Shown piece after piece: positions 1 through 64,000 of a stretch of DNA of 64,000 bases (position 1 is its first letter; every line of letters starts with the position of its first letter). A program made the position numbers and the translations under genes. This stretch comes from Oscillospiraceae bacterium (GTDB lineage Bacteria > Bacillota > Clostridia > Oscillospirales > Oscillospiraceae), in assembly GCA_902779945.1 (NCBI GenBank), contig CACZDN010000015.1, positions 1 through 64,000 of the forward strand, given 5' to 3'. Below the pieces are notes generated by a model. It saw only the letters and a program-made list of their open reading frames with translations, was not told where the DNA came from and ran no database searches.

Positions 1-37
1 CCACGCCGCCCAGAAGCCCGAAGTCTGGGATCGCTAA
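1..37 (+). CDS. rplM: 50S ribosomal protein L13, C-terminal end only
   Basis: The last 11 codons of a gene that begins outside the window read HAAQKPEVWDR and then TAA at 35-37. The HAAQKPE tail is typical of ribosomal protein L13, and L13 is nearly always followed directly by S9 (rpsI), as here. The next gene starts 16 bases after this stop, behind a strong ribosome binding site, so the two form the standard rplM-rpsI operon. The identification rests on this short tail and on gene order. Confidence 0.85.
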   Translation, partial: HAAQKPEVWDR

Positions 38-53
38 GAGGAGGTAAAGAACT

Positions 54-464
54 ATGGCAACCTACAAGACCAAGAAGCCCTATATGTACGGCACCGGCCG
101 CAGAAAGTCTTCTGTCGCCCGCGTCCACCTCATCCCCAACGGCTCCGGCGTCATCACCATCAACGGCCGTGATATCGACGATTACTTCGGGCTCGAGACC
201 CTGAAGCTCATTGTGCGTCAGCCCCTCGTCACCACCGGCACCCTCGGCAAGGTCGACATTGAGACGACCGTCGCCGGCGGCGGCGTTTCCGGCCAGGCCG
301 GCGCCATCCGCCACGGCATCGCCCGCGCCCTCCTCGTCGTCGACGAGAGCTACCGCGCCGCGCTCAAGGCCGCCGGTCTCCTGACCCGCGACCCGAGAAT
401 GAAGGAACGCAAGAAGTACGGTCTCAAGGCCGCACGCCGCGCTCCCCAGTTCAGCAAGCGTTAA
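54..464 (+). CDS. rpsI: 30S ribosomal protein S9
   Basis: Ribosomal protein S9, 136 residues, a component of the small-subunit head whose C-terminal tail reaches the P-site tRNA. The sequence shows the family pattern: [13 protein letters not shown] near the N-terminus, [19 protein letters not shown] in the middle, and the basic ending [17 protein letters not shown], where the final Lys-Arg is the tRNA-contacting tail. Length is normal. The start is supported by GAGGAGG at 38-44. It lies downstream of rplM in the usual two-gene operon and is followed by a strong intrinsic terminator. Confidence 0.98.
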
Positions 465-480
465 TCGATCTACAGGATAC

Positions 481-516
481 AAAAAACCCGGAAACGGCAG
501 CGTTTCCGGGTTTTTT
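481..516 (+). terminator. Rho-independent terminator after rpsI
   Basis: A perfect 16-bp inverted repeat (AACCCGGAAACG core, 4-base loop GCAG) is flanked by six A and six T. It lies 17 bases after the rpsI stop and ends the rplM-rpsI transcript. Confidence 0.95.
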
Positions 517-537
517 CCTGTTTCGCAATGGTTTCGT

Positions 538-634
538 CCTGTCACCCTGAGGAACGAAGTGACGAAGGATCTCTCCCCCGGAGCTCTCCGGGAGCTTGCG
601 GAGGGAGCGCTTTCGACTCCGCTCAGGATGACAC
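538..634. repeat. Dispersed repeat of the TGTCACCCTGAGG...CTCAGGATGACA type
   Basis: The segment starts TGTCACCCTGAGGAACG and ends CTCAGGATGACA, so its two ends form an imperfect inverted repeat. A related unit lies at 30946-31034, and a shorter relative with GATCTTTCCC arms lies at 46675-46747. Sequences of this type are common between genes in gut clostridia. No function is known. Here it lies between the rpsI terminator and the convergent operon. Confidence 0.7.
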
Positions 635-657
635 GGGGCTTTGAGTCCGCCCCTTTG

Positions 658-1182
658 TCACGCTTTCTCCGGGCGCAGCCCGTTGAAGAAATCCGACAGG
701 CCGCTGAAGATCTCGGAGAGAATGCCGGCAGCTTGGCCGAAGCCGTTGAAGACGTCGTTTTTTGCGTCCTCGAGCGTGTATTTCCCGCTGCTCACGTCCT
801 CGAGCCAGGACATGAATTTGTCCGGCGTCTCGACAAGGCCGTTGTAGAAGTTCTCCGCCATGAGCTCAACGCGCTCGCTGAGGTCGCCCGAGCTGAGTGA
901 TTCCAGAGAGCGGCAGACCTTTACGATGCGGTCGAGATCCTTGTCCGTGAGCTTGATGTCGCTCTCCTCCGCGATCCGTCGAAACGCGTCCCGGATCTCC
1001 CGGTCGCTCATCGCGGCCGTGTGCCCCAGCAGCTCCTGGACCTTGTCCTCCATGATCTCTTCGTCCGTCTGTTCGCCGTCCGCTGTCCCGCTCTCCGCCA
1101 GCGCCGTCCCACACAGGGCCAGCGCCATCGTCAGGCACAGCAGCAGCGCGATCCATTTTTTCATGTTCATGCTTCCTTTCAT
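658..1182 (-). CDS. Secreted protein of unknown function, last gene of the acyl/ABC operon
   Basis: 174 residues, family not recognised. Residues 7-30 form a classic signal peptide (basic start, long Leu/Ala core, cleavage near GTALA-ES). The mature part, about 145 residues, is acidic, predicted mostly helical and without cysteine except one. It has no membrane anchor or lipobox, so release or non-covalent wall association is expected. The first ATG is preferred because AAAGGAG lies 8 bases upstream; it overlaps the stop of the preceding ligase gene (ATGA), implying translational coupling. Being last in the operon with an exporter, an acyl-carrier fusion and a ligase, it could be the acceptor or helper of that pathway, but this is inference only. 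Confidence 0.75.
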   Translation of the reverse strand: MKGSMNMKKWIALLLCLTMALALCGTALAESGTADGEQTDEEIMEDKVQELLGHTAAMSDREIRDAFRRIAEESDIKLTDKDLDRIVKVCRSLESLSSGDLSERVELMAENFYNGLVETPDKFMSWLEDVSSGKYTLEDAKNDVFNGFGQAAGILSEIFSGLSDFFNGLRPEKA

Positions 1183-2603
1183 GGCAGATACTCCTTTGCC
1201 CGCTCGAGCAGCTCGCCGTACAGGAGCTTTCCGGACTCGTTGGTCGGGAAGGCGTCGATCGTCACGACCCGGAACGCATTGCGCACCGTTCCGAAGGTCC
1301 GGCGGACAAAGGGCCGTACGGCGTCCGCGTCCGCCTCGCTCAGCACGAAGATGACCAGGTGATCGTCCGTGCCGGAGCTCACGCTGCGAATGTTGAGCGC
1401 ATCCATGATCTTCTCGTCGATCTCGTCGAGGCTGATGCGGTGGCCCGCCATCTTCAGGATACGCTTGATGCGGCCCGTAATATACAGAAAGCCGTCCTCG
1501 TCCCGCTCGGCAAGGTCGCCGGTGCGCAGCACGCCGTGCCGCTCGTCGCCCCGGGCGAGGTCCTCGCTTCCGGCCGCGTAGCCGAGGGTCACATTCTCCC
1601 CGCGGTAGACCAGCTCCCCGGGGACATGCGTCTCTTCAATCACGCGCCCGTCGGCGTCGACAAGCTCGATCTCGCCGCCCGGGTGGACGACGCCGACGGA
1701 GCCGATCTTTTCGAGCGACAGCGCGGCGGGCAGGCGGCTGATGGCCGCTGTGGCCTCGCTCTGCCCGTACATGACGACGAAGCGTTTGCCGTAATCGCGC
1801 GCGTACTGCGCGAAATGGCGGTGCAGCTCCCGGCTCAGCCTGCCGCCGGCCTGGCTCATGATCCGCAGGGCCGGGAAATCCTCGCAGAAGATATCCATGC
1901 GGCGGAGCATGTCATAGCTGCCGGGGACGCCGTGGAAGGCGGTCACGCCCTCGTTTTCGAAGAGGTCCCAGAACTCCTCGTCCATGATACCGCTGCGCGT
2001 GACGATCATGACGCCGCCGACCAGCAGGCTGGCGCTGTAGACGGACATGCCGTAGGTGTAGCTCAGCGGCAGGGTGGTGATGGTGCGCTCCGTATCCGTC
2101 ATGCCCAGATCGTCCGCAAGGATGCGGGCGTTGGCGCGGATATTGTCCCAGGACTGGCGGACAAACTTGACCGAGCCCGTGGAGCCCGAGGTGGTCAGGA
2201 GCTGGGCGAGGGCCGGATGGACCGGGCAGGCGTCCGCGTAGTTGGTCCGCAGCAGGACATAATCGTCGAGCGCGTAGAGCTCCTGCATGTGCGGATAGTC
2301 CGCGCGCAGCGCCCGCGGCGCGAAGACCAGACCCGGGCGGTAGGTGTTCATGATCTGCCGGCGCATGTCCCCCGCGAGCGAAGCCGACGCCATCAGCATC
2401 GGATGCCCGCCGTTCAGCAGCGCGGCATAGCCCGCGAGCGCGCCGAGGCTGTTCTCGCACAGCATCATGGTCAGCTCCCCGGGGCCTGTCCCGGAGAGGG
2501 TATCCTGCAGGGCCGCAAGCTCGTCATAGCGCAGGGCGACGCCGGCGTCGTCCCGCAGGGCCTCTTTTTTCCCGAAGGCGGCAAAATCCCAGATTTTATT
2601 CAT
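1179..2603 (-). CDS. Adenylate-forming (AMP-binding) ligase
   Basis: ANL-superfamily enzyme, 474 residues, expected to activate a carboxylic or amino acid as acyl-AMP and pass it to a phosphopantetheine thiol. Visible motifs are the P-loop TTSGSTGSVKFV (about residue 135), YGQSEAT (about 275), LRTGDLAERDEDGFLYITGR with KRILKMAGHRISLDEI (about 365-395), and a C-terminal NESGKLLY carrying the catalytic lysine. Start chosen at the ATG overlapping the upstream stop by 8 bases (ATGAATAA); longer frames run into the upstream gene. The directly upstream gene ends in an acyl-carrier domain, so the ligase most likely charges that carrier, as DltA charges DltC. The substrate cannot be read from the sequence. 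Confidence 0.9.
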   Translation of the reverse strand: MNKIWDFAAFGKKEALRDDAGVALRYDELAALQDTLSGTGPGELTMMLCENSLGALAGYAALLNGGHPMLMASASLAGDMRRQIMNTYRPGLVFAPRALRADYPHMQELYALDDYVLLRTNYADACPVHPALAQLLTTSGSTGSVKFVRQSWDNIRANARILADDLGMTDTERTITTLPLSYTYGMSVYSASLLVGGVMIVTRSGIMDEEFWDLFENEGVTAFHGVPGSYDMLRRMDIFCEDFPALRIMSQAGGRLSRELHRHFAQYARDYGKRFVVMYGQSEATAAISRLPAALSLEKIGSVGVVHPGGEIELVDADGRVIEETHVPGELVYRGENVTLGYAAGSEDLARGDERHGVLRTGDLAERDEDGFLYITGRIKRILKMAGHRISLDEIDEKIMDALNIRSVSSGTDDHLVIFVLSEADADAVRPFVRRTFGTVRNAFRVVTIDAFPTNESGKLLYGELLERAKEYLP

Positions 2604-3534
2604 GGGCTGTCCCCCCGTCCTTCTCCTCGAGCTTGGCCTTGACCATCCTGAGCCCGTCGGCATAGGACTTGAGGCGCATGACCTCGCGCCCCTTGAAGGA
2701 GACGCCGAAGGTCTCCTCGAGCCTGCCGATGAGCGTCATATGTGTCAGGGAGTCCCAGCCGCCGTCGTGATAGCGGAAGGCGACGGGGTTGAAGTCCACG
2801 CCCTCGAAGCAGCCGGAAAACACATCCCAGTAGCGCTCTGCCACGCTCTCCGGCGCGACCTCCTCCTGCTGCGCCTCCAGCGCCCGGCTCGGCGCGTAGA
2901 CGGCGGTCTGCGTACCGTCCCCCGCGATGCGCGCGGGGTTTCCGATCACGGTGACGCCGTCGGGCACGTCCTCAAATACGGCCGCGCCCAGCGCCGCGAC
3001 GCTCATGGCGCCGATGCGGATGCGGTCTCTCAGCAGCGCGCCTGCACCGATGAAGCAGTTTTCGCCGATCACGCTGTGCCCGCCGACAAAGGCGTTGACG
3101 CCGAGTCTCGTGTGGTCGCCCACGACGGCGTCATGCCCGATGGAGGCCCCGCGCGAGAGGTAGCAGTTCCTGCCGATTTTTGCAAGCGAGCCGATGTGCA
3201 CGTCGTGGCAGACCACCGTGCCCTCCCCGAGCTCCGCGTCCGGGCTCACGCAGGCGGAGCCGTGGACAAGCACCGCGCCCCGATAGCCCGCGCGGGTCAT
3301 GCGCTGAAAGGCCTCGGCCCGAAATCTGGGCTCCCCGATGGCCACGACGAAGCGCGTGTCCTCCGGGGTGTAGCGCGCGCGAAACTGCTGGAAGCGGCAG
3401 ACCGGGCTTCCGGTCAGCTCCTCCGCCTCCGCGTGGTCGTCGATGAATACAAAGCCGGACCAGCCGCCGGACTTCACCGCAAGCTGCCGGAATTCGCGTC
3501 CCATCGCCCCCGCGCCGTATAACGCAAGTATCAT
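2596..3534 (-). CDS. PglD/NeuD-like hexapeptide acyltransferase fused to an acyl-carrier domain
   Basis: 312 residues in two parts. Residues 1-210 resemble PglD/NeuD sugar O/N-acyltransferases: a Rossmann-like start (LALYGAGAMGREF), then a left-handed beta-helix of hexapeptide repeats (for example IGRNCYLSRGASIGHDAVVG) ending in VPDGVTVIGNPAR. Residues 225-305 look like an acyl-carrier domain, with GGWDSLTHMTLIGRLEETFG matching the DSL serine motif that takes phosphopantetheine. A fusion of acyltransferase and its carrier is unusual. Start placed at the ATG of MILALYGAG; upstream codons lack family similarity. It lies 55 bases after the exporter gene and overlaps the ligase gene by 8 bases, so carrier charging and transfer are probably one pathway. 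The acceptor (sugar, peptide or lipid) is unknown. Confidence 0.85.
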   Translation of the reverse strand: MILALYGAGAMGREFRQLAVKSGGWSGFVFIDDHAEAEELTGSPVCRFQQFRARYTPEDTRFVVAIGEPRFRAEAFQRMTRAGYRGAVLVHGSACVSPDAELGEGTVVCHDVHIGSLAKIGRNCYLSRGASIGHDAVVGDHTRLGVNAFVGGHSVIGENCFIGAGALLRDRIRIGAMSVAALGAAVFEDVPDGVTVIGNPARIAGDGTQTAVYAPSRALEAQQEEVAPESVAERYWDVFSGCFEGVDFNPVAFRYHDGGWDSLTHMTLIGRLEETFGVSFKGREVMRLKSYADGLRMVKAKLEEKDGGTAHE

Positions 3535-3589
3535 GTTTTTCCCCCCTGCTCTGTGCTTTTTCCGAGGCGGGCACACGGCGCTGTGCCGA

Positions 3590-5731
3590 TCATGTGCTCT
3601 CGCCTCCGTCCATATCCTGTATCACCTGTTCAAAATCGTCGTAGCGGCGCAATACGCCGCCCTCGAGCCGGTAGATCGTGTCCGCACGGCGCAGGGTGCT
3701 CAGACGGTGGGCCACCATGATGACCGTGCAGCTGCCCATGATGGCGTCGATGGCCTCCTGCACCTGGCGCTCGCTTTCGCTGTCGAGGGCGCTGGTCGCC
3801 TCGTCCAGCAGGATGAGCTTCGGGTTTCGCAGCAGGGCTCGCGCAATGGAAATGCGCTGCCGCTGTCCGCCGGAGAGGTTGCCGCCGTTTTCGAGGATGG
3901 GAGCGTTCAGCCCCTCCGGGAGCGACGCGATCAGATCCTCGAGTCCCACGCGGCGGATGACGTCCATGACCTGCTCGGCGCTCACGTAGTTCAGACCGTA
4001 GACCAGATTGTCCCACAGCGTGCCCGAAAACAGTACGCTCTGCTGCGGCACGACGGCGATGTTCCGGCGGTAGGCGCCCTTCTCCAGCTCGTCCAGGTTT
4101 ACGCCGTCGATCAGGATATCACCGCTCTGCGCACCGTAGAGCCCCAGGATCAGGTTCAGGATCGTGGTCTTCCCCTCGCCGGATTTGCCGACGAAGGCGG
4201 CGCTTCCGCCCGCGGGCACGGTAAAGCTCACATCGTCCAGAACCGGGGGCTTGTCCGGCTCATACCCGAAGGAGACGTGCGAAAACGTGATCTCGCCCCG
4301 CATGGGGCCGGGAAGCCGGGCACTCCCGTTGCGCTCCACATCGCTCGCGTACAGGATCTCGTTCACGCTGACCAGGCTGTCGTAGCCCTGGGTGATCAGC
4401 GGCACCGCGTCCAACAGACGCTGGACGTTCGCGATGATGAGGTCGAAGATGGACTGGAACAGCACCAGCGTGCCGACGCTGATATGTCCGCCTGCCATCA
4501 GCAGGGCGGCCAGGCTGAGCGACAGCAGCCGCAGCCCCTGGAAGCCGCCGTAGGTGAGATTGTTGACGATGACGGTCTCGCGGTCGTAGGCCACGGCGGC
4601 CCGCTGCGCGCCGCGCACCTTTGTCAGGATGTCCCGGTACTCCGTCCGCTCGAGACCGTGGGCCCGGGTCAGGCTCTCCATCTCCAGCATCTCCTTGACG
4701 GCGGCGTTCACCTGCTCGTTTTGCCGGCGCATTCTGGCCCGTCTGTCCTGCAGGGGCTTCGAGAAGCGCCGCACCAGATACACGACCATCGGCACGATCA
4801 CGAGATAGAACACCAGCATCAGCGGGAAGGTTGACAGTGCGACCGCGATGATAAACAGCACGTCCTCGCCCAGATACAGAATTTCCATGAAGCGGTCGTA
4901 GATCAGCGTCTGGATGAACTGCACGTCGGAGGCCACCTTGGACAGGACCACACCCGACTGTGTCTCGCTGTGAAAGCGCATGGAGAGGGCCTGCAGCTTC
5001 TGCACCAGCGCCATGCGGAAGCCCGCCTCCACCGCTCTGGTGAAGCGGCGGTAGCAGCGGCTGTCCAGCCAGTAGCAGATGAGATTCACGGCCAGCGCCA
5101 GCACGGACGCGAGAATGTTGGTCAGCACGGGCCGCACGAAGAAGGACCCTGTATCCGTCACGATGTTGATGATGTTCGACACGAACACCGGCAGCAGCAG
5201 ACCCCCCAGATGCTTTACGAGCAGAATGATGACCGAAAGCGCGAAAAAGCCCCGGTGACTGCGCGCGATATACCGCAGCACGGCCAGCGGCTTCTGTGCC
5301 CCGTCCGGGTCTGCGTCCTGATAATAGGCGTAGATATCCTCCGTCAGGTCGACGGCCTCTCCCTTCCGGGCGAATACCCGGTATACATTCACGCCGCCCT
5401 GATAGCGGAAGCTGAAAAAGCTCATGTACTGCTCGAGGATGCAGCCGCTGATCTGCGTGTCGATCCCGTCGGCCCCCGTGTCCGGGGCCGCGTCGAGCAC
5501 GTCCGTCCGCTCCCCCGCGGCGCGGATCTCGATATGCCGGAACGGCCTGCCCCGCAGCGATACCCGGATCTCCGTACAGCCCATGCGAAGAAGGCGCAGC
5601 AGCAGCTCCTCACAGATCAGCGGGCAGATCCGCGCTCCGGCGCTCTCCGTGGCTGCGGCGGCATAGCGCTCCGCCAAAGCCACAGCCGCCGGAATTTCCG
5701 CCGCCGCACGTACCAAAACCAGATTGTCCAT
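3590..5731 (-). CDS. ABC exporter (fused TMD-NBD) with an extra N-terminal domain
   Basis: 713 residues. Residues 145-430 hold a six-helix exporter domain. The nucleotide-binding domain follows, with Walker A GKSGEGKTT (about 513), Q-loop VVPQQS, signature LSGGQRQRISIARALL, Walker B LILLDEA and switch VAHRLS, all intact. The first 130 or so residues are not part of a normal exporter. They contain CEELLLRLLRMGCTEIRVSL and a later GGVNVYRVF, which weakly recalls an RsbW-type histidine-kinase-like ATPase fold without its Asn and glycine boxes. Start set at MDNLVLV, since upstream codons look intergenic. It is the first gene of the operon with the acyltransferase-carrier fusion, ligase and secreted protein, and probably exports or flips their product. 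Confidence 0.9.
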   Translation of the reverse strand: MDNLVLVRAAAEIPAAVALAERYAAAATESAGARICPLICEELLLRLLRMGCTEIRVSLRGRPFRHIEIRAAGERTDVLDAAPDTGADGIDTQISGCILEQYMSFFSFRYQGGVNVYRVFARKGEAVDLTEDIYAYYQDADPDGAQKPLAVLRYIARSHRGFFALSVIILLVKHLGGLLLPVFVSNIINIVTDTGSFFVRPVLTNILASVLALAVNLICYWLDSRCYRRFTRAVEAGFRMALVQKLQALSMRFHSETQSGVVLSKVASDVQFIQTLIYDRFMEILYLGEDVLFIIAVALSTFPLMLVFYLVIVPMVVYLVRRFSKPLQDRRARMRRQNEQVNAAVKEMLEMESLTRAHGLERTEYRDILTKVRGAQRAAVAYDRETVIVNNLTYGGFQGLRLLSLSLAALLMAGGHISVGTLVLFQSIFDLIIANVQRLLDAVPLITQGYDSLVSVNEILYASDVERNGSARLPGPMRGEITFSHVSFGYEPDKPPVLDDVSFTVPAGGSAAFVGKSGEGKTTILNLILGLYGAQSGDILIDGVNLDELEKGAYRRNIAVVPQQSVLFSGTLWDNLVYGLNYVSAEQVMDVIRRVGLEDLIASLPEGLNAPILENGGNLSGGQRQRISIARALLRNPKLILLDEATSALDSESERQVQEAIDAIMGSCTVIMVAHRLSTLRRADTIYRLEGGVLRRYDDFEQVIQDMDGGEST

Positions 5732-5869
5732 CCCGCACCCCCCCGTGCCAAGACTGTTTTTTATCATCATAACACAAACCGGCCCCGCACGCCATCCCGA
5801 AAACGAAAAAAGCGGGGGCTTTGTGCCTGTCTGCACGGGTGCGGAACTGGGCAATTGTCTGCATCGCTA

Positions 5870-5914
5870 AAAGCGCCCCGCCTGATTCGTGTATAGCGAA
5901 AGGCGGGGCGCTTT
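5870..5914 (-). terminator. Terminator hairpin behind the RHH gene
   Basis: A 13-bp perfect inverted repeat (AAAGCGCCCCGCC / GGCGGGGCGCTTT) with a 19-base loop. On the minus strand it ends in TTTT and lies 35 bases past the stop of the small RHH gene, just before the exporter operon. Confidence 0.8.
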
Positions 5915-5948
5915 GTTTATGACAGGCATTGAAGTTTTCGTCACGGTT

Positions 5949-6143
5949 TTAATCCTTGATCTTGACGATCTTCACCGCATTTTCCAGTAAAAGATTGATG
6001 AGTTCATTTCTCGAGCGGTTTGTTTGCACGGAAAGATCATCCAGACAAGCGATCAGCTCATCTTTCATTCTGGCAGAGACGATTTTGTATCCGTCGTCTC
6101 CCTTCTTTGCCACCTTTTTCGTAATTATGATTTCCTCGCGCAT
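5949..6143 (-). CDS. Small ribbon-helix-helix (CopG/Arc-like) protein
   Basis: 64 residues from the preferred ATG (MREEIII), preceded by AAGGGGCGG; an in-frame ATG 24 bases earlier is possible but has no good ribosome binding site. The part YKIVSARMKDELIACLDDLSVQTNRSRNELINLLLENAVKIV fits a ribbon-helix-helix fold: one strand, a helix, a turn at TNRSRNE, and a second helix. Such proteins bind DNA as dimers and often regulate their own operon or act as antitoxins. No toxin gene adjoins it. It is divergent from the short secreted frame at 6232, and their shared 90-base gap holds a sigma-A promoter, so it may regulate there. Confidence 0.75.
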   Translation of the reverse strand: MREEIIITKKVAKKGDDGYKIVSARMKDELIACLDDLSVQTNRSRNELINLLLENAVKIVKIKD

Positions 6144-6173
6144 AAAACCGCCCCTTGTTTTTGACATTATGCC

Positions 6174-6203
6174 TTGACAAGGGCGGTTTTAGTACACTAT
6201 AAA
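6174..6203 (+). promoter_or_regulatory. Sigma-A type promoter (TTGACA / TATAAA)
   Basis: A perfect -35 TTGACA at 6174-6179 and -10 TATAAA at 6198-6203 with an 18-base spacer, 28 bases before the ATG at 6232. It lies in the divergent gap next to the RHH gene. Confidence 0.7.
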
Positions 6204-6231
6204 ATTATAGTTATGAAAGGTCGGACCTGTG

Positions 6232-6423
6232 ATGAAAACAATCCTCAGTTTTTTCCTCGCAGCGATTATGCTCGTGTCCCTTCTCCCCTCGGCACTGGCT
6301 GCCGGACAATTAAAAGACAAGACAGGCCCGGAATTAACCGACGCAGAGATAGCTTTCAACACATCAAACGCAGTATGGCACAAATTCTGCCGGAAAGATT
6401 TTGCTGTTTCTATCAGGGGATAG
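6232..6423 (+). pseudogene. Truncated secreted-protein gene: signal peptide plus stub
   Basis: 63 codons. Residues 1-23 are a clear signal peptide (MKTILSFFLAAIMLVSLLPSALA, cut after ALA), with a strong promoter and AAAGG upstream. After about 25 mature residues the frame enters sequence resembling an inner part of the family A repeat (compare 6371-6405 with 9018-9050), and the last 15 residues come from it. The simplest view is a secreted-protein gene whose 3' part was lost to a repeat insertion or rearrangement. A real short secreted peptide cannot be excluded. Confidence 0.5.
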
Positions 6424-6440
6424 TATAACAAACGGGACAA

Positions 6441-6485
6441 AACGGGGCTGACTCAAAACGATGAACGTTTTGAGTCAGCCCCGTT
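6441..6485. terminator. Bidirectional terminator hairpin downstream of ricT
   Basis: A perfect 20-bp inverted repeat (AACGGGGCTGACTCAAAACG) with a 5-base loop. It lies 13 bases past the ricT stop and is also positioned to stop transcription from the plus-strand stub. Confidence 0.85.
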
Positions 6486-6498
6486 CTTTATAATCCGC

Positions 6499-7884
6499 TC
6501 ATTTCTCTCCGCCCTTGGCTTTGGGCTTGCCGTGGTAGTAGCGGCGGCGGTTGGATTTGGGTTTTGCTCCCTCCTCCTTGACCGGATGGACCACGGTGTG
6601 GGCGGCTTCCTTTTTCGGCTTTGCGTTCTCTTTGCCGTTCTGGTTCTCTTTATTGCTCTGGGCGGCTTTGCCCGCGGGGGCCTCCCTGCCGCCCGTGTTC
6701 TCTTTGCCCGGGGCCTGGTCGGCGGCGTGGGCCTTGATCTCTACCTTCCCGCCCTTGCCGCGGTTTTTCCCGCCGCGTCTTGACCGTCCGCCCTGACCGG
6801 CCTTGTCCGCAGCGACGTCCTCCGGCGCGGGCTCCTTCCGGGGCTCCGTCTTGACCTCAACTCTGGCCTCGCCCGTGTGGGGCTTCCGGCCGCGGCGGCG
6901 GCGCTGGCTGCGCCTGGCCTCCTCGGACGACGGCTCCGGCGTGTCGATGAGGGCGGGGTCGTGGTACTGCGGCTCGACGAACCAGGCGTCAGTCTCCGGC
7001 TCCTCATTCTCCGGCTCGGGCTCCGGCACGTAGCGGAAGGTGGAGACGGGGGCCTCCCCGTCCCGGGGCCTGCCGCCGGGGACGGTGCACAGCTCGTTGG
7101 CCTTGTAGAGATGCAGGGTGTCGTCCCCGTCGCCGTCCAGGCGGACCTTGACGGTCTGGCGCAGAAGATTGACTTGCACGGCGGTTCCGAAACCGTCCTT
7201 GGTCTCGACGAAGGCGCCCTGGCGGGGGATCTTGCGGATCAGGTCCTCGTAGGCCTCCTGCTCGTACCGCAGGCAGCACATGAGCCTGCCGCAGCTGCCG
7301 GAGATCTTGGTGGGGTTGAGAGACAGGGACTGCACCTTCGCCATCTTGGTGGAGACGGGCTGAAAGTCGTCCAGAAACTGGCCGCAGCAGTAGGGGCGGC
7401 CGCAGATGCCGATGCCGCCGATCATCTTGGCCTCGTCCCGCACGCCGATCTGCCGCAGCTCGATGCGGTTTCGGAAGATGCTCGCGAGGTCCTTCACGAG
7501 TTCGCGAAAGTCGACGCGCCCGTCGGACGTGAAGAAGAACATGGTCTTGGTGCCCTCGAAGTTGCACTCCACGTCCACGAGCTTCATGTCGAGTCCGTGC
7601 CTGGCGATGCGCTCCTGGCAGATCTCGAAGGCCTCCTTCTCCCGCTTGACGTTGAGCTGGGCGATGCGCAGATCGTCGGGCGTGGCGATGCGCTGGACGG
7701 GGCGCAGCGGCTGGACCACCGCCGTCTCCATCACGCTGTGGTTGCCGCGGGTGCAGTCGGCGATTTCAAGTCCCTTGGCAGTGTCCACGATCACCTTGTC
7801 GCCGGTCTTCACCTGGAAGCCGTTGGGGGAGAAATAATAGCTCTTGCCCCGGTTTTTGAATTTGATGCTGACTACTTCAATCAA
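6499..7884 (-). CDS. ricT: PSP1-domain protein RicT (YaaT) with a long charged tail
   Basis: 461 residues against about 275 in Bacillus RicT. Residues 1-270 are the PSP1 core, with the cysteine pattern CGRPYCC and, about 35 residues on, GSCGRLMCCLRYE; in Bacillus these cysteines take part in the Fe-S-containing Ric complex that promotes RNase Y mRNA processing and affects sporulation and competence. Residues 290-461 are an added low-complexity tail rich in Glu, Pro, Lys and Arg (several RRGRK/NRGKGGK patches), which suggests RNA or ribosome contact. The start is TTG, with AGAGG 8 bases upstream, overlapping the holB stop by 8 bases. The holB-ricT order is conserved in Firmicutes. Confidence 0.92.
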   Translation of the reverse strand: MIEVVSIKFKNRGKSYYFSPNGFQVKTGDKVIVDTAKGLEIADCTRGNHSVMETAVVQPLRPVQRIATPDDLRIAQLNVKREKEAFEICQERIARHGLDMKLVDVECNFEGTKTMFFFTSDGRVDFRELVKDLASIFRNRIELRQIGVRDEAKMIGGIGICGRPYCCGQFLDDFQPVSTKMAKVQSLSLNPTKISGSCGRLMCCLRYEQEAYEDLIRKIPRQGAFVETKDGFGTAVQVNLLRQTVKVRLDGDGDDTLHLYKANELCTVPGGRPRDGEAPVSTFRYVPEPEPENEEPETDAWFVEPQYHDPALIDTPEPSSEEARRSQRRRRGRKPHTGEARVEVKTEPRKEPAPEDVAADKAGQGGRSRRGGKNRGKGGKVEIKAHAADQAPGKENTGGREAPAGKAAQSNKENQNGKENAKPKKEAAHTVVHPVKEEGAKPKSNRRRYYHGKPKAKGGEK

Positions 7885-8701
7885 TTGCGTTTCCTCTGTT
7901 TCCGTCGGGCAGGGCGTCCACCGCCAGCAGCCCGAATAATTGCTTTACATTCGTATTGACCTTCAGATACCCCGCGCAGCGGTCGCACAGCCGGCACAGC
8001 TCCAGCATGTCCCGCCGTGTGAGCCGCCCGCTCTTCTGCCGCAGACAGAGCATATCCGTCAGACGGCCGCGCAGTGCCTCCAGAAAAGCAGCCATGGTCT
8101 GGGGGTCGATCCCCTCGTTCTGGACGCACCAGCGGAGGACCTGCGCCTCGTCCCGGGTGTTCAGCGCCTTCAGAAAGCCCGACGCGAGTTCCCCGGCCTC
8201 GTCCGTCTCCGCTTCTCCCTCCGTGCCGCCGAGCTTGACAAGCGCGCAGCGGGAGCGCACCGTCGGCAGCAGCAGCATGGGCCGCGTCGTGCACAGCAGG
8301 AAGACCACATTCTTCGGCGGCTCCTCCAGGAGCTTGAGCGCCGCGTTCTGGGCGGCGGAGTTCATGGTCTCCGCCTCGTCGAGGATGTAGACCTTGCGCT
8401 GCGCCTCGTTCGGCAGGACCACCGCATCGGCCGCGAGGGCGCGGATCTGATCGACGGTGATGTTCTGTTTGCGCCTGCCCTTGTCGTCCTGGGCGCGCGC
8501 GACGGTGATCACGTCGGGGTGTACGTCCGCCGCCGCCTTGCGGCAGTCGCGGCAGAGGCCGCAGGGCTTGCGCCCCGTTCCGGAGCAGACGGCCGCCGCG
8601 GCGAGCTCTTTTGCCTTCCGCAGCGCAAGCTCCCCGCCGGGGGCACAGATCAGGCAGGCATGGGGGACCCTGTCGTTCGTCTCAAGCATGTCCCGCGCCA
8701 C
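7877..8701 (-). CDS. holB: DNA polymerase III delta-prime subunit
   Basis: 274 residues, clamp-loader subunit. It shows a zinc module CSGTGRKPCGLCRDC (residues 39-53), NITVDQIRAL, the Walker-B-like KVYILDEAETMN, AAQNALLK-type text (AAQNAALKLLEEPP) and the sensor region TVRSRC. The Walker A lysine region is degenerate (CAPGGELALRKAKEL), as in many delta-prime subunits. Start is GTG at 8701; an internal ATG at residue 5 is an alternative. The N-terminus is about 15 residues shorter than in Bacillus HolB. It is translationally coupled to ricT. The usual upstream tmk and yaaQ genes are absent; repeats lie upstream instead. Confidence 0.93.
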   Translation of the reverse strand: MARDMLETNDRVPHACLICAPGGELALRKAKELAAAAVCSGTGRKPCGLCRDCRKAAADVHPDVITVARAQDDKGRRKQNITVDQIRALAADAVVLPNEAQRKVYILDEAETMNSAAQNAALKLLEEPPKNVVFLLCTTRPMLLLPTVRSRCALVKLGGTEGEAETDEAGELASGFLKALNTRDEAQVLRWCVQNEGIDPQTMAAFLEALRGRLTDMLCLRQKSGRLTRRDMLELCRLCDRCAGYLKVNTNVKQLFGLLAVDALPDGNRGNAID

Positions 8702-8801
8702 ATCCCCGCCGCCTTTCTGTCCCGGTTGATCGGTACCTAAATCGGTTTATTATACGTCAAAACCAATCCCGCGTCAACAATTTGTGTCAGTGCTTCACGT
8801 T

Positions 8802-8839
8802 CGTTTCACAAAAATGCTTTTGGGCATTTTTGTGAAACG
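8802..8839. repeat. Perfect 16-bp palindrome upstream of holB
   Basis: CGTTTCACAAAAATGC, a 6-base loop, then its exact reverse complement. No T-tract follows on either strand in terminator position, and no gene ends nearby. The gap 8702-9184 otherwise holds only the family A element at 8913-9073. Confidence 0.75.
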
Positions 8840-8912
8840 AGAAGGTTCACAGCCTGCCGCGCGCATTCGCCTGCGGGGGACGCCCGCATACCTGCGGGCT
8901 GAGAGGTGTCTG

Positions 8913-9073
8913 ATACTCTTCTCCAATAAAGCGCTGTGAAAGATTTCCGAGGCGGATTTGTGTCAGGCAAGGCAGCGCCCGCAAGGAATACTTTGTGTAT
9001 TGCCAAGGGCGATAACGAAGCATGGCGCAAATCCGGCCGGAAAGATTCATAGCGCTCTATTGGAGAAGAGTAT
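8913..9073. mobile_element. Family A inverted-repeat element, copy A1 (161 bp)
   Basis: Terminal inverted repeats of 23 bp (ATACTCTTCTCCAATAAAGCGCT) match with one mismatch. The interior contains GATTTGTGTCAGGCAAGGCAG and GGCGCAAATCCGGCCGGAAAG, shared with copy A2 at 59189-59349, which is also 161 bp. No protein is encoded, so this is a MITE-like element whose outer ends vary while the interior is conserved. Part of it (GGAATACTTTGTGTATTGC) also occurs in family B copies. Confidence 0.8.
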
Positions 9074-9184
9074 GAGAAATGTATGGAAAACCGCCGACGC
9101 CTTTGATATAATAGCTCAAATCATGAGCAAATGCCGACAGCTGCGGATGCAGGGAAATGCGAGACGGAAGAGGGTGTGCGTGAG

Positions 9185-10471
9185 ATGGAGCGTTATCCGA
9201 TGGATGCGGGCGGTGCGGTGCAGCTCGTCACCGGGATCAGGGAGCAGTCCCCGGCGTTTCTGATCGAATACGACATAATGGAGACGGTGGACAGGGAGCG
9301 GCTCCTGAGCGCGGTGAGGAGGGCGCTTGCCGTTTTCCGGGCGTTTCAGGTGAAGCTGGCGCTCACCTGCCCGGACCGCAGGCCGGTCTATGCGCGCAAC
9401 ACCCGGGAAGCCGAGGTCTATCCCTGCGACGGCAGACCGCACATGTTCGGTGAGGAGAGCGGCGGTTATCTGTTCCGCGTGTATTACGCGGGAAACCGCA
9501 TCCTGCTGTCCGTGCTTCACACGCTGACGGATTTTTTCGGAGCAAATGAGTTTCTGAAATGTATTCTCTGCTTCTACTTCAATATCGCGAACGGACAGCC
9601 GGAGGAGATCAAAAGGCTCCTCGCCGTGGACCCGGAGGATATTCGGGACCCCTATCTCCTGTACGGGAATCCGAACTCCCCCGGCTTCAGCATGAAAAAC
9701 AAATGGCACAACGAGCTGTTTCTCCCAAACCGGATGCTGTACAGGAGAGCTGAGCCCATCCGGGTTCATGAGCTGATCTTTTCGATCTCCGATTTCCTGA
9801 CAAGATCAAACAGGGCTGAGTCCTCCATTTTTCCTTTCCTGACATGGCTGACGGGCAAGGCCGTGGCCAGGACCTACGGAGGAGAAGACAGGCTGCTGAC
9901 AGGCGCGGGCTCCTTCAATTGCCGCGGCATGTTTCACTCCCGGACCCCCAGGTGCTTTTCTCAGACCTTTCCGACCGTGCTGCATCCCCGTGAGCGTTCT
10001 ATGGATCTGAGCCGGCAGCTCACGGTCCAGCGCGCGCGCATGGATATTGCGCTGGAGGAAGGAACCGTCGCGAGGTCGATCGCCGCGCGGAGAGCGCAGG
10101 CGGACGCCATGCTGAAGGACGTCGGGTCTTCAATTCTGGACCAGGAGAGGCTGGATGCCGAAAGGCGTGCGTCCGCCCGGAAATCCACCTACTTTCTCTC
10201 CTATCTGGGACACATTGACGTGGGGGCCGCCCTTGACAGATGTATAGAAGACGTGAGCGTGCTGAGCACGGTGACGAGGGTCCCCGTCGTTGTCCTCGCC
10301 TATGAGTGGCGGGGCCTGCTGCATTTCAGGGCCCAGGAGATCGGCTGTGACAACAGCATTGCTCCGGCCGCTCTGGAGATCGCCGGGGAGCAGGGCATCG
10401 CCTGCACGATGCCGGCCTCCTCTGTGGTTCGCCTGGATACGTTTCCTCTGGAGGAGCTTTTCCATGATTAA
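9185..10471 (+). CDS. Condensation-domain-like acyltransferase (HxxxD)
   Basis: 428 residues, resembling the chloramphenicol-acetyltransferase/condensation/alcohol-acyltransferase fold. The motif SVLHTLTDFFGANEF at about residues 104-118 fits HxxxD followed by a small residue, the catalytic His of these enzymes. A second-half SYLGHIDVG and a late AYEWRGLLHFRAQE fit the C-terminal lobe. No signal or membrane segments. Start chosen at MERYPMDAGG because family proteins begin there; AGAGGG lies upstream. It overlaps by 8 bases with a HAD phosphatase gene (ATGATTAA), so the two are co-translated. The acyl donor and acceptor are unknown; the carrier fusion at 2596-3534 is a possible donor source but is in another operon. 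Confidence 0.8.
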   Translation: MERYPMDAGGAVQLVTGIREQSPAFLIEYDIMETVDRERLLSAVRRALAVFRAFQVKLALTCPDRRPVYARNTREAEVYPCDGRPHMFGEESGGYLFRVYYAGNRILLSVLHTLTDFFGANEFLKCILCFYFNIANGQPEEIKRLLAVDPEDIRDPYLLYGNPNSPGFSMKNKWHNELFLPNRMLYRRAEPIRVHELIFSISDFLTRSNRAESSIFPFLTWLTGKAVARTYGGEDRLLTGAGSFNCRGMFHSRTPRCFSQTFPTVLHPRERSMDLSRQLTVQRARMDIALEEGTVARSIAARRAQADAMLKDVGSSILDQERLDAERRASARKSTYFLSYLGHIDVGAALDRCIEDVSVLSTVTRVPVVVLAYEWRGLLHFRAQEIGCDNSIAPAALEIAGEQGIACTMPASSVVRLDTFPLEELFHD

Positions 10472-11276
10472 GCTCGGTGTGTTTGATCTGGACGGAACGC
10501 TTTTGACGAGCGATGGCAGGCTGCCGGAGACGTTTTACCGCGATGTGGAATTGCTTCACTGCCGCAATGTCAGCGTTGCGATCGCCAGCGCAAGACCTGC
10601 GCAGTTCCTGTTTGAGATGTTCGACCGCGATGTGGATCTGCTCATCAGCGGAGAGGACGGAAACATCTTTTTCCGGGGCAGGCAGCTTCTGTGTGCCCGG
10701 TATGTCTCCGGTGAACTGACTGCCCGCGTATACGCGATTGCCGCCGGGCGGGACGACGTCGCCGTCGTCTGCTCCGGGCCGGACGAGCTCTATGTCTCCG
10801 CCGGGCATTACCGCCGCTTTATCGCCTGGGGCCTGGGGCGCTTTATGCCGGAGGCGCCGAAGGAGCCGGCAGAGGACACAAAGCTCTGCAAGATCCACGT
10901 GTACTGCCGGGACGGCATCGAGGCGGCGAAGCAAATGGTCTCCTCCGTTTTTGCGGAGATGCAGGCCCGCGGCGATGTGCTGGAAACCGGATACGGGTGG
11001 ATCGGGATCACGGAAAAGAACTCCAACAAGGCTTCCGCGGTCCGCTTCTTCCAGGAATACCTGAATGTCGGGGACGATGAGACGGCTGTCTTTGGCGACA
11101 GCTCCAATGATATTCCGATGTTTGCCCTGACGGAACACGCCTACGCGATGAAAAACGCGCCGGCAGACGTCCGGCAGAAGGCGAAGCGCGTCACGGAGGA
11201 CGATAACGACCACAACGGGGCCATGCAGGCGCTGCTTCGCCTGACGCTGCCGCCCGATGAGCGCGGCCCGGTGTGA
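10464..11276 (+). CDS. HAD-superfamily (Cof-type) phosphatase
   Basis: 270 residues. Motif I is VFDLDGTLL (nucleophile Asp9 or so), motif II IASARP, and motif III/IV VFGDSSNDIPM near residue 210, preceded by a KNSNKASAV lysine region. This is the Cof/YidA subgroup with a C2-type cap, which hydrolyses sugar phosphates, phosphorylated cofactors or other small phosphoesters. ATG at 10464 has GGAGGAG 8 bases upstream and overlaps the acyltransferase stop, so it probably acts on the same pathway. Substrate cannot be predicted. Confidence 0.9.
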   Translation: MIKLGVFDLDGTLLTSDGRLPETFYRDVELLHCRNVSVAIASARPAQFLFEMFDRDVDLLISGEDGNIFFRGRQLLCARYVSGELTARVYAIAAGRDDVAVVCSGPDELYVSAGHYRRFIAWGLGRFMPEAPKEPAEDTKLCKIHVYCRDGIEAAKQMVSSVFAEMQARGDVLETGYGWIGITEKNSNKASAVRFFQEYLNVGDDETAVFGDSSNDIPMFALTEHAYAMKNAPADVRQKAKRVTEDDNDHNGAMQALLRLTLPPDERGPV

Positions 11277-11354
11277 GCGTCCGGCGGCGGGCGGACTTTC
11301 CTCTTTACGCCGCCGAAACACTACAATACGCGAAACTACCCAAGGGGGGTCTTT

Positions 11355-12005
11355 ATGAACACTTATTCAAAACGCATACTCATGAGTGTACTCGGCGTGG
11401 TGATCTGCGGGCTCAGCGTCGGGATGTTCAAGCACGCGGCGTTCGGCGTCGACCCCTTTCAGGCGCTGATGAGCGGGCTGGACGCGGTGATCCCGATCCG
11501 CTTCGGGACACTGTACGTGCTCGTCAATCTCCTGCTGCTGAGCTTTTCTCTGATTACGGACCGTCGCAAGATCGGGCTTGCAACCTTCATCAACCTCTTC
11601 CTGCTGGGCTATGTGGTGGAGTTCTCCCAGGCCCAGTGCCAGAGGCTGTTCCCAGCCCCCGGACTCGGCGGGCGGGCGCTCCTCTTTCTCGCGGGGCTGG
11701 TGATCCTGTCCCTCGCCTCCGCGCTCTACTTCACGGCGGACCTGGGCGTCTCGACCTACGACGCCGTCGCCCTCGTCTGGTCCGAGCGGCAGACGCGCAT
11801 CCCCTTCCAGTTCTGCCGCATCATCACGGACAGCTTGTGCGTGCTCACCGGCGCGGCGCTGTGCCTGCTCTCCGGCATGGGCGTCTCGCAGCTTTTCGGC
11901 GTGGTCGGCGTCGGCACCATCGTCACGGCCTTCTTCATGGGGCCGCTCATCGCCTTTTTCAACAGAACCGTCGCCCGCCCCATGCTGGGGACCGCGGCGA
12001 AGTAA
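11355..12005 (+). CDS. YczE/YitT-like integral membrane protein
   Basis: 216 residues with about five to six membrane helices. The start region GLSVGMFKHAAFGVDPFQALMSGL and a second, similar half ASALYFTADLGVSTYDAVALVWSER match the internally duplicated YczE/YyaS family, in which each half has a (F/L)GxxPxD-like turn. Function is not established for the family. AAGGGGGG 7 bases before ATG supports the start. It follows the HAD gene by 78 bases and may share its transcript. Confidence 0.8.
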   Translation: MNTYSKRILMSVLGVVICGLSVGMFKHAAFGVDPFQALMSGLDAVIPIRFGTLYVLVNLLLLSFSLITDRRKIGLATFINLFLLGYVVEFSQAQCQRLFPAPGLGGRALLFLAGLVILSLASALYFTADLGVSTYDAVALVWSERQTRIPFQFCRIITDSLCVLTGAALCLLSGMGVSQLFGVVGVGTIVTAFFMGPLIAFFNRTVARPMLGTAAK

Positions 12006-12145
12006 GCGGCGGGGCTGTCTCAAACCGTTTTTTGTTTTGTCCGCCTGCGGGGTATCGCGGCGAAGCGCCTGCGGTTTTCCGCACCTTCGGGAAACATTCT
12101 GTTTCGGTCATGTACCGCCGCTTTTGCGCAGACCATATAAGGAAC

Positions 12146-12181
12146 AAAAAATTCCGAAAGACAAATCTTTCGGAATTTTTT
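12146..12181. terminator. Terminator hairpin beside the first gap remnant
   Basis: A perfect 16-bp inverted repeat (ATTCCGAAAGA core) flanked by A and T runs. It could end the plus-strand YczE transcript, and on the minus strand it follows the gap-like remnant, as in a gene's own 3' end. Confidence 0.85.
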
Positions 12182-12200
12182 GCTTCAATTGCGTATCGAA

Positions 12201-12253
12201 TCAGGCCTTGCGGGCGGAGTCGATGTGGCGGGTGAGGTCGAGCATCTTGTTGG
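12201..12253 (-). pseudogene. Remnant 1 of a glyceraldehyde-3-phosphate dehydrogenase 3' end
   Basis: On the minus strand it reads NKMLDLTRHIDSARKA and stop, the form of a GAPDH C-terminus (NKxLDLxxHI). It is about 90% identical over 64 bp to remnant 2 at 13438-13506, and the same TGCGTATCGAATCAG tail follows the stop of each. No upstream GAPDH body exists. The two copies flank the acyltransferase gene as direct repeats. Confidence 0.7.
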
Positions 12254-12270
12254 CAGGCGGGGGCGGCATA

Positions 12271-13347
12271 TCAGTACAAATCTATTTGCAGTATTCGCAG
12301 CACAGCATTTTGTACACGAACAAAATGTGCAGACAAAGGTTTGCTCAGATATTTTTTATACAGCATTGCCAATATTACCGTTATCAGAAACAGTACGGCC
12401 CCGACACTCCATTTTGGAATCACCCGTTTTAACGGAGGCGCTAAGCAGGTAATGATTGCTTGATGCAAAATAAAAAACTCAAACTGTATCTCAGAAAACC
12501 GTTTTACCGCCTTCCATGACAACAAACGACTCAGGAGTCCCCGATCAAACGCAAAGACAAACAGCAGAGCGCTGTAGGGAAGTAAAAAGCCGGAACGCCT
12601 CCAGATCCCGTTATAATGGATCGTTGCCCAAAGCGCTCCCGCAAGAGCGGCAATCTCTATCGCGCTCATTGCAAGGTATGCGTGTTCTCCCCAATCGCGT
12701 TCGTTTATCCGCATAAAAAGAGGCACCAGCATCATCCCCATTGCAAACTCAAGCGCCCGTATTATGGGGAAGGAATGTATGCTGATAGACCAGAACTCTC
12801 CCGGGAAGGCAGTCACAACGTATTCAACAGCCGTTCTGGTAAGATAAATGAGCACAAAAAGGAAGCAGGACGTTCTGATATTCTTTGCGAGTCGGAGCAA
12901 AAACGGCGCCAGAAAATAACAAAACAACAGTGCCGATAAAAACCATGTCGCGCCATTATATGAAAACGTTGTTTTTCCGCTCCACGCTTGCAGGAGAAGG
13001 AGATTGATGGCACCGTTGATCAGGTTTTTCCGGGTCAGGATCGGGCCGCCGGCGGCACACATAACCGCCAGCATGGCAATCGCGTGCAGGGGCCAAAAGG
13101 CCGCCAGTTTCTTTCCTACGTAATGAAAAGACTCCGCCCAGGAAGCGTGAACCTCTTTATAAAAGCCATTGTATGCAACCAAAAAACCAGACGCCAAAAA
13201 CAGAAATTCGCATGTTCTGGCACCAATATCTGTTTTTGGATGCGGGAACGGCCCGTGCCACAGAAAAATCAAGAGCAAACAAATCACTTTCAGCCCGGTC
13301 AGGCTGTCTATTCGCTTCGCTCTTTTTTCCACAGCCGTCTGTATCAT
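12271..13347 (-). CDS. Membrane acyltransferase 3 family protein (OafA/YrhL-like)
   Basis: 358 residues with about ten membrane helices. The N-terminal region reads RIDSLTGLKVICLLLIFLWH, the family pattern in which the final His is thought to take part in acyl transfer to surface polysaccharide; ATWFLSALLFCYFL and EIQFEFFILHQAII are further hallmarks. It likely O-acylates a cell-surface glycan using cytoplasmic acyl-CoA. GGGAGG precedes the ATG. It is the only intact gene between two direct repeats derived from a gap 3' end, and its lower GC content suggests recent acquisition. Confidence 0.9.
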   Translation of the reverse strand: MIQTAVEKRAKRIDSLTGLKVICLLLIFLWHGPFPHPKTDIGARTCEFLFLASGFLVAYNGFYKEVHASWAESFHYVGKKLAAFWPLHAIAMLAVMCAAGGPILTRKNLINGAINLLLLQAWSGKTTFSYNGATWFLSALLFCYFLAPFLLRLAKNIRTSCFLFVLIYLTRTAVEYVVTAFPGEFWSISIHSFPIIRALEFAMGMMLVPLFMRINERDWGEHAYLAMSAIEIAALAGALWATIHYNGIWRRSGFLLPYSALLFVFAFDRGLLSRLLSWKAVKRFSEIQFEFFILHQAIITCLAPPLKRVIPKWSVGAVLFLITVILAMLYKKYLSKPLSAHFVRVQNAVLRILQIDLY

Positions 13348-13387
13348 CGTGCACCTCCCGCTATGATTATGCCACGCTGATTATACA

Positions 13388-13423
13388 AAAACAACCTTCG
13401 AAAGAATCTTCCGAAGGTTGTTT
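13388..13423 (-). terminator. Terminator hairpin beside the second gap remnant
   Basis: AAACAACCTTCG and CGAAGGTTGTTT form a 12-bp stem with a T-run on the minus strand. Like the hairpin at 12146-12181 it follows a gap-like 3' end, although the stem sequences differ. Confidence 0.7.
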
Positions 13424-13437
13424 GAATGCGTATCGAA

Positions 13438-13506
13438 TCAGACCTTGCGGACGCTGTCGATGTGACGGGTGAGGTCGAGCATCTTGTTGGAGAAGCCCCA
13501 CTCGTA
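13438..13506 (-). pseudogene. Remnant 2 of a glyceraldehyde-3-phosphate dehydrogenase 3' end
   Basis: Minus strand reads YEWGFSNKMLDLTRHIDSVRKV and stop at 13438-13440; Y-x-WGFSN-x-M is the conserved end of GAPDH. Similarity ends upstream of the Tyr codon, so only some 22 codons remain. Paired with remnant 1 as a direct repeat 1.24 kb apart. Confidence 0.75.
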
Positions 13507-13974
13507 TGGAATCGCCTTCGGCGCTTCCCTGGCACGACTGACCTTTGCTGTCCCTCAGTCACAACAGTTTCGCCGTTTTTCCTTTTCTTTGATCAAAATT
13601 TCAAGCTACATGTATTTGTTTCGTTGTCGTATCAGCTACGGCAACTTTTCACATTCAGAGCATACCACATTTCTCCGGAAAGTGCAAGTAAAAATGTGCA
13701 AAACGCGAACTTTCTGCGATATTTATACGAACTTTGTTCAGTTATTAGCTCAGTCCTGCAATGTTGGCGGTTTTCTCTGTTCGTATTTCTTGAATTATAC
13801 GAATTACAAGCAAGATTGAATCAACTTTGAAGGAAGACGGAATAAAGAATGATAAAACCCTGAATCAACTATTAACGACTTTCATATAACTCCCGCTTAA
13901 AGGCAGTTTCATAAACGCGGCTTTTTGCTCTTATCCATGTATTCACAGGAGCAATAAGTCGCTATTTCTTTTGC
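13507..13974. other. AT-rich stretch without recognisable gene
   Basis: About 470 bases, visibly richer in A and T than the surroundings, with no convincing coding frame. It lies between the gap remnant and a truncated recombinase and probably is decayed mobile-element DNA. Confidence 0.5.
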
Positions 13975-14376
13975 TTGAAATACATCTATATCGACAGGTC
14001 CAATCTCAAACCTTGTTATAATGAAATCACAAAAGAGATGAAGCGCGTTTTCACTGTTCCACTTGTTATCTATCAATATATTGAAAATTTCTGTCTGCGC
14101 AACGGAATAGGCCGCAATGAGTTGATGTTTCCCCTGACAACGCGCGCCGTACAAAAGCAGCTTGCCCTTGTCTGTGACTACCTGGGTTATGAGGGGATAA
14201 GCACCCACAGCTTTCGGAAATGGTATGCCACAGAGATATACAAGAAGAACGGCTATGACATTGCCCTTATCCAGCGGCTATTACAGCACAGTTCCGCCGC
14301 CGTCACTCAGCGTTATATAGGCATTGAGCCGCAGAGGATTGAAAAAGCGATAGAGGGACATGCTGAGTTAATATAA
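13975..14376 (+). pseudogene. Tyrosine recombinase (integrase), C-terminal half only
   Basis: 133 codons carry the second half of a phage-type integrase catalytic domain: THSFRKWYAT (His-x-x-Arg), LLQHSSAAVTQRYIGI with the second His and the nucleophile Tyr. The DNA-binding N-terminus and the first catalytic Arg region are missing, and there is no ribosome binding site before the first ATG. It is therefore a 5'-truncated relic of an integrative element. This supports the view that 12.2-16.8 kb is an acquired island. Confidence 0.8.
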
Positions 14377-14377
14377 C

Positions 14378-14408
14378 AGGGGGGCGAATATTCACCCCCC
14401 TGCTTTTT
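14378..14408 (+). terminator. Terminator after the integrase relic
   Basis: AGGGGGG and CCCCCCT arms with a 10-base loop, followed by GCTTTTT. Placed between two convergent frames. Confidence 0.8.
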
Positions 14409-15387
14409 ACCATTTCCTATCCTGATATGGTGTATCAGCAACGCCTTCATCATTCAGATGCTTTACCATCATATCGAGTCTCGGCTTCCACATGTTCTTA
14501 AACCATTGCGTTTCTCCAAACCATTTTACAAGCATAGGACTGATAGCATAATAGGTGCGGATAAAAGCGCGACCATGCCACGTTTCCGCGAGAGTATAGT
14601 CACGATACCGGCGCAGTGTCCAGACTTGAGGGCAGTCATAAGAACCATAGACAGCTGTGGCTACATAACAGCCACCTTGCTTGGGAGGCGGTGTATAAGA
14701 GCTGTCATACTGATGAATTTTTGCAGTTACTTTATCCATGTTTTCTTTATCGAAAAATTCATTAAAGTCACCAGAATTAACAGTCTTGTAAAGTGTTAGC
14801 GCGATATTCTTTTCACCAATACTATCTAATTCTTGAGCGCAATTCCAGATTATATTTGCACAAGCTAATCCGCGCACTTTATATTCAGATCGTGCTCCAT
14901 CAACTGTTCCATTATTGTTATAGTGATTCTTAGCGCCATTCTTCAGTAACATGGCAGCCATGGTACATTGTTTTGCAACCTCAGTATATGCGGCCTTCTG
15001 TTCTTCTTTTGGAACATATTTCTGAATCAACTCTATCGTGGGATGAATAGCATTTTGAATATTGCCCGCAGAATTGGCTATTTGATATATCTTACAGTTG
15101 AGTTGACGATAATAAACTGAATAGAAATATGCTTCCCAGCTATGTGCATCTTGCTGGACAATTTGTCCATAATAATTTTGGGCATCTTCCCAGTTGTTAC
15201 TATCTTTTGCGCGCCGTGCTAATTCATATAAATTGCTCAGGTTTTCAGAATTGTCAATCTTTACTGTTTTTATAAGCTTTTTTGCGTCTTCAAGTGAATA
15301 CTTTGTCCCACAATGCTGACACACAAAATAATCACCCTGCTTTACAACATCGTTACTACCACAAAGTTCACACATAATTGCGTTCAT
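14407..15387 (-). CDS. Zinc-ribbon, TPR-like and CFI-box C-terminal protein
   Basis: 326 residues. Residues 1-35 are a zinc ribbon (MCELCGSNDVVKQGDYFVCQHCGTKYS: CxxC...CxxC). Residues 45-130 are helical and TPR-like (YELARRAKDSNNWEDAQNYYGQIVQ). Near residue 235 GGCYVATAVYGSYDCPQVWTLRRYRD matches the CFI-box C-terminal module, a short Cys-containing hydrophobic segment found in many uncharacterised bacterial proteins. Start placed at MNAIMCELC, with AAGGGAG 7 bases upstream. It is divergent from an XRE regulator 152 bases away. Function unknown; lower GC than the core genes, consistent with the island. Confidence 0.75.
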   Translation of the reverse strand: MNAIMCELCGSNDVVKQGDYFVCQHCGTKYSLEDAKKLIKTVKIDNSENLSNLYELARRAKDSNNWEDAQNYYGQIVQQDAHSWEAYFYSVYYRQLNCKIYQIANSAGNIQNAIHPTIELIQKYVPKEEQKAAYTEVAKQCTMAAMLLKNGAKNHYNNNGTVDGARSEYKVRGLACANIIWNCAQELDSIGEKNIALTLYKTVNSGDFNEFFDKENMDKVTAKIHQYDSSYTPPPKQGGCYVATAVYGSYDCPQVWTLRRYRDYTLAETWHGRAFIRTYYAISPMLVKWFGETQWFKNMWKPRLDMMVKHLNDEGVADTPYQDRKW

Positions 15388-15539
15388 GTTTTGTCTCCCT
15401 TCTATAAAAATACGCATCCAAGTCCAACCATAAGTAATATAGCACAGAGTATCAAGTAATACAATATGTTTAATATCAATAAATAGTTGATGTTCTCTTT
15501 GTTTGCTATCACCCATACTGTATGTTGAGGTGATGGTAA

Positions 15540-15881
15540 ATGTATAAGCGCATTAGAAAAGCTCGTGAAGATTTGGGCTATACAAGAGAAAAGTTCGCCG
15601 AACTTCTGGATGTGAGTGTTTCCTATATGGCGGAAGTAGAGCGCGGCAGGACAGGGATTTCTGTCAAAATGCTTGTGAAAATCTGTAATATGCTTGGTTT
15701 ATCAGCCGATTATGTGCTTTTCGGGGAAGATCGTGGAGATGACGCCCTTCTTCTAGACAGAATCAGACGCCTTGACCGCAGATACATCCCATTGCTTAAT
15801 GATATAATCTCTGAACTCCTGGCCTTGAACGATGGCGGCAGCGAAGAAAACAGTCCCGCCACCCATAACAAGCAAGCGTGA
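15540..15881 (+). CDS. XRE-family helix-turn-helix regulator
   Basis: 113 residues. Residues 3-58 form a Cro/CI-type HTH: IRKAREDLGYTREKFAELLDVSVSYMAEVERGRTGISVKMLVKICNMLGLSADYVLFG. The C-terminal 50 residues are charged and helical, likely for dimerisation. It is divergent from the zinc-ribbon/CFI-box gene and may control it and itself. A weak terminator follows at 15909-15936. Confidence 0.88.
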   Translation: MYKRIRKAREDLGYTREKFAELLDVSVSYMAEVERGRTGISVKMLVKICNMLGLSADYVLFGEDRGDDALLLDRIRRLDRRYIPLLNDIISELLALNDGGSEENSPATHNKQA

Positions 15882-15908
15882 CCTGAGATTGAAAGTGCAC
15901 ATTTAAAT

Positions 15909-15936
15909 CCCCAAAGGGTATGGAAAACCTTTGGGG
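15909..15936 (+). terminator. Hairpin after the XRE gene
   Basis: CCCCAAAGG and CCTTTGGGG with a 10-base loop, followed by AATTTG; only a weak T-tract. Confidence 0.55.
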
Positions 15937-15978
15937 AATTTGCTATTATGGAGAAAAACGAACCAGGAGGGCGCAGCA

Positions 15979-16122
15979 ATGGCGGAGAAGGACGAATCCC
16001 AGGCCGTGAGCGGCGGCGCAGGCTACAAACGCCAAGGGCAGAAATACAAGTCTCTCCTGGTCTGGCAGGTCTTGTTGAAGCGGACCGATGAAGAGCTCCC
16101 AATTTACGAACAGTTTGTTTGA
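15979..16122 (+). pseudogene. Probable N-terminal fragment of a YafY/WYL-type regulator
   Basis: 47 codons starting after AGGAGGG. The segment YKSLLVWQVLLKRTDEELPI resembles the start of the HTH domain of YafY-like WYL regulators (typically KLLxLxxxLLExTDExHPL), but the frame stops right after it. It looks like a broken gene; a short independent protein is less likely. Confidence 0.35.
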
Positions 16123-16147
16123 CGAACGCGGTGCGATAGGCTATAAT
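16119..16147 (+). promoter_or_regulatory. Promoter of the mntA-hepT pair
   Basis: TTGACG at 16119-16124, a 17-base spacer and TATAAT at 16142-16147, 31 bases before the mntA ATG. Confidence 0.65.
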
Positions 16148-16177
16148 ACAGATGACTTCACCAAAGGAGGGCTGTAT

Positions 16178-16465
16178 ATGCTGTCGGTTCAGCAGATCGC
16201 AGACGGGGTTCGTGTTGCGTCGCGGGAATATCCGCTTCGCAGGGTGGAACTGTTCGGCTCCTATGCCAATGGAAAAAACACTGCGCAGAGCGATGTGGAC
16301 CTTCTGGTCGAGTTTATGCAGCCGCGCGTGTCGTTGCTTACGATCAGCGCTTTCAAGTTCCGCATGGAGGAACTATTGGGGACGGAAGTAGACATTGTCC
16401 ATGGGCCGCTTCCGGAAGGAAGCCTGCTGGAGCTTGACAGGAGGATTCCGCTGTATGGAGCATAG
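16178..16465 (+). CDS. mntA: MntA-type nucleotidyltransferase antitoxin
   Basis: 95 residues, minimal nucleotidyltransferase. The catalytic motif GSYANGKNTAQSDVDLLVEF is the family GSx10DxD, with a later Asp in TEVDIVHG. Characterised MntA enzymes AMPylate the HepT toxin tyrosine and so neutralise it. AAAGGAGGG precedes the ATG. The hepT start lies inside its last codons (11-base overlap), the usual arrangement. It sits in the accessory island. Confidence 0.88.
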   Translation: MLSVQQIADGVRVASREYPLRRVELFGSYANGKNTAQSDVDLLVEFMQPRVSLLTISAFKFRMEELLGTEVDIVHGPLPEGSLLELDRRIPLYGA

Positions 16466-16784
16466 AGATCGGGTAATTCTGCAAAAGGTGCTCAGCGAAA
16501 TTGAAATTGCTCAAAAGATGATGGGCAATTGCTCGCTTGAACACTTTGAGCAAAACGAAATGCTGAAACGCGCGGTTTCCATGACCGTTATCAATATTGG
16601 CGAGTTGGTTAAAAGCCTTAGTGAAGAGACTCGCGCTGCCCATACGCACATTCCCTGGAAAGCGATTGCCGGATTTCGTGATATAGCTGCTCATAAATAC
16701 CAGACACTCCGCATGGAGGACGTTTATGAGACAGTTGCGGAAGATTTCCCGTCCTTGCGAGAGCAAATTAACAAGATCCTTTAA
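16455..16784 (+). CDS. hepT: HepT-type HEPN ribonuclease toxin
   Basis: 109 residues, all helical HEPN fold. The active-site pattern is present as RDIAAHKY (R-x4-H-x-Y), where the Arg and His are needed for RNA cleavage and the Tyr is the residue AMPylated by MntA. The preceding EHFEQNEMLKRAVSMTVINIGELVKSLS helix is typical. It probably forms a type VII-like toxin-antitoxin complex with the overlapping mntA product. An intrinsic terminator follows at once. Confidence 0.88.
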   Translation: MEHRDRVILQKVLSEIEIAQKMMGNCSLEHFEQNEMLKRAVSMTVINIGELVKSLSEETRAAHTHIPWKAIAGFRDIAAHKYQTLRMEDVYETVAEDFPSLREQINKIL

Positions 16785-16788
16785 TCAT

Positions 16789-16817
16789 GGAGCTTTGTGA
16801 AAACAAGGCTCCTTTTT
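16789..16817 (+). terminator. Terminator after hepT
   Basis: GGAGCTTTGT and ACAAGGCTCC (one mismatch) with a 4-base loop, followed by TTTTT. Confidence 0.85.
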
Positions 16818-16996
16818 CCATAAAAAACACTCCCCATTCATCAGGATTTTGACCCCAATAAACAGGAAGTGTTCATAGGTTCGGCAAAAAAAGTTTATAG
16901 GTTTACCGGACCCGTTTCAAACCAATGAAGCAAAAATTCATCGCTTTCCTGGAAGCTGTTTCCAATCCCGCAAATCGTTGCGCCGCAATCGTTTGC

Positions 16997-17791
16997 TCAC
17001 CTCACGGCGTGCTTGCGTTTGAGGCTGAGATTGTCAGCGATCATGGCGATAAACTCCGAATTGGTGGGTTTTCCCTTGATGCCGCTCACGGTGTAGCCGA
17101 AGAACCTTTGCAGGGTCTCCACGTCGCCGCGGTCCCAGGCGACCTCGATGGCATGGCGGATGGCGCGCTCGACCCGGGACGGGGTGGTGCCGAAGCGCTT
17201 GGCGACCTCGGGGTAGAGGACCTTGGTGACGGCGTTGATCATGTCCATGTCCTGGATGGTGAGGATGATGGCCTCGCGCAGATACTGGTAGCCCTTGATG
17301 TGGGCGGGGACGCCGATCTCGTGGATCACATCGGTGACGACGGTCTCGAGGTTCGTGTCCGTCGGCTCGGGCTGCGCGTCGCGCCGGAAGTCGATGCCGA
17401 CGCCGGGGGTGCGCGGCAGGTCAAGGCTGAGCTGGCGGATGCGGGCCAGCAGGGCCTGTACGTCACAGGGCTTGGGGATGAAGTAGTCAGCCCCGCAGGC
17501 CGAGCACTCCGCAATGATCTTGGCGTTGACAAAGCCCGACAGCACGATCACATGGCAGGCCGCACTGCTGTCCCGCAGGCGGCGCAGCACCTCCAGCCCG
17601 TCCAGCTTCGGCAGCACCAGCTCCAGCAGGATCAGGTCCGGCTTGAGCTCCGCTGCCAGCTCCAGTGCGTCCATCCCGTCGGCCGCGATGCCGACAATCT
17701 CCATATCTCCCTCAGCGGCCATGAGCTCCTTGAGCTGCCGGCAGAATTCGCGGTTCGGGTCCGCGGTGAGTATGCGTATCCTGGTTTCCAT
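16997..17791 (-). CDS. spo0A: Stage 0 sporulation protein A with Glu at the phospho-acceptor site
   Basis: 264 residues, master regulator of sporulation. The C-terminal DNA-binding half is well conserved ([12 protein letters not shown], the recognition helix region [18 protein letters not shown], and [11 protein letters not shown]). The receiver is unusual: the residue equal to Bacillus Asp56 is Glu57 ([13 protein letters not shown], codon GAG at 17621-17623), and the acidic pair is Asp11-Pro12 instead of Asp-Asp. The switch Ser (VLSGF) and Lys (IPKPCD) are kept. Normal phosphorelay activation therefore seems impossible; Glu may mimic phosphate. ATG at 17791 has GGGAGG 9 bases upstream. Several TGTCGAA 0A boxes lie upstream, suggesting autoregulation. 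Confidence 0.93.
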
Positions 17792-17906
17792 AATCATAGT
17801 CCTCCCATGTTGCGATCTCGGGTGAATTGCTTTTGCATAAAGCATCGTTCATCGCGTTTGTCGCATTAAATTTACCATATGGGCAAGTTTTGCGACAACA
17901 GAATAC

Positions 17907-18020
17907 TGTCGAACAATCGGGATTATCTGTTGACATAATACGCCGCATTTCTCCGGTATTCAACAGGGAAGGCCAAAAATATCCGCTTTTTTCGACGTGC
18001 GTTTGTCGAATTTTGTCGAA
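17907..18020 (-). promoter_or_regulatory. Cluster of 0A boxes upstream of spo0A
   Basis: TGTCGAA, the core of the Spo0A binding site, occurs at 17907-17913 and, as the full TTTGTCGAA, at 18002-18010 and 18012-18020. The last two are spaced 10 bases apart, one helical turn. A near match TTGTCGCA lies near 17856. They lie 115-230 bases before the spo0A start and imply that the regulator binds its own promoter region. Confidence 0.75.
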
Positions 18021-18027
18021 CGGGCGG

Positions 18028-18594
18028 TCAATCGTAGAGCAGCTCGAAGCTCTCATAGTGGTCGCCGGTGTAGTAGATCAGACCGTCGTTGGAGAAGACG
18101 ATGCGCTCCGCCCCGCGGGATTTCGCGCCGAGGGTGTTCACGTCGCACTCGGTCCAGGTGCGGCCTTTGGCCTTGGGGAGCAGCCCCTCGTAATTGCCGA
18201 AGCGGCTCCCGCCGATACACTTGCCGGGCAGCACCCGCTCCAGCGAGCCGCCGGTCCAGCCGGCGGCCTCGGCCTCCTTCTTGGTGACAAAGTTCGGCGG
18301 CAGGTGGCCGTAGGTGTGGATGTAGAGGGCGAGATCCTCCTTCGTGGTGTAGCTGCCGTCCTCATCCAGCGTCTCGCCCGCCGCGGGGTCCGCCGCAGGG
18401 CCGGGCGCTTTGGTCGGCTTCGGCGTCTGGGCGGGCGTCGGCTTCGGCGTCTTCGCCGGCGCGGGCGTGACAAGGGAAAGTGCAGGCTCGGGCTCTGCCG
18501 TCTGCGCGGGTTTGGCCGCGATCGTGTCGGGCAGAAAGAGATATACGAGCAGCAGCGCCAGAACCAGCACCGGCAGGATTTTTTTCAGCTTCAT
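18028..18594 (-). CDS. Secreted barnase-family ribonuclease
   Basis: 188 residues. Residues 4-22 form a signal or signal-anchor helix; residues 30-75 are an Ala/Pro/Thr/Lys linker (repeated TPKPT); residues 80-188 match barnase. Matching elements: YIHTYGHLPPNFVTKKEAEAAGW, GKCIGGSRFGNYEGLLP, then GRTWTECDVN with the catalytic Glu, ERIVFS with the catalytic Arg, and GDHYESF with the catalytic His. It should be an active extracellular guanyl-preferring RNase. No barstar-like inhibitor gene is seen nearby. AGGAGC precedes the ATG. It is upstream of spo0A on the same strand but separated by the 0A-box region. Confidence 0.92.
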   Translation of the reverse strand: MKLKKILPVLVLALLLVYLFLPDTIAAKPAQTAEPEPALSLVTPAPAKTPKPTPAQTPKPTKAPGPAADPAAGETLDEDGSYTTKEDLALYIHTYGHLPPNFVTKKEAEAAGWTGGSLERVLPGKCIGGSRFGNYEGLLPKAKGRTWTECDVNTLGAKSRGAERIVFSNDGLIYYTGDHYESFELLYD

Positions 18595-18675
18595 ATTCGA
18601 TCAGCTCCTAACATATACTATTATACCATGGGAAGCCGCGCTTGACAACCGCGTGAATTTTCCCGCGGAAAGCTC

Positions 18676-18704
18676 TTGCATTTTGTAACACTTTGTTGTA
18701 TAGT
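18676..18704 (+). promoter_or_regulatory. Promoter of the PAP2 phosphatase gene
   Basis: TTGCAT at 18676-18681, 17-base spacer, TATAGT at 18699-18704, 32 bases before the ATG. Confidence 0.6.
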
Positions 18705-18736
18705 GGTTACAGTTCGTTACGAAAAGAGGGATACTT

Positions 18737-19726
18737 ATGGCTACAACCGCTTCGGCGATCTGGCTTGACACCTATTTGAGGGGCTTTGACCATCTCTTTC
18801 TGTCGATCCAGCACTTTTTCGGCGAACACGCCGGCGTTGTGCTGACGCCGCTCATGCGCTTCGTCACCTTCATGGGCGAAAAGGGCTGGCCCTTCTTTCT
18901 GCTGGCGCTGCTGTTCCTGCTGATGGCGGACAAGCGCGATCTCGGCGTGTGCGTCTTCGGCGCGGTCTGCTGCGGCGCGCTGATCACCAATATCATTCTG
19001 AAGGACACCATCGCCCGCCCGCGCCCCTTTGAAAGCTCGATCGAATACGAGCTGTGGTGGAACGCGATCGGCTCCCCGGCGGAGGACGGCTTCTCCTTCC
19101 CGTCGGGACATGTGACAGCCTGTGCCGCGGGCATGACGGCGGTCACCCTGATGCGCGGCAAGAAGTGGATCCTGCCGTCGGCGCTGCTGGTGCTGCTCAT
19201 GGCGATCTCCCGCAATTACCTGATGGCACACTACCCCAGCGACGTGGTGGCCGCCGCGCTCATCGGCGTGTTCTCCGGCGTGGTCGCGTGGTTCATCACC
19301 CAGCTCATCTTCCGCTTCCTCAGAAAGAATGCGGACAAGCCCGTCTTTGCGCTGATCCTGGACTTTGACATCCGTGAGGTCCTGCCCTTCCAGCTTCCGA
19401 CCCTCTCCCTCCCGAAGGGACGCAGGGCCGAGGCGCCCGCCCGGCGTTCCGGCCGTGCGGCGAAAACTCCGGAGGCCGGGGCCGAGGAGGACGTGAAGAC
19501 CTATCCCGCGAGGCGGAGCGCCGCGGCCGGAGCCGCGGAGGCCCCCGTGAGACGGAGCGCCGCGCGGGTGAGCAGTCCCCGCGACACGGCAGGCGCCCGC
19601 AGCGCAGGCGGCTCCCACGACGCGGCAGCCACCCGCAGCGCAGGCCGTCACGCCGCGCCCGAGTCGGGCAGCGCCGCAAAGAAGAGCGCCCGCACAAGAA
19701 CCGGCGGCTATCAGGGCAAGCACTGA
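18737..19726 (+). CDS. PAP2-family membrane phosphatase with Ala/Arg-rich tail
   Basis: 329 residues. Residues 1-205 form a five- to six-helix type 2 phosphatidic acid phosphatase with all three active-site motifs: KDTIARPRPF, PSGH, and SRNYLMAHYPSD. It may dephosphorylate undecaprenyl pyrophosphate (BacA-independent route) or phosphatidate on the outer face. Residues 225-329 are a low-complexity cytoplasmic tail rich in Ala, Arg, Ser and Gly (repeated RRSA, RSAG) not found in usual members. Ribosome binding site AGAGGG. A terminator hairpin follows at 19756-19785. Confidence 0.9.
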   Translation: MATTASAIWLDTYLRGFDHLFLSIQHFFGEHAGVVLTPLMRFVTFMGEKGWPFFLLALLFLLMADKRDLGVCVFGAVCCGALITNIILKDTIARPRPFESSIEYELWWNAIGSPAEDGFSFPSGHVTACAAGMTAVTLMRGKKWILPSALLVLLMAISRNYLMAHYPSDVVAAALIGVFSGVVAWFITQLIFRFLRKNADKPVFALILDFDIREVLPFQLPTLSLPKGRRAEAPARRSGRAAKTPEAGAEEDVKTYPARRSAAAGAAEAPVRRSAARVSSPRDTAGARSAGGSHDAAATRSAGRHAAPESGSAAKKSARTRTGGYQGKH

Positions 19727-19755
19727 GCTCCGGCGTCAATACGACAGCGTACAAT

Positions 19756-19785
19756 CGGCGAATGCGCGCACGCGCGCATTCGCCG
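19756..19785. terminator. Hairpin between the PAP2 gene and htpG
   Basis: CGGCGAATGCGCG and its reverse complement with a minimal loop, followed by TTCTGTTCT. A strong stem with a poor T-tract. Confidence 0.65.
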
Positions 19786-19833
19786 TTCTGTTCTCCGTTT
19801 GTGATCAAATCGTAAATTCCGCACTCGGGGTTG

Positions 19834-19861
19834 TTGCAAATCCCGCGAAAGGTGATATACT
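19834..19861 (+). promoter_or_regulatory. Promoter of htpG
   Basis: TTGCAA at 19834-19839, 16-base spacer, TATACT at 19856-19861. The 110-base leader to the ATG shows no CIRCE-like repeat. Confidence 0.6.
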
Positions 19862-19970
19862 TCATATTTACGGAAAAAATATGCGTATCGGTCGAACGCG
19901 GGCTGCCGAGCGTCCGGAGCGGCGCCGCGCCCCGCCGGCCGATCCCCGCACGTAAATTCAGGAGGGTAAC

Positions 19971-21884
19971 ATGTCCAAAAAGCAATTCAAGGCGGAATCC
20001 AGGCGTCTTCTCGATCTGATGATCAACTCCATATACACCAACAAGGAGATCTTTCTGCGCGAGATCATCTCCAACGCGTCCGATGCCATCGACAAGCTCT
20101 GCTACCTGTCGCTGACGGACGAGCAGGTGGGTCTCGACCGCGCCGACTTCCGCATCGACGTGAGCGCCGACAAGGAGGCGCGCACCGTCACCGTGAAGGA
20201 CAACGGCATCGGCATGAGTATGCAGGAGTGCGAGAACAACCTCGGCGTCATCGCGAGGTCCGGCTCCGGCGCGTTCAAGGCGGAGATGGACAGCTCCAAG
20301 GCCGAGGACCTGAGCATCATCGGTCAGTTCGGCGTCGGCTTCTATTCGGCCTTCATGGTGTCCGACAAGGTCACCGTCCTCACCCGCAAGTACGGGGAGG
20401 AGAAGGGCGTCATGTGGGAGAGCAGCGGCGCGGACGGCTACACCGTGACCGAGATCGACCGCGACCAGGTCGGCACCGAGGTCATCATGCACATCAAGCC
20501 CGACTCCGACGAGGAGGTCTACGGCAGCTACCTCGAGGTCTGGAAGCTGCGCGCCCTCATCAAGAAATACTCCGACTATGTGCGCTGGCCCATCAAGATG
20601 GAGGTCGAGCGCCGCGAGAGCTTTGACACCGGCGAGAAGAACGATGACGGCAGCCCGAAGATGGACTACCGCACGGTCACGGAGGAGGAGACCGTCAACT
20701 CCATGATCCCCATCTGGCAGCGCGCCAGGAGCGAGGTCACGGACGACGACTGCATCGCCTGGTACAAGGAAAAGCACCACGACGTGAAGGACCCCTGCGT
20801 CCTGGTGCGCATCAACGCCGAAGGTCAGGTCAGCTACAAGGCCATGCTCTTCGTCCCCGGGGAGGAGCACGGCAGCCAGTTCTACGGCGAGACCAAGGGC
20901 GGCATCACGCTCTACTCCAACGGCGTCATGATCATGGAAAACTGCGACAAGCTGGTGCACGACTACTTTGAGTTCGTCAAGGGCGTGGTCGATTCCCCCG
21001 ACCTGTCGCTGAACATCTCCCGCGAGCTGCTGCAGCACGACCGCCAGCTCCGGATCATGGGGCAGAACATTGAAAAGCGCATCAAGGGCGAGCTTGAAAA
21101 GCTCATGAAGGAGGACCGCCCCAAATACGAGGAGTTCTTCCGGAACTACGGCGTGCACATCAAGTGCGGCATCTGCGACGAGTACGGCCGCTACAAGGAT
21201 TTCCTGCGCGATCTGCTGGTCTTCTGCACCTCGGAGGACCACCAGTGCACGCTCAAGGAATACGTCGAGGCCATGCCCGAGAGCCAGAAGGTCATCTACT
21301 ACGCAAGCTCCGACTCCGTCAGGCACGCGCTGAGCCTGCCCCAGTGCGAGGACGTGAAGAAGCGCGGCTATGAGATTCTCTGCCTCACGACGCCCATTGA
21401 CGAGATGGTGCTCGAGGCCCTGCACGATCAGGACGGCAAGAGCTTCTGCAACGTGGTGACCGACGATCTCGGCTTTGAGACCGAGGAGGAGAAGAAGGCC
21501 GCCGAGGAGCGCGACATTGAAAACAAGGAGTTCCTGGACTTCGTCAAGGAGTCCGTGGGCGACGCGGTGAGCAAGGTGCGGCTGAGCCGGAAGCTGAATT
21601 CCCAGCCCTGCTGCCTGACCACCGAGGGCGCGCTGACGCTGGAGATGGAGAAATACTTCCGCCGCGGGCCGAGTCCCGAAATGCGCGCCATCCGCGCCAC
21701 CCGCGTCCTGGAGCTCAACCCCGACCACAAGGCCTTCGCGGCCCTCAAATCCGCCTACGACGGCGGCGACAAGGACAAGGCCAAAAACCTCTCCCTGATC
21801 CTCGCCCGTCTGGCCGAGCTCATGGCCGGCGCGGAAATCGAAGACCCCGCAGCCTTCGTAAGCGAGGTTTCGGAGCTGTTCTGA
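19971..21884 (+). CDS. htpG: Molecular chaperone HtpG (Hsp90)
   Basis: 637 residues, normal bacterial Hsp90 length. The N-terminal GHKL ATPase shows EIISNASDAIDKLCYLSL, DNGIGMS, and GQFGVGFYSAFMVSDKV; the middle domain has YSNGVMIMENCDKLVHDYFEFVKG-type text with SRELLQ; a C-terminal dimerisation domain follows. The intact NASDA Asn and DNGIGM Asp support ATPase activity. It is cytosolic and helps refold client proteins. GGAGGG lies 5 bases before the ATG. It is probably monocistronic, since a repeat-rich 165-base gap precedes hemW. Confidence 0.97.
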   Translation: MSKKQFKAESRRLLDLMINSIYTNKEIFLREIISNASDAIDKLCYLSLTDEQVGLDRADFRIDVSADKEARTVTVKDNGIGMSMQECENNLGVIARSGSGAFKAEMDSSKAEDLSIIGQFGVGFYSAFMVSDKVTVLTRKYGEEKGVMWESSGADGYTVTEIDRDQVGTEVIMHIKPDSDEEVYGSYLEVWKLRALIKKYSDYVRWPIKMEVERRESFDTGEKNDDGSPKMDYRTVTEEETVNSMIPIWQRARSEVTDDDCIAWYKEKHHDVKDPCVLVRINAEGQVSYKAMLFVPGEEHGSQFYGETKGGITLYSNGVMIMENCDKLVHDYFEFVKGVVDSPDLSLNISRELLQHDRQLRIMGQNIEKRIKGELEKLMKEDRPKYEEFFRNYGVHIKCGICDEYGRYKDFLRDLLVFCTSEDHQCTLKEYVEAMPESQKVIYYASSDSVRHALSLPQCEDVKKRGYEILCLTTPIDEMVLEALHDQDGKSFCNVVTDDLGFETEEEKKAAEERDIENKEFLDFVKESVGDAVSKVRLSRKLNSQPCCLTTEGALTLEMEKYFRRGPSPEMRAIRATRVLELNPDHKAFAALKSAYDGGDKDKAKNLSLILARLAELMAGAEIEDPAAFVSEVSELF

Positions 21885-21892
21885 TCCTTTCC

Positions 21893-22030
21893 CGTCTTTT
21901 CCTTTCCTCTCCCTGCGGGAGAGGTACCCCGGTTCGCAAAGCCGGGGCGGAGAGGGCCGTCCGTTGACATGACACCCTCTCAGTCATCGCCGTAAACGGC
22001 GCTGACAGCTCCCCCGGAGGGGGAGCCAAG
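21893..22030. repeat. Dispersed intergenic repeat before hemW
   Basis: Contains ACACCCTCTCAGTCATCGCC, a GCCGTAAACGGC hairpin, GCTGACAGCTCCCCCGGAGG and GGGGGAGCCAAG, plus CCCTGCGGGAGAGG upstream. This motif set is a common intergenic repeat in gut clostridia. It lies between htpG and hemW and encodes nothing. A diverged relative seems present at 24962-25120. Confidence 0.6.
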
Positions 22031-22051
22031 TATTTCAGCTTGGAGCAAATC

Positions 22052-23320
22052 ATGAGTAGACCACGACTCGGCATCTATATCCATATCCCCTTCTGCGCCA
22101 GCAAATGCAGCTACTGCGACTTCTATTCCCTCGCGGGCTGCGACCACCTGATGCCCGAGTATCAGGCCGCGCTGACGGAGCATATCAAGGAGTCGTCGCA
22201 CTCCATCAAGAGCTACGAGGTGGACTCGATCTACTTCGGCGGCGGCACCCCGAGCTTTTACGGGGCGGACCGGCTGGTGCAGATCCTGGACCTTCTGAAG
22301 CTCAACGGCAACGTGCGCCTTGACGGGGAGATCAGCGTGGAGTGTAACCCCGACTCCATCAGTCCCACAGCCTTCAAGCTCCTGCGGGAGGAGGGCGTGA
22401 ACCGCGTGTCCATCGGCGTGCAGGCCACAGACAATAATCTTTTGAAGCTCATCGGCCGCCGCCACAGCTTTCAGCAGGCGCAGCAGGCCTTTCGCAGCGC
22501 AAGGCGCGCCGGCTTCGACAACGTGAGCCTGGATCTCATGTACGGCCTGCCCAGCCAGACAAGGCGTGACTGGGCCGACACCCTGGCCAAGATCGTCGAA
22601 ATGCACCCGGAGCATATCTCCTGCTACGGTCTCAAGCTCGAGCCGGGGACGAAGATGTATCAGGAATACAAGGGCTCCCCCATCCTGCCGGACGACGACG
22701 AGCAGGCGGACATGTACTCCTACGCCGCCGAAATGCTGGAGCGCTACGGCTACAGGCAGTACGAGATCTCCAACTTCGCGGCCCCGGGCTTTGAGTCGCG
22801 CCACAATCTCAAGTACTGGAACATGGAGGACTACATCAGCTTCGGCCCCGGGGCCCACTCCTGCGTGGGCAACGTGCGCTACAGCTATGTGAAGGACCTG
22901 CGGGAATACATCTCCGGCGTGCACCGCAAGGTCAGCATCGTGGACGAGTACGAGGAGATCAGCCCGCTCGAGCGGGCGGTGGAGTACGTCATGCTCGGGA
23001 TGCGCACCGCACGCGGCATCTCCCGCTACGACTATGTCACGAAAACCCAGTGCGACTGGCGGCCCATCGGCCAGGTGCTGGAGGCCTTCAGGCAGAAGGG
23101 CTGGGTCGCGCAGACAGAGGACCGCTGGCACTTCACGGTGCCGGGCTTTCTGATCTCCAACACCCTGATCGGCATCATGCTCGAGACCCAGGCCAGCGGC
23201 CGGATCGAGGGCGCCCCCTGGATCAGCGACGGGGAATACGCCGCCCGCCCGCTCGATCTGCCCAAGGGCGAGGAGGAGCTCTTTGCGGAGCTCTACGAAC
23301 AAAAGACAAGAGGCGAATGA
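22052..23320 (+). CDS. hemW: Radical SAM heme chaperone HemW
   Basis: 422 residues. The Fe-S/SAM cluster motif is CASKCSYCDFYS (CxxxCxxC followed by the family CDFYS), with IYIHIPFC before it, FGGGTPS, ECNPDS, RVSIGVQ, DLMYGLPSQT, and a C-terminal HemN domain with FGPGAHS. The CxxxCxxCxF/Y form without the extra HemN cysteine places it with HemW, which inserts heme into proteins, rather than with coproporphyrinogen dehydrogenase. ATG at 22052 follows TTGGAGC; an in-frame TTG 12 bases earlier is less likely. Directly upstream of the VanW gene with a 10-base gap. Confidence 0.92.
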   Translation: MSRPRLGIYIHIPFCASKCSYCDFYSLAGCDHLMPEYQAALTEHIKESSHSIKSYEVDSIYFGGGTPSFYGADRLVQILDLLKLNGNVRLDGEISVECNPDSISPTAFKLLREEGVNRVSIGVQATDNNLLKLIGRRHSFQQAQQAFRSARRAGFDNVSLDLMYGLPSQTRRDWADTLAKIVEMHPEHISCYGLKLEPGTKMYQEYKGSPILPDDDEQADMYSYAAEMLERYGYRQYEISNFAAPGFESRHNLKYWNMEDYISFGPGAHSCVGNVRYSYVKDLREYISGVHRKVSIVDEYEEISPLERAVEYVMLGMRTARGISRYDYVTKTQCDWRPIGQVLEAFRQKGWVAQTEDRWHFTVPGFLISNTLIGIMLETQASGRIEGAPWISDGEYAARPLDLPKGEEELFAELYEQKTRGE

Positions 23321-23330
23321 GGGACCTGTA

Positions 23331-24959
23331 TTGAGCGATAAATTCGACGATCTTCTGAAAAACAAAATATCCTCCGCCCCCGAGAAGACGGAGGCGCCCG
23401 CGCCGAAGGCGAAGCCGCGGCGCAGTCTGGGCAGGCGCCTTGCGATCACCGTTTTCGTCCTGGTGTGCGCCGTCGCCCTGCTGGTGTGCGCCGCGGCCGT
23501 CTGGGGCTACAGCCTGAGCGTGAACGGCAAAAACCTGCCGAACGTCTACATCGACGGGGTCTACGTCGGCGGCATGACGCGCGAGGAGACCGAGGCCGCC
23601 CTGCGCAGCGCCGACTGGGGTGCGCTCGAGGGCGAGACGCTTGCGGTCAGCCTGCCCGCCGGCGCCGGCTTTTCGGTGGACTACCTGGGCTCCGGCGCGG
23701 TGCTGGGGCGGGATCAGGCCGTCGCCGCGGCCGTGTCGATCGGGCACGACGGGGACGTGTTTCAAAATCTCGCGGCCTATCTGAAAAACCTGCTGAAGCC
23801 CGTGGACGTGACCGCCGGCAAACGCGCCCTGAACGAGAGCTATATCCGCGACCGCATGGCCGAGGGACTCAAGGCGCTCGGGGACAATCTCAACAAGACC
23901 GCCTATGTGGCCGACATCCCGGGTGAAAAGCTTGTCCTCTTCAAGGGGGCGGGCGGCGTCCCGCTGGATACCGAAGGGCTGTATGCCGCCGTCACCGCCG
24001 CGCTCGAGGCCGGGGAGACGAGTCTGCGCTACGACAAGCTCACGCGGGAGCTCGCCGCGCCGGACTTTGAGGCCCTGTTCTGGGAGCTCGCGGTCGTGCC
24101 CGCCGACGCGTACTACACCGAGGCCTTCGAGGTCGTGCCCGAGGTTGTGGGCTGCGGCTTTGACATCAACGAGGCCGCGCGCCTCTGGCAGGCCGCCGGC
24201 GTGGGCGAGCAGGTCGTGGTCCCGCTCTTCACGCAGGCCCCCGCGGTCACCGCCGCGCAGCTGCAGTCCTATCTCTACCGGGATGTGCTGGGCGCGCAGT
24301 TGACCTATTACTACGGCTCCACGTCCGAGCGCGTCAACAACATCCGCCTCGCGGCCTCGAAGCTCGACGGGCTGATCCTCCTGCCGGGAGAGACCTTCTC
24401 CTATAACGACACGGTGGGCCAGCGCACGGTGGAGGCCGGCTTCCAGTACGCCGACGCCTATTCCGACGGCCAGGTGGTCTCGGAGCTGGGCGGCGGCATC
24501 TGCCAGGTGTCGTCCACGCTCTACGGCGCGGCGCTGTACGCGAGACTCAAGATCCTCTCGCGGCAGAACCACTATTTCAAGGTCGGCTATCTGGACTACG
24601 GTCTCGACGCCACGGTGAGCTGGCGGCAGCCGGACTTCAAGTTCCGCAACGACCGGGAATTCCCCGTCAAGCTGGTCGCCTACCTCAACGAGGATGAGCA
24701 GTCCCTGGTGGTGGAGATCTGGGGCACCGACGTGGACGGCGTCACCGTCCGCCTCTACCACACGGAGGACGACGTGTTCGACGAGGAGCTGCCCTGGGTG
24801 CTGATCGGCAAGAGCGTCCACACCTACGCGGACCTCTACGACGCCGACGGGAACTACCTCAACACCACCAACGTCAATTCCGGCGTCTACTACTTCCACG
24901 ACGAGGACATCGAGTGGCCCGAGGGCTACGAGCGCAGCCTCGGCGACGCGTATCTCTGA
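23331..24959 (+). CDS. VanW-family membrane-anchored cell-wall protein
   Basis: 542 residues. A single membrane helix at about residues 33-55 leaves a large outside part. Residues 60-290 contain two diverged peptidoglycan-binding-4/YoaR-like modules (NVYIDGVYVGGMTREETEAAL is the typical start). Residues 320-455 hold the VanW domain with LLPGETFSYNDTVGQRT and the highly conserved ELGGGICQVSSTLYGAAL. The exact role is unknown; family members accompany wall maintenance and some glycopeptide-resistance loci. No in-frame ATG is suitable: TTG at 23331 has GAGGGA 6 bases upstream and directly follows hemW, suggesting an operon. Confidence 0.87.
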   Translation: MSDKFDDLLKNKISSAPEKTEAPAPKAKPRRSLGRRLAITVFVLVCAVALLVCAAAVWGYSLSVNGKNLPNVYIDGVYVGGMTREETEAALRSADWGALEGETLAVSLPAGAGFSVDYLGSGAVLGRDQAVAAAVSIGHDGDVFQNLAAYLKNLLKPVDVTAGKRALNESYIRDRMAEGLKALGDNLNKTAYVADIPGEKLVLFKGAGGVPLDTEGLYAAVTAALEAGETSLRYDKLTRELAAPDFEALFWELAVVPADAYYTEAFEVVPEVVGCGFDINEAARLWQAAGVGEQVVVPLFTQAPAVTAAQLQSYLYRDVLGAQLTYYYGSTSERVNNIRLAASKLDGLILLPGETFSYNDTVGQRTVEAGFQYADAYSDGQVVSELGGGICQVSSTLYGAALYARLKILSRQNHYFKVGYLDYGLDATVSWRQPDFKFRNDREFPVKLVAYLNEDEQSLVVEIWGTDVDGVTVRLYHTEDDVFDEELPWVLIGKSVHTYADLYDADGNYLNTTNVNSGVYYFHDEDIEWPEGYERSLGDAYL

Positions 24960-24961
24960 GC

Positions 24962-25120
24962 TTAATGCCCCCTGAAAGGGGGGGCGCCCCAGTGTGCACA
25001 CCGGGGCGGGGGGATACGGTCCTTTGTACGATGTGCATGGCCGAAGAGAATCCCCCGGTCACGGCGCGGGCGGACACGCGCTGCGGCAGCCCCCTCCAGG
25101 CAAGGGGGCCGATAAGGATG
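24962..25120. repeat. Intergenic repeat region between the VanW gene and metG
   Basis: Rich in short C/G-run inverted segments (CCCCCTGAAAGGGGG at 24967-24982; CCCCAGTGTGCACACCGGGG). It has no T-box features such as the TGGxACCGCG anti-terminator bulge, so it seems not to be a tRNA-sensing leader for metG. Confidence 0.45.
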
Positions 25121-25153
25121 TATGATTTGAATTCAAATACAGGAGAAGAGAGC

Positions 25154-27109
25154 ATGGAAAACAAGAAGACCTTTTACATCACCACCCCGATCTACTATCC
25201 CTCGGACAAGCTGCACATCGGTCACACCTACTGCACCGTCGCGACCGACGCCTTTGCCCGCTACAAGCGGCTCAGAGGCTATGACGTGATGTTCCTCACC
25301 GGCACGGACGAGCACGGCCAGAAGATCGAGGAAAAGGCCAGGGCTGCCGGCGTCACGCCCCAGCAGTTCGTGGACAGGATCGTCACCGGCGAGGGCGGCA
25401 TCCTCGACCTGTGGAAGCTGATGAACATCTCCAACGACCGCTTCATCCGCACCACCGACGACTACCACGTCCAGTCCATCCAGCGCATCTTCAAAAAGAT
25501 GTACGACAAGGGCGACATCTACAAGGGCTCCTACAAGGGCAAATACTGCACCCCCTGCGAGAGCTTCTGGACCGAGAGCCAGCTCGTCAACGGCATGTGC
25601 CCCGACTGCGGCCGCCCCGTCCACGACGCCGAGGAGGAGGCCTACTTTTTCCGTCTCTCCAAGTACGCCAAGCCCGTACAGGAGCTGCTGGAGACCGGCA
25701 CCTTCCTCGAACCCGCCTCCCGCGTCAACGAGATGATCAACAACTTCATCAAGCCCGGCCTTGAGGACCTGTGCGTCTCCCGCACCAGCTTCACCTGGGG
25801 CATCCCGGTGGACTTTGACCCGGGCCACGTGGTCTATGTCTGGGTCGACGCCCTCTTCAACTACTGCACCGCTCTCGGCTTCCTCAACGACCGCTACGAC
25901 GATTACGACAGATTCTGGCCCGCCGACTGCCACATCGTCGGCAAGGAGATCGTGCGCTTCCACTCCATCATCTGGCCCGCCATGCTCATGAGCATGGAGA
26001 TGCCCCTGCCGAAGAAGGTTTACGGCCACGGCTGGCTGGTCATCGACGGCGGCAAGATGTCCAAGTCCAAGGGCAACGTGGTGGACCCCTACGTCCTGGC
26101 GGACAAGTTCGGCGTGGACGCGCTGCGCTTCTTCCTGCTGCGCACCTTCCCCTTCGGCTCCGACGGCAACTTCTCCAACGAGCTGCTGATCTCCACGATC
26201 AACACCGATCTCGCAAACGACCTCGGCAACCTCGTCTCCCGCACGACCGCCATGGTCGAAAAGTACTTCGGCGGCACGCTCCCGGCAGAGCGCGAGGCCG
26301 ACGCCCTCGATGACGAGCTCGTCGCCCTCATCCGCGCCACGCCGGAGAGATACGCCGCGCAGATGGACATTTTCCAGCCCCATCTCGCCCTGGAGGAGAT
26401 CTTCCGCCTCATCCAGCGCGCCAACAAGTACATCGACGAGACCGCACCCTGGGTCCTCGCGAAGGACGAGGTCAAAAAGCCCCGCCTCGCCGCGGTCATG
26501 TACAATCTGCTCGAGGCGCTGCGCGTCTCCCTCGTCCTGCTCACGCCCTTCATCCCCGACAGCTGCGCCAGGGCCTTCGACCAGATCGGCGCGCCGGCCG
26601 AATGCCGCAGCTGGGATTCCGCGCTGGTCTACGGCTCCCTCCCCGCCGGCGTTGAGGTGCGCAAGGGCGAGACGCTCTTCCCCCGCATCGACGCGCAGAA
26701 GATGCTCGACGAGCTGGAGCAGGCCGAGAAGGCCGCCCACGGCCCCAAGGTCAGGCTCAACCCCGTCCTGCCCGAGGTCACCATCGACGAGTTTGCGAAG
26801 TGCGACATGCGCGTGTGCAAGGTCCTCGCCTGCGAGGGCGTCAGGAAGAGCGAAAAGCTTCTGAAGTTCCAGCTCGACGACGGCAGCGGCACGCCCCGCC
26901 AGATCCTCTCCGGCATCCGCAAATTCTACGAGCCCGAGGCGCTGGTCGGCAAGACCGTCGTCGCCATCGTGAACCTGCCCCCGCGCAAGATGATGGGCCA
27001 GATGTCAAACGGAATGCTTCTGTCCGCCGTCCGCGAGGTGGACGGTCAGGAGGAGCTGCACCTCATCATGCTCGACGATTCCGTCCCCGCCGGCGCCCAG
27101 CTCTGCTGA
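25154..27109 (+). CDS. metG: Methionyl-tRNA synthetase
   Basis: 651 residues, the dimeric form with a C-terminal tRNA-binding module. Catalytic core: TTPIYYPSDKLHIGHTYC (HIGH) near residue 15, the zinc knuckle CTPCESFW...CPDCGRPV near 130-150, and KMSKSKGNVVDP near 300. The last 105 residues are an EMAP-II-like OB fold (VTIDEFAKCDMRVCKV). It charges tRNA-Met in the cytosol. AGGAGAAG precedes the ATG. It seems to be transcribed alone. Confidence 0.97.
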   Translation: MENKKTFYITTPIYYPSDKLHIGHTYCTVATDAFARYKRLRGYDVMFLTGTDEHGQKIEEKARAAGVTPQQFVDRIVTGEGGILDLWKLMNISNDRFIRTTDDYHVQSIQRIFKKMYDKGDIYKGSYKGKYCTPCESFWTESQLVNGMCPDCGRPVHDAEEEAYFFRLSKYAKPVQELLETGTFLEPASRVNEMINNFIKPGLEDLCVSRTSFTWGIPVDFDPGHVVYVWVDALFNYCTALGFLNDRYDDYDRFWPADCHIVGKEIVRFHSIIWPAMLMSMEMPLPKKVYGHGWLVIDGGKMSKSKGNVVDPYVLADKFGVDALRFFLLRTFPFGSDGNFSNELLISTINTDLANDLGNLVSRTTAMVEKYFGGTLPAEREADALDDELVALIRATPERYAAQMDIFQPHLALEEIFRLIQRANKYIDETAPWVLAKDEVKKPRLAAVMYNLLEALRVSLVLLTPFIPDSCARAFDQIGAPAECRSWDSALVYGSLPAGVEVRKGETLFPRIDAQKMLDELEQAEKAAHGPKVRLNPVLPEVTIDEFAKCDMRVCKVLACEGVRKSEKLLKFQLDDGSGTPRQILSGIRKFYEPEALVGKTVVAIVNLPPRKMMGQMSNGMLLSAVREVDGQEELHLIMLDDSVPAGAQLC

Positions 27110-27140
27110 GCCGGGAACGCAGGACGCAGACCGGGCTGTC

Positions 27141-27242
27141 TCAAAACACCCTGAGCAAAGGCGAAGGAGCTTTCTCCCGAGGTTCCCGTAAACCTCAAGA
27201 AGAAAGCTCCTTCGTCACTTTGCTGCTCAGGCGGGGTTTTGA
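27141..27242. repeat. Long imperfect hairpin after metG
   Basis: The ends TCAAAAC and GTTTTGA and the inner arms CGAAGGAGCTTTCT (27162-27175) / AGAAAGCTCCTTCG (27201-27214) fold into one long stem. It may terminate metG, but its size and the repeat-rich context suggest a small mobile or repetitive hairpin. Directly abuts element A3. Confidence 0.65.
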
Positions 27243-27519
27243 TACGATTATCCGACAGAACAGTTTGAATCTATCCGGCCGGATTTGTGCCGGGCTTTGT
27301 TATGGCAACACCGCACAATTCGCCTGCGGCATCTCCTGGAAAATTTGCGCCCTGATTTCGAGCCTTTTTCTTGAGGTACACAAAGTACATCTGCGAAAAA
27401 GTTATGCGGTATTGCCTTATCGGACCTGACCATACGCAAAGCTTGCTCTGCGTCCGCTGCCTTGCCTGACGCAAAGCTGTCTCGGAAAGCTTTCAGACCG
27501 CCTTGTCGGATAATCGTAT
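27242..27519. mobile_element. Family A element, copy A3, interrupted by a family B element
   Basis: Ends ATACGATTATCCGACAGAAC and its partner at 27497-27519 match the ends of copy A2 (59189-59349), in reverse orientation. The A interior is collinear with A2 apart from one break at GTTAT/CGGAC, where a 113-bp B element is inserted with a TTAT duplication. Confidence 0.85.
27304..27416. mobile_element. Family B inverted-repeat element nested in A3
   Basis: 113 bp. Ends GGCAACACCGCACAA and, reversed, GGCAATACCGCATAA. Flanked by TTAT on both sides (27300-27303 and 27417-27420). Removing the element and one TTAT restores the A2-like sequence GTTATCGGAC exactly. Encodes no protein, so a MITE-like, non-autonomous transposon is likely. 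Confidence 0.85.
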
Positions 27520-27547
27520 GAGACGGCCCGGTTTTTTATCTCCCCGC

Positions 27548-27576
27548 TTGCCAAAACCATGGGAACATATTACAAT
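27548..27576 (+). promoter_or_regulatory. Promoter of the HD-GYP gene
   Basis: TTGCCA, 17-base spacer, TACAAT. Its TTGCCAAAACC start and CATATTACAATA end resemble the promoter at 30384-30412 before the FMN-binding gene. Confidence 0.6.
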
Positions 27577-27605
27577 AGCCTCAGAAACTGCGAAAGGGAA
27601 ACGAC

Positions 27606-29327
27606 ATGGTCCAACTGATCTATTATTCCGCGCTTTTTGTCCTCTCGCTGCTGCTGTCGCTGCTCTATGTCTGTCTGTGGCGGCGGCAGTTCGACGTGCA
27701 CATGACCGCGGTCTTCCTCCTGCTTCCCATCTCGAACCTCGCATATCTGCTCATCTACGCAAACCCCGATTCCGTCGCCGTGACCGCGCTGATGAAGGTC
27801 GTGTATCTGTGCGGCTGTCTGCTGCCCTGGCTCGCCATGATGTGCGTGATGGGGCTGTGCCGCATCCGCGTAAGCCGTCTCGTGCGCATGGGGTCGCTGC
27901 TGGTCAGCACCGCCGTCTTCTGTACGGTGCTGACCGTCGGCCACTCCCCGCTCTTCTACCGCAGCCTCGAGATCGAGCGCGTCGGGGACGCCTGGGTCAT
28001 GATCAAGCGCTACGGCCCCGCCCATGTGCTGCACTATATCTGCGTGGTGCTCTACCTGGCCGCCTCCCTCGCCGCGATCCTGTACAGCTACCGGAAAAAG
28101 AAGCAGGTCTCCCGCCGTATTCTGCTGCTGCTCTTCATGCCCATCCCGGTCTCCACCATGGGCTATTTTGCGGGCCACCGCCTGGCCGGTCTCGGCTTTG
28201 AGTTCATGCCCGTTTCCTATGTGTTCTCCCAGCTTTTGTATCTGCTGATCGCGCAGCGCATGGTGCTCTACAATGTCAGCGAAATGGTGATCGAGTCCAT
28301 GGTGCAGGCAGGCGAGACCGGCTTCATCACCGTGGACGCGAAGGGCCGCTACCTCGGCAGCAACGGCTCCGCCAAGCGTTTCCTGCCCGCCCTGCGGAAT
28401 CTGACGGTGGACCGCCCCGTCGCGGACGAGCCCGCCATGCGCCAGACCGTGCTCGCCTGGATCGAGCGCTTCCGAAAGGACCCGACCGACGACAAGTTTC
28501 TCTATACCCGCGTCGGCACGGACGGCGAGGAGGACCGCATCTACGCCATCGACGTCAACGACCTCTACGACGGCCGGCGGCGCTGCGGCTGCCAGATCTT
28601 TTTGCAGGACGACACCGAAAAGCAGAAATACATCCGCCTCCTCGACCGCTATAACAGCGATCTGCAGGCGGAGGTCGCCGCCAAGACGGAGCGCATCGTC
28701 GTCATGCATGACCGCCTCATCCTCGGCATGGCGGCCATGGTCGAAAGCCGGGACAACTCCACCGGCGGCCACATCCGCCGCACCAGCGAGGGCGTGCGTA
28801 TCCTGGTCGAGACCATGCGGGCGGACGGCGCGGAGCTCTCGGACGCCTTCTGCAAGAACCTCATCAAGGCCGCGCCCATGCACGACCTCGGCAAGATCGC
28901 CGTGGACGACGCGGTTTTGCGCAAGCCCGGCCGCTTCACGCCGGAGGAATTTGAGAAGATGAAGGCCCATGCGGCCGAGGGCGCACGCATCGTGCACGAG
29001 ATCCTGCAGGACACCGACGACGAGGATTTTCGCCGCATTGCCGAAAACGTGGCCCACTACCACCACGAGCGCATGGACGGCTCCGGCTACCCCGACGGCC
29101 TCCGGGGGGACGAGATCCCGCTCGAGGCGAGGATCATGGCCATCGCCGATGTGTACGACGCCCTGGTCAGCAAGCGCGTTTACAAGGAGTCCTTCTCTTT
29201 TGAGAAGGCCGACCGGATCATCCTGGAAGGCATGGGCCCCCAGTTCGACCCCAGCCTCCGGGAAACCTACGAGCACGCGAGGCCGAAGCTGGAGGAGTAC
29301 TACACGCGGGAACGGGCGCGGGCGTAG
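27606..29327 (+). CDS. Seven-helix membrane receptor with PAS-like and HD-GYP domains
   Basis: 573 residues. Residues 1-225 contain seven predicted membrane helices, as in 7TM sensor modules of histidine kinases. Residues 235-350 are PAS-like (GFITVDAKGRYLGSNGSAKRFL). A short coiled coil leads into an HD-GYP phosphodiesterase at 370-560: HDLGKIAVDDAVLRKPGRFT, HYHHERMDGSGYPDGLRGDEIPLEARIMAIADVYDAL. The HD and GYP signatures are intact, so it should degrade cyclic di-GMP in response to an external or membrane signal. Single gene, preceded by its own promoter. Confidence 0.93.
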   Translation: MVQLIYYSALFVLSLLLSLLYVCLWRRQFDVHMTAVFLLLPISNLAYLLIYANPDSVAVTALMKVVYLCGCLLPWLAMMCVMGLCRIRVSRLVRMGSLLVSTAVFCTVLTVGHSPLFYRSLEIERVGDAWVMIKRYGPAHVLHYICVVLYLAASLAAILYSYRKKKQVSRRILLLLFMPIPVSTMGYFAGHRLAGLGFEFMPVSYVFSQLLYLLIAQRMVLYNVSEMVIESMVQAGETGFITVDAKGRYLGSNGSAKRFLPALRNLTVDRPVADEPAMRQTVLAWIERFRKDPTDDKFLYTRVGTDGEEDRIYAIDVNDLYDGRRRCGCQIFLQDDTEKQKYIRLLDRYNSDLQAEVAAKTERIVVMHDRLILGMAAMVESRDNSTGGHIRRTSEGVRILVETMRADGAELSDAFCKNLIKAAPMHDLGKIAVDDAVLRKPGRFTPEEFEKMKAHAAEGARIVHEILQDTDDEDFRRIAENVAHYHHERMDGSGYPDGLRGDEIPLEARIMAIADVYDALVSKRVYKESFSFEKADRIILEGMGPQFDPSLRETYEHARPKLEEYYTRERARA

Positions 29328-29377
29328 GCTACAGGTTTTTCACCACGGTTTACACGAAAAACGTCCGATTATCCGTA

Positions 29378-29400
29378 GGGGCGATTCACGAATCGCCCGG
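29378..29400. repeat. GGGCGATTCACGAATCGCCC repeat
   Basis: A short palindrome in the form GTAGGGGCGATTC-AC-GAATCGCCC, a widespread intergenic repeat in many bacteria. Present once here. The rest of the gap 29328-29600 has AT-rich sequence and a promoter. Confidence 0.6.
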
Positions 29401-29513
29401 CGGAGCTTCCTGTTATGATCGCATAAAACGTGCGGCGAATTCGCAAAAACACATAGCCCCATTTGTTGCTACACAAAGCTGTTGCTTTGCGCGGTAGTTT
29501 TTTCAAAAAATAC

Positions 29514-29541
29514 TGTACAAAAAGAAAATATCTGCTATAAT
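29514..29541 (+). promoter_or_regulatory. Possible promoter upstream of the B element and gtrA-like gene
   Basis: TGTACA at 29514-29519, 16-base spacer, perfect TATAAT at 29536-29541. It lies 64 bases before the B element, so transcripts to the GtrA gene would cross the element. Confidence 0.5.
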
Positions 29542-29604
29542 TTATGACACTTTTTGCTATGCGTGAGGGTATTCCTGTCATGCTGCGAATAGCCGTTTTT
29601 CTAA

Positions 29605-29718
29605 GGCAACACCGCATAATTCGGCGAGAGCGAATCCTGAGAAAATTTGGGTTCTGATGAAGGCATTTTTTTGCAGGAATACTTTGTGTATTTCAAGAAC
29701 GGATTGTGCGGTGTTGCC
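29605..29718. mobile_element. Family B element at the 5' end of a GtrA gene
   Basis: Starts GGCAACACCGCATAATTCGG and ends with its near-exact inverse GATTGTGCGGTGTTGCC. Flanks read CTAA and TTAG, so the inverted repeat may extend by four bases; no separate target duplication is evident. The interior GCGAATCCTGAGAAAATTTG is shared with copies at 56383 and 62460. Confidence 0.8.
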
Positions 29719-30135
29719 TTAGCGCTGATCACGTCAAAGAACGTCCGGCAGTTTCTCTCTTACTTTGCAGTGGGCGGGGCGTCCGCCGTCGTGGAGTGGG
29801 TGATTTTCTTCCTGCTGGGGAGGCTGCTCACTTTGCCTTATCTGTCGGCGACGGCGCTGGCCTTCGTCTTCTCCACGACAGCAAACTGGTTTCTGGGCAG
29901 GACCTTCACTTTCAGGGGGGCGGACCTGGGAAAGAACAAGTCGAAGGAGATCCTGCAGGTCTTTGGCGTCAGCGCGATCGGGCTCCTGGGCAATCTGGCG
30001 CTCATGTATGTGTTTGTGAGCGTCCTTGGCATGAACACCGAGCTATTGAAGACCACCGCAAAGATCCTCTCGACCGGGATCGTCTTTATTTGGAATTTCC
30101 TCATCAGAAAGTTTTGGATATACAGGGACGCGTAG
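29704..30135 (+). CDS. GtrA-family membrane protein with repeat-derived N-terminus
   Basis: About 143 residues, four membrane helices. Similarity to GtrA (flippase-like partner of polyprenyl-phosphate glycosyltransferases) begins at VRQFLSYFAVGGASAVVEW and includes FVFSTTANWFLGRTFTF and WNFLIRKFWIYRD. No ATG exists near this start. TTG at 29704 or 29647 could serve, both inside the family B element, so the native start was probably replaced when the element inserted. The frame from the element into the gene is open. Expression may be reduced or altered. No glycosyltransferase gene adjoins it. Confidence 0.75.
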   Translation: MCGVALALITSKNVRQFLSYFAVGGASAVVEWVIFFLLGRLLTLPYLSATALAFVFSTTANWFLGRTFTFRGADLGKNKSKEILQVFGVSAIGLLGNLALMYVFVSVLGMNTELLKTTAKILSTGIVFIWNFLIRKFWIYRDA

Positions 30136-30383
30136 TTCTCCGCAAATGCTCCTCTGTTCGTTGAAACACCCGCAGTTCTATGCTCTCATATTTTTGAATA
30201 ATCATTTCTCTTCCCATATGAAAATGAGCGCAAAGCCGTATAAAACCGGAGTGAACAGCCTTAAGACAGTGTCAGGCAGTCGTTGTCGCCGACCTTCGCT
30301 TCGCAGCGCGGGACGTTGAGGGCAACACCCTGCGACGAAAAAATGTTTCCCCGGGTTTGTCGCGGCGAACTCACAGATAGCTC
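30136..30383. other. Non-coding gap before the FMN-binding gene
   Basis: No gene is seen. It holds CTTCGCTTCGCAGCGCGGGAC and nearby short inverted segments, possibly old repeat remains. Confidence 0.4.
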
Positions 30384-30412
30384 TTGCCAAAACCGGGGCG
30401 ATCATATACAAT
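30384..30412 (+). promoter_or_regulatory. Promoter of the FMN-binding gene
   Basis: TTGCCA at 30384-30389, 17-base spacer, TACAAT at 30407-30412. Strongly similar to the promoter at 27548-27576. Confidence 0.6.
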
Positions 30413-30468
30413 ATAGACGAGATATGCGCGCCCGGCGAAAAAACTGCGCATGAAGACAGGAGAACGAC

Positions 30469-30885
30469 ATGAACGACAAGGTGAAAAGAGAGAAGCGGCT
30501 GAATCTCATCGGCATGAGCTGCGGCCTGTTCCTCGTGCTTCTGCTGGTGATCAGCATTGTGTCCGGCATCATGGCAAACTACGTCCCCTCCAGCGCCCAG
30601 ACTCTCACGGCCAGCGCCCCCGGCAAGGTGGGCGACGTGACGGTCGAGCTCGTCGCGGACGCGAAGAAAATCTACAAGTTCAGCGTTCTGGAGCACAGCG
30701 AGACCGAAGGCATCGGCACCATGGCGGTCGACGCCCTGCCCGCCGCGATTCTCGAGGCGCAGAGCCTGCAGGTGGACGCCGTCTCCGGCGCGACCGTGAC
30801 CTCCGAGGCCATCCTCCTCGCCGCGGCCAGGGCCCTCGAGAGCGGCGGCATCGACCCCGCGGTCTACGGCGGCAGCGCCGCGTGA
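30469..30885 (+). CDS. Small membrane-anchored FMN-binding-domain protein
   Basis: 138 residues. One membrane helix at about residues 12-36, then an extracytoplasmic FMN-binding domain as in RnfG/NqrC and PplA-like proteins. DAVSGATVTSEAI near residue 108 is the flavinylation motif (SGAT-x-T), where ApbE attaches FMN to the second Thr. It is a single domain and lacks neighbours such as rnf, apbE or a reductase, so its electron partner is unknown. AGGAG precedes the ATG. A hairpin terminator follows at 30919-30942. Confidence 0.85.
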   Translation: MNDKVKREKRLNLIGMSCGLFLVLLLVISIVSGIMANYVPSSAQTLTASAPGKVGDVTVELVADAKKIYKFSVLEHSETEGIGTMAVDALPAAILEAQSLQVDAVSGATVTSEAILLAAARALESGGIDPAVYGGSAA

Positions 30886-30918
30886 CAGCTTAAGGCGGAC
30901 AAGTCCATAGACAGAAGC

Positions 30919-30942
30919 GGGGAGGGACGCCGGTCCCTCCCC
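30919..30942 (+). terminator. Hairpin after the FMN-binding gene
   Basis: GGGGAGGGAC and GTCCCTCCCC with a 4-base loop; followed by AAGTTGTC, so only a weak T-tract. Confidence 0.55.
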
Positions 30943-30945
30943 AAG

Positions 30946-31034
30946 TTGTCATTCTGGGCGAAGCGAAGAATCTTTTGCTGCCTTTCGTACCGGGGAAGAT
31001 CCTTCGACTCCGCCTCGCTGCGCTCAGGATGACA
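30946..31034. repeat. Dispersed repeat, second copy of the TGTCATTCTGGGCGAAG...CTCAGGATGACA type
   Basis: Begins TTGTCATTCTGGGCGAAGCG and ends CGCTCAGGATGACA. Related to 538-634. Lies between the FMN-binding gene and spoVT. Confidence 0.7.
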
Positions 31035-31052
31035 TGGTTTTTGAATCCTCTG

Positions 31053-31592
31053 TCAGCTCTCCATCTGCTTGCCCAGAAACGCGGCCACCGTCTGGGCGAG
31101 CTTGCACTCGATCTCCCCCGCGGGCGGCGCGTCCTTCGGCGCGACGAAGAGCACCGCACCCATCACGTCGCCCTCGGAGATCACGGGGGCCGCGACCGAG
31201 ACCGCGAACTTGTCGTCGCTCTCGCTGACGCTGACGCCGCCCCCGCCGAGGTGGCGGTAAAGCGCCCGCTCCTCCATGATCTCGCTGAGCTTCTGGCTGA
31301 CGGGCTTGTCGAGCAGCTCACGCCGGCCGCCGCCGGCAATGGCGATCACCGCGTCCCGGTCGCACACGGCGGCGATCGCGTCGGTCGAGCGCCGCAGGCT
31401 GTCGCAGAGCTGCCCCGCAAAGTCCCCCAGCTCCCCGATCGGCGAATACTTCTTAAAAATCAGCTCCCCGTCCTTATCCGTGAAAATCTCCAGCGGGTCA
31501 CCCTCGCGGATGCGCATGGTGCGGCGGATCTCCTTGGGGATGACGACGCGGCCGAGGTCGTCGATGCGCCGCACGATTCCGGTTGCTTTCAT
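31053..31592 (-). CDS. spoVT: Stage V sporulation regulator SpoVT
   Basis: 179 residues. Residues 1-52 are an AbrB-type swapped-hairpin DNA-binding domain (MKATGIVRRIDDLGRVVIPKEIRRTMRIREGDPLEIF). Residues 60-178 form a GAF-like domain. In Bacillus, SpoVT regulates late forespore genes under sigma-G. AGGAGG lies 9 bases before the ATG. It supports an endospore-forming lineage. The neighbouring mfd/yabM genes seen in Bacillus are not here. Confidence 0.93.
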   Translation of the reverse strand: MKATGIVRRIDDLGRVVIPKEIRRTMRIREGDPLEIFTDKDGELIFKKYSPIGELGDFAGQLCDSLRRSTDAIAAVCDRDAVIAIAGGGRRELLDKPVSQKLSEIMEERALYRHLGGGGVSVSESDDKFAVSVAAPVISEGDVMGAVLFVAPKDAPPAGEIECKLAQTVAAFLGKQMES

Positions 31593-32009
31593 ATGCAAAA
31601 AACCTCCTGCGTTTCTATCTGTTGTCGCAGATAGTATTTGCAGGAGGTCTTGTGTTATGCAGGGGCGCAAAGCGACGGAGATATGCAGGCATTGCGCCGC
31701 AAATGCACAGCGGTCTGGATCTTATTGCTCCCCCGATCAATTCTTGAATTTGTCGGGGAGCAATTTTGCCATGTTTCGCGCTTGCCCCGTCAAGGTGCGC
31801 GCGAAACGGCAAGCAAATCATGATTGATGAGCCAGGCATCAGGCCACATCCTGATTCAAGCTTTCATTGGCACATCCATATATCGGACGAGTTCTTCTCT
31901 GCGCCGGAGTTTGACGCTATGGCGCAGGATAGCTGCTCAATTGCGGGGCGCGGTCGATATGGCTGCGCTCGATTGTCGCCTTTTTATGCAGCTCTCGCAC
32001 CCATTTTGT
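31593..32009. other. Gap without gene, with two hairpins
   Basis: About 420 bases upstream of the plsY promoter. It holds a near-palindrome ATTGCTCCCCCGA...TCGGGGAGCAAT (31729-31770) and a hairpin GTTTCGCGC...GCGCGAAAC (31773-31807). No coding frame is convincing. Confidence 0.45.
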
Positions 32010-32038
32010 TTGTAACGGGCCCGCTTTTATGGTAAAAT
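32010..32038 (+). promoter_or_regulatory. Promoter of plsY
   Basis: TTGTAA, 17-base spacer, TAAAAT at 32033-32038, with a 145-base leader to the ATG. Confidence 0.5.
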
Positions 32039-32183
32039 ACAGATAGATCATCCCGGCTTGAAGCGAGCGGAAGCTTATGCCGGGGCAGAACAGACGGCAG
32101 CTCGAATTATTTGAATACATCTTTATCAAAGGTGCCGCAGACGGATTGTACGGTGTCGCCCATACGAAAAGGGAGTGGTTCCT

Positions 32184-32855
32184 ATGGTCATATTGAAAGT
32201 CTTTGCCTGTATCCTGCTCGGGTATTTGCTCGGGAATTTCAGCCCGGCGTTTCTGTTCGGAAAGATCAAGGGCTATGACATCCGGGAAGAGGGGTCCGGG
32301 AATGTCGGCGCGACAAACGTCTTTCTGCTCGTCGGAAAGTACGCTTTTTTCATGACGGCCATTCTCGATATTCTGAAGGCATTCGCCTCCTGGAAGATTT
32401 GTCAGCTTCTGTTTCCCGATCTGGTAACGGCCGGGCCGCTGGCGGGGGCAGCCTGCATCATCGGGCATCTGTATCCGGTTTTCCTCCGCTTCAAGGGCGG
32501 CAAGGGACTCGCGAGCATGGGCGGCGTGGTGCTGGCCTGGAGCTGGAAATGGTTCCTGCTGCTGCTTCTCGCGGCCATCATCATTGCTTTTGCCACACGC
32601 TATGTCTGCCTGGCAGCGCCGACCATGTCCCTCGTGTTCCCCGCCTGCTTCTGCTGGCAGACGCATCTGCCGGCAAGCGCGCTCATTCTTCTTGTCCCGT
32701 CCATCCCGATCTTTTACAAGCATTGGGAAAACTTTGTCCGCATCCGGGAGGGCACAGAGATGCGGACCAGCTTTCTATGGAATAAGGAGGCTGAGCTGAA
32801 GCGAATCGGAAAGTGGAACGAGAAGACGATCAAGCAGCTGAACAATCGTGATTAA
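32184..32855 (+). CDS. plsY: Acyl-phosphate:glycerol-3-phosphate acyltransferase PlsY
   Basis: 223 residues, five to six membrane helices. The three loop motifs are visible: GYLLGNFSPAFLFGK, GSGNVGATNVF, and GHLYPVFLRFKGGKGLAS. It makes lysophosphatidic acid at the membrane, the first step of phospholipid synthesis. Second half NFVRIREGTEMR fits the C-terminus. ATG has GGGAG 9 bases upstream. Probably one of more than one copy in such genomes. It stands alone among repeats. Confidence 0.93.
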   Translation: MVILKVFACILLGYLLGNFSPAFLFGKIKGYDIREEGSGNVGATNVFLLVGKYAFFMTAILDILKAFASWKICQLLFPDLVTAGPLAGAACIIGHLYPVFLRFKGGKGLASMGGVVLAWSWKWFLLLLLAAIIIAFATRYVCLAAPTMSLVFPACFCWQTHLPASALILLVPSIPIFYKHWENFVRIREGTEMRTSFLWNKEAELKRIGKWNEKTIKQLNNRD

Positions 32856-32871
32856 TACGCTTTTTGACAAC

Positions 32872-32962
32872 CCGCGCAATATCTGCGTCAGGGAAGGCAA
32901 AGCCCGCAGAGCATTCAATTGTCCTCTCAAATGCAACGCATCGGCTGCATTTGAGAGGACAA
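32872..32962. repeat. Family A fragment and perfect 17-bp hairpin after plsY
   Basis: ATCTGCGTCAGGGAAGGCAA and GCCCGCAGAGC resemble the A2 interior (59236-59262). They are followed by TTGTCCTCTCAAATGCA (32919-32935) and its exact inverse (32946-32962). The hairpin may end plsY transcription but has no T-run. Confidence 0.6.
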
Positions 32963-33030
32963 CGGAAGGACGCATGTTCATAACACAATCGCCGCAGCTT
33001 TCTGTGCCGCAGTCCGCGTGTTCACGGCGG

Positions 33031-33768
33031 TCACAGACGGCTGCGGTATTCATTTGCGCTCATATCGGTGAGCTTCTTGAAAACCTTGGCAAAATACGCA
33101 GGATCGGCATAGCCGACCATTTCCCCGATGTCTCCGATCTTCAGGCTGGGGTCTGCCAGCAGACGCCGGGCCTCTTCGATTCGCAGCGTGTTGAGAATAT
33201 CGTTGAAGCCCTTTCCGGCGTAACGGTTGAGAAGCTTCGACAGGTGCCACTGCGAGACATAGCAGACGTCCGCGAGCTCTGAAAGCGTCAGCTTCTCGGC
33301 ATAATGCTGCTGCATATAGGCGAGCGCGCGTCTGACAAGATAATGTCCGGCCTGCAGGCTGCCGGCGTTGTCCCCGGCATCATCGGCAGGCAGGGCGCGA
33401 ACGCGTTCGGTCATGGCGGAGAGCGCCTCCAGAATTTCATCCAGCTTCGAGGGCTTGAGAAGAAAGCGTGTGACGCCGAGGCGTATTGCCTCCTGCGCAT
33501 AGCTGAAATCCCGGTAGCCTGTCAAAACGGTAACCTGCATATCCGGAAACTCCGAGCGCAGCCCCGCTAGCATGGTCAGCCCATCCTGCCCGGGCATTCG
33601 GATATCGGTAAAGACGATATGGGGATGCACCCTGCGTATAAGCTCCGCACCGGAGGCCGCATCCTCTGCGGTACCCACGACCTCGCACGCATAGTCCTGC
33701 CAGGGGATCACCCTGCGCAGACCCTCCACGATCATGCGCTCATCGTCAATGAGCACCACGCGAACCAT
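33031..33768 (-). CDS. YesN-type response regulator with AraC HTH
   Basis: 245 residues. Receiver domain 1-125 with acidic IDDE, phospho-acceptor in FTDIRMPGQDG (about Asp55), Thr in VLTGY and Lys in LLKPSK. Residues 140-245 are an AraC double HTH (YAEKLTLSELADVCYVSQWHLSKLLNRYAGKGFNDIL...IGEMVGYADPAYFAKVFKKLT). It is the last gene of the locus; its kinase is encoded at 37265-38953 with the importer between them. It probably activates the importer and phosphorylase genes when substrate is sensed. GGAGGTGG precedes the ATG. Confidence 0.93.
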   Translation of the reverse strand: MVRVVLIDDERMIVEGLRRVIPWQDYACEVVGTAEDAASGAELIRRVHPHIVFTDIRMPGQDGLTMLAGLRSEFPDMQVTVLTGYRDFSYAQEAIRLGVTRFLLKPSKLDEILEALSAMTERVRALPADDAGDNAGSLQAGHYLVRRALAYMQQHYAEKLTLSELADVCYVSQWHLSKLLNRYAGKGFNDILNTLRIEEARRLLADPSLKIGDIGEMVGYADPAYFAKVFKKLTDMSANEYRSRL

Positions 33769-33841
33769 GCGACCACCTCCTGTAAGCCATTTTGAACAAC
33801 CTGCATGTCCGAAGGGAATACTCGTTTAAGCTGCTTTTATA

Positions 33842-34699
33842 TTAGCCTTTGACCGCGCCTGCCGTCAAGCCCTTGATGATATGCTTCTGCAGGCAGATAT
33901 AGACGATCAGCACCGGGATGAGCACCAGGACGACGGAGGATGCCATGAGGCCGTAGTTGACCCCGGCCTGCGAGCTGATCTCGTTGAGCAGCCCCGTAAT
34001 GGCGCGCTCCTGCGGGTAGCGCAGGAAGAAGGACTGGGTGAACAGATCGTTGTAGCTCCAGAGAAAGGCAAAGATCGCCACGGTGGCGAAGGAGGATTTG
34101 GCCGCCGGGATGATGATATAGAAGTAAATCTGAAAGACGTTGCAGCCGTCGAGATAGGCGCTCTCCTCGAGATCAATGGGCACCGACTGAATAAAGCCCA
34201 TGAGAATGATGATGGCAAAGCAGAGGTTTCCCGCAATCTGCGGGAGGATCACCGCCAGCAGACTCAGCCAGCGCCTGCCGGTCCCGGCGATGCCCAGCAT
34301 GACCTCCAGCCGGAAGACCGGGATGATGGTGGAGAAAACCGGGAACATCATGCCGGCCATGATGAGGCTGTAGAGAAAATCGCGGCCCCGAAAGCGGTAG
34401 CGCACCAGGCCGTAGGCGGCAAGCCCCGCGATGATCACGACGAAGACGGTGACCGTCCCGGAGATGAGAAAGCTGTTGAGATAGGCGTTTTTGAAATCCG
34501 CGCGCTGCCAGGCTGTGATATAGTTATCCCAGGTGAAGGAATCTCCCAGCGGGAGGGAGAAGGAATCCGAGAGGATCAGTCCCTTTTTGCGGAAGGAATT
34601 GAGCAGGACCCAGATAAAGGGATAGATCGTCGTCAGCGCCCAGAAGCAGAGGACAAGATAGGTCAGCACGCGCGGAATTTTTTTGATTCCGGTATTCAT
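33842..34699 (-). CDS. CUT1 sugar ABC importer permease (MalG-like)
   Basis: 285 residues, six membrane helices, with the inner-membrane permease EAA loop as EESAYLDGCNVFQIYFYIIIPAAK. The N-terminus TIYPFIWVLLNSFRKKG is typical of MalG/AraQ permeases. It pairs with the MalF-like protein encoded just upstream (12-base gap) and the binding protein at 35721-36971. No ATPase gene is present, so a shared MsmK/UgpC-like ATPase elsewhere is needed. Confidence 0.92.
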   Translation of the reverse strand: MNTGIKKIPRVLTYLVLCFWALTTIYPFIWVLLNSFRKKGLILSDSFSLPLGDSFTWDNYITAWQRADFKNAYLNSFLISGTVTVFVVIIAGLAAYGLVRYRFRGRDFLYSLIMAGMMFPVFSTIIPVFRLEVMLGIAGTGRRWLSLLAVILPQIAGNLCFAIIILMGFIQSVPIDLEESAYLDGCNVFQIYFYIIIPAAKSSFATVAIFAFLWSYNDLFTQSFFLRYPQERAITGLLNEISSQAGVNYGLMASSVVLVLIPVLIVYICLQKHIIKGLTAGAVKG

Positions 34700-34711
34700 A
34701 TTCCCGCCTCC

Positions 34712-35638
34712 CTACAGATCGTCCGAGGGTCTGAAGACACGGTTGGCTATATTGGACAGCACCACGCCGAGCACCACGATCAGCACCGCGATGGTGGAGC
34801 CATAGTCCACATTCATGCGGTTGAAGGTCTGATCGTACATGTAGGTGCCGGTGAGCCAGCCCCTGTTTTCCGGCATCCCGGCGCCGAACATGACCCAGGG
34901 CAGGTCGAAGACCTTGAGCGCGCCCGTGATGGCCAGCACCAGACAGGTACACAGCACATTCCGCAGCAGCGGCAGGGTGATGTAGCGCGTGCGCTTCCAG
35001 CCGTCCGCCCCGTCCAGCGCGGCCGCCTCAAAGAGGTCGGGGGAGATGTTGTTGAGCCCCGTGACCAGAATGACAAAGTAGAAGCCCACATACTGCCACA
35101 TGACCGGCATGAACATCGTGAACAGAAAATGCGCCTGGTCCTTCCAGTCCAGCCACTGTACCAGCACCTTGCCGCTGGGCTTGACCTCACTGGGGAGCCT
35201 GCCGAGACTCAGCAGGAGCTGATTGACCATGCCGCCCTTGTAGAGAAAGATGAGGTTGAACATGAGTCCCAGCGCGGTGGCGGAGATCACGATGGGGAAG
35301 AAGTAGACCGTGCGGAAAAACTGTGCGCCGACGCGGATCGTGTCCACCAGCAGGGCGAGGATCAGCGCGATGCCGACCTGGAACACGATGGTGCACAGCG
35401 TCAGCAGCAGGGTGTTTTTGAGCGCCGTGCGCATATTGGGATCGGTAAAGAGCCGCTGATAGTTCTCGTACCAGGGCGTGTTGAGCCCCTGGGACGCGCG
35501 CCCTAGTCCGCCGATTTTCAAAAAGGTGTTGACCACGTTCTGGAAAAAGGGATAGTAGAGAAAGACGATCAGAAAGGCAAAGGCGGGGATCAGGAAAACC
35601 AGCAGCGGCTTTTTGTTTTTATAGATCATGGAGTTCAT
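34712..35638 (-). CDS. CUT1 sugar ABC importer permease (MalF-like)
   Basis: 308 residues, six membrane helices. Start KKPLLVFLIPAFAFLIVFLYYPFFQNVVNTF is typical of MalF/LacF/UgpA permeases; the EAA loop is FEAAALDGADGWKRTRYITLPLLR. It forms the heterodimeric channel with the following MalG-like permease. Between this gene and the binding-protein gene is a hairpin that may reduce read-through, giving more binding protein than permease. Confidence 0.92.
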   Translation of the reverse strand: MNSMIYKNKKPLLVFLIPAFAFLIVFLYYPFFQNVVNTFLKIGGLGRASQGLNTPWYENYQRLFTDPNMRTALKNTLLLTLCTIVFQVGIALILALLVDTIRVGAQFFRTVYFFPIVISATALGLMFNLIFLYKGGMVNQLLLSLGRLPSEVKPSGKVLVQWLDWKDQAHFLFTMFMPVMWQYVGFYFVILVTGLNNISPDLFEAAALDGADGWKRTRYITLPLLRNVLCTCLVLAITGALKVFDLPWVMFGAGMPENRGWLTGTYMYDQTFNRMNVDYGSTIAVLIVVLGVVLSNIANRVFRPSDDL

Positions 35639-35672
35639 GGCTGCACCGTCCTGTGAGAAAGGATAACGGAAA

Positions 35673-35700
35673 CAAGGCTGCTGCTTTCGCAGCAGCCTTG
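35673..35700 (-). terminator. Attenuator hairpin between binding protein and permeases
   Basis: Perfect 11-bp stem CAAGGCTGCTG / CAGCAGCCTTG with a 6-base loop and no T-run. Its place between an SBP gene and its permeases is typical of partial terminators or mRNA-stabilising hairpins. Confidence 0.65.
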
Positions 35701-35720
35701 TCGGTTGCGTGTCGGTAAGC

Positions 35721-36971
35721 TCAGTTCAGAGCGATGGCGGCGGCAACGGCGTCCCGCGCGCTCAGCTTGCCGGTGACCACGTTCTGGATGTTCCCGAAGA
35801 GGTCAGCCTTGGCTTCGCCGGTGATGGTATCCTGCACGGCGCCGGCAATGGCGGTGATATTGGCGTTTGCGTCCGCGGCGGACTGCTGCAGGGGATTGAG
35901 GCCCGCGGGCTTGGCGCCGTTAATCAGGGCGGTGACCTCGGTGGTGACGAAGGTGCTCAGGACCTCGTCGGAGGTGAGCTGGGAGACGAACTCCACGGCG
36001 GCCTCGCGCTTTGCGGGATCGTCCCACGCCTTGCGGGTGATGAAATAGCCCATGGAGATGCCGCCGATGGCCTCGGAGGCCTTGCGCTCGCCCCTGGCGG
36101 GGACGTAAGAGATCGCAAAGTCGCCCAGATCCGCCGCATTCTCGGTGAAGTAACCGACCTTCCAGGAGCCGTCAATGAGGAAGGCGGCCTCGCCCTGGTT
36201 GAACATTTCAACAGTCTCGGCGTCGGAGGCGGTCAGCGTGTTGGCGGGGAAATACCCGGCCTCGTAGAGCGCCTTGAAATCCTCCAGCGCGGCGACCCAT
36301 TTGGCGCCGGCGGCGTCCTCCACGGAAACGGGGACATCGAGGTGATTGGCGACGGTGCCGTTATTCATGACCAGGAACTCGAACCAGTAATGGGGAACCT
36401 CCACGAGGGAGCAGGCGATCGGGGTATAGCCGTTATCCTTGATGGTTTCGCAGTCGGCGAGGAACTGATCCCAGGTATAGTCGGGGCCCGGGACCTCGAT
36501 GCCGCAGTCGGAAAGAACGGTCCTGTTGACAAACATGTTCTCCCAGTAGCCGTAGGAGGGCACTGCATACTGCCTGCCGTCGGAGGCGACTGCCAGCATA
36601 CTGTCGCGCATATTGGTGGCGTAGTCGGGGTACTCGGCGCGGATCTCCTCAATGGAGACGACCTTGCCGGCGGAGATGAAGGGTTCGGCGTCGGCGTTGG
36701 TGAAGAAGAAAAGGACGTCGGGCTCGGAGCCGGTCTCAAAGTCGGTCAGGACCTTGGCCTTCCACTCCTCGTTGGAGGTGGCGGAGCCGTCGTTGACCTT
36801 GTTGCCGGTGGAAGCCTCATAGGCCTTGACGGCGGCCTCGAAATTGCCGCGGTTTCCGTCGTCGCCTCCGTATGAGGTGACAACGTTCAGCGTCACGCCG
36901 TCGGCATACGCGACAGCGCCGAGACCCAGGACCATGACCAGGGCCAGAAGCAGAGCAAGCGCTTTTTTCAT
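35721..36971 (-). CDS. CUT1 extracellular sugar-binding protein without lipobox
   Basis: 416 residues. Signal peptide MKKALALLLALVMVLGLGAV-AYA ends in a type I site (AYA-DG) with no Cys, unlike the lipoprotein signal usual for Firmicute binding proteins. The mature part fits the UgpB/MalE class (FETGSEPDVLFFFTNADAEPFISAGKVVSIEEI, GKVV, WDDPAKREAAVEFVSQL). It delivers an oligosaccharide to the two permeases. In view of the ChbP-like phosphorylase in the locus the ligand may be a GlcNAc- or glucose-based disaccharide. GGAGAATG precedes the start; longer in-frame starts lie in intergenic sequence. Confidence 0.92.
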   Translation of the reverse strand: MKKALALLLALVMVLGLGAVAYADGVTLNVVTSYGGDDGNRGNFEAAVKAYEASTGNKVNDGSATSNEEWKAKVLTDFETGSEPDVLFFFTNADAEPFISAGKVVSIEEIRAEYPDYATNMRDSMLAVASDGRQYAVPSYGYWENMFVNRTVLSDCGIEVPGPDYTWDQFLADCETIKDNGYTPIACSLVEVPHYWFEFLVMNNGTVANHLDVPVSVEDAAGAKWVAALEDFKALYEAGYFPANTLTASDAETVEMFNQGEAAFLIDGSWKVGYFTENAADLGDFAISYVPARGERKASEAIGGISMGYFITRKAWDDPAKREAAVEFVSQLTSDEVLSTFVTTEVTALINGAKPAGLNPLQQSAADANANITAIAGAVQDTITGEAKADLFGNIQNVVTGKLSARDAVAAAIALN

Positions 36972-37105
36972 GTTGACATTCTCCTTTTTTTGAATGTGTC
37001 GTTGACAAATCCCGTGAATTGTCCATGACTGTATTATAGAGGAGAACGGGAAAAGGCGTGAGATTTGTTCTTGCTTTTTCTTGTCTTTTTTTGCTGCATT
37101 TTTAA

Positions 37106-37264
37106 GGCAACACCGCACAATCCGTCTGCGGCATCTCCTGGAAAACTTGCGCCCTGATTTCGAGCCTTTTTCTTGAGGTACACAAAGTACATCTGCGAAA
37201 AAGCGCCTTTATCAGAACCCAAATTTTCTCAGGGTCTGTTCTTGCCGAATTATGCGCTATTGCC
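37106..37264. mobile_element. Family B-type element abutting the histidine kinase gene
   Basis: Ends GGCAACACCGCACAA and, reversed, GGCAATAGCGCATAATTCGG. 159 bp, so longer than other B copies, and it contains both the GAGCCTTTTTCTTGAGGTAC and the AACCCAAATTTTCTCAGG segments. Flanked by TTAA on both sides (37102-37105 and 37265-37268). The TAA stop of the kinase gene lies in the right TTAA. Confidence 0.8.
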
Positions 37265-38953
37265 TTAAGGCTGCGCCGCAGGGAAACGCACCCGGGCAAG
37301 AACACTGTCGGCGCCGGACTGGCAGAGCGTGAGGCTGCCCTTCTCCCCGTACAGGAGATCAAGACGCTGCTTGACGTTCCGAATGCCGACCTGCCCGGAG
37401 AGCGCCGTATCCGCAATGTCGGAGGAGAGCATCTGCGTGATCTGCCGCAGATCCCCGTCGCTGAGCGTGCCGTCGTGCTCGACCTCGAGCACGACGAAGG
37501 CCCCCTCCCGTCTGGCGCGGATACACAGCAGCCCGCCGTGCCGGGCGGTGAGATCGTGCTCTACGGCGTTTTCCACCAGCGGCTGGAGAATCAGCCTCGG
37601 CACCGCCGCGTCGAGCATGGTTTCGTCGATCTCCCTCTCGATCACCAGCCGCTCGCCCAGGCGCTCGCGTATGATGTAGAGATAGGCGTCCACATAGCTG
37701 AGCTCTTCCCGCAGGGGGATCTGTCCCCGGCCGTCCCGGTCGAGCGCCGCGTTGAGCATGACCGACAGCGCCTCGATCATCGCGCTCACGCGCTCATCAC
37801 CCGCAAGCCGCGCCTCCCAGTTGATGACCTCCAGGGTATTGTTGAGAAAATGCGGGTTGATCTGGGACTGCAGTGCTTTGACGCGCGCCTGCTGCAGAGC
37901 CTGCTGCTCCAGGACGGAGCGCTCAAACTGGTTTTTCAGCTCGGAGGACATGCTGTTGAAATGCCGGTAGATACGCTGAAGCTCCAGGCTTCTGGGGCTG
38001 TCCGCGATCTGCCAGCCGCGCTCTCCGTTCTGGAGTCTGGCGGTCGCCTCCACCAGAGCCTCCACCGGCCTTGTCACATATTTGCGAAACAGCAGGATCA
38101 TCACACCCAGCAGCGGCAGCACCAGCAGCACGACCGCCAGGATGGCGTTTTGCAGCCAGGGCATGTCGCGGAAGATGTCAAAGGGCGCAAGACTTGCGTC
38201 CAGCGTAAGCGTATGCCCGGGCAGGTCCCCCGTGAAATGAAAACCATACGCGCCAGCGGTGCTTTCCTCAAAACGATGCAGACCGTCTGCATCCAGCACC
38301 AGCCCGTCCAGCGTAAGGCGCGTATCGCCCGGCAACGCACGCATGGCGTCAGACAGCGTCTGACCGTCCACAAGCTGCACGACGGTCGCATAAGGCTGAA
38401 AGCGGCTGTCAAGCAGATTGCGGGCGATATAGAGATCGCCGTCCACCGTGAAAAAGCGGATCTCCGTGTCGGCGTCGCGCATGGCCTCCAGAATGACCGG
38501 TTCGGTGCTGTGATGGTAGTTTCGCGGCAGACTGTAGCCCGTAATGCCGCTGCTCATCACATAGGGATAGATGCCCACCTCTTCCCAGAAGCTGATGAAC
38601 ACGGCCTTGTACCGCTCCTCCCGGCCAAAGCTCTGCGCGAGATAGCCGTTGATGCTGCGGTACAGCGCGGCCTTGTCCCCGTCCTGCTGCCAGGCGCGGT
38701 AAGCTGCCCGGACTACCCCGTCGTAGCTGACGGCTTTGGAATCGGTAAAGGCCGTGTCCAGATGCGTTTCAAGCTGCCGGAGGGTATAACCCGCGTCCGT
38801 CTCCAGCCGCCGGGCCATCTCATTTTCGTAATTCAGGCGCAGCAGGAAACCGGCGACCGCCACGATCATCACGATCGGCACGACCCAGCAGATCAGGACC
38901 GTGATCACCAGCCTCGAGCGCAGGGAACGCAGCGGCTTTCCGTTTGGGGCCAT
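37265..38953 (-). CDS. YesM-type sensor histidine kinase
   Basis: 562 residues. Membrane helices at about 15-35 and 270-292 frame an extracellular Cache-like sensor. HAMP region VTRPVEALVEATARLQNGE, then the His_kinase phospho-acceptor ALQSQINPHFLNNTLEVINW and a HATPase with LQPLVENAVEHDL and a short GIRNVKQRL (G2-like) segment. This is the LytS/YesM class that pairs with YesN regulators. ATG at 38953 has GGGAGG 7 bases upstream; an in-frame TTG at 38980 falls in a repeat end and is less likely. It lies between the phosphomutase and importer genes and likely senses the imported sugar. Confidence 0.92.
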   Translation of the reverse strand: MAPNGKPLRSLRSRLVITVLICWVVPIVMIVAVAGFLLRLNYENEMARRLETDAGYTLRQLETHLDTAFTDSKAVSYDGVVRAAYRAWQQDGDKAALYRSINGYLAQSFGREERYKAVFISFWEEVGIYPYVMSSGITGYSLPRNYHHSTEPVILEAMRDADTEIRFFTVDGDLYIARNLLDSRFQPYATVVQLVDGQTLSDAMRALPGDTRLTLDGLVLDADGLHRFEESTAGAYGFHFTGDLPGHTLTLDASLAPFDIFRDMPWLQNAILAVVLLVLPLLGVMILLFRKYVTRPVEALVEATARLQNGERGWQIADSPRSLELQRIYRHFNSMSSELKNQFERSVLEQQALQQARVKALQSQINPHFLNNTLEVINWEARLAGDERVSAMIEALSVMLNAALDRDGRGQIPLREELSYVDAYLYIIRERLGERLVIEREIDETMLDAAVPRLILQPLVENAVEHDLTARHGGLLCIRARREGAFVVLEVEHDGTLSDGDLRQITQMLSSDIADTALSGQVGIRNVKQRLDLLYGEKGSLTLCQSGADSVLARVRFPAAQP

Positions 38954-38974
38954 GAGAAGACCTCCCATTATCTT

Positions 38975-39113
38975 CTTCAATAAAACGATTGATAAGGCAA
39001 CACCGCATAATTCGGCGAGAGCAAATTCCGAGAAAAATTGGGTTCTGACGATGGCAGTTTTTTGCAGGAATACTTTGTGTATTGCAAGAAACTAAGCCGG
39101 CGCTTTATTGAAG
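38975..39113. mobile_element. Composite A/B-type repeat between kinase and phosphomutase genes
   Basis: Outer inverted repeats CTTCAATAAAACG and CGCTTTATTGAAG (one mismatch) resemble the A1 ends. Inside, AAGGCAACACCGCATAATTCGG to GGAATACTTTGTGTATTGCA is family B sequence without its right end. Inserted inside an operon, directly upstream of the kinase ribosome binding site. Confidence 0.7.
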
Positions 39114-39120
39114 ACCGGGC

Positions 39121-40530
39121 TTACAGCCTGAGCAACTCCCGCCAGGCTGCGATCAGGGCTTCCGCGCGCTCCGCGCGCTCCGCCTCGGCAGCCATGCGCA
39201 GCAGCGGCTCGGTGCCGGAAAAACGGCAGATCACCCAGCTTTCGTCGGAAAACCAGAGCTTTACCCCGTCGCTGCGGTCGATCTTCCGGATGCCGTCAAG
39301 CGCCGGCAGGAGCTCCCTTTCAAACAGCAGCGTTTTCAGCTCCTCCTTGCGGGCGGGCGTCATCCTGAAATCGGCCTCGCGGTACTGCAGCTCCCCGTAG
39401 GCGTCGGTGATCTCCCGGTAGAGCGCGGAGATGGACTTGCCGGTCACGGCCAGCATCTCGGTCAGGAGCGTGGCGGCATAGATGCCGTCCTTGCCGGAGA
39501 TATGTCCGCGCACCGCCATGCCGCCGGAGCTCTCGCCGCCGATCACGGCGTCGGTCTCGCTCATTTTGGCGGAGACATATTTGAAGCCGACCGGCACCTC
39601 GTAGCAGGCCTGTCCCAGACCTGCCGCCACGCGGTCAAGCAGATGCGTGGTGGAATTGTTGCGCACGCACGGTCCCTGCCAGCCGCGGTATTTGACAAGG
39701 TAATAATACAGCAGCACCAGCAGGGTGTTGGGATGGATGAAGCCGCCCGTCTCGTCGATGACGCCGAGCCTGTCCGCGTCGCCGTCGGTCGCCACGCCGA
39801 GGTCGCAGTGACGGTCGGTCACATAGTTGGAGAGAGAAACCAGGGTGCGGGCATTCGGGGCGGGGAGCTTCCCGCCGAAGAGCGTGTCATGGCGGTCGTG
39901 GATGACCTCCAGATCACAGCGGCAGGTCATCAGGATCGTGCGCAGGCAGGTCTGGCTCACCCCGTACATGGGATCGAGGGCGATGCGAAGCCGGGCGCGC
40001 TTGATCGCCTGCGTGTCCACAAGCTCCAAAATGCTGTCGATATAGGCGTTGGCGGTGTTGTCCTCCCGTACGAGACCCTGCCGCAGCGCATCCTCATAGT
40101 CGATGCTCCGGATGGCGCTCTCGTCGACCTGCGCGATCTCCGCCTCGAGGCGGTTCGTGAAGGACTTGTCCGCGTCGCGGCCGCCGGCGGTGAAGAGCTT
40201 GACGCCGTTGTAGATGGCCGGGTTGTGGCTCGCGGTGACCATGAGACCGTAGGGCATGTTCATCGTCTTGACCGTGTACATGATAAGCGGGGTCGGGGAG
40301 GAGCGGTTGATCATCAGCACGCGGCAGCCGTTTGCCGCAATCACCTCCGCCAGCCAGTGGGCCGATTCCTTGGAGAGAAAGCGCCGGTCATATCCGATGC
40401 AGAGCTCCGCGCCGTTCAAGCCCTCCTTGTCCATCAGGCGGCACAGTCCCGCCGCGAGCAGCCGGAGATTTGCCTTTGTAAAGCCGTCGGCGATGACGGC
40501 GCGCCAGCCGCCGGTTCCGAATTGCAGCAT
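39121..40530 (-). CDS. Phosphohexomutase (phosphoglucomutase/phosphomannomutase family)
   Basis: 469 residues, four-domain alpha-D-phosphohexomutase. Motifs: MLQFGTGGWRAV at the start, catalytic serine loop TASHNPA (about 100), metal loop DGDADRLG (about 245), sugar loop GGESSGGM (about 325), phosphate loop RFSGTEPLLR (about 445). It should convert the sugar-1-phosphate made by the adjacent GH94 phosphorylase to the 6-phosphate; if the substrate is chitobiose this would be GlcNAc-1-P to GlcNAc-6-P. The gene starts 12 bases after the phosphorylase stop with AAGGAGGA upstream, so the two are clearly one operon. Confidence 0.93.
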   Translation of the reverse strand: MLQFGTGGWRAVIADGFTKANLRLLAAGLCRLMDKEGLNGAELCIGYDRRFLSKESAHWLAEVIAANGCRVLMINRSSPTPLIMYTVKTMNMPYGLMVTASHNPAIYNGVKLFTAGGRDADKSFTNRLEAEIAQVDESAIRSIDYEDALRQGLVREDNTANAYIDSILELVDTQAIKRARLRIALDPMYGVSQTCLRTILMTCRCDLEVIHDRHDTLFGGKLPAPNARTLVSLSNYVTDRHCDLGVATDGDADRLGVIDETGGFIHPNTLLVLLYYYLVKYRGWQGPCVRNNSTTHLLDRVAAGLGQACYEVPVGFKYVSAKMSETDAVIGGESSGGMAVRGHISGKDGIYAATLLTEMLAVTGKSISALYREITDAYGELQYREADFRMTPARKEELKTLLFERELLPALDGIRKIDRSDGVKLWFSDESWVICRFSGTEPLLRMAAEAERAERAEALIAAWRELLRL

Positions 40531-40542
40531 GTCGATTCCTCC

Positions 40543-42924
40543 TTATCCCATGATGATCTCCACGCGGCAGCTCCCGCCCGCCGGGAGTGCCGGTATCGTA
40601 TCTGTCTCCTTCCCGTCGACGCGGATGGAGCGCACGCCCTTTTCCGCCCCGTCCGGGTTTTGTACATGGATCTCGTAGACCGCCCCGCGCCAGATGCGCC
40701 GGACGGAAAACTCCCTCCAGTCTGCCGGGATGCAGGGGTCAACCGTCAGCCGGTCAAACTCCGGCCTCACACCCAGCAGGTACTGTGTGGCGGCGTAGTA
40801 GGCCCAGCCGGCCGAGCCTGTCATAAAGGGGTGGTGCGCCCGGCCGAAGGCCGTGTGATCCGGCCCGGCGATAAACTGACAGTAGGTGTAGGGCTCGGCC
40901 CTGCGGATCTCGATTTTGTCGTTCTGCAGCGCGGGGCACAGGGCGTTATAGAACTTCATGGCCCTGCTCCCGCGGCCGAGCTTTGCCTCCGCGACCCAGG
41001 CCCAGGGATTGGGATGGCTGAAAATGGAGCCGTTTTCCTTGAGCCCGGGATAGACCCTCGTCACAAAGCCGATGCCGTCGTCCGGCTTTGTGTAGCAGGG
41101 CGCGTTGAGCATCAGACCGTATTCAGTATACAGGTATTCATTCACATTGTCCATAGCGGAAAGCCCCTGTTCCCGGCTTGCCGCACCGGAAATCACGGCC
41201 CAGGTGTTGGATTCCATATGGACGCGGCCCTCCGTGTCGGCCTGCGTGCCGATCTTCCGGTTGTCGGCGGTGATGCCGCGCAGGAACCATTTCCCGTCCC
41301 ACAAGACCTCCCGACATACGCGCTTGACCTTTTCGGCCATGGCGCGGTAACGGGCGGCGTCCTCCGCGCGGCCCAGATACTCCGCCAGGTCGCAGAAGTT
41401 GTTCAGCGCCCAGAGATGCAGGAAGCTCACCATGGCGCTCTCTCCGCCGCCGAGATTCAGGCAGTCGTTCCAGTCTGCGCGAAGCCCTTTGCAGACGCCG
41501 TTTTGCCCCACCTGGCGCGCGGAAAAATCCAGAATGCGCCTGAGATGCTCGTACACGCTGCCCTCGCCGCCGTCGGCATAGCTGACGGTCTCGTCTATAA
41601 AGCCAAACTCTCCCGTCTCCCGGATATACTGCACCACAGAGCTTACAAGCCACAGGGCATCGTCCGCGCAGGCGTCCTTCAGCCCGTGGACGATCCGGCT
41701 TTTTTCCGGTGTGGGGATCACGGTGGGGGATTTGAAGGACTGCCGCCCGCTCTCGGGCTCAAACCAGCGCGGCTCAAACAGATGCAGGCCGTAGCCCTCC
41801 CCGGTCAGCGCCCGCAGAAGCTCCACAAGGCGGCTGCGGCATTTTTGGGGGTTGGAGTGTACGACCATCATGGCGTCCTGGGCCGTGTCCCGGTAGCCCA
41901 GACCGACCCGGCCGCCGACTTCAATAAAGGACGTAAAGCGGGAAAACATGACGTTGATCTCGCTCTGGTACAGGTTCCAGAGATTGAGCTCCGTGTTCAT
42001 CCCCTCGTTCGGCGTGCGGACCTGCAGGCGGGAGAGCTTTTCGTCCCAGAAGCCCGCAAGCCGCGCAAACTCCGCATCCGCGCGCGCGGCCGTATATTTT
42101 TCCCGCATGGCCTTCCCGGCTTCCACGCCGCCCTCGCCCAGCAGGAAAAGGAGCCGCGCTTCCTCGCCGGGCCGGAGCGTCAGCGTTTTCATGAGACAGC
42201 CGCAGTGGTTCCCGCCCTTTTCAAAGCTCCCGCCGCACTTTCCGGATTCGACCGCGAGGGGATTTCTCTCGGTGCGGTAGGGTCCGAGGAAGCTGTCGCG
42301 CAGGCAGTCAAAGCCGTCGGGCTCAAAGTCTGCGGTGAAAAACTGGCAGCCGTCCTCCTCGTAGTACAGATCGTGCTCGATCACCCCCTCCAGACAACGG
42401 CTGCCCGCGGCATAGAGACTCATCTGAAAGTTCTGGTTGTCCATCGCCACATGGTGAAAGCTGAACTCCAGGTAGGAAAACACCGAGAGCGTGCGCGTGC
42501 GTCCGCTCTCGTTTTTCAGCCGCAGATCCCAGATCTCCACAGGGTCATCCATTGCGACGAAGAGCGTCTGCGCCGCGTCAATGCCGCTGTAGTCGCTGCG
42601 GTATTGCACATAGCCCAGTCCGTGGCGGCAGGTGAAGTGCTCGACGGGCTTGCCGACAGGCTGCCAGGACACCGACCAGTAATCCCCGTCCTCCGCGTCG
42701 CGCAGGTAGACATAGTGGCCCGGGCCGTCCATCGGGACGCCGTTCGGCCGGAAGCGCGTAATGCGGTGGTACTCCGAGCTCCCGCAGATCAGATAGCCCC
42801 CGGCGGTGTGGTTGAAGACGCCCATCATATCCTTTGTGCCGATGTAATTTGTCCAGGAGACCGGGAGATCCACCCGGTCGATGACATACTCGCGCTTTCC
42901 ATGGTCGAAATGTCCGTACTGCAT
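40543..42924 (-). CDS. chbP: GH94 phosphorylase, closest in pattern to N,N'-diacetylchitobiose phosphorylase
   Basis: 793 residues, full GH94 length. It begins MQYGHFDHGKREYVIDRVDL and contains [49 protein letters not shown] (the Asp of ADWND is the general acid), TRVYPGLKENGSIFSHPNPW and TGSAGWAYYAATQYLLGVRP. The text SFIEVGGRxGLGYRDTAQDA and SFLHLWALN resembles Vibrio chitobiose phosphorylase more than cellobiose phosphorylase (compare 56754-59189). Intracellular; splits a beta-1,4 disaccharide with phosphate into sugar-1-phosphate plus free sugar, saving one ATP. First gene of the locus with mutase, kinase, importer and regulator. Specificity needs proof. Confidence 0.9.
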   Translation of the reverse strand: MQYGHFDHGKREYVIDRVDLPVSWTNYIGTKDMMGVFNHTAGGYLICGSSEYHRITRFRPNGVPMDGPGHYVYLRDAEDGDYWSVSWQPVGKPVEHFTCRHGLGYVQYRSDYSGIDAAQTLFVAMDDPVEIWDLRLKNESGRTRTLSVFSYLEFSFHHVAMDNQNFQMSLYAAGSRCLEGVIEHDLYYEEDGCQFFTADFEPDGFDCLRDSFLGPYRTERNPLAVESGKCGGSFEKGGNHCGCLMKTLTLRPGEEARLLFLLGEGGVEAGKAMREKYTAARADAEFARLAGFWDEKLSRLQVRTPNEGMNTELNLWNLYQSEINVMFSRFTSFIEVGGRVGLGYRDTAQDAMMVVHSNPQKCRSRLVELLRALTGEGYGLHLFEPRWFEPESGRQSFKSPTVIPTPEKSRIVHGLKDACADDALWLVSSVVQYIRETGEFGFIDETVSYADGGEGSVYEHLRRILDFSARQVGQNGVCKGLRADWNDCLNLGGGESAMVSFLHLWALNNFCDLAEYLGRAEDAARYRAMAEKVKRVCREVLWDGKWFLRGITADNRKIGTQADTEGRVHMESNTWAVISGAASREQGLSAMDNVNEYLYTEYGLMLNAPCYTKPDDGIGFVTRVYPGLKENGSIFSHPNPWAWVAEAKLGRGSRAMKFYNALCPALQNDKIEIRRAEPYTYCQFIAGPDHTAFGRAHHPFMTGSAGWAYYAATQYLLGVRPEFDRLTVDPCIPADWREFSVRRIWRGAVYEIHVQNPDGAEKGVRSIRVDGKETDTIPALPAGGSCRVEIIMG

Positions 42925-43246
42925 CGCTTATCCCTCCTGTTCTTTTCTATATTATACAAGGATAAGACGAAAGTGAACAGGCACATTTCTGCTTCTTCTT
43001 GTCAAATCTTGCCCGGATGAATGATCTCTTTGATCCGTATAAGCGCCCGGAAAAAAACAGCAGGCGTTCTTCGGAGCGCCTGCTGTTTTCGGTTTCTGCT
43101 TTTCCGGTTTTTGCTCGAATGCGGCTCCCCTGCCCGCAGGCCGGGTTTTGCTCCGCCGCATTCGTCATCTGACTCAACGTACCGCACTCCCCTTCCGGGC
43201 GGGCAGGCCCGGAAGGGAAAGGCGCGCGCTGACGCCGTTGGTTTTT
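42925..43246. other. Gap with promoter -10 box and two hairpins
   Basis: Read on the minus strand, a TATAAT (42951-42956) precedes the phosphorylase gene by 27 bases; no good -35 is visible. The rest holds the TRAP-operon terminator (43054-43089) and a second hairpin CCCTTCCGGGC...GCCCGGAAGGG (43190-43216). Confidence 0.5.
43054..43089 (-). terminator. Terminator of the TRAP operon
   Basis: 13-bp perfect stem AAAACAGCAGGCG / CGCCTGCTGTTTT with a 10-base loop and seven T on the minus strand, 157 bases after the dctM stop. Confidence 0.85.
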
Positions 43247-44575
43247 TTACATCGAGATCGTCGTGTTGATCGGGCCGTAGATCAGATCCGGGACCACGGT
43301 GACGAGCACCGGGACGAAGGTGATGAGCAGCAGCACGAAGAACAGGCACAGGATGAAGGGCCAGACCTCCTTGATAAAGTCTCCGATCCGGCAGCCGGTG
43401 ATGCCGCAGGTGGTGAACATCATGGAGCCGAAGGGAGGCGTGATGCCGCCGATCATGATGTTGACGATGCAGACAAGGCCGAAGTGGATGGTATCGACGC
43501 CGAGCTTCTGGGCCACGGGCAGCAGCAGGGGCGTTGCGATCATCAGGGCCGCGCCGCCCTCGAGGAACATGCCCATGACGAGCAGCACCAGGTTCACGAG
43601 CATGAGGAACACATACTTGTTGCTGGTGAGCGTCGTGATGGAGGCCGCGACGATCTTCGGCAGGTTGATGTAGCTCATGTAGTTGCCGAAGGTGGCGGCG
43701 GAGACCATGATGAGCACGACGCTGGAGGTGCCGGCGATGGTATCGAGCAGGATGGGAATAAAATGCTCCTTGAAGCTGAGCTTCTTGTACACAAATTTGC
43801 CGATCACAAAGCAGTAGAGCACCGCGACGGCGCCGCCCTCGGCCGGGGTGAACAGGCCGAAGCGCATGCCGAGGATGATGCCGAAGGGGAAGAACAGGCC
43901 CCAGAAGGAGATAAACGCCTGCTTGAGGACTTCCTTCATGGGCGGGAACTTGTCGCGCGTGGTGGGGTAGTTTCTCCGGTGGGCGATGATGGTCACGACG
44001 ATCATCATGGAGATCGACATCAGGATGCCGGGGACATAGCCCGCGGCGAAGATGCGGCCCAGGGACGCCTGCGCGATCAGGGAGTAGACGATGAGGTTGA
44101 CCCCGGGGGGGATGACGGGCGTCGCCGCGGACGAGGCCGCCGTGATGGCGGCGGAGAAAGCCTTGGAGTAGCCGCGCTTTTCCATCTCGGGCACCAGCAT
44201 CTTCGACTGCATGGCGCAGTCGGCGTTTGCGGAGCCGGAGCAGCCGCCCATCAGCATACTGAGAAGCACGTTGACCTGGGCAAGGCCGCCCTTCATGTGG
44301 CCTGTGACGCATTCACAGAAGTCCATCATCTTGTCTGAGATGCCGCCGTAGTTCATGACGGAGCCGGACATGACGAAGAAGGGAATGGCCAGCATGGAGA
44401 AGGACTGCGTGGAGTTCATGACCTTCTGCAGGATGGTCCAGGGCTGCACGCCGTTGTTGATGAACAGGAAGTAGAAGAAGGTGGAGCCGAAGAGGGCATA
44501 GACGATGGGCATGCCCGCAAAGTACAGGATGAAGACGAGGAAGACGGGGATGAGATTAACAAAGGTCAATTCCAT
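43247..44575 (-). CDS. dctM: TRAP transporter large permease DctM
   Basis: 442 residues, about 12 membrane helices. The family signatures are visible: MPIVYALFGSTFFYF, GGCSGSANADCA, ITAASSAATPVIPPGVNLIVYSLI, GGITPPFGSMMFT. It is the Na+-coupled channel of a tripartite transporter for organic acids. Its ATG shares one base with the dctQ stop (TGATG), giving tight coupling. With dctQ and dctP it makes a complete set; the substrate (for example dicarboxylate, sugar acid or sialic acid) is not evident. Confidence 0.95.
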   Translation of the reverse strand: MELTFVNLIPVFLVFILYFAGMPIVYALFGSTFFYFLFINNGVQPWTILQKVMNSTQSFSMLAIPFFVMSGSVMNYGGISDKMMDFCECVTGHMKGGLAQVNVLLSMLMGGCSGSANADCAMQSKMLVPEMEKRGYSKAFSAAITAASSAATPVIPPGVNLIVYSLIAQASLGRIFAAGYVPGILMSISMMIVVTIIAHRRNYPTTRDKFPPMKEVLKQAFISFWGLFFPFGIILGMRFGLFTPAEGGAVAVLYCFVIGKFVYKKLSFKEHFIPILLDTIAGTSSVVLIMVSAATFGNYMSYINLPKIVAASITTLTSNKYVFLMLVNLVLLVMGMFLEGGAALMIATPLLLPVAQKLGVDTIHFGLVCIVNIMIGGITPPFGSMMFTTCGITGCRIGDFIKEVWPFILCLFFVLLLITFVPVLVTVVPDLIYGPINTTISM

Positions 44576-45159
44576 CAGTACGCGCCCCCTTCCTCAAGCG
44601 CCGTCTCCTCCGCCTTCGGCTTGAGAAGGTGGAGCTGGCAGCGCAGAAAGTCGATCACGGAGTAGATGAACGAGATGCCGAAGCCGAGCGGCACCGCGAT
44701 GCCGGTGTACCACTTGGGGATGCGCAGCGTATCGGTGTAGGTGAGCTTCACCTTGCCCCAGGCAAAGACGCCGTCCTTGATCTGGAACAGGATGCCGCGC
44801 TTGAAGATCAGGTTCAGGACATACTGGGTGCTGATATAGGTCAGCAGCAGCAGGATGGCGATCTCAAGCAGGGCCACGATAAACTCGATCACCTGTCTGG
44901 AGCGGCCCTTCACCAGGTTCACCACGATGTCCACGCCGAGATGGGCGTGGCGGCGGTGGGCGTAGGCGCTGCCCATAAACACCGTCCACACGAAGAGACT
45001 GGTCACGACCTCATCCGTCCACTTGATGGGGTTATTCAGAAAGTAGCGGAACACCACGTTCACGTTGACCAGGATCACGCAGAGGGTCAGAGTCGTGCCG
45101 CAGATGATGGCGTCCAGATTGGAAAAGAAGGTTTTCGCGGTAAATTTCTTTTTTTTCAT
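44575..45159 (-). CDS. dctQ: TRAP transporter small permease DctQ
   Basis: 194 residues, four membrane helices. LVNVNVVFRYFLNNPIKWTDEVVTSLFVWTVFMGSAYAHRRHAHLGVDIV is the DctQ pattern (FRYxxNxPxxWxEE; xxRxxxHxxVD). ATG at 45159 chosen; an in-frame TTG 6 bases earlier is possible. It lies between the dctP and dctM genes, behind a hairpin at 45203-45231. It links the binding protein to the large subunit. An insertion of about 25 residues (FQIKDGVFAWGKVKLTYTDTLRIP) lies before the last helix. Confidence 0.9.
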   Translation of the reverse strand: MKKKKFTAKTFFSNLDAIICGTTLTLCVILVNVNVVFRYFLNNPIKWTDEVVTSLFVWTVFMGSAYAHRRHAHLGVDIVVNLVKGRSRQVIEFIVALLEIAILLLLTYISTQYVLNLIFKRGILFQIKDGVFAWGKVKLTYTDTLRIPKWYTGIAVPLGFGISFIYSVIDFLRCQLHLLKPKAEETALEEGGAY

Positions 45160-45202
45160 AGGCAAACAGTCCTTACCGTTAGAGGTCCCTTATTACCGGA
45201 CA

Positions 45203-45231
45203 TGGACTGCCCGCAGGGCGCGGGCAGTCCA
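45203..45231 (-). terminator. Attenuator hairpin between dctP and dctQ
   Basis: TGGACTGCCCGC and GCGGGCAGTCCA with a 5-base loop, no T-run. Same position as the hairpins after both ABC binding-protein genes; probably sets the ratio of binding protein to permease. Confidence 0.65.
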
Positions 45232-45270
45232 GTCGTATATGCTGTGAATTTAGGGGGGCTTGAATCCGGC

Positions 45271-46308
45271 TTACGCGGCCTTGGAGGCGCGGAAGTCGTT
45301 GATGAGGTCGACGAGCTGCTGGTGCAGGTCGGGGTTCGCGCCGTACTCCTCGACGATCCAGTCGTAGACGGGAGCGCAGGCCTCGGTGAAGGCGTCGATG
45401 TCAACCTCGTTCCAGGTGACGCCGGCTTCGTTCTTCATCTTCTCGATCTGGACGGCCTCGTCGTCAGCGCACTGGGTCTGCTCCCACACGCCGCACTCGA
45501 CCGCGCACTCGTCCAGGATGTTGCGCCACTTCTCGGGCATATCCTCATACACGTCCTGGGCCATGAACAGCCAGCGGGTCGCGATGAAGTGGTTGGTCAG
45601 GGCGACCTTCTTCACGAGCTCGTAGGGAGCGCCGGCACCGGCGAGGGTGGAGGTGGAGCCCTCAAAGCCGTCAACCAGACCGGAGGAGATGGAGGAGAGG
45701 CACTCGGTAAAGCTCATGGGCACGGGGGTGGCGCCCAGGCACTCGATGGTCTTGATGAAGAGGGACGCGGTGGTGGAGCGCAGCTTCACGCCCTTGAGAT
45801 CCTCGGGGGTGTAGATGTCCTTGTTGGTGACGACGGAGCGGTAGCCGAAGGAGTAGTGGGTGTCGAGGATGTGGATGTTCTCCTCGGCCAGCGCGTCCTT
45901 CACGCCCTTGACGATGTCGGAATCCATGACGTAGTTGTACTCTTCGTCGTTGTTGTAGAGCATCGGGCCGACGAGGACGGCGCAGTCACCGACCCAGTCC
46001 GCGAAGAGGGAGGGCTCCTCCAGGCCGATCCACTTGTCGCCGTTGACGGCGTGGACGACGGAGTCACGGTAGCAGTCGAGCTCGTTCAGGCCGTGGAAGG
46101 TGACCTTCACGTGGCCCTCGGTGCGCTCGGTGACCATCTCGGCAAACTTCTCGGCGGCCTTGTAGTTCCATTCCTTGGGGTTGAAGACGTTGGAGTAGGT
46201 CAGCTCGATGTAGTAGTCGTCGGCCTCGTCGGCAAACGCGGAGGGCGCGAAGGCCAGCATGCTGACAACCATGGTCAGAACCAGAAGCATTGCGAGTGTT
46301 TTCTTCAT
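45271..46308 (-). CDS. dctP: TRAP transporter substrate-binding protein DctP
   Basis: 345 residues. Signal peptide ends PSAFA-DEADD (type I site, no Cys). The mature protein follows the DctP fold: FAEMVTERTEGHVKVTFHG, the latch region YTPEDLKGVKLRSTTASLFIKTIECLGATPVPMSFTECLSSISSGLVDGFEGS. The Arg in KLRST is the usual carboxylate-binding Arg, so an organic acid is expected. GGAGAATCC precedes the ATG. First gene of the dctPQM operon; promoter candidate at 46477-46506. Confidence 0.94.
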   Translation of the reverse strand: MKKTLAMLLVLTMVVSMLAFAPSAFADEADDYYIELTYSNVFNPKEWNYKAAEKFAEMVTERTEGHVKVTFHGLNELDCYRDSVVHAVNGDKWIGLEEPSLFADWVGDCAVLVGPMLYNNDEEYNYVMDSDIVKGVKDALAEENIHILDTHYSFGYRSVVTNKDIYTPEDLKGVKLRSTTASLFIKTIECLGATPVPMSFTECLSSISSGLVDGFEGSTSTLAGAGAPYELVKKVALTNHFIATRWLFMAQDVYEDMPEKWRNILDECAVECGVWEQTQCADDEAVQIEKMKNEAGVTWNEVDIDAFTEACAPVYDWIVEEYGANPDLHQQLVDLINDFRASKAA

Positions 46309-46476
46309 TTCGGATTCTCCTTTTCCAGATTTATCGTTTTTTCAGGCCGTCAACGTTTTTCGTTTCCGGAGAGAGGAGAGCTTTTGCTTCCCCCTTTGCC
46401 GAAGGCAGAGGGGGAAAGAGAGGGCCCTCTCTTTCCAAAAATGAGCCGATTGTTAACGTACCATTAACACAAGGTA

Positions 46477-46506
46477 AACTTACACCAAATTGTACGGAAT
46501 TGTCAA
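46477..46506 (-). promoter_or_regulatory. Probable promoter of dctPQM
   Basis: On the minus strand TTGACA (46501-46506), 18-base spacer, TAAGTT (46477-46482). The dyad at 46450-46472 just downstream could bind a regulator. Confidence 0.45.
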
Positions 46507-46674
46507 TACCGCCCGCCGTACGCCGGGTTTGTTTTGGCAGCTTTCATAAAAACCTCCCTGTTTTTTTGGGTAAAATAAAGCCTTGACAAGCCGCGCCGTT
46601 CCGCGTGCCGGAGTAACGCGCCCCGCAGCTTCGCAGCGCCCTGTGCCGGCATGGCTTCGCGCGGCAAAACGGAG

Positions 46675-46747
46675 CCGAAGGATCTTTCCCCGGCACTCGA
46701 TGCAGGGAAAGATCCTTCGGCGCTGGCGCTTCTCTGGATGACAAATG
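46675..46747. repeat. Dispersed hairpin repeat ending TCTGGATGACA
   Basis: CCGAAGGATCTTTCCC and its exact inverse GGGAAAGATCCTTCGG flank a 14-base loop; ends with TCTCTGGATGACA. Related to the repeats at 538-634 and 30946-31034. Confidence 0.65.
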
Positions 46748-46789
46748 GGGGACGCTTCTCAGCTTATTCAAACGGTAAACGTGAGCCTG

Positions 46790-47053
46790 TTACTTTTTGT
46801 AGTTCTGATAGTGCTCCGCAGTCTGCGGAAAGCCCTTCTCCTTCAGAAGCGCCGTCACACAGGTGCGGACGTCCTCGGTGCGGATGATCTCGGTGCTCTT
46901 CGTGAGCTTCACGAACACCTCGTCGGCGAACGCCATCGCCTTTTTGCGGGTGATCTCCTCGCCCGGGACCTCGGCGTTTGCCCTGAGGATACTGTTGACG
47001 ACCTTCTCCTCGTCAAAGAGCACGACCTTGCCGTTTTTCTTGGTGATTTTCAT
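46790..47053 (-). CDS. Stand-alone ATP-cone domain protein
   Basis: 87 residues. MKITKKNGKVVLFDEEKVVNSILRAN...TRKKAMAFADEVFVKL and a final VTALLKEKGFPQTAEHYQNYKK match the ATP-cone fold at the N-terminus of ribonucleotide reductases and in NrdR. It has no catalytic or zinc part. It might regulate a reductase in trans or bind nucleotide as a sensor; NrdD itself is not in the window. GGAGGG precedes the ATG. Follows the GH5 gene by 67 bases, but a functional link is doubtful. Confidence 0.85.
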   Translation of the reverse strand: MKITKKNGKVVLFDEEKVVNSILRANAEVPGEEITRKKAMAFADEVFVKLTKSTEIIRTEDVRTCVTALLKEKGFPQTAEHYQNYKK

Positions 47054-47120
47054 GAAAAACCCTCCTGTCCGTTATAAGTTCCGCCGCGTCTTTGCGGCGT
47101 TCGGAGGCGCCTGCGCGTCA

Positions 47121-48074
47121 TTACAGCACGCCCGTCAATTCCTCCCGCACGCTGTCCATGCGCGCGTCACTGATGCCAAAGTCCATCTGCTTCCAGGTCC
47201 ACACGCTGTGGGCGACGTGGTGGCGCTCAAAGACCGCGTGCACGTCGCGGAACCACTTGACGGCCTCCTCGGGCGGGACGACGTCGATCACGCCGTACTC
47301 GCCGCAGTAGAGCTCCGTGCCCTCCCTTTCGGCCTTCTCGAAGGCGGGGGCCATGAAGTCCTCCAGCCACTTCTCCCCCGCGCCCGCCTCGGCGTAGGTA
47401 TAGCGCTTTGTGACATCCATGCGGTCGGCGTCCCACCAGGCGCCCTGGTGGGTGAAAAAGTGCGGCTCGTAGAAGTGGAAGTTGTAGACCACCTTGTCGT
47501 CGTAGGGGGCATCCAGCTCCGGGAGCGTACGGGCGCTGTTCCAGCAGTAGCTTCCCAGCAGGACGCAGGTGTCCGGCGCGCTCAGGCGTATGCGGCGCAC
47601 GCACTCGCGGGAGATGTGCTTCCACGCGGGGAGATAGCGTGCCTCGGTCACCTCGTTCAGAAGCTCGAACACCACGCGGTCATGGAGCCGGCCGTAGCGG
47701 GCGGCCAGGGTCTCCCAGATCGTATAGAAGCGCTCCTGGAAGCGCTCGCTGTCAAAGAAGCCCGCCTCGTGCTCGCCCTTGTCGAAGGAGAAGCCTGGGG
47801 TCTTGTGCAGGTCCAGCACGGTTTTGAGGCCGTACTTTTCGCTGAGCGCCAGGGCCCGGTCGACACGCCGCAGCCCGTCCTCTCTCATGCTGCCGTCAGC
47901 GTTCTGGATGACGTTGTAGTCGATGGGGATGCGCACATGGTCGAAGCCCAGGGCGGCGATCCGGGAGAAGTCCTCCCCGGTGATGAAGTGATCCAGCCGC
48001 TCCTCGGAGTAGTCGCACTGGGAGAGCCAGCCGCCGAGGTTCACGCCCCTGTATATGCCGAGTTCCTTTAGCAT
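47121..48074 (-). CDS. Intracellular GH5-family glycosidase
   Basis: 317 residues, a TIM-barrel GH5 enzyme, without signal peptide. IYRGVNLGGWL at the start, HVRIPIDYN, the acid/base Glu in ELLNEV (Glu141), YNFHFYEPHFFTHQGAWW, and the nucleophile in YCGEYGV (Glu259), then WTWKQMDFGI. It likely acts on imported beta-glucan oligosaccharides (endo-glucanase or exo-glucosidase type). ATG at 48074 follows AAAGGAGAC; longer frames extend into the divergent promoter. It belongs with the GH3, GH94 and importer genes at 48.8-59.2 kb. Confidence 0.9.
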   Translation of the reverse strand: MLKELGIYRGVNLGGWLSQCDYSEERLDHFITGEDFSRIAALGFDHVRIPIDYNVIQNADGSMREDGLRRVDRALALSEKYGLKTVLDLHKTPGFSFDKGEHEAGFFDSERFQERFYTIWETLAARYGRLHDRVVFELLNEVTEARYLPAWKHISRECVRRIRLSAPDTCVLLGSYCWNSARTLPELDAPYDDKVVYNFHFYEPHFFTHQGAWWDADRMDVTKRYTYAEAGAGEKWLEDFMAPAFEKAEREGTELYCGEYGVIDVVPPEEAVKWFRDVHAVFERHHVAHSVWTWKQMDFGISDARMDSVREELTGVL

Positions 48075-48186
48075 GGGTCCGTCTCCTTTACAGAATGTCG
48101 GTTTGGTTATATAATAGAGATCATGGAACCTGTCCTCCCGGGCGGAGCGAGGGACGACAGGATAACGACCGCAGGCAGGTGCCGCC

Positions 48187-48723
48187 ATGACGACGAAGGC
48201 AAAGCTGAAAAACTGGTGGTATTACCACAGGATACATGTATTGATCGCGGCGGCGGCGCTGGCCGTCGTGGTGTATTCCCTCGTGCCGAACATGCTTTCG
48301 GCGAAGGCGGACTACACCCTCGCCGTGGTGGGGACGGTCCCGCAGCCGGAGGAGACGCTCACGGCGCTGCGGGAGGCGCTCACGCCCCTCGCCGACGATT
48401 TGAACGGCGACGGCCGCGTGCTTGTGGAGGTCTGCTCCTACGTGCTCGACCTCTCGGGACAGACGCCCGGCACGCTGAACTACCAGGGGGCCGCCGCGTT
48501 CGACGCCGACCTCGTCGGCCGGCGCAGCGCGCTGTTTCTGGCGGACGACGCCGAGGGCTTCCGCGCAAACGTGGTCGTCCCGGTGGAGGAGCTGATCCCC
48601 TGCGGGAGCATCCCGGTCTTTGCCGCCCTCACGCCCGGATACGTCTTCACCGTCCGCAGCGACTCCGACGCGATCCCGTTCTACCGCGCGATCACGCAGG
48701 GCGCGGGTGTGCCCGCGCCGTGA
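48187..48723 (+). CDS. Membrane-anchored protein of unknown function
   Basis: 178 residues. A conserved-looking N-terminus KLKNWWYYHRIHVLIAAAALAVVVYSLV forms one membrane helix (about 16-35); the rest is outside or in the cytosol, with a mixed alpha/beta pattern and no recognised motif. NWWYYH-type starts are frequent among Oscillospiraceae hypothetical proteins. Divergent from the GH5 gene (112-base gap). A strong bidirectional terminator follows. Confidence 0.75.
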   Translation: MTTKAKLKNWWYYHRIHVLIAAAALAVVVYSLVPNMLSAKADYTLAVVGTVPQPEETLTALREALTPLADDLNGDGRVLVEVCSYVLDLSGQTPGTLNYQGAAAFDADLVGRRSALFLADDAEGFRANVVVPVEELIPCGSIPVFAALTPGYVFTVRSDSDAIPFYRAITQGAGVPAP

Positions 48724-48749
48724 GGCTCTTTTCCCGATCCTGTAAAAAA

Positions 48750-48793
48750 GTACGGCGATTTCGTGTGTTTTGCGAATTCGCCGTACATTTTTT
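48750..48793. terminator. Bidirectional terminator between convergent genes
   Basis: GTACGGCGATTTCG and CGAATTCGCCGTAC (one mismatch) flanked by AAAAAA and TTTTTT. Serves both the plus gene at 48187 and the minus operon ending at 48839. Confidence 0.85.
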
Positions 48794-48838
48794 GGTGTAA
48801 GCCCTGACGGTCCGGGCAGGTCCGGACCCTGTGGGGGT

Positions 48839-49495
48839 TCAGGTTTCCGCGTCGGCCTCTACCCCGTCCGCCGGGGTCTCCTCGTCAAACCTTGCGAAGA
48901 CCCTGACCTGCTGCCTCGCGGCGAACCACGCGGGGGCGGAGACCGCAAAGAGGAGGTAGGCCCAGCCGAGGTAGATGTTGACGAGCTCCGGCAGGAACAG
49001 GAAGCAGACCACCGGGACCGCGAAGCCGATCCAGATGAGCACCGTTTTCTTCGGCTCGACGAAGGCCAGCGACAGGGCGTTTTTGATTGTGGCGCCGATG
49101 GTATTCTCATACCCCGCGTGCAGGGCGAAGGCCCAGGCCCAGTAGCTGAGCACCAGGGCGCTCACGATCACGGCGACGACGAAGTACAGCGTACGCATGG
49201 TCCCCGTCTGGCTTACGGCGAAGTAGAAGTCCACCCCGGCGATCACCAGGCCGGCGATGCCCAGCAGGCCCAGGACCAGGGACTTTTTGATCTCGCTTTT
49301 GAAGCCGGCGAAGAAGCCGGCGAGGGTGGAGACGGGCTCGTCCCGGGTGAGCTTGAGCAGCACGGAACACAGCGCGCTCGACGCGGGGCCGACCGTCACG
49401 ACCGGCAGCGAGCACACGAGCCACAGCAGATTCAGCGCCATCAGATCGCCGAGGGTGCGCAGGAAATTGCCCAGCGACGCCTTGAGCCTGTCCAT
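48839..49495 (-). CDS. YesL-type (DUF624) membrane protein
   Basis: 218 residues, four to five membrane helices. The start LGNFLRTLGDLMALNLLWLVCSLPVVTVGPASSAL is the DUF624/YesL signature; these genes regularly sit with CUT1 importers of plant-polysaccharide oligomers, function unknown. Its ATG shares one base with the permease stop, so it is translated as part of the importer operon. The acidic tail (ETPADGVEADAET) is not conserved. Confidence 0.88.
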   Translation of the reverse strand: MDRLKASLGNFLRTLGDLMALNLLWLVCSLPVVTVGPASSALCSVLLKLTRDEPVSTLAGFFAGFKSEIKKSLVLGLLGIAGLVIAGVDFYFAVSQTGTMRTLYFVVAVIVSALVLSYWAWAFALHAGYENTIGATIKNALSLAFVEPKKTVLIWIGFAVPVVCFLFLPELVNIYLGWAYLLFAVSAPAWFAARQQVRVFARFDEETPADGVEADAET

Positions 49496-50349
49496 CAGCC
49501 CTTGACGCCGCCGAGAGCGATGCCGGCGATGATGTACTTGGACAGGGCGAAGTACACGACGAACAGCGGCAGCACCGTCAGCGTCAGGCCGAGGTAGATG
49601 GCGCCGTACTCTCTCTTGTAGATGTCGCCCTTGAGCATGGAGACCATGACCGGCATGGTCTTCACCTCGTCGCGCGTCAGCAGGATGGAGGGCATGAAGA
49701 GGTTATTCCAGGTGCCGACGAAGGAGAAGATGCCCTGGGTGGCCATGGCGGGCTTCATGATGGGCATGGCGATGCGGTTGAAGGTGAAAAACTCGCCCGC
49801 GCCGTCGATGCGCGCGGAGTCCAGCAGCTCCAGCGGCAGGGAGGCAATCATGAACTGCCGCATGAAGAAGACCGCGCTCGGCGCGTAGACCGCCGGGAGG
49901 ATCAGCGCCAGGAGGTTGTTGGTCATATGGATGCGGTACATGAACTGGTAGAAGCCGATGGCTGTGACCTGGCCGGGGATCATCATGACGCAGAGGATGA
50001 AGGTGAACATCGCATTCCGCAGCTTCCACTGATACGCCACGAGGGCGTAGGCCGTCAGCGTGGAGAAATAGACGGTGCAGGCCGTCGCGCCGACGGCGAC
50101 GATCAGGGAGTTGAGGAAGCCGCGGCCCGGGTTGAAGGATTTGCCCTGGAAGACCTTGAAGTTGTCCATCAGGTGGGTGGAGGGCATGAGCGCGACCGCC
50201 TGCTGCTGAACCTCAAAGGTGCTGCGGGTGGAGTTGATGGCCATGACGTAGAAGGGCCAGATGCTCAGCAGCGCCAGGATGATGCAGACGAAATAAATGA
50301 ACGCCTTTTTGATGGGGTTGCCGTCGCGTCTTTCAAATTTGTTCATCAT
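49495..50349 (-). CDS. CUT1 sugar ABC importer permease (MalG-like), beta-glucan locus
   Basis: 284 residues, six membrane helices, EAA loop ELLDSARIDGAGEFFTFNRIAMPIMKPAMAT. N-terminus LSIWPFYVMAINSTRSTFEVQQ is typical. Overlaps the upstream permease gene by four bases (ATGA). Works with the permease at 50346-51281 and the binding protein at 51506-52852; no ATPase is encoded here. Confidence 0.92.
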   Translation of the reverse strand: MMNKFERRDGNPIKKAFIYFVCIILALLSIWPFYVMAINSTRSTFEVQQQAVALMPSTHLMDNFKVFQGKSFNPGRGFLNSLIVAVGATACTVYFSTLTAYALVAYQWKLRNAMFTFILCVMMIPGQVTAIGFYQFMYRIHMTNNLLALILPAVYAPSAVFFMRQFMIASLPLELLDSARIDGAGEFFTFNRIAMPIMKPAMATQGIFSFVGTWNNLFMPSILLTRDEVKTMPVMVSMLKGDIYKREYGAIYLGLTLTVLPLFVVYFALSKYIIAGIALGGVKG

Positions 50350-51281
50350 TTTCTTTTCCTCCTCTCTCCCTTCCTCTCACGCAGCAGGTAAAACACGATT
50401 GCCGAGAAGAACGCGATAATCAGGAAGAGGATCATGCTGGCCGCCGCGCCGCGCGCGTACATGTAGCTGTTCTGGAAGGACTGGTTGTAGATAAACATCG
50501 TCGCCGTGAGAGTGGCGTTGCTGGGGTTGCCGTTGTTGAGCATTTTCGGGATGTCGTACATGCTCAGGCCGCCGATGAGGCTCGTGACCAGGGTATAGGT
50601 CAGGATGGTGCGCAGGTTCGGCAGCGTGATGCGGAAAAAGATCTGGCGGTCGTTCGCGCCGTCGATCTCGGCGGCCTCATAGATGTCGGGGCTGATGCCC
50701 AGAACGCCGGAGATCAGCACCAGCATCGTGTAGCCGTACCACATCCAGAACTGGATGAAGGCGACGATCCAGCGCGTGGCCGTGCCGCTGTTCATGAAGT
50801 AGTATGCGCTGTCGCGTATGCCCAGGCTGATGAGCAGGTCGTTCACAGGGCCCTTCGGGTAGCCGAAGAGGGTGCTGAACAGGACGGCGACGGAGGCTGA
50901 GGTGATGATGTTCGGCATGTAGAAAACGACCTTGAAGAAGCCCTTGCCCCTGATCTCGTTGCGGCGGCTGGTGAACCACGCCGTCAGCAGCAGGGCCAGC
51001 GTAATCTGGGGGATGAAGTTCATCGTCCAGAGCACGAAGGTGTTCTTGATGGAGAGGATGAAGGTCGGGGCCTTCAGGACGGCGCGGAAGTTTTTCCAGG
51101 GATCGTCCTTCAGGATATGGAAGGTGATGTTGCCGAGGCCCTTGCTGTCCGTGAAGCCGAGCAGCACCGTGAAGAGCGTGGGGTAGAGGTTGAAGACCAG
51201 GAAGGCAATGATAAAGGGGATCGAGAAGATATAGCCGTATTTTGCGTAGCTGAAATTGTCTTTTGATTTGATTTGGTTCAT
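50346..51281 (-). CDS. CUT1 sugar ABC importer permease (MalF-like), beta-glucan locus
   Basis: 311 residues, six membrane helices. YGYIFSIPFIIAFLVFNLYPTLFTVLLGFTD at the start, EAA loop YEAAEIDGANDRQIFFRITLPNLR. AAGGAG lies upstream of the ATG. Separated from the binding-protein gene by 224 bases with a stem-loop. Confidence 0.92.
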   Translation of the reverse strand: MNQIKSKDNFSYAKYGYIFSIPFIIAFLVFNLYPTLFTVLLGFTDSKGLGNITFHILKDDPWKNFRAVLKAPTFILSIKNTFVLWTMNFIPQITLALLLTAWFTSRRNEIRGKGFFKVVFYMPNIITSASVAVLFSTLFGYPKGPVNDLLISLGIRDSAYYFMNSGTATRWIVAFIQFWMWYGYTMLVLISGVLGISPDIYEAAEIDGANDRQIFFRITLPNLRTILTYTLVTSLIGGLSMYDIPKMLNNGNPSNATLTATMFIYNQSFQNSYMYARGAAASMILFLIIAFFSAIVFYLLRERKGERRKRK

Positions 51282-51437
51282 CGCAACACTTCAACTCCTT
51301 CGTATGTCAGAATCGGGAGCGCCGGAAGCAGCCCGTCGGGCTTTGATATAAACCGGAAACTCTGCAAGGGCGGAAACTCCGGCCCATATCAGAGCCCCCG
51401 AACCGCGGATATGGATGCCCGGCCTGAATATAGGCGC

Positions 51438-51474
51438 AAGGGGAAGGATAGCGGAAGCTATCCTTCCCTTTTTT
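51438..51474. terminator. Stem-loop between binding protein and permease genes
   Basis: AAGGGGAAGGATAGC and GCTATCCTTCCCTT with a 4-base loop. The T-run is on the plus side only; on the minus transcript it likely acts as a processing or attenuation hairpin. Confidence 0.65.
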
Positions 51475-51505
51475 GTCCTTGGAAGTCTGACGCAGCGAAA
51501 GCCGT

Positions 51506-52852
51506 TCAGAAGTCGACCTCGACGTCGAGGTTGTCGGCCACGTTGGTCTTGAAGGTGGTGATGGCATCGTCGCGGCTCAGCTCACCGGAGGTGTACTGAC
51601 GGACGGCGTCACGCCAATAGTTGTTGATGGTCTCGTCGTACTGGGTCAGGTTGGAGCCGTTGGCGTACTGGTTGGCGGGAACAAAGGCCTCGAACATGTT
51701 CTGGCCGCCCAGGAAGTCGAGTTCGCCGTTGGACCTGGCCATGACAGCGCCGGAAGCGACGGTGTCCTTGGTACCCTGCTCGCCGGACCAGGTGCCGTTG
51801 GCCCAGCCGTACTGCAGGCCGTCATCAGAGGAGTCAAGAGTGATCCACTTGATGAGCTCGGCAACAGCCTCGGCGTTCTGGGTGTCCTTGCTGGCCAGGA
51901 GCCAGGTGCCGCCCCAGAAGAAGCCGACGTTGGAGGGGCAGACGGCCCAGTCGCCGTAGGTGCCCTCGCCGGGAGCGGAGCCGCCGGAGTTGCCGGCCAT
52001 GACGTAGTTGATCAGCCATGCGGGGCCGTAGAAGCCGAAGACGGGCTGATTGCCGATACCGGCCATGTCAGCGTACCAGGCCTCGGTCCAGTCCTGGGTA
52101 TCGTTGTGGTAGCCGTTGTCCTTGAGCTGCTTGGACAGGTCGAGGAAGGCCTCACGCTTGGGGTCGATGTTCAGCTTGCCGTCGACGATCCAGCCGGCGT
52201 CGGAGCTGTTCTCAATGGCGTGCCAGATGTCGCCGTCACCGGAGACGATGGCGTAGCCCTTCTCCTTCAGAGCAGCGGCGGCCTCAAAGAACTTGTCCCA
52301 GCTCTGGGTGCCGGCGCCGATCGCCTCAGCGACGACAGCGGGATCATCGGAGCCGAACACGTCCTTCGCGATGGAGCGGCGGTAGATGAAGGCGCCGCCG
52401 GTGGCCTGGTAGCCGAGGCCGACGACCTTGCCGTCGGAGGGACGGGTGCCGATCTCGACGGAGTAGGGAGCGATCTCGGCCGCCGCGATCTCAGCGTCGA
52501 TGTCGATGCCCAGATCCTCATAGGCGGCGGCGAAGTCGGCCATGTCGCCCTGGGTGTATTTCAGAACGAAAGCGGCCTCGGCGCAGTAGAGGTCGGGAGC
52601 CTCGGAGCCGCCGGCTGCGAGGGCCTGGTCCAGCGCGGGCTGGTAGAGGCCGTCGGTGGTGGCGATGATGGTGTAGTTGACGTCATACTTTGCGGCGAAG
52701 TCGGGGTGCAGCTCGAGGTAGCGGTCGATCATCTTGGGGACTTCATCGGTGAAGGACCTCACGTTGATGGTGGTTTTCCCGTCGGCAAAGGCGGGAGCGC
52801 CGAGCGCGACGATCATGGCGAGCGCCAGGACAATTGCGAGCAGCTTTTTCAT
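51506..52852 (-). CDS. CUT1 extracellular sugar-binding protein, beta-glucan locus
   Basis: 448 residues. Signal peptide MKKLLAIVLALAMIVALG-APAFA-DG has a type I site and no lipobox Cys. The mature part fits the UgpB/MalE class (ALDQALAAGGSEAPDLYCAEAAFVLKYT, VGLGYQATGGAFIYRRSIAKDVFG, WLLASKDTQNAEAVAELIKWI). Start at MKKLLA; earlier in-frame ATG codons lie in the leader. First gene of the importer operon, with a promoter (52982-53009) and a LacI-type operator (52960-52973) directly downstream. Ligand probably cellobiose or short beta-glucans. Confidence 0.92.
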   Translation of the reverse strand: MKKLLAIVLALAMIVALGAPAFADGKTTINVRSFTDEVPKMIDRYLELHPDFAAKYDVNYTIIATTDGLYQPALDQALAAGGSEAPDLYCAEAAFVLKYTQGDMADFAAAYEDLGIDIDAEIAAAEIAPYSVEIGTRPSDGKVVGLGYQATGGAFIYRRSIAKDVFGSDDPAVVAEAIGAGTQSWDKFFEAAAALKEKGYAIVSGDGDIWHAIENSSDAGWIVDGKLNIDPKREAFLDLSKQLKDNGYHNDTQDWTEAWYADMAGIGNQPVFGFYGPAWLINYVMAGNSGGSAPGEGTYGDWAVCPSNVGFFWGGTWLLASKDTQNAEAVAELIKWITLDSSDDGLQYGWANGTWSGEQGTKDTVASGAVMARSNGELDFLGGQNMFEAFVPANQYANGSNLTQYDETINNYWRDAVRQYTSGELSRDDAITTFKTNVADNLDVEVDF

Positions 52853-52959
52853 AGGTTTATCCTCCATAAAAAATTGTGATTTATAAATTGCAGCGATCCG
52901 GCAGGAGGACCTGCCTGATGCCCTGCAAATCACCGGTAGAAGGCAAAAGCGATTTCTTA

Positions 52960-52973
52960 CTTAATCGTTTTCG
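52960..52973 (-). promoter_or_regulatory. LacI-type operator before the importer operon
   Basis: CTTAATCGTTTTCG shares CTTAATCGTTT with the site before cellobiose phosphorylase (56724-56737). It lies 9-22 bases downstream of the -10, where a bound repressor blocks transcription. Confidence 0.65.
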
Positions 52974-52981
52974 CATTTTTA

Positions 52982-53009
52982 AGATAATCCATTTCCCTCG
53001 ATTTGGCAA
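52982..53009 (-). promoter_or_regulatory. Promoter of the importer operon
   Basis: Minus strand TTGCCA (53004-53009), 16-base spacer, TTATCT (52982-52987), 130 bases before the ATG. Confidence 0.55.
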
Positions 53010-53202
53010 GTCTTTTTTGTCTAAAAATGCAAAATAGACTTCTTGCACAGTTTTGCTTCCTGTTTTTGTAGCATTTGACGGATGGGTCAAAGCTGACCAT
53101 ATTGGCAATAATCACTTATGGCTGAATATTTCAACCAGCAAAGTATAAAATTGTAAATATTCTGTAGCGCCTCCTGCAATAGCCCGCAGGGCTGGGGGGT
53201 AA

Positions 53203-53216
53203 CTTAAACGTTTACC
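53203..53216. promoter_or_regulatory. Operator-like CTTAAACGTTTACC at the GH3 stop codon
   Basis: Its TAAACGTTTA core is perfectly palindromic and close to the other two sites, but it overlaps the last GH3 codons (GTA AAC GTT TAA). It may be a true LacI site acting at a distance or a coincidence. Confidence 0.35.
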
Positions 53217-55294
53217 CTGACAGCCGCGGCCTTGCGGCCCGTCAGTGTTTCCGTGCGCTTGTCCGGGGCGCCGAAGCCTGCGTAGAGGGTCCAATTCCCG
53301 CTGCCGGGGACGCGGGCGCCCTGTTCGGTCACGACGGTGAAGGCGTCCGGGTGGATGGGGACGGTGAATTCCCGCTCCTCCCCCGCTTCGAGCCTGACGC
53401 GCCGGAAGCCGCAGAGGACGGGGTTCGGCGGGGCGAGGGGGGACCCCTCGTCATGCAGGTAGAGCTCGATGACCTCGTCTGTCGCGCGCTCGCCGGTGTT
53501 TTTCACGCGCACGCGGGCGTTTTCGCGGTCGGCCCCGAGGGAGACGAGCTCGCATCTTGCGTAGCTCAGCCCGTAGCCGAAGGGGTAGAGCGGCGTACCC
53601 TCATAATAGCGGTAGGTGCGGCCGCGCATGGCGTAGTCCGTGAAGTCCGGCAGCTCGGCGAGCGCCTCGTTGCAGTAGAAGGTGACCGGCAGCTTGCCGG
53701 ACGGGGACTCGCGCCCGAACAGCAGCTCCGCGACCGCCCTGCCGCCGCCTGCGCCCGGATACCAGCTCAGCAGGATCGCGTCGGCGCAGCACTGGGCGTA
53801 GCTCAGGTCGATGGCGCTGCCCGCCATGAGCACGACGACGGTGGGCCTGCCAACCGCCAGCACGCGCTCGAGCAGGAGACGCTGGCCCTCGGGCAGCAGG
53901 AGATCCGCCTTGTCGCCGGAGTAATAGCTGTTGCCGGTGTCGCCCTCCTCGCCCTCGAGGGTCTCGTCCAGACCGAGGACCAGGATCACGGTGTCGCTCG
54001 CCTTCGCGACGGCGACAGCCTCCGCGAGACGGTCGTGGGGCTTTGCCAGCGGCTCGACCCGGTCGCCGCCGAGAGAGGAGCCCTCGGAATACAGCACGCG
54101 GCAGCTGTCCCCGACCAGGTCCTGAATGCCCTCCAGCACCGTGACATAGCGCGAGGCGGTGCCGTGGTAGTTGCCGATGAGGGCCGCGCGGCTGTTGGCG
54201 TTCGGTCCGATGACGCCGAGCGTCCCGCAGCGCCCGGCATCCAGCGGGAGCAGCCCGTCGTTTTTCAGCAGCACGCAGGATTCGAGCGCCGCCTTATGCG
54301 CGAGAGCCAGATGCTCCGGAGCCTCGACCGCGGTGTAGGGGATGCTGTCGTACTCGCTGCCCGCGCCGAGATCCCCGAGCAGATAGCGCGTCGTGAACAG
54401 CCGCACGGCGCAGCGGGTGATGTCCTCCTCAGTGATCATGCCGCGCTCGTATGCCGCCATGATATGCTGGTAGGTGCAGCCGCAGTTGAGGTCGCAGCCC
54501 GCCTTGAGCGCTTTGGTGACGGATTCGGCGGGCTCTGTGGTGACCTTGTGGTTCTCGTGGAAATCGCGGATGGCCCAGCAGTCGGAGACGAAGTGGCCCT
54601 CGAAGCCCCATTCGCCGCGCAGCTTGCGCATCAGCGTGTCGCTGGCGCAGCAGACCTCGCCGTTGGTGCGGTTGTACGCGCCCATGACGGACTCGACCTT
54701 TGCCTCCTGCACCAGCGTCCGGAAGGCGGGCAGATAGGTCTCCTCAAGGTCCTTTTCGGAGGCGACGGCGTTGAAGCTGTGGCGCAGCGCCTCGGGCCCG
54801 CTGTGTACGGCGAAGTGCTTGGCGCAGGCGGCGGTGCGCAGGGTCTCCCCCTCGCCCTGCAGGCCCTTCACATAGGCCGTGCCGAGGCGGGCGGTGAGAT
54901 ACGGGTCCTCGCCGTAGGTCTCATGTCCGCGCCCCCAGCGGGGATCGCGGAAGATGTTCACGTTCGGGGACCAGACCGTGAGGCCGTGGTAGATGTCCCG
55001 GTCCCCCTCGCGGGAGAGGGCGTTGTATTTGGCCCGCGCCTCGGTGGACACGGCGGCACCGATCTTTTCGAGAAGGGCGTCGTCGAACATTGCCGCAAGC
55101 CCGATGGCCTGGGGGAAGCTCGTCGCGGTGCCGCCGCGGGCCAGGCCGTGCAGCGCCTCGTTCCACCAGTTGTATTCCGGCACGCCCAGCCGCTCGATGG
55201 CAGGCGCGTCAAAGCGAAGCTGCGAAGCCCGCTCCGCCACGGTCATCTGCGAAACCAGGGCCTCGGCCCGTTTTTTGGCGTTTTCACGCGTCAT
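53204..55294 (-). CDS. GH3 family beta-glycosidase
   Basis: 696 residues, no signal peptide. N-terminal TIM barrel with YNWWNEALHGLAR, GRGHETYGEDPYL, CAKHFAVHSGP, and the nucleophile in HFVSDCWAI; alpha/beta sandwich domain with LIGNYHG; C-terminal fibronectin-III-like domain (RVKNTGERATDEVIELYL). The WWNEALHGLA form is common to beta-glucosidases and beta-xylosidases of this branch, so specificity is open; the context favours beta-glucosidase. ATG at 55294 has AAGGGG 9 bases upstream, better than the ATG at 55303. Follows the LacI gene by 58 bases, likely co-transcribed. Confidence 0.92.
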   Translation of the reverse strand: MTRENAKKRAEALVSQMTVAERASQLRFDAPAIERLGVPEYNWWNEALHGLARGGTATSFPQAIGLAAMFDDALLEKIGAAVSTEARAKYNALSREGDRDIYHGLTVWSPNVNIFRDPRWGRGHETYGEDPYLTARLGTAYVKGLQGEGETLRTAACAKHFAVHSGPEALRHSFNAVASEKDLEETYLPAFRTLVQEAKVESVMGAYNRTNGEVCCASDTLMRKLRGEWGFEGHFVSDCWAIRDFHENHKVTTEPAESVTKALKAGCDLNCGCTYQHIMAAYERGMITEEDITRCAVRLFTTRYLLGDLGAGSEYDSIPYTAVEAPEHLALAHKAALESCVLLKNDGLLPLDAGRCGTLGVIGPNANSRAALIGNYHGTASRYVTVLEGIQDLVGDSCRVLYSEGSSLGGDRVEPLAKPHDRLAEAVAVAKASDTVILVLGLDETLEGEEGDTGNSYYSGDKADLLLPEGQRLLLERVLAVGRPTVVVLMAGSAIDLSYAQCCADAILLSWYPGAGGGRAVAELLFGRESPSGKLPVTFYCNEALAELPDFTDYAMRGRTYRYYEGTPLYPFGYGLSYARCELVSLGADRENARVRVKNTGERATDEVIELYLHDEGSPLAPPNPVLCGFRRVRLEAGEEREFTVPIHPDAFTVVTEQGARVPGSGNWTLYAGFGAPDKRTETLTGRKAAAVRVNV

Positions 55295-55352
55295 GAGGAT
55301 CATCCCCTTATTATAATGTTGATCTTTTCGATTTTCCGCCGGCTTTCCGGCG

Positions 55353-56360
55353 TCATATCTCCCCCACGCTCTCGCCCTCCTGCAGGCGTCCTGTGACGAG
55401 AACGCGGTCCGGGATCGCGGTGCGGGGGTGCTCGATCTGCTCGATGAGGCGGGCGGCGGAGAGGGCGCCCAGGCGGTCGGTATCCTGACGCCAGGTGGTG
55501 AGCACCGGGCTCATGATGCGGGAGAGGGGGATGCCGTCGTAGCCGACGACGGAGACGTCCTCCGGGATACGCAGGCCCGCGTCCCGGATGGCGTTGGCGC
55601 CGCCGATGAAGGAGTAGTCGTCCGGGAAGAAGATGCAGGTCGGCCTCTCGGGCAGGGCCAGCAGCTCCGCCGTGAGGGCGCGGCAGCTTTTCGGGTCGTG
55701 GTACACTCCCTCGCGTATCCACGCGTCGGGCACCCTGACGCCCAGCTCCTCGCACGCGCGGTGAAAGCCGATGAGGCGGCTCTGCGTCACGCTCGTCTTC
55801 TCCCCGTGGATGAAGGCGAGCCTGCGGTGCCCCTTTGAGACCGCGTAGCGCACCAGCGCGTCGGTGCCGGAGAGATTGTCCGACATGACGGAGAGGCGGT
55901 TGTTGAACACATGGTCGATGGTCACCACCGGCAGATCGGCGTTCACAAGCTCCAGCATCATCGGGTCCTGATAGTCCGCCAGGACGATCACCACCCCGTC
56001 CACACCCCGGTAGCGGCAGTGCTGCAGATAGCTCGCCGGTCTCACGCCGATGTTGCGGTTGATGAAGGTGATGTCGTAGCCGGAGCGCTCGGCCTCGCTG
56101 CGGATGCCGTCGAGCACGGCGGAAAAAAACTCGTGCGCAAGGCCGCCGCGCATGGGGTCGACGAACACGACGCCGATGTTGTAGGAGCGGTTGGTCTTGA
56201 GCGCGCGGGCCGAGGCGTTGGCCATATAGCCCATCTCGTCCGCAGTCCGCAAAACGCGCAGCCGCGTCTCCTCGCCGATGTCCTGCTGTCCGCTGAGCGC
56301 CTTGCTCACGGTGGCGACGGATACGCCGCAGCGCATCGCGATGTCTTTCATGGATACCAT
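55353..56360 (-). CDS. LacI-family transcriptional regulator
   Basis: 335 residues. HTH and hinge MKDIAMRCGVSVATVSKALSGQQDIGEETRLRVLRTADEMGYMANASARAL, then a periplasmic-binding-protein-like sensor domain (IGVVFVDP, DGVVIVLADYQ, VSVVGYDGIPLSRIMSPVLTTW). It probably represses the importer and cellobiose phosphorylase genes through CTTAATCGTTT operators, releasing on sugar binding. AAGGGGG precedes the ATG. Divergent from the phosphorylase gene across a 393-base gap. Confidence 0.94.
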   Translation of the reverse strand: MVSMKDIAMRCGVSVATVSKALSGQQDIGEETRLRVLRTADEMGYMANASARALKTNRSYNIGVVFVDPMRGGLAHEFFSAVLDGIRSEAERSGYDITFINRNIGVRPASYLQHCRYRGVDGVVIVLADYQDPMMLELVNADLPVVTIDHVFNNRLSVMSDNLSGTDALVRYAVSKGHRRLAFIHGEKTSVTQSRLIGFHRACEELGVRVPDAWIREGVYHDPKSCRALTAELLALPERPTCIFFPDDYSFIGGANAIRDAGLRIPEDVSVVGYDGIPLSRIMSPVLTTWRQDTDRLGALSAARLIEQIEHPRTAIPDRVLVTGRLQEGESVGEI

Positions 56361-56679
56361 ACGGCCGCCCCCTTTGCCTTAGGGCAATACCGCATAATTC
56401 GGCAAGAGCAGATCCTGAGAAAATTTGGGTTCTGATAAAGGCACTTTTTCGCAGATGTACTTTGTGTACCTCAAGACGTTTTCGTTTCTTTGAATGTAAC
56501 GCAGCGCGGATTAAAATGCAAGCGCTTTTTGCGAAAGCCGTCTGGAAGCCCGCAATTTTGTAGAAAGCGGCTATTTTAATCCGCACATTTTGGATGGTAT
56601 GTACAAGGCCGGGGCGCCGTTTTGGGGCGCTTGAAAAGCGCCGGGGAAAAGTCATATAAAAATTTCGGGCAAATAATGC
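56361..56679. other. Gap between lacI-type and phosphorylase genes: B fragment and cre-like site
   Basis: Holds a left-half family B element (56383-56475, with GGCAATACCGCATAATTCGG and GAGAAAATTTGGGTTCTG) whose right end is missing, and TGCAAGCGCTTTTTGC at 56517-56532, which fits a LacI/CcpA-type site and may regulate the regulator gene. No coding frame. Confidence 0.55.
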
Positions 56680-56708
56680 TTGCATTTCTGAAAGACATAG
56701 GATAATAT
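56680..56708 (+). promoter_or_regulatory. Promoter of cellobiose phosphorylase
   Basis: TTGCAT at 56680-56685, 17-base spacer, TAATAT at 56703-56708. Confidence 0.65.
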
Positions 56709-56723
56709 GTATATATAACAGAT

Positions 56724-56737
56724 CTTAATCGTTTAAG
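56724..56737 (+). promoter_or_regulatory. LacI-type operator before cellobiose phosphorylase
   Basis: CTTAATCGTTTAAG is an almost perfect CG-centred palindrome, 15 bases downstream of the -10 and just before the ribosome binding site. Matches the site at 52960-52973. Confidence 0.7.
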
Positions 56738-56753
56738 TTTGGAGGGATCCGCG

Positions 56754-59189
56754 ATGCAGTACGGAAGCTTTGACGACGCACGCCGCGAGTATGTCATCAC
56801 CACGCCGCGCACTCCCCTGCCCTGGATCAACTATCTCGGCAGTGACGATTTCTTTGCCCTGCTCTCGAATACCGCCGGCGGCTACGCCTTTTACCGCGAC
56901 GCCCGCCTGCGCCGTCTGACGCGCTACCGCTACAACAACGCCCCGCTGGATCAGGAGGGCTTCCGCCTCTACGTCAGGGACGGGGACCTGGTCTGGAACC
57001 CCGGCTGGCAGCCCGTACAGGTCGAGCCGGAGCGCTACAGCTGCCGCCACGGTCTGGGCTACACGATCATCGAGGGCGCGAAAAACGGCGTCGACGTCCG
57101 GCAGGAGCTGCTGGTCCCCAGGGGAGAAAACTGCCTGCTCATGCGCGTCACGGTCAAAAACGAGAGTGCCGCGGAAAAGGAGCTGCGCATCTTCCCGTAT
57201 GTGGAGTTCTGCCTCTGGGACGCGATGGACGACGCCTCTAACTTTCAGCGCAACTACTCCATCGGCGAGATGGAGATCGTCGGCCCCGCCATCTACCACA
57301 AGACCGAGTACCGCGAGCGCCGCGACCACTACGCCGTCTTCTGGGCCAATCGGGAGCCCGACGGCTTTGACACCGCGCGCGACGCCTTTCTCGGCGTCTA
57401 CGGCGGCCCCGCGCGGCCCGCGGCCGTGTTCGGAGACGGCTGCACCGGCAGCGTCGCCCACGGCTGGCAGCCCGTCGCCGCGCAGCAGTTCAACCTCCGC
57501 CTCGCTCCGGGCGGGAGCGAGAGCCTGATTTTCGGTCTCGGCTACATTGAGAACCCGCGGGACCGGAAATGGGCCGCGCCCGGTATTATTAATAAAGAAA
57601 AGGCCGAGGCGCTGATCGCCCGCTTCCCGGACGACGCCTCCTTCGACGCCGCGATGGACGCCCTGCGCGCCCACTGGAGCGCCCTGCTGGACAAGTACCA
57701 GGTCGAGACCGGGGACGCGCGGCTCGACCGCATGGTCAACATCTGGAACCAGTACCAGTGCATGGTCACCTTCAACATGAGCCGTTCGGCCAGCTATTTT
57801 GAGAGCGGCATGGGCCGCGGCATGGGCTTCCGCGACTCCTGCCAGGACCTTCTGGGCTTCGTGCACATGATTCCGGAGCGCGCGCGCGAGCGCATCCTCG
57901 ACATTGCGGCCACCCAGTTTCCCGACGGCAGCGCCTACCACCAGTACCAGCCCCTCACCAAGAAGGGGAACCTGGCCGTCGGCAGCGGCTTCAACGACGA
58001 TCCCCTCTGGCTCATCGCCGGGACCGACGCCTACCTGCGCGAGACCGGGGACTTCGGCATCCTGGACGAGCAGGTGGATTTCGACAACGATCCCACGCTG
58101 GCGCAGCCCCTTCTCGAGCATCTGCGCCGCAGCTTCCGCTACACCGTCACCCATCTCGGCCCCCACGGTCTGCCGCTCATCGGCCGCGCCGACTGGAACG
58201 ACTGTCTGAATCTCAACTGCTTCTCGGAGCACCCGGGTGAGAGCTTCCAGATCACCGGGCCGAGCGAGGGGCCCGTCGCCGAGAGCGTGTTCATCGGCGG
58301 CATGTTCGTCAAATACGGCCGCGCCTGGGCGGAAATCTGCCGCCACGTCGGGCTGAACAGCGAGGCGGACGAGGCCGACCAGGCCATCGCCGCGGTGGAG
58401 AAGGCCGTGCTCGACGCCGGCTGGGACGGCGCGTGGTTCCGCCGCGCGTTCGACGCGTTCGGAAACGTTGTCGGCGGGAGCGCGTGCGAGGAGGGCCAGA
58501 TCTTCATCGAGCCGCAGGGCATGTGCGTCATGGCCGGCATCGGCAAGGAGACCGGCGAGGCCGCGAAGGCGCTCGAGAGCGTGAAGGAGCGCCTGGACAC
58601 CAAATACGGCATCGTGCTCAACAACCCGGCCTATACCCGCTACCACCTCGAGCTGGGCGAGATCTCCAGCTATCCCCCCGGCTACAAGGAGAACGCCGGC
58701 ATTTTCTGCCATAACAACCCCTGGATCGTCTGCGCCGAGACGGAGCTGGGCCACGGCAGCCGGGCCTTTGAGGTCTACCGCCGCACCTGCCCCGCCTTCA
58801 TCGAGGACATCAGCGAGATCCACCGCACCGAGCCCTATGTCTACAGCCAGATGATCGCCGGCAAGGACGCACCATCCTTCGGCGAGGCCAAGAACTCCTG
58901 GCTGACCGGCACCGCCGCCTGGACCTTCCTGAGCGTGTCGCAGGCCATTCTCGGCGTCAAGCCCACGCTCGACGGCCTGTTGATCGACCCCTGCGTCCCG
59001 TCCGGCTGCAAGGGCTTCACGGTCAGACGCCGTTTCCGCGGCGCAAGCTATGAGATCACGGTCCGAAACCCGAACGGCGCGGAGCACGGCGTCAGGGAGC
59101 TGCGCGTCAACGGCGCGCTCACGGAGGGCCGGCTCATCCCCGTCCAGGCCCCCGGCGAAAGCGTGAAGGTCGAGGTTCTGCTCGGCTGA
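56754..59189 (+). CDS. Cellobiose phosphorylase (GH94)
   Basis: 811 residues, family length. Characteristic stretches are [99 protein letters not shown], and [20 protein letters not shown] with the general acid Asp. These match cellobiose phosphorylases of Cellulomonas/Clostridium type more closely than the enzyme at 40543-42924. It cleaves cellobiose with phosphate into glucose-1-phosphate and glucose in the cytosol. ATG has GGAGGG 7 bases upstream. Divergent from the LacI gene, with an operator between promoter and start. Confidence 0.95.
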
Positions 59190-59349
59190 TACGATTATCC
59201 GATAAGGCGGTTTGAAAGATTCCCGGGACAGATTTGCGTCAGGCAGGGCAGCGGACGCAGAGCAACCTTTGTGTATGGTCAAGTCCGATAACGAAGCCTG
59301 GCATGAATCCGGCCGGAAAGAAGCAGACTGTTCTGTCGGATAATCATAT
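59189..59349. mobile_element. Family A element, copy A2 (161 bp)
   Basis: Ends ATACGATTATCCGATAAGGC and the inverse of ATATGATTATCCGACAGAAC. Interior CAGATTTGCGTCAGGCAGGG and ATCCGGCCGGAAAG are shared with A1. Starts at the last base of the phosphorylase stop codon, so it inserted at the very gene end. The uninterrupted reference for the A3/B insertion. Confidence 0.8.
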
Positions 59350-59395
59350 GAGAGCCGCGTGCCTGGCGCACGGAAAAGGCGAAAAGAATGCAAGT

Positions 59396-59438
59396 ATCCC
59401 CGGCAAATATCGGAAAAGCTTCCGTATTTGCCGGGGAT
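59396..59438. terminator. Hairpin between cellobiose phosphorylase and the GtrA-like gene
   Basis: ATCCCCGGCAAATA and TATTTGCCGGGGAT with an inner GGAA/TTCC pair. It lies between convergent genes; T-runs are weak. Confidence 0.6.
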
Positions 59439-59476
59439 TGAACCTTTGTTTTGCCTGCGCCGCCGGACTGCCGCGC

Positions 59477-59920
59477 TCAGCCCTTCTGTTCCTTCTTCCG
59501 GAACACGAAAAACTTGCTGATGACGTAGTTGCCGATGACGACGACCACGCTGACGAGGATGGTGGTGATATGGTACTCGATGTGCAGCACGTTTGTCAGC
59601 AGCACATTCAGCACATAGCTCAGCCCCCAGGTGCCGAGGCGGGAGGTGACGAAGCTCAGAAACTCCCGGAAAATCCGCGGGTCCCGGCTTTGGAAGACCC
59701 ACTTGCGGTTCGGAAAGTAGGCGAAGAAAATGCCGGACAGGTTCTCCACCACGTTCAGCACCGTGGTCTGCGTCAGCGTCGGGATGGAGACGCCGGGGTA
59801 GAAGAGCGCGCCGCAGAGGAACTTGCAGCCCCAGGACACCGCCGTGGTAAGGCCGCCGACGAGAATATAGATGATGAGCTCTCTGTACTTCACGCAGAGG
59901 GCTTTGATTTTTTCGATCAT
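59477..59920 (-). CDS. GtrA-family flippase-like membrane protein
   Basis: 147 residues, four membrane helices. IIYILVGGLTTAVSWGCKFL, FFAYFPNRKWVFQSRDPR and VVVIGNYVISKFFVFRK match GtrA. Members are thought to flip polyprenyl-phosphate-linked sugars. GGGAGGAG precedes the ATG, which overlaps the GtrB-like gene stop by 4 bases (ATGA). Third gene of a three-gene glycosylation operon. Confidence 0.9.
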   Translation of the reverse strand: MIEKIKALCVKYRELIIYILVGGLTTAVSWGCKFLCGALFYPGVSIPTLTQTTVLNVVENLSGIFFAYFPNRKWVFQSRDPRIFREFLSFVTSRLGTWGLSYVLNVLLTNVLHIEYHITTILVSVVVVIGNYVISKFFVFRKKEQKG

Positions 59921-60843
59921 GGCTTCTCCTCCCTGCCGCAGACCTGCGAGATGATATAGCGCGGGCGGCCCTTGATCTCGTCGTAGATGCGCGCGAGATA
60001 GTAGCCGATGATGCCGAGGGAAAGCATCAGAAAGCTGCCGATGATGAGCAGCAGCAAAATCACCGTCGTGAACCCGGGCTGGGCCACGCCCGCGAGCTTC
60101 TGCGTCAGCGAGATGGCGCCGAAGACCAGCGCCGTGAGGAGCATGAGCACGCCCATCACCGTCACCAGATGCAGCGGCGCGGAGGAGAAGGAGGCGATGT
60201 TCGTGACGGCGTAGCGGATGAGCGCCCGTGTGGACCACTTGCTCTCCCCCTCGGTGCGCTCCTGTACGCGGTAGAGGACCTCCGTCTTCCGGTAGCCGAC
60301 CCAGAACGACAGGGCGCGGAAAAAGACGTTGCGCTCCGGCAGGCTGTTGAGCGTGTCGACCACCTTGCGGTCGAGGAGCTTGAAGTCCGAGGAGGCGGCC
60401 ATGTCCATGCCGGTGAGGCGGCTGATGATGCCGTAGAAGCGCTGGGCGGCGAAGCGGTGCAGGGCGCTCTCCTCGCCGCGGTCCTCCTTGATGCCCTCGA
60501 CCACCTCGTAGCCCGCTTCCCAGAGGCGGTACATGTCGATCAGCTTCTCGGGCGGGTGCTGGAGATCGCAGTCCATGACCGCGACGCAGTCGCCCTTCGC
60601 CTGCTCAAGCCCCGCGAACATGGCGGACTCCTTGCCGAAGTTGCGGCTGAAATGCACGCCGACGACGTGCCCGTCCGTCTCGCTGCATGTTCGGATCGCC
60701 GCCCAGGTCTTGTCGCGCGAGCCGTCGTCCACAAACAGCAGCTCGTATTCGATCCCGGCCCCGCCCAGGACCTCGCCCAGACGCGCGGCGGCGATGGGGA
60801 TCATTTTTTCCTCGTTATACGAGGGCAGAACAACAGAGAGCAC
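59917..60843 (-). CDS. GT2 polyprenyl-phosphate glycosyltransferase (GtrB/DPM1-like)
   Basis: 308 residues. GT-A domain with VVLPSYNEEKMIPIAAARL, LLFVDDGSRDKTW, the metal motif AVMDCDLQHPPE, and RHRAQR-type text FKLLDRKVVDTLNSLPER; two membrane helices at the C-terminus (about 230-290). It likely links a sugar to undecaprenyl phosphate on the cytoplasmic side. Start is GTG with AAGGAGGT 7 bases before. 12 bases after the GT39-like gene and overlapping the GtrA-like gene. Confidence 0.94.
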   Translation of the reverse strand: MLSVVLPSYNEEKMIPIAAARLGEVLGGAGIEYELLFVDDGSRDKTWAAIRTCSETDGHVVGVHFSRNFGKESAMFAGLEQAKGDCVAVMDCDLQHPPEKLIDMYRLWEAGYEVVEGIKEDRGEESALHRFAAQRFYGIISRLTGMDMAASSDFKLLDRKVVDTLNSLPERNVFFRALSFWVGYRKTEVLYRVQERTEGESKWSTRALIRYAVTNIASFSSAPLHLVTVMGVLMLLTALVFGAISLTQKLAGVAQPGFTTVILLLLIIGSFLMLSLGIIGYYLARIYDEIKGRPRYIISQVCGREEKP

Positions 60844-60855
60844 GGGGATACCTCC

Positions 60856-62430
60856 TTATCGGGAGATCACATAGGTAGTGGAAAGGCCGGTGGTGAAAAG
60901 CTCCTCGGCCCGCCGGAAGCCGGTCTCGTCCCGGATGCGGGCGAGCAGGGCGTCCGCGTCGTAGCCGCTGGACCAGAACTCGCTCACGTCGATGTATACG
61001 ACGACCTCATCCGCGTCGCCCACATAGTCGAGCATCGGCGCAAGGCTGGCCTGATCGGTGACGTAGACCTCCGGGAAGTGCAGAAGCTGGATCAGATCCT
61101 CGGTCATGGGGACGAAGGCCCACTCGGGCTCGGCAAAGAAGACGCAGGGGTCGCCGCTTCTCTCCTCGAGGGCGGCGTTGTATGCGGCGTGCTCGGGGTA
61201 GAGGTAGTCCGGCGGGGCGCAGCGCGCCTCCCACACGGCCAGCGCCGCGATCGCGAGGAACACAGCGGCGGAGAATCTCGGGCGCTTTGCGCCGTCGAAC
61301 GCTTTTTCCAGCAGGTACAGCAGAAAGCTGACCGCCAGCACGAAGGCGGGGATGAGGTTGTAGATATAGCGCGCCTCGTCCACCGGGGAGATAACGGCCA
61401 CCAGCACGAAGCTCAGAAACGCCGGGACGATAAACACCAGCCAGTCGAGAGACACGTCCCTTCCGCGCAGGCGCTTGAAGCCGAAGCAGAACGCCGCCAG
61501 CGCGGCGAGGCCCGTATAGATCGCGGCCTTGAGCCCGTGCAGTGCAAAGCCCGTAAAGGTTCTGAGTCTGACCGGGTACTGGGCGAAATTCCGGAGGTTT
61601 TCCGCCGCGCTCTCCCCGGAGACGAGCTCCCCGGAGAAAAGGTGGTCGAGCGCCGCCGGGAACACCAGCAGCAGGGACAGCGCCCCGAGCAGCGCGCAGG
61701 GGATGAACCACGCAAGGGCCCGGTACTGCTTTTTCAGCAGCGCCCGGAGCACATAGGCCGCGCAGAGGAAGAAGGCGAAGAACACGAAATAGTACTGCGT
61801 CAGAAGCCCCGCCAGCAGCGTGAGGCCGACAAACACGCAGGTGCGCGGCCTGAATTGTCGCATGAGCTCCGCGATGAAGACCATGAGCACGACGGTCAGA
61901 AGCGTCATCAGCACATACATGCGGATCATGACCATGGTGGACAGGCCGATCACGCTCAGCCCGTAGAGGGCCGCCGCGGCCGCCGCGTTGTACCGCCCGC
62001 CGCCGAGCTTTCTGACCAGCACATACAGCAGCCCCGCCGCCAGCAGGTACAGCGCCCCGTCCAGCGCAAGGCCGGTCCATTTGGAAAAGCTGCCCCGCGC
62101 GAGCGTCGAGACGGCGTTGAACAGCCAGTAGTAGAGCGGCGGGTGTACGTCGTGCACCTGGTTGAAGTAGACGGAGCCGAAGTCAAAGCCCTCGTCCCCC
62201 GTGATGCTGACGTAGTCGAGCAGCTCCTCCCGGGTGACGACGGAATGCTCGATGCGTCCGTACTTGTCGGTCCCGCAGAGGAAGGGGCGGTAGCTGGAAT
62301 TGGACAGGCCGTAGGTATAGATCTCGTCGATGAACATGCCCTGCTTGCGCGCGGAAAAAAGCAGACATACGGCGCAGATCATCGCCAGCGCCAGCGCCGG
62401 CGCCCAGCCGCGTTTCACAGTATCCTTCAA
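60856..62430 (-). CDS. GT39-like (ArnT/PMT) membrane glycosyltransferase
   Basis: 524 residues with about 11 membrane helices. After the first helix comes FIDEIYTYGLSNSSYRPF, matching the catalytic (D)E loop of polyprenyl-phosphate-sugar transferases, then YFNQVHDVHPPLYYWLFNAV (HPPLYY signature). C-terminal 120 residues form an outside domain. It should transfer a sugar from a lipid carrier to a wall polymer or protein outside the cell. TTG start at 62430 follows GGGAGG by 7 bases; no ATG in this region is plausible, and longer frames run into a family B element. Confidence 0.87.
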   Translation of the reverse strand: MKDTVKRGWAPALALAMICAVCLLFSARKQGMFIDEIYTYGLSNSSYRPFLCGTDKYGRIEHSVVTREELLDYVSITGDEGFDFGSVYFNQVHDVHPPLYYWLFNAVSTLARGSFSKWTGLALDGALYLLAAGLLYVLVRKLGGGRYNAAAAAALYGLSVIGLSTMVMIRMYVLMTLLTVVLMVFIAELMRQFRPRTCVFVGLTLLAGLLTQYYFVFFAFFLCAAYVLRALLKKQYRALAWFIPCALLGALSLLLVFPAALDHLFSGELVSGESAAENLRNFAQYPVRLRTFTGFALHGLKAAIYTGLAALAAFCFGFKRLRGRDVSLDWLVFIVPAFLSFVLVAVISPVDEARYIYNLIPAFVLAVSFLLYLLEKAFDGAKRPRFSAAVFLAIAALAVWEARCAPPDYLYPEHAAYNAALEERSGDPCVFFAEPEWAFVPMTEDLIQLLHFPEVYVTDQASLAPMLDYVGDADEVVVYIDVSEFWSSGYDADALLARIRDETGFRRAEELFTTGLSTTYVISR

Positions 62431-62459
62431 AGCCCCGCCTCCCGCTTGTTGTTGACCAA

Positions 62460-62537
62460 GGCAAAATCGCATCATTCGGCACACGCGAATCCTGAGAAAA
62501 TCCGGGTTACGGCGAAGGCGGACTGTGCGGGATTGCC
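62460..62537. mobile_element. Short family B element upstream of the GT39-like gene
   Basis: Ends GGCAAAATCGCATCATTCGG and GGACTGTGCGGGATTGCC. Interior GCGAATCCTGAGAAAAT is shared with other B copies; 78 bp, so internally deleted. No target duplication visible. Confidence 0.7.
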
Positions 62538-62624
62538 TCTCGTAAGTATACCCCATCCCGCCCCGATGCGCAAGGATTTTTGCAGAAAGCGCCGCGGCAG
62601 CCGTATTTTGTTTACACGGCGTTC

Positions 62625-62653
62625 TTGAATCGGCGGGCGAGGTATGGTAGAAT
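62625..62653 (+). promoter_or_regulatory. Promoter of the C1 peptidase gene
   Basis: TTGAAT, 17-base spacer, TAGAAT at 62648-62653, 42 bases before the ATG. Confidence 0.6.
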
Positions 62654-62695
62654 ACTGTGAATGATTATACATAAGCTCTGAAGCGGAGGTCCTGT

Positions 62696-64000
62696 ATGAA
62701 AAGGAGAAAACTGCTCGCCCTGCTGCTGGCGCTGGCGCTGTGCCTGACGCTGGTTCCGGGCGCGGCCATGGCGGAAGATATCGAGGAGGTCGAGGAGGCC
62801 ATCGTCGAGACGGCGTATGAGGAAGCGTCGATCGCCGAGACGGAGCCGGAGGAGCCCGCGATCGTCGAGACGGAGCCGGAGGAGCCCGCGATCGTCGAGG
62901 AGCCCGAACCCGAGCCCGAGCCGGAACCCGAACCCGAGCCGGAGCCGGAGCCCGAACCGGAGCCGGAACCCGCGGAAGAGCCCGCGGAGGAGGAGCCTGC
63001 GGCCTCGGTCTCGGACCTTGAGACCTTTAACGCCCCGGCGCCCGCCGCCGGGACGGAGGCCGTCATCGTCGGCTTCGAGGATCTGGGCGAGGCGGCGGTC
63101 ATCGTGACGGAATACAAGCTTGCTCTGATCGAGCTGGAAAAGCTGTTTCCGGAGGAGCTGACCGTCTATCTGGACGGCTCCGCCGAGGGGGAGAGCCGCC
63201 CGGTCCGCTGGGAGTGCCAGGAAGACTACGACGCGGGCCTGAGCGAATTCCACTTTGCCGCCGTGCCGGAGGGAAAGCTTGCCGAGGGGCTGGCGCTCCC
63301 GATGCTCACGGTGCTGATTGAGGGGACGCGCGCAACGCCCGTGCTGGCCGAGATCCCGGAGATCGACGAGTATGAGCTGCCCATCGTCGGCGTCCTGACG
63401 GGCGAAGAGTACGCCCGCGCCTGGGCCCCGTCCTACTACAACGCCTACACCCAGGGGCTCCTGCCGCCGATCCGCAATCAGAACCCCTACGGCACCTGCT
63501 GGGCCCACGCCGTGATCGGCTGCGCGGAGACCGACCTCATCCACGACGGGGCCGCCAATACGAGCGTCAACCTGTCCGAGCTGCACACGGTCTACTACGC
63601 CTTCCACAACTACACGGACGAGAAGGGCTGCAGCACAGGCGACTCTGTCAATACGCGCGGGCTGAACATTCTGAACCTCGGAGGCGATTCGACCCTGGCC
63701 GTGAACCGGTTTGAAAATCTCGTCGGCCCGGCGCGGGAGACGGACGCGTCGTACTTCATGGCCGCAAGCTACGATCCCGGTCCGGACTATGGACGGCAGG
63801 ACAACAGCTCGCTGCAGCTCAGCGCGGCCTATACCTTCAGTATGCAGGACCGCGATGCGATCAAGTACAATATTCAGACCCACGGCGGCGTGGAGACGGC
63901 CTTCTACACCGCGGACGCCTATTACAGTTCCCGCTACAACTCCTACTACTGCCCCATCAACTACGGTATCAATCACTCTGTCATGCTGGTCGGCTGGGAC
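62696..64000 (+). CDS. Secreted papain-family (C1) peptidase with EP-repeat linker, incomplete
   Basis: 435 codons, still open at the window end. Signal peptide MKRRKLLALLLALALCLTLV-PGAAMA. Residues 25-105 are very acidic with TEPEEPAIVE duplications and an unbroken EP repeat of about 15 units. From about 240 it is C1-like: LPPIRNQNPYGTCWAHAVIGCAE gives the oxyanion Gln and nucleophile Cys268; YGINHSVMLVGWD gives the catalytic His427. The Asn should lie beyond the window. GGAGG precedes the ATG. Likely a surface or secreted protease or adhesin; any C-terminal wall anchor is outside the window. Confidence 0.88.
   Translation, partial: MKRRKLLALLLALALCLTLVPGAAMAEDIEEVEEAIVETAYEEASIAETEPEEPAIVETEPEEPAIVEEPEPEPEPEPEPEPEPEPEPEPEPAEEPAEEEPAASVSDLETFNAPAPAAGTEAVIVGFEDLGEAAVIVTEYKLALIELEKLFPEELTVYLDGSAEGESRPVRWECQEDYDAGLSEFHFAAVPEGKLAEGLALPMLTVLIEGTRATPVLAEIPEIDEYELPIVGVLTGEEYARAWAPSYYNAYTQGLLPPIRNQNPYGTCWAHAVIGCAETDLIHDGAANTSVNLSELHTVYYAFHNYTDEKGCSTGDSVNTRGLNILNLGGDSTLAVNRFENLVGPARETDASYFMAASYDPGPDYGRQDNSSLQLSAAYTFSMQDRDAIKYNIQTHGGVETAFYTADAYYSSRYNSYYCPINYGINHSVMLVGWD

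Follow-up and report, generated by a model that had tools for sequence, protein, structure and literature searches.

Recurrent glutamate at the phospho-acceptor site of Spo0A in a family of gut Clostridia

Whether a cell forms an endospore is classically decided by the phosphorylation of Spo0A. The window analysed here (64,000 nucleotides of contig CACZDN010000015.1, assembly GCA_902779945.1, from an Oscillospiraceae bacterium) carries a spo0A gene with a glutamate codon at the phospho-acceptor position, which raises the question of how such a bacterium would enter sporulation. The presence of spo0A serves as a genomic marker of sporulation (PMC11536998, PMC8340488), and a review, in its accessible part, treats the Spo0A aspartate as conserved (PMC11210211); Asp56 is not mentioned in the accessible part of PMC6136694. 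We found no description of a natural Glu at the Spo0A acceptor site or of loss of the second acid in the literature covered, which lay mostly outside subscription journals.

The window spo0A and its receiver pocket

The gene, its two domains and the two altered codons lie as follows.

16997..17791, minus strand: spo0A, 264 amino acids, aspartate-less receiver type (E57, P12), from translation, alignment and TIGR02875
17435..17773, minus strand: receiver domain (Response_reg, PF00072), residues 7–119, 78 bits in the genome search
17027..17338, minus strand: Spo0A_C DNA-binding domain (PF08769), 156–158 bits
17621..17623, minus strand: codon GAG for Glu57, the phospho-acceptor position (B. subtilis Asp56), from translation and alignment
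17756..17758, minus strand: codon CCG for Pro12, the second acidic position (B. subtilis Asp11), from translation and alignment

The window protein, whose translation contains TADPNREF, scored 315 bits against TIGR02875, the NCBI equivalog model of Spo0A (cut-off, 200). Judged by this model and by alignment, the gene is a Spo0A ortholog, with the same two domains as canonical Spo0A (B. subtilis and C. difficile). D11, P12 and E57 align with D10, D11 and D56 of B. subtilis Spo0A, the sites of T86 and K108 (B. subtilis numbering) hold S85 and K107 in the alignment, and the DNA-binding half is 62% identical to that of the B. subtilis sequence used. The window protein thus shares with canonical Spo0A the D10, S/T86 and K108 equivalents, together with 0A-box-like sites in the promoter, and differs in having Glu for the acceptor Asp and Pro for the second acid. 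Among the features of a phosphorylatable regulator, the acceptor Asp and one acid of the metal-ion pair are missing (D11 is kept, position 12 is Pro), and Ser/Thr86 and Lys108 are retained.

Seventy class-level Spo0As gave a reference list of sites with 95% conservation or more. The window protein agrees with it at 53 of 54 sites of the DNA-binding half and at 12 of 13 receiver sites, residue 57 being the sole receiver mismatch (site 11, with 94% Asp in the same 70 proteins, lies outside this list). An AlphaFold model has an intact receiver (pLDDT 88–97 per block of ten residues up to residue 120); the PF00072 match, the model and Glu57 correspond to an aspartate-less receiver. The initial annotation, which had read GAG at the Asp56 equivalent, Pro at the second position of the acidic pocket and an intact DNA-binding half, is borne out on each of these points.

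Acceptor loss in this genome is specific to Spo0A. The acceptor site holds Asp in 26 of 27 receiver matches, the window spo0A being the sole exception, which rules out that receivers are failing throughout the genome. Asp occupies the second acidic position in 24 of the 27; the three matches without a confirmed second Asp are the window Spo0A (Pro), one with Gly and one that does not cover the site.

Acceptor and second-acid changes among relatives

We aligned 201 distinct full-length Spo0As (hereafter rows) from loci L001–L212; 210 loci gave one or two each, and none came from L002 (DNA-binding domain only) or L005 (internal stop). One route supplied 130 places out of 166 matching relatives, chosen mainly for the highest Spo0A_C scores, and a second kept the best 80 of 553; a single genome may have entered by both routes, as only identical proteins were merged. 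Two rows (L195_1 and L077) are second copies, and L077, from a genome (G034) that also gave L018, may be a stray contig. The class-level control comprised the 70 best scoring of 123 genomes above the cut-off (L262 from the same order and 69 from other orders).

The acceptor residue was Asp in 149 rows, Glu in 42, Asn in 7, Ser in 2 and Gly in 1. Glu occurred in 24 of the 72 genus rows (codon GAG in 23, GAA in 1), 3 of 18 from other genera of the family, 4 of 39 from other families of the order (which also held the 10 Asn/Ser/Gly rows) and 11 of 72 from named contigs, as against Asp in 69 of the 70 class-level proteins. Since other genomes share the Glu state, a sequencing error at residue 57 is ruled out. 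The closest row (L076, 92% identical to the window Spo0A) also has Pro and Glu, a combination common to 15 genus rows, including the nearest ones. An alignment of relatives had been proposed to see whether E57 and P12 are fixed; they are not, given that 48 of the 72 genus rows have Asp. Among named isolates, the acceptor is Asp in the Spo0A of Flavonifractor sp. An306 and Glu in the Spo0As of Flavonifractor sp. An100 and Clostridiales bacterium CCNA10. The single Glu protein of the class-level control (L304) belongs to another order, and its second acid is also gone (His).

Loss of the second acid extends further than the acceptor change. It is absent from all 90 family rows, Asp types included (72 from the genus and 18 from other genera), and present in 24 of 39 rows from other families of the order and 18 of 72 from named contigs. 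The second position is Asp or Glu in 42 of the 201 rows, compared with 67 of 70 class-level rows; split by acceptor, the second acid is present in 2 of 42 Glu rows and 33 of 149 Asp rows. In the alignment, Glu57 is thus part of a broader pattern that combines family-wide loss of the second acid with repeated Asp/Glu change. On a FastTree tree computed without the acceptor column, the Glu label changed 20 times (at least 10 of these changes were forced by well-supported branches) and the second acid 7 times, and the window Spo0A fell inside a Glu-only set of 14 (support 98). An IQ-TREE tree of 81 rows gave nine Asp/Glu changes, of which three were forced, and the well-supported set of 12 around the window protein includes one Asp row. 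The simplest order that we infer is that the second acid was lost first and that Asp and Glu then exchanged repeatedly. An independent-pairs test of second-acid loss against Glu had no power (on average, 9.5 of 10 pairs were the same in the second acid). Because the family lacks the second acid throughout, dependence on phosphorylation had probably weakened before the Asp changed; Glu would then have arisen repeatedly in a family already without that acid.

The other pocket residues were well kept with Glu: Lys108 and an acid at site 10 in 42 of 42 rows, Ser/Thr86 in 41 of 42 and, within the genus, Pro60 in 24 of 24 Glu rows (26 of 48 Asp rows), which argues for a coherent pocket in the Glu lineages. 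Rows with Asn, Ser or Gly at the acceptor site (L004, L022, L027, L102, L105, L107, L119, L124, L125 and L132, all from other families of the order) retained Lys108 in 6 of 10 and Ser/Thr86 in 8 of 10, and the accompanying loss of Lys108 in 4 of 10 marks a different route of pocket loss.

These patterns bear on the main rival explanation, namely that the receiver has become a pseudo-receiver for which phosphorylation is irrelevant: it would respond to a protein partner or small ligand, rather than to phosphate or level, and Asp and Glu would be interchangeable across the family. We consider this unlikely. Speaking for it are the 20 times that the Glu label changed on the FastTree tree, the disappearance of the second acid from 116 of 149 Asp rows and from every family row, and the erosion of other pocket sites in Asp-type genus members (Pro60, for example). 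Against it, Glu is the substitute in 42 rows and Asn, Ser or Gly in just 10, and the Lys and Ser/Thr residues are kept with Glu, which together suggest that the acidic side chain matters.

Glu-type aspartate-less receivers are known from CmrT of C. difficile, AtvR and ChxR (PMC4395418, PMC12548384), and Glu is the commonest substitute in such receivers (26%; PMC4395418). CmrT, which we regard by analogy as the nearest precedent for the window Spo0A, has E53 and a DGD motif and keeps Thr and Lys; its constitutive activity is the authors' inference, and E53A alone had little effect (PMC12548384). For AtvR, in which one acid is gone and Glu takes the place of the Asp, constitutive activity is likewise inferred (PMC12548384). 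In the accessible parts of these sources, CmrT and AtvR resemble the window protein in having Glu at the Asp site, in having lost one of the DD pair and in keeping Thr/Ser and Lys. Unlike the window protein, CmrT, AtvR and ChxR are not Spo0A: the window case concerns a regulator of sporulation, of which no other full-length copy was seen, and a whole family shows recurrent Glu in Spo0A.

Selection, copy number and spore genes

In pairwise comparisons within the genus (medians of filtered pairs), receiver dN/dS was 0.36 in 235 Glu–Glu pairs and 0.42 in 759 Asp–Asp pairs, indicating no extra decay after the change to Glu; the DNA-binding half gave about 0.11 in both. Relative to the DNA-binding half, receiver divergence exceeds that of the class control, with a ratio of 3.21 versus 1.84 in class pairs at a DNA-binding divergence of 0.15–0.25 (the former from pairs among 186 rows, that is, the 201 minus a 15-row canonical clade). 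At a DNA-binding divergence of 0.02–0.08, genus pairs had ratios of 5.39 (Glu) and 6.56 (Asp), compared with 4.24 for the canonical clade and 3.75 for the class, so that the contrast is weaker against the canonical clade. As far as these comparisons reach, there is no sign of a decaying gene at the window spo0A. The continued constraint on the receiver also speaks for the pseudo-receiver reading.

Spore genes were searched in 80 genomes that we selected: 31 with Glu, 10 with Asn/Ser/Gly, 31 with Asp, and 8 Spo0A-less genus members taken from the 33 relatives in which Spo0A_C gave no match. SpoIVA was present in 27 of 31 Glu, 10 of 10 Asn/Ser/Gly, 27 of 31 Asp and 0 of 8 Spo0A-less genomes; small acid-soluble protein (SASP) matches in 25 of 31, 10 of 10, 29 of 31 and 0 of 8; and SpoIIE (E < 1e-30) in 29 of 31, 10 of 10, 31 of 31 and 1 of 8, all SpoIIE matches lying below the curated cut-off of the model in all 80 genomes, including that of the window. 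Glu genomes therefore resemble Asp genomes, not Spo0A-less ones, with exceptions such as G126. The window's own genome (G000) has SpoIVA, SpoIIE, SpoIIGA and SASP matches. Oscillibacter valericigenes offers a related case: the type strain is reported to have Spo0A and all sporulation sigma factors and to be non-spore-forming in the laboratory (PMC3558957, accessible part). The Spo0A row of O. valericigenes strain An411 (L171), unlike the window protein, has an Asp acceptor, with Ala at the second acid.

The same counts bear on a decay scenario, in which Spo0A degenerates as lineages lose sporulation and Glu is one step on the way; we judge it very unlikely. Some Glu genomes do lack SpoIVA (4 of 31) or SASP (6 of 31): G126, from another family and 98% complete, has neither SASP nor SpoIIE matches, and G054 (93% complete) has no SpoIVA; the eight Spo0A-less genus members examined have neither SpoIVA nor SASP. 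However, the other three SpoIVA-less Glu genomes (G083, G037 and G091) are 64–75% complete, SpoIVA is missing about equally from Asp (4 of 23) and Glu (4 of 24) genus members, dN/dS is not raised in the Glu lineages and the promoter boxes described below are kept in the genus.

A search with the window protein recovered a full-length Spo0A in each of the 31 Glu genomes. The initial annotation had named a second canonical Spo0A, with the window gene as its paralogue, as what would refute it; this objection found no support, as no second full-length copy appeared among the matches listed (E to about 6e-9) in the window's assembly or in the 24 Glu genus genomes, eight of which are more than 90% complete. 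Within the genus and the range of matches listed, we accordingly rejected a second canonical copy. Across all 31 Glu genomes, a second full-length copy was among the matches listed only in G103 and G115, both from other genera; the second copy of G115 is divergent (L357). In G103, a Pro/Glu spo0A stands beside a second full-length Spo0A with a canonical pocket (L338), a possible division of labour. That a canonical Spo0A is simply missing from the window's assembly, which is 85.8% complete, is the least probable reading that we weighed: the incompleteness and the second copies of G103 and G115 give it some footing, whereas the matches listed for the 24 Glu genus genomes, and a promoter layout common to Asp-type orthologs, run against it. 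The only other Spo0A_C match in the assembly (L002:1486-1818, contig C19) is a 110-amino-acid, domain-only open reading frame. It adjoins a 424-amino-acid integrase, and matches to the DNA-binding half alone also occur in other genomes.

The genome encodes nine HisKA kinases, none of which could be linked to Spo0A in our search; for one (L310), the nearest receiver match lies about 3.7 kb away, beyond another kinase. These kinases leave some room for the window Spo0A still being phosphorylated, on Glu57 or a neighbouring residue, as does the chemistry, since phosphorylation of Glu is possible, with no bacterial signalling case known according to the accessible part of PMC4395418. We hold this to be very improbable, given that Pro replaces the second of the two metal-binding acids. 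None of the 80 genomes contained a Spo0E-like phosphatase domain, which also counts against it, though Asp types are alike in this respect (the B. subtilis control was positive). Constitutive activity, another possibility raised by the initial annotation, would face the difficulty that exchange of Asp for Glu alone is often insufficient, with Spo0A named as an example (work cited in PMC4395418, accessible part). Those laboratory-made Spo0A forms carry the same substitution as the window protein, whose receiver additionally lacks the second acid.

The spo0A promoter and neighbourhood

Three exact matches to TTCGACA, which we take to be the 0A-box consensus, precede the gene.

17907..17913, minus strand: 0A-box-like TTCGACA, 122 nt before the start codon
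18004..18010, minus strand: 0A-box-like TTCGACA at −219
18014..18020, minus strand: 0A-box-like TTCGACA at −229

The motif is not enriched in the window as a whole (8 occurrences versus 7.4 expected), the cluster before spo0A being the unusual part; first-order Markov sequences would give 0.05–0.07 boxes per 350 nt. Within the genus, a box lies no more than 4 nt from the −122 place in 20 of 24 Glu and 36 of 48 Asp rows, from −218 in 23 of 24 and 28 of 48, and from −228 in 23 of 24 and 42 of 48. All 24 Glu rows of the genus, and 46 of its 48 Asp rows, carry at least two exact boxes within 250 nt of spo0A, and their places largely coincide. Boxes are sparser beyond the genus: the 350 nt before spo0A hold at least one in 12 of 18 Glu rows (at least two in 1 of 18), in 43 of 101 Asp rows and in 3 of 10 rows with Asn/Ser/Gly, as well as in 33 of 67 class rows. 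As predicted sites, the boxes are no marker of the Glu state, because Asp-type genus rows have them too. The conserved cluster suggests that Spo0A of the Glu type probably controls its own transcription, as would be expected of its Asp-type relatives too. Perhaps, then, Spo0A is controlled by level, as the initial annotation had offered among its alternatives; the basis is the set of boxes in the spo0A promoter, in which Asp-type genus relatives are alike.

Before spoIIE, a candidate stage II target, exact boxes were rare within 300 nt (1 of 19 Glu genomes and none of 19 Asp genomes). With the span extended to about 700 nt, 8 of 19 Glu genomes, near relatives of the window's included, and 1 of 19 Asp genomes have one. 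The window's own genome has no exact box in the about 700 nt before spoIIE or the 1.5 kb before spoIIGA.

Taking pocket, copy number and promoter together, we lean towards the reading that the sole full-length Spo0A detected in the assembly has a receiver now of the aspartate-less Glu type, independent of phosphorylation and set by level. Points against it include the nine HisKA kinases, the sparser boxes beyond the genus and near spoIIE, the three forced changes on the smaller tree, and the missing SASP and SpoIIE matches of G126. Independence from phosphorylation by itself is probable on the sequence evidence. Ordinary aspartyl phosphorylation would be unable to switch this Spo0A on; Glu57, Ser85 and Lys107 may support a partly active, dimerisation-competent receiver; and entry into sporulation would be set by the amount of Spo0A, through a promoter that it probably binds itself and through inputs to spo0A transcription. 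More tentatively, and with the balance somewhat against it, the whole family of gut Clostridia may have abandoned aspartyl phosphorylation for starting sporulation, having first lost the second acid and then fixed Glu repeatedly, with entry governed by how much Spo0A, permanently competent and self-regulated, is present. If a large gut group keeps Spo0A and spore genes without the acceptor, kinase-based models need not apply to it, and Glu-type bacteria may decide on sporulation in another way. The sporulation trigger would then be testable with paired Asp and Glu isolates (An306 versus An100 and CCNA10).

The usual neighbourhood of spo0A is spoIVB–spo0A. In the window, the gene is flanked as follows.

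13975-14376, plus strand: tyrosine recombinase fragment, 133 amino acids, 2.6 kb beyond the spo0A 3′ end
16088-16784, plus strand: nucleotidyltransferase open reading frame, then HepT-like open reading frame, a toxin–antitoxin type pair, directly beyond the spo0A 3′ end
18028-18594, minus strand: open reading frame matching Pfam ribonuclease family PF00545 (72 bits), next to spo0A on its upstream side

In several genus members (loci L072, L046, L051, L052, L054 and L057, and genomes G073 and G033), the 3′ end of spo0A is duplicated 1–16 kb downstream of the gene, which gives this end the look of a site where mobile elements integrate; the window showed no such copy. In L072, the duplication involves positions 3722-3994 and 5971-6762, and a tyrosine recombinase open reading frame (5453-5908) directly follows spo0A; the recombinase fragment of the window is, by eye, very similar to it.
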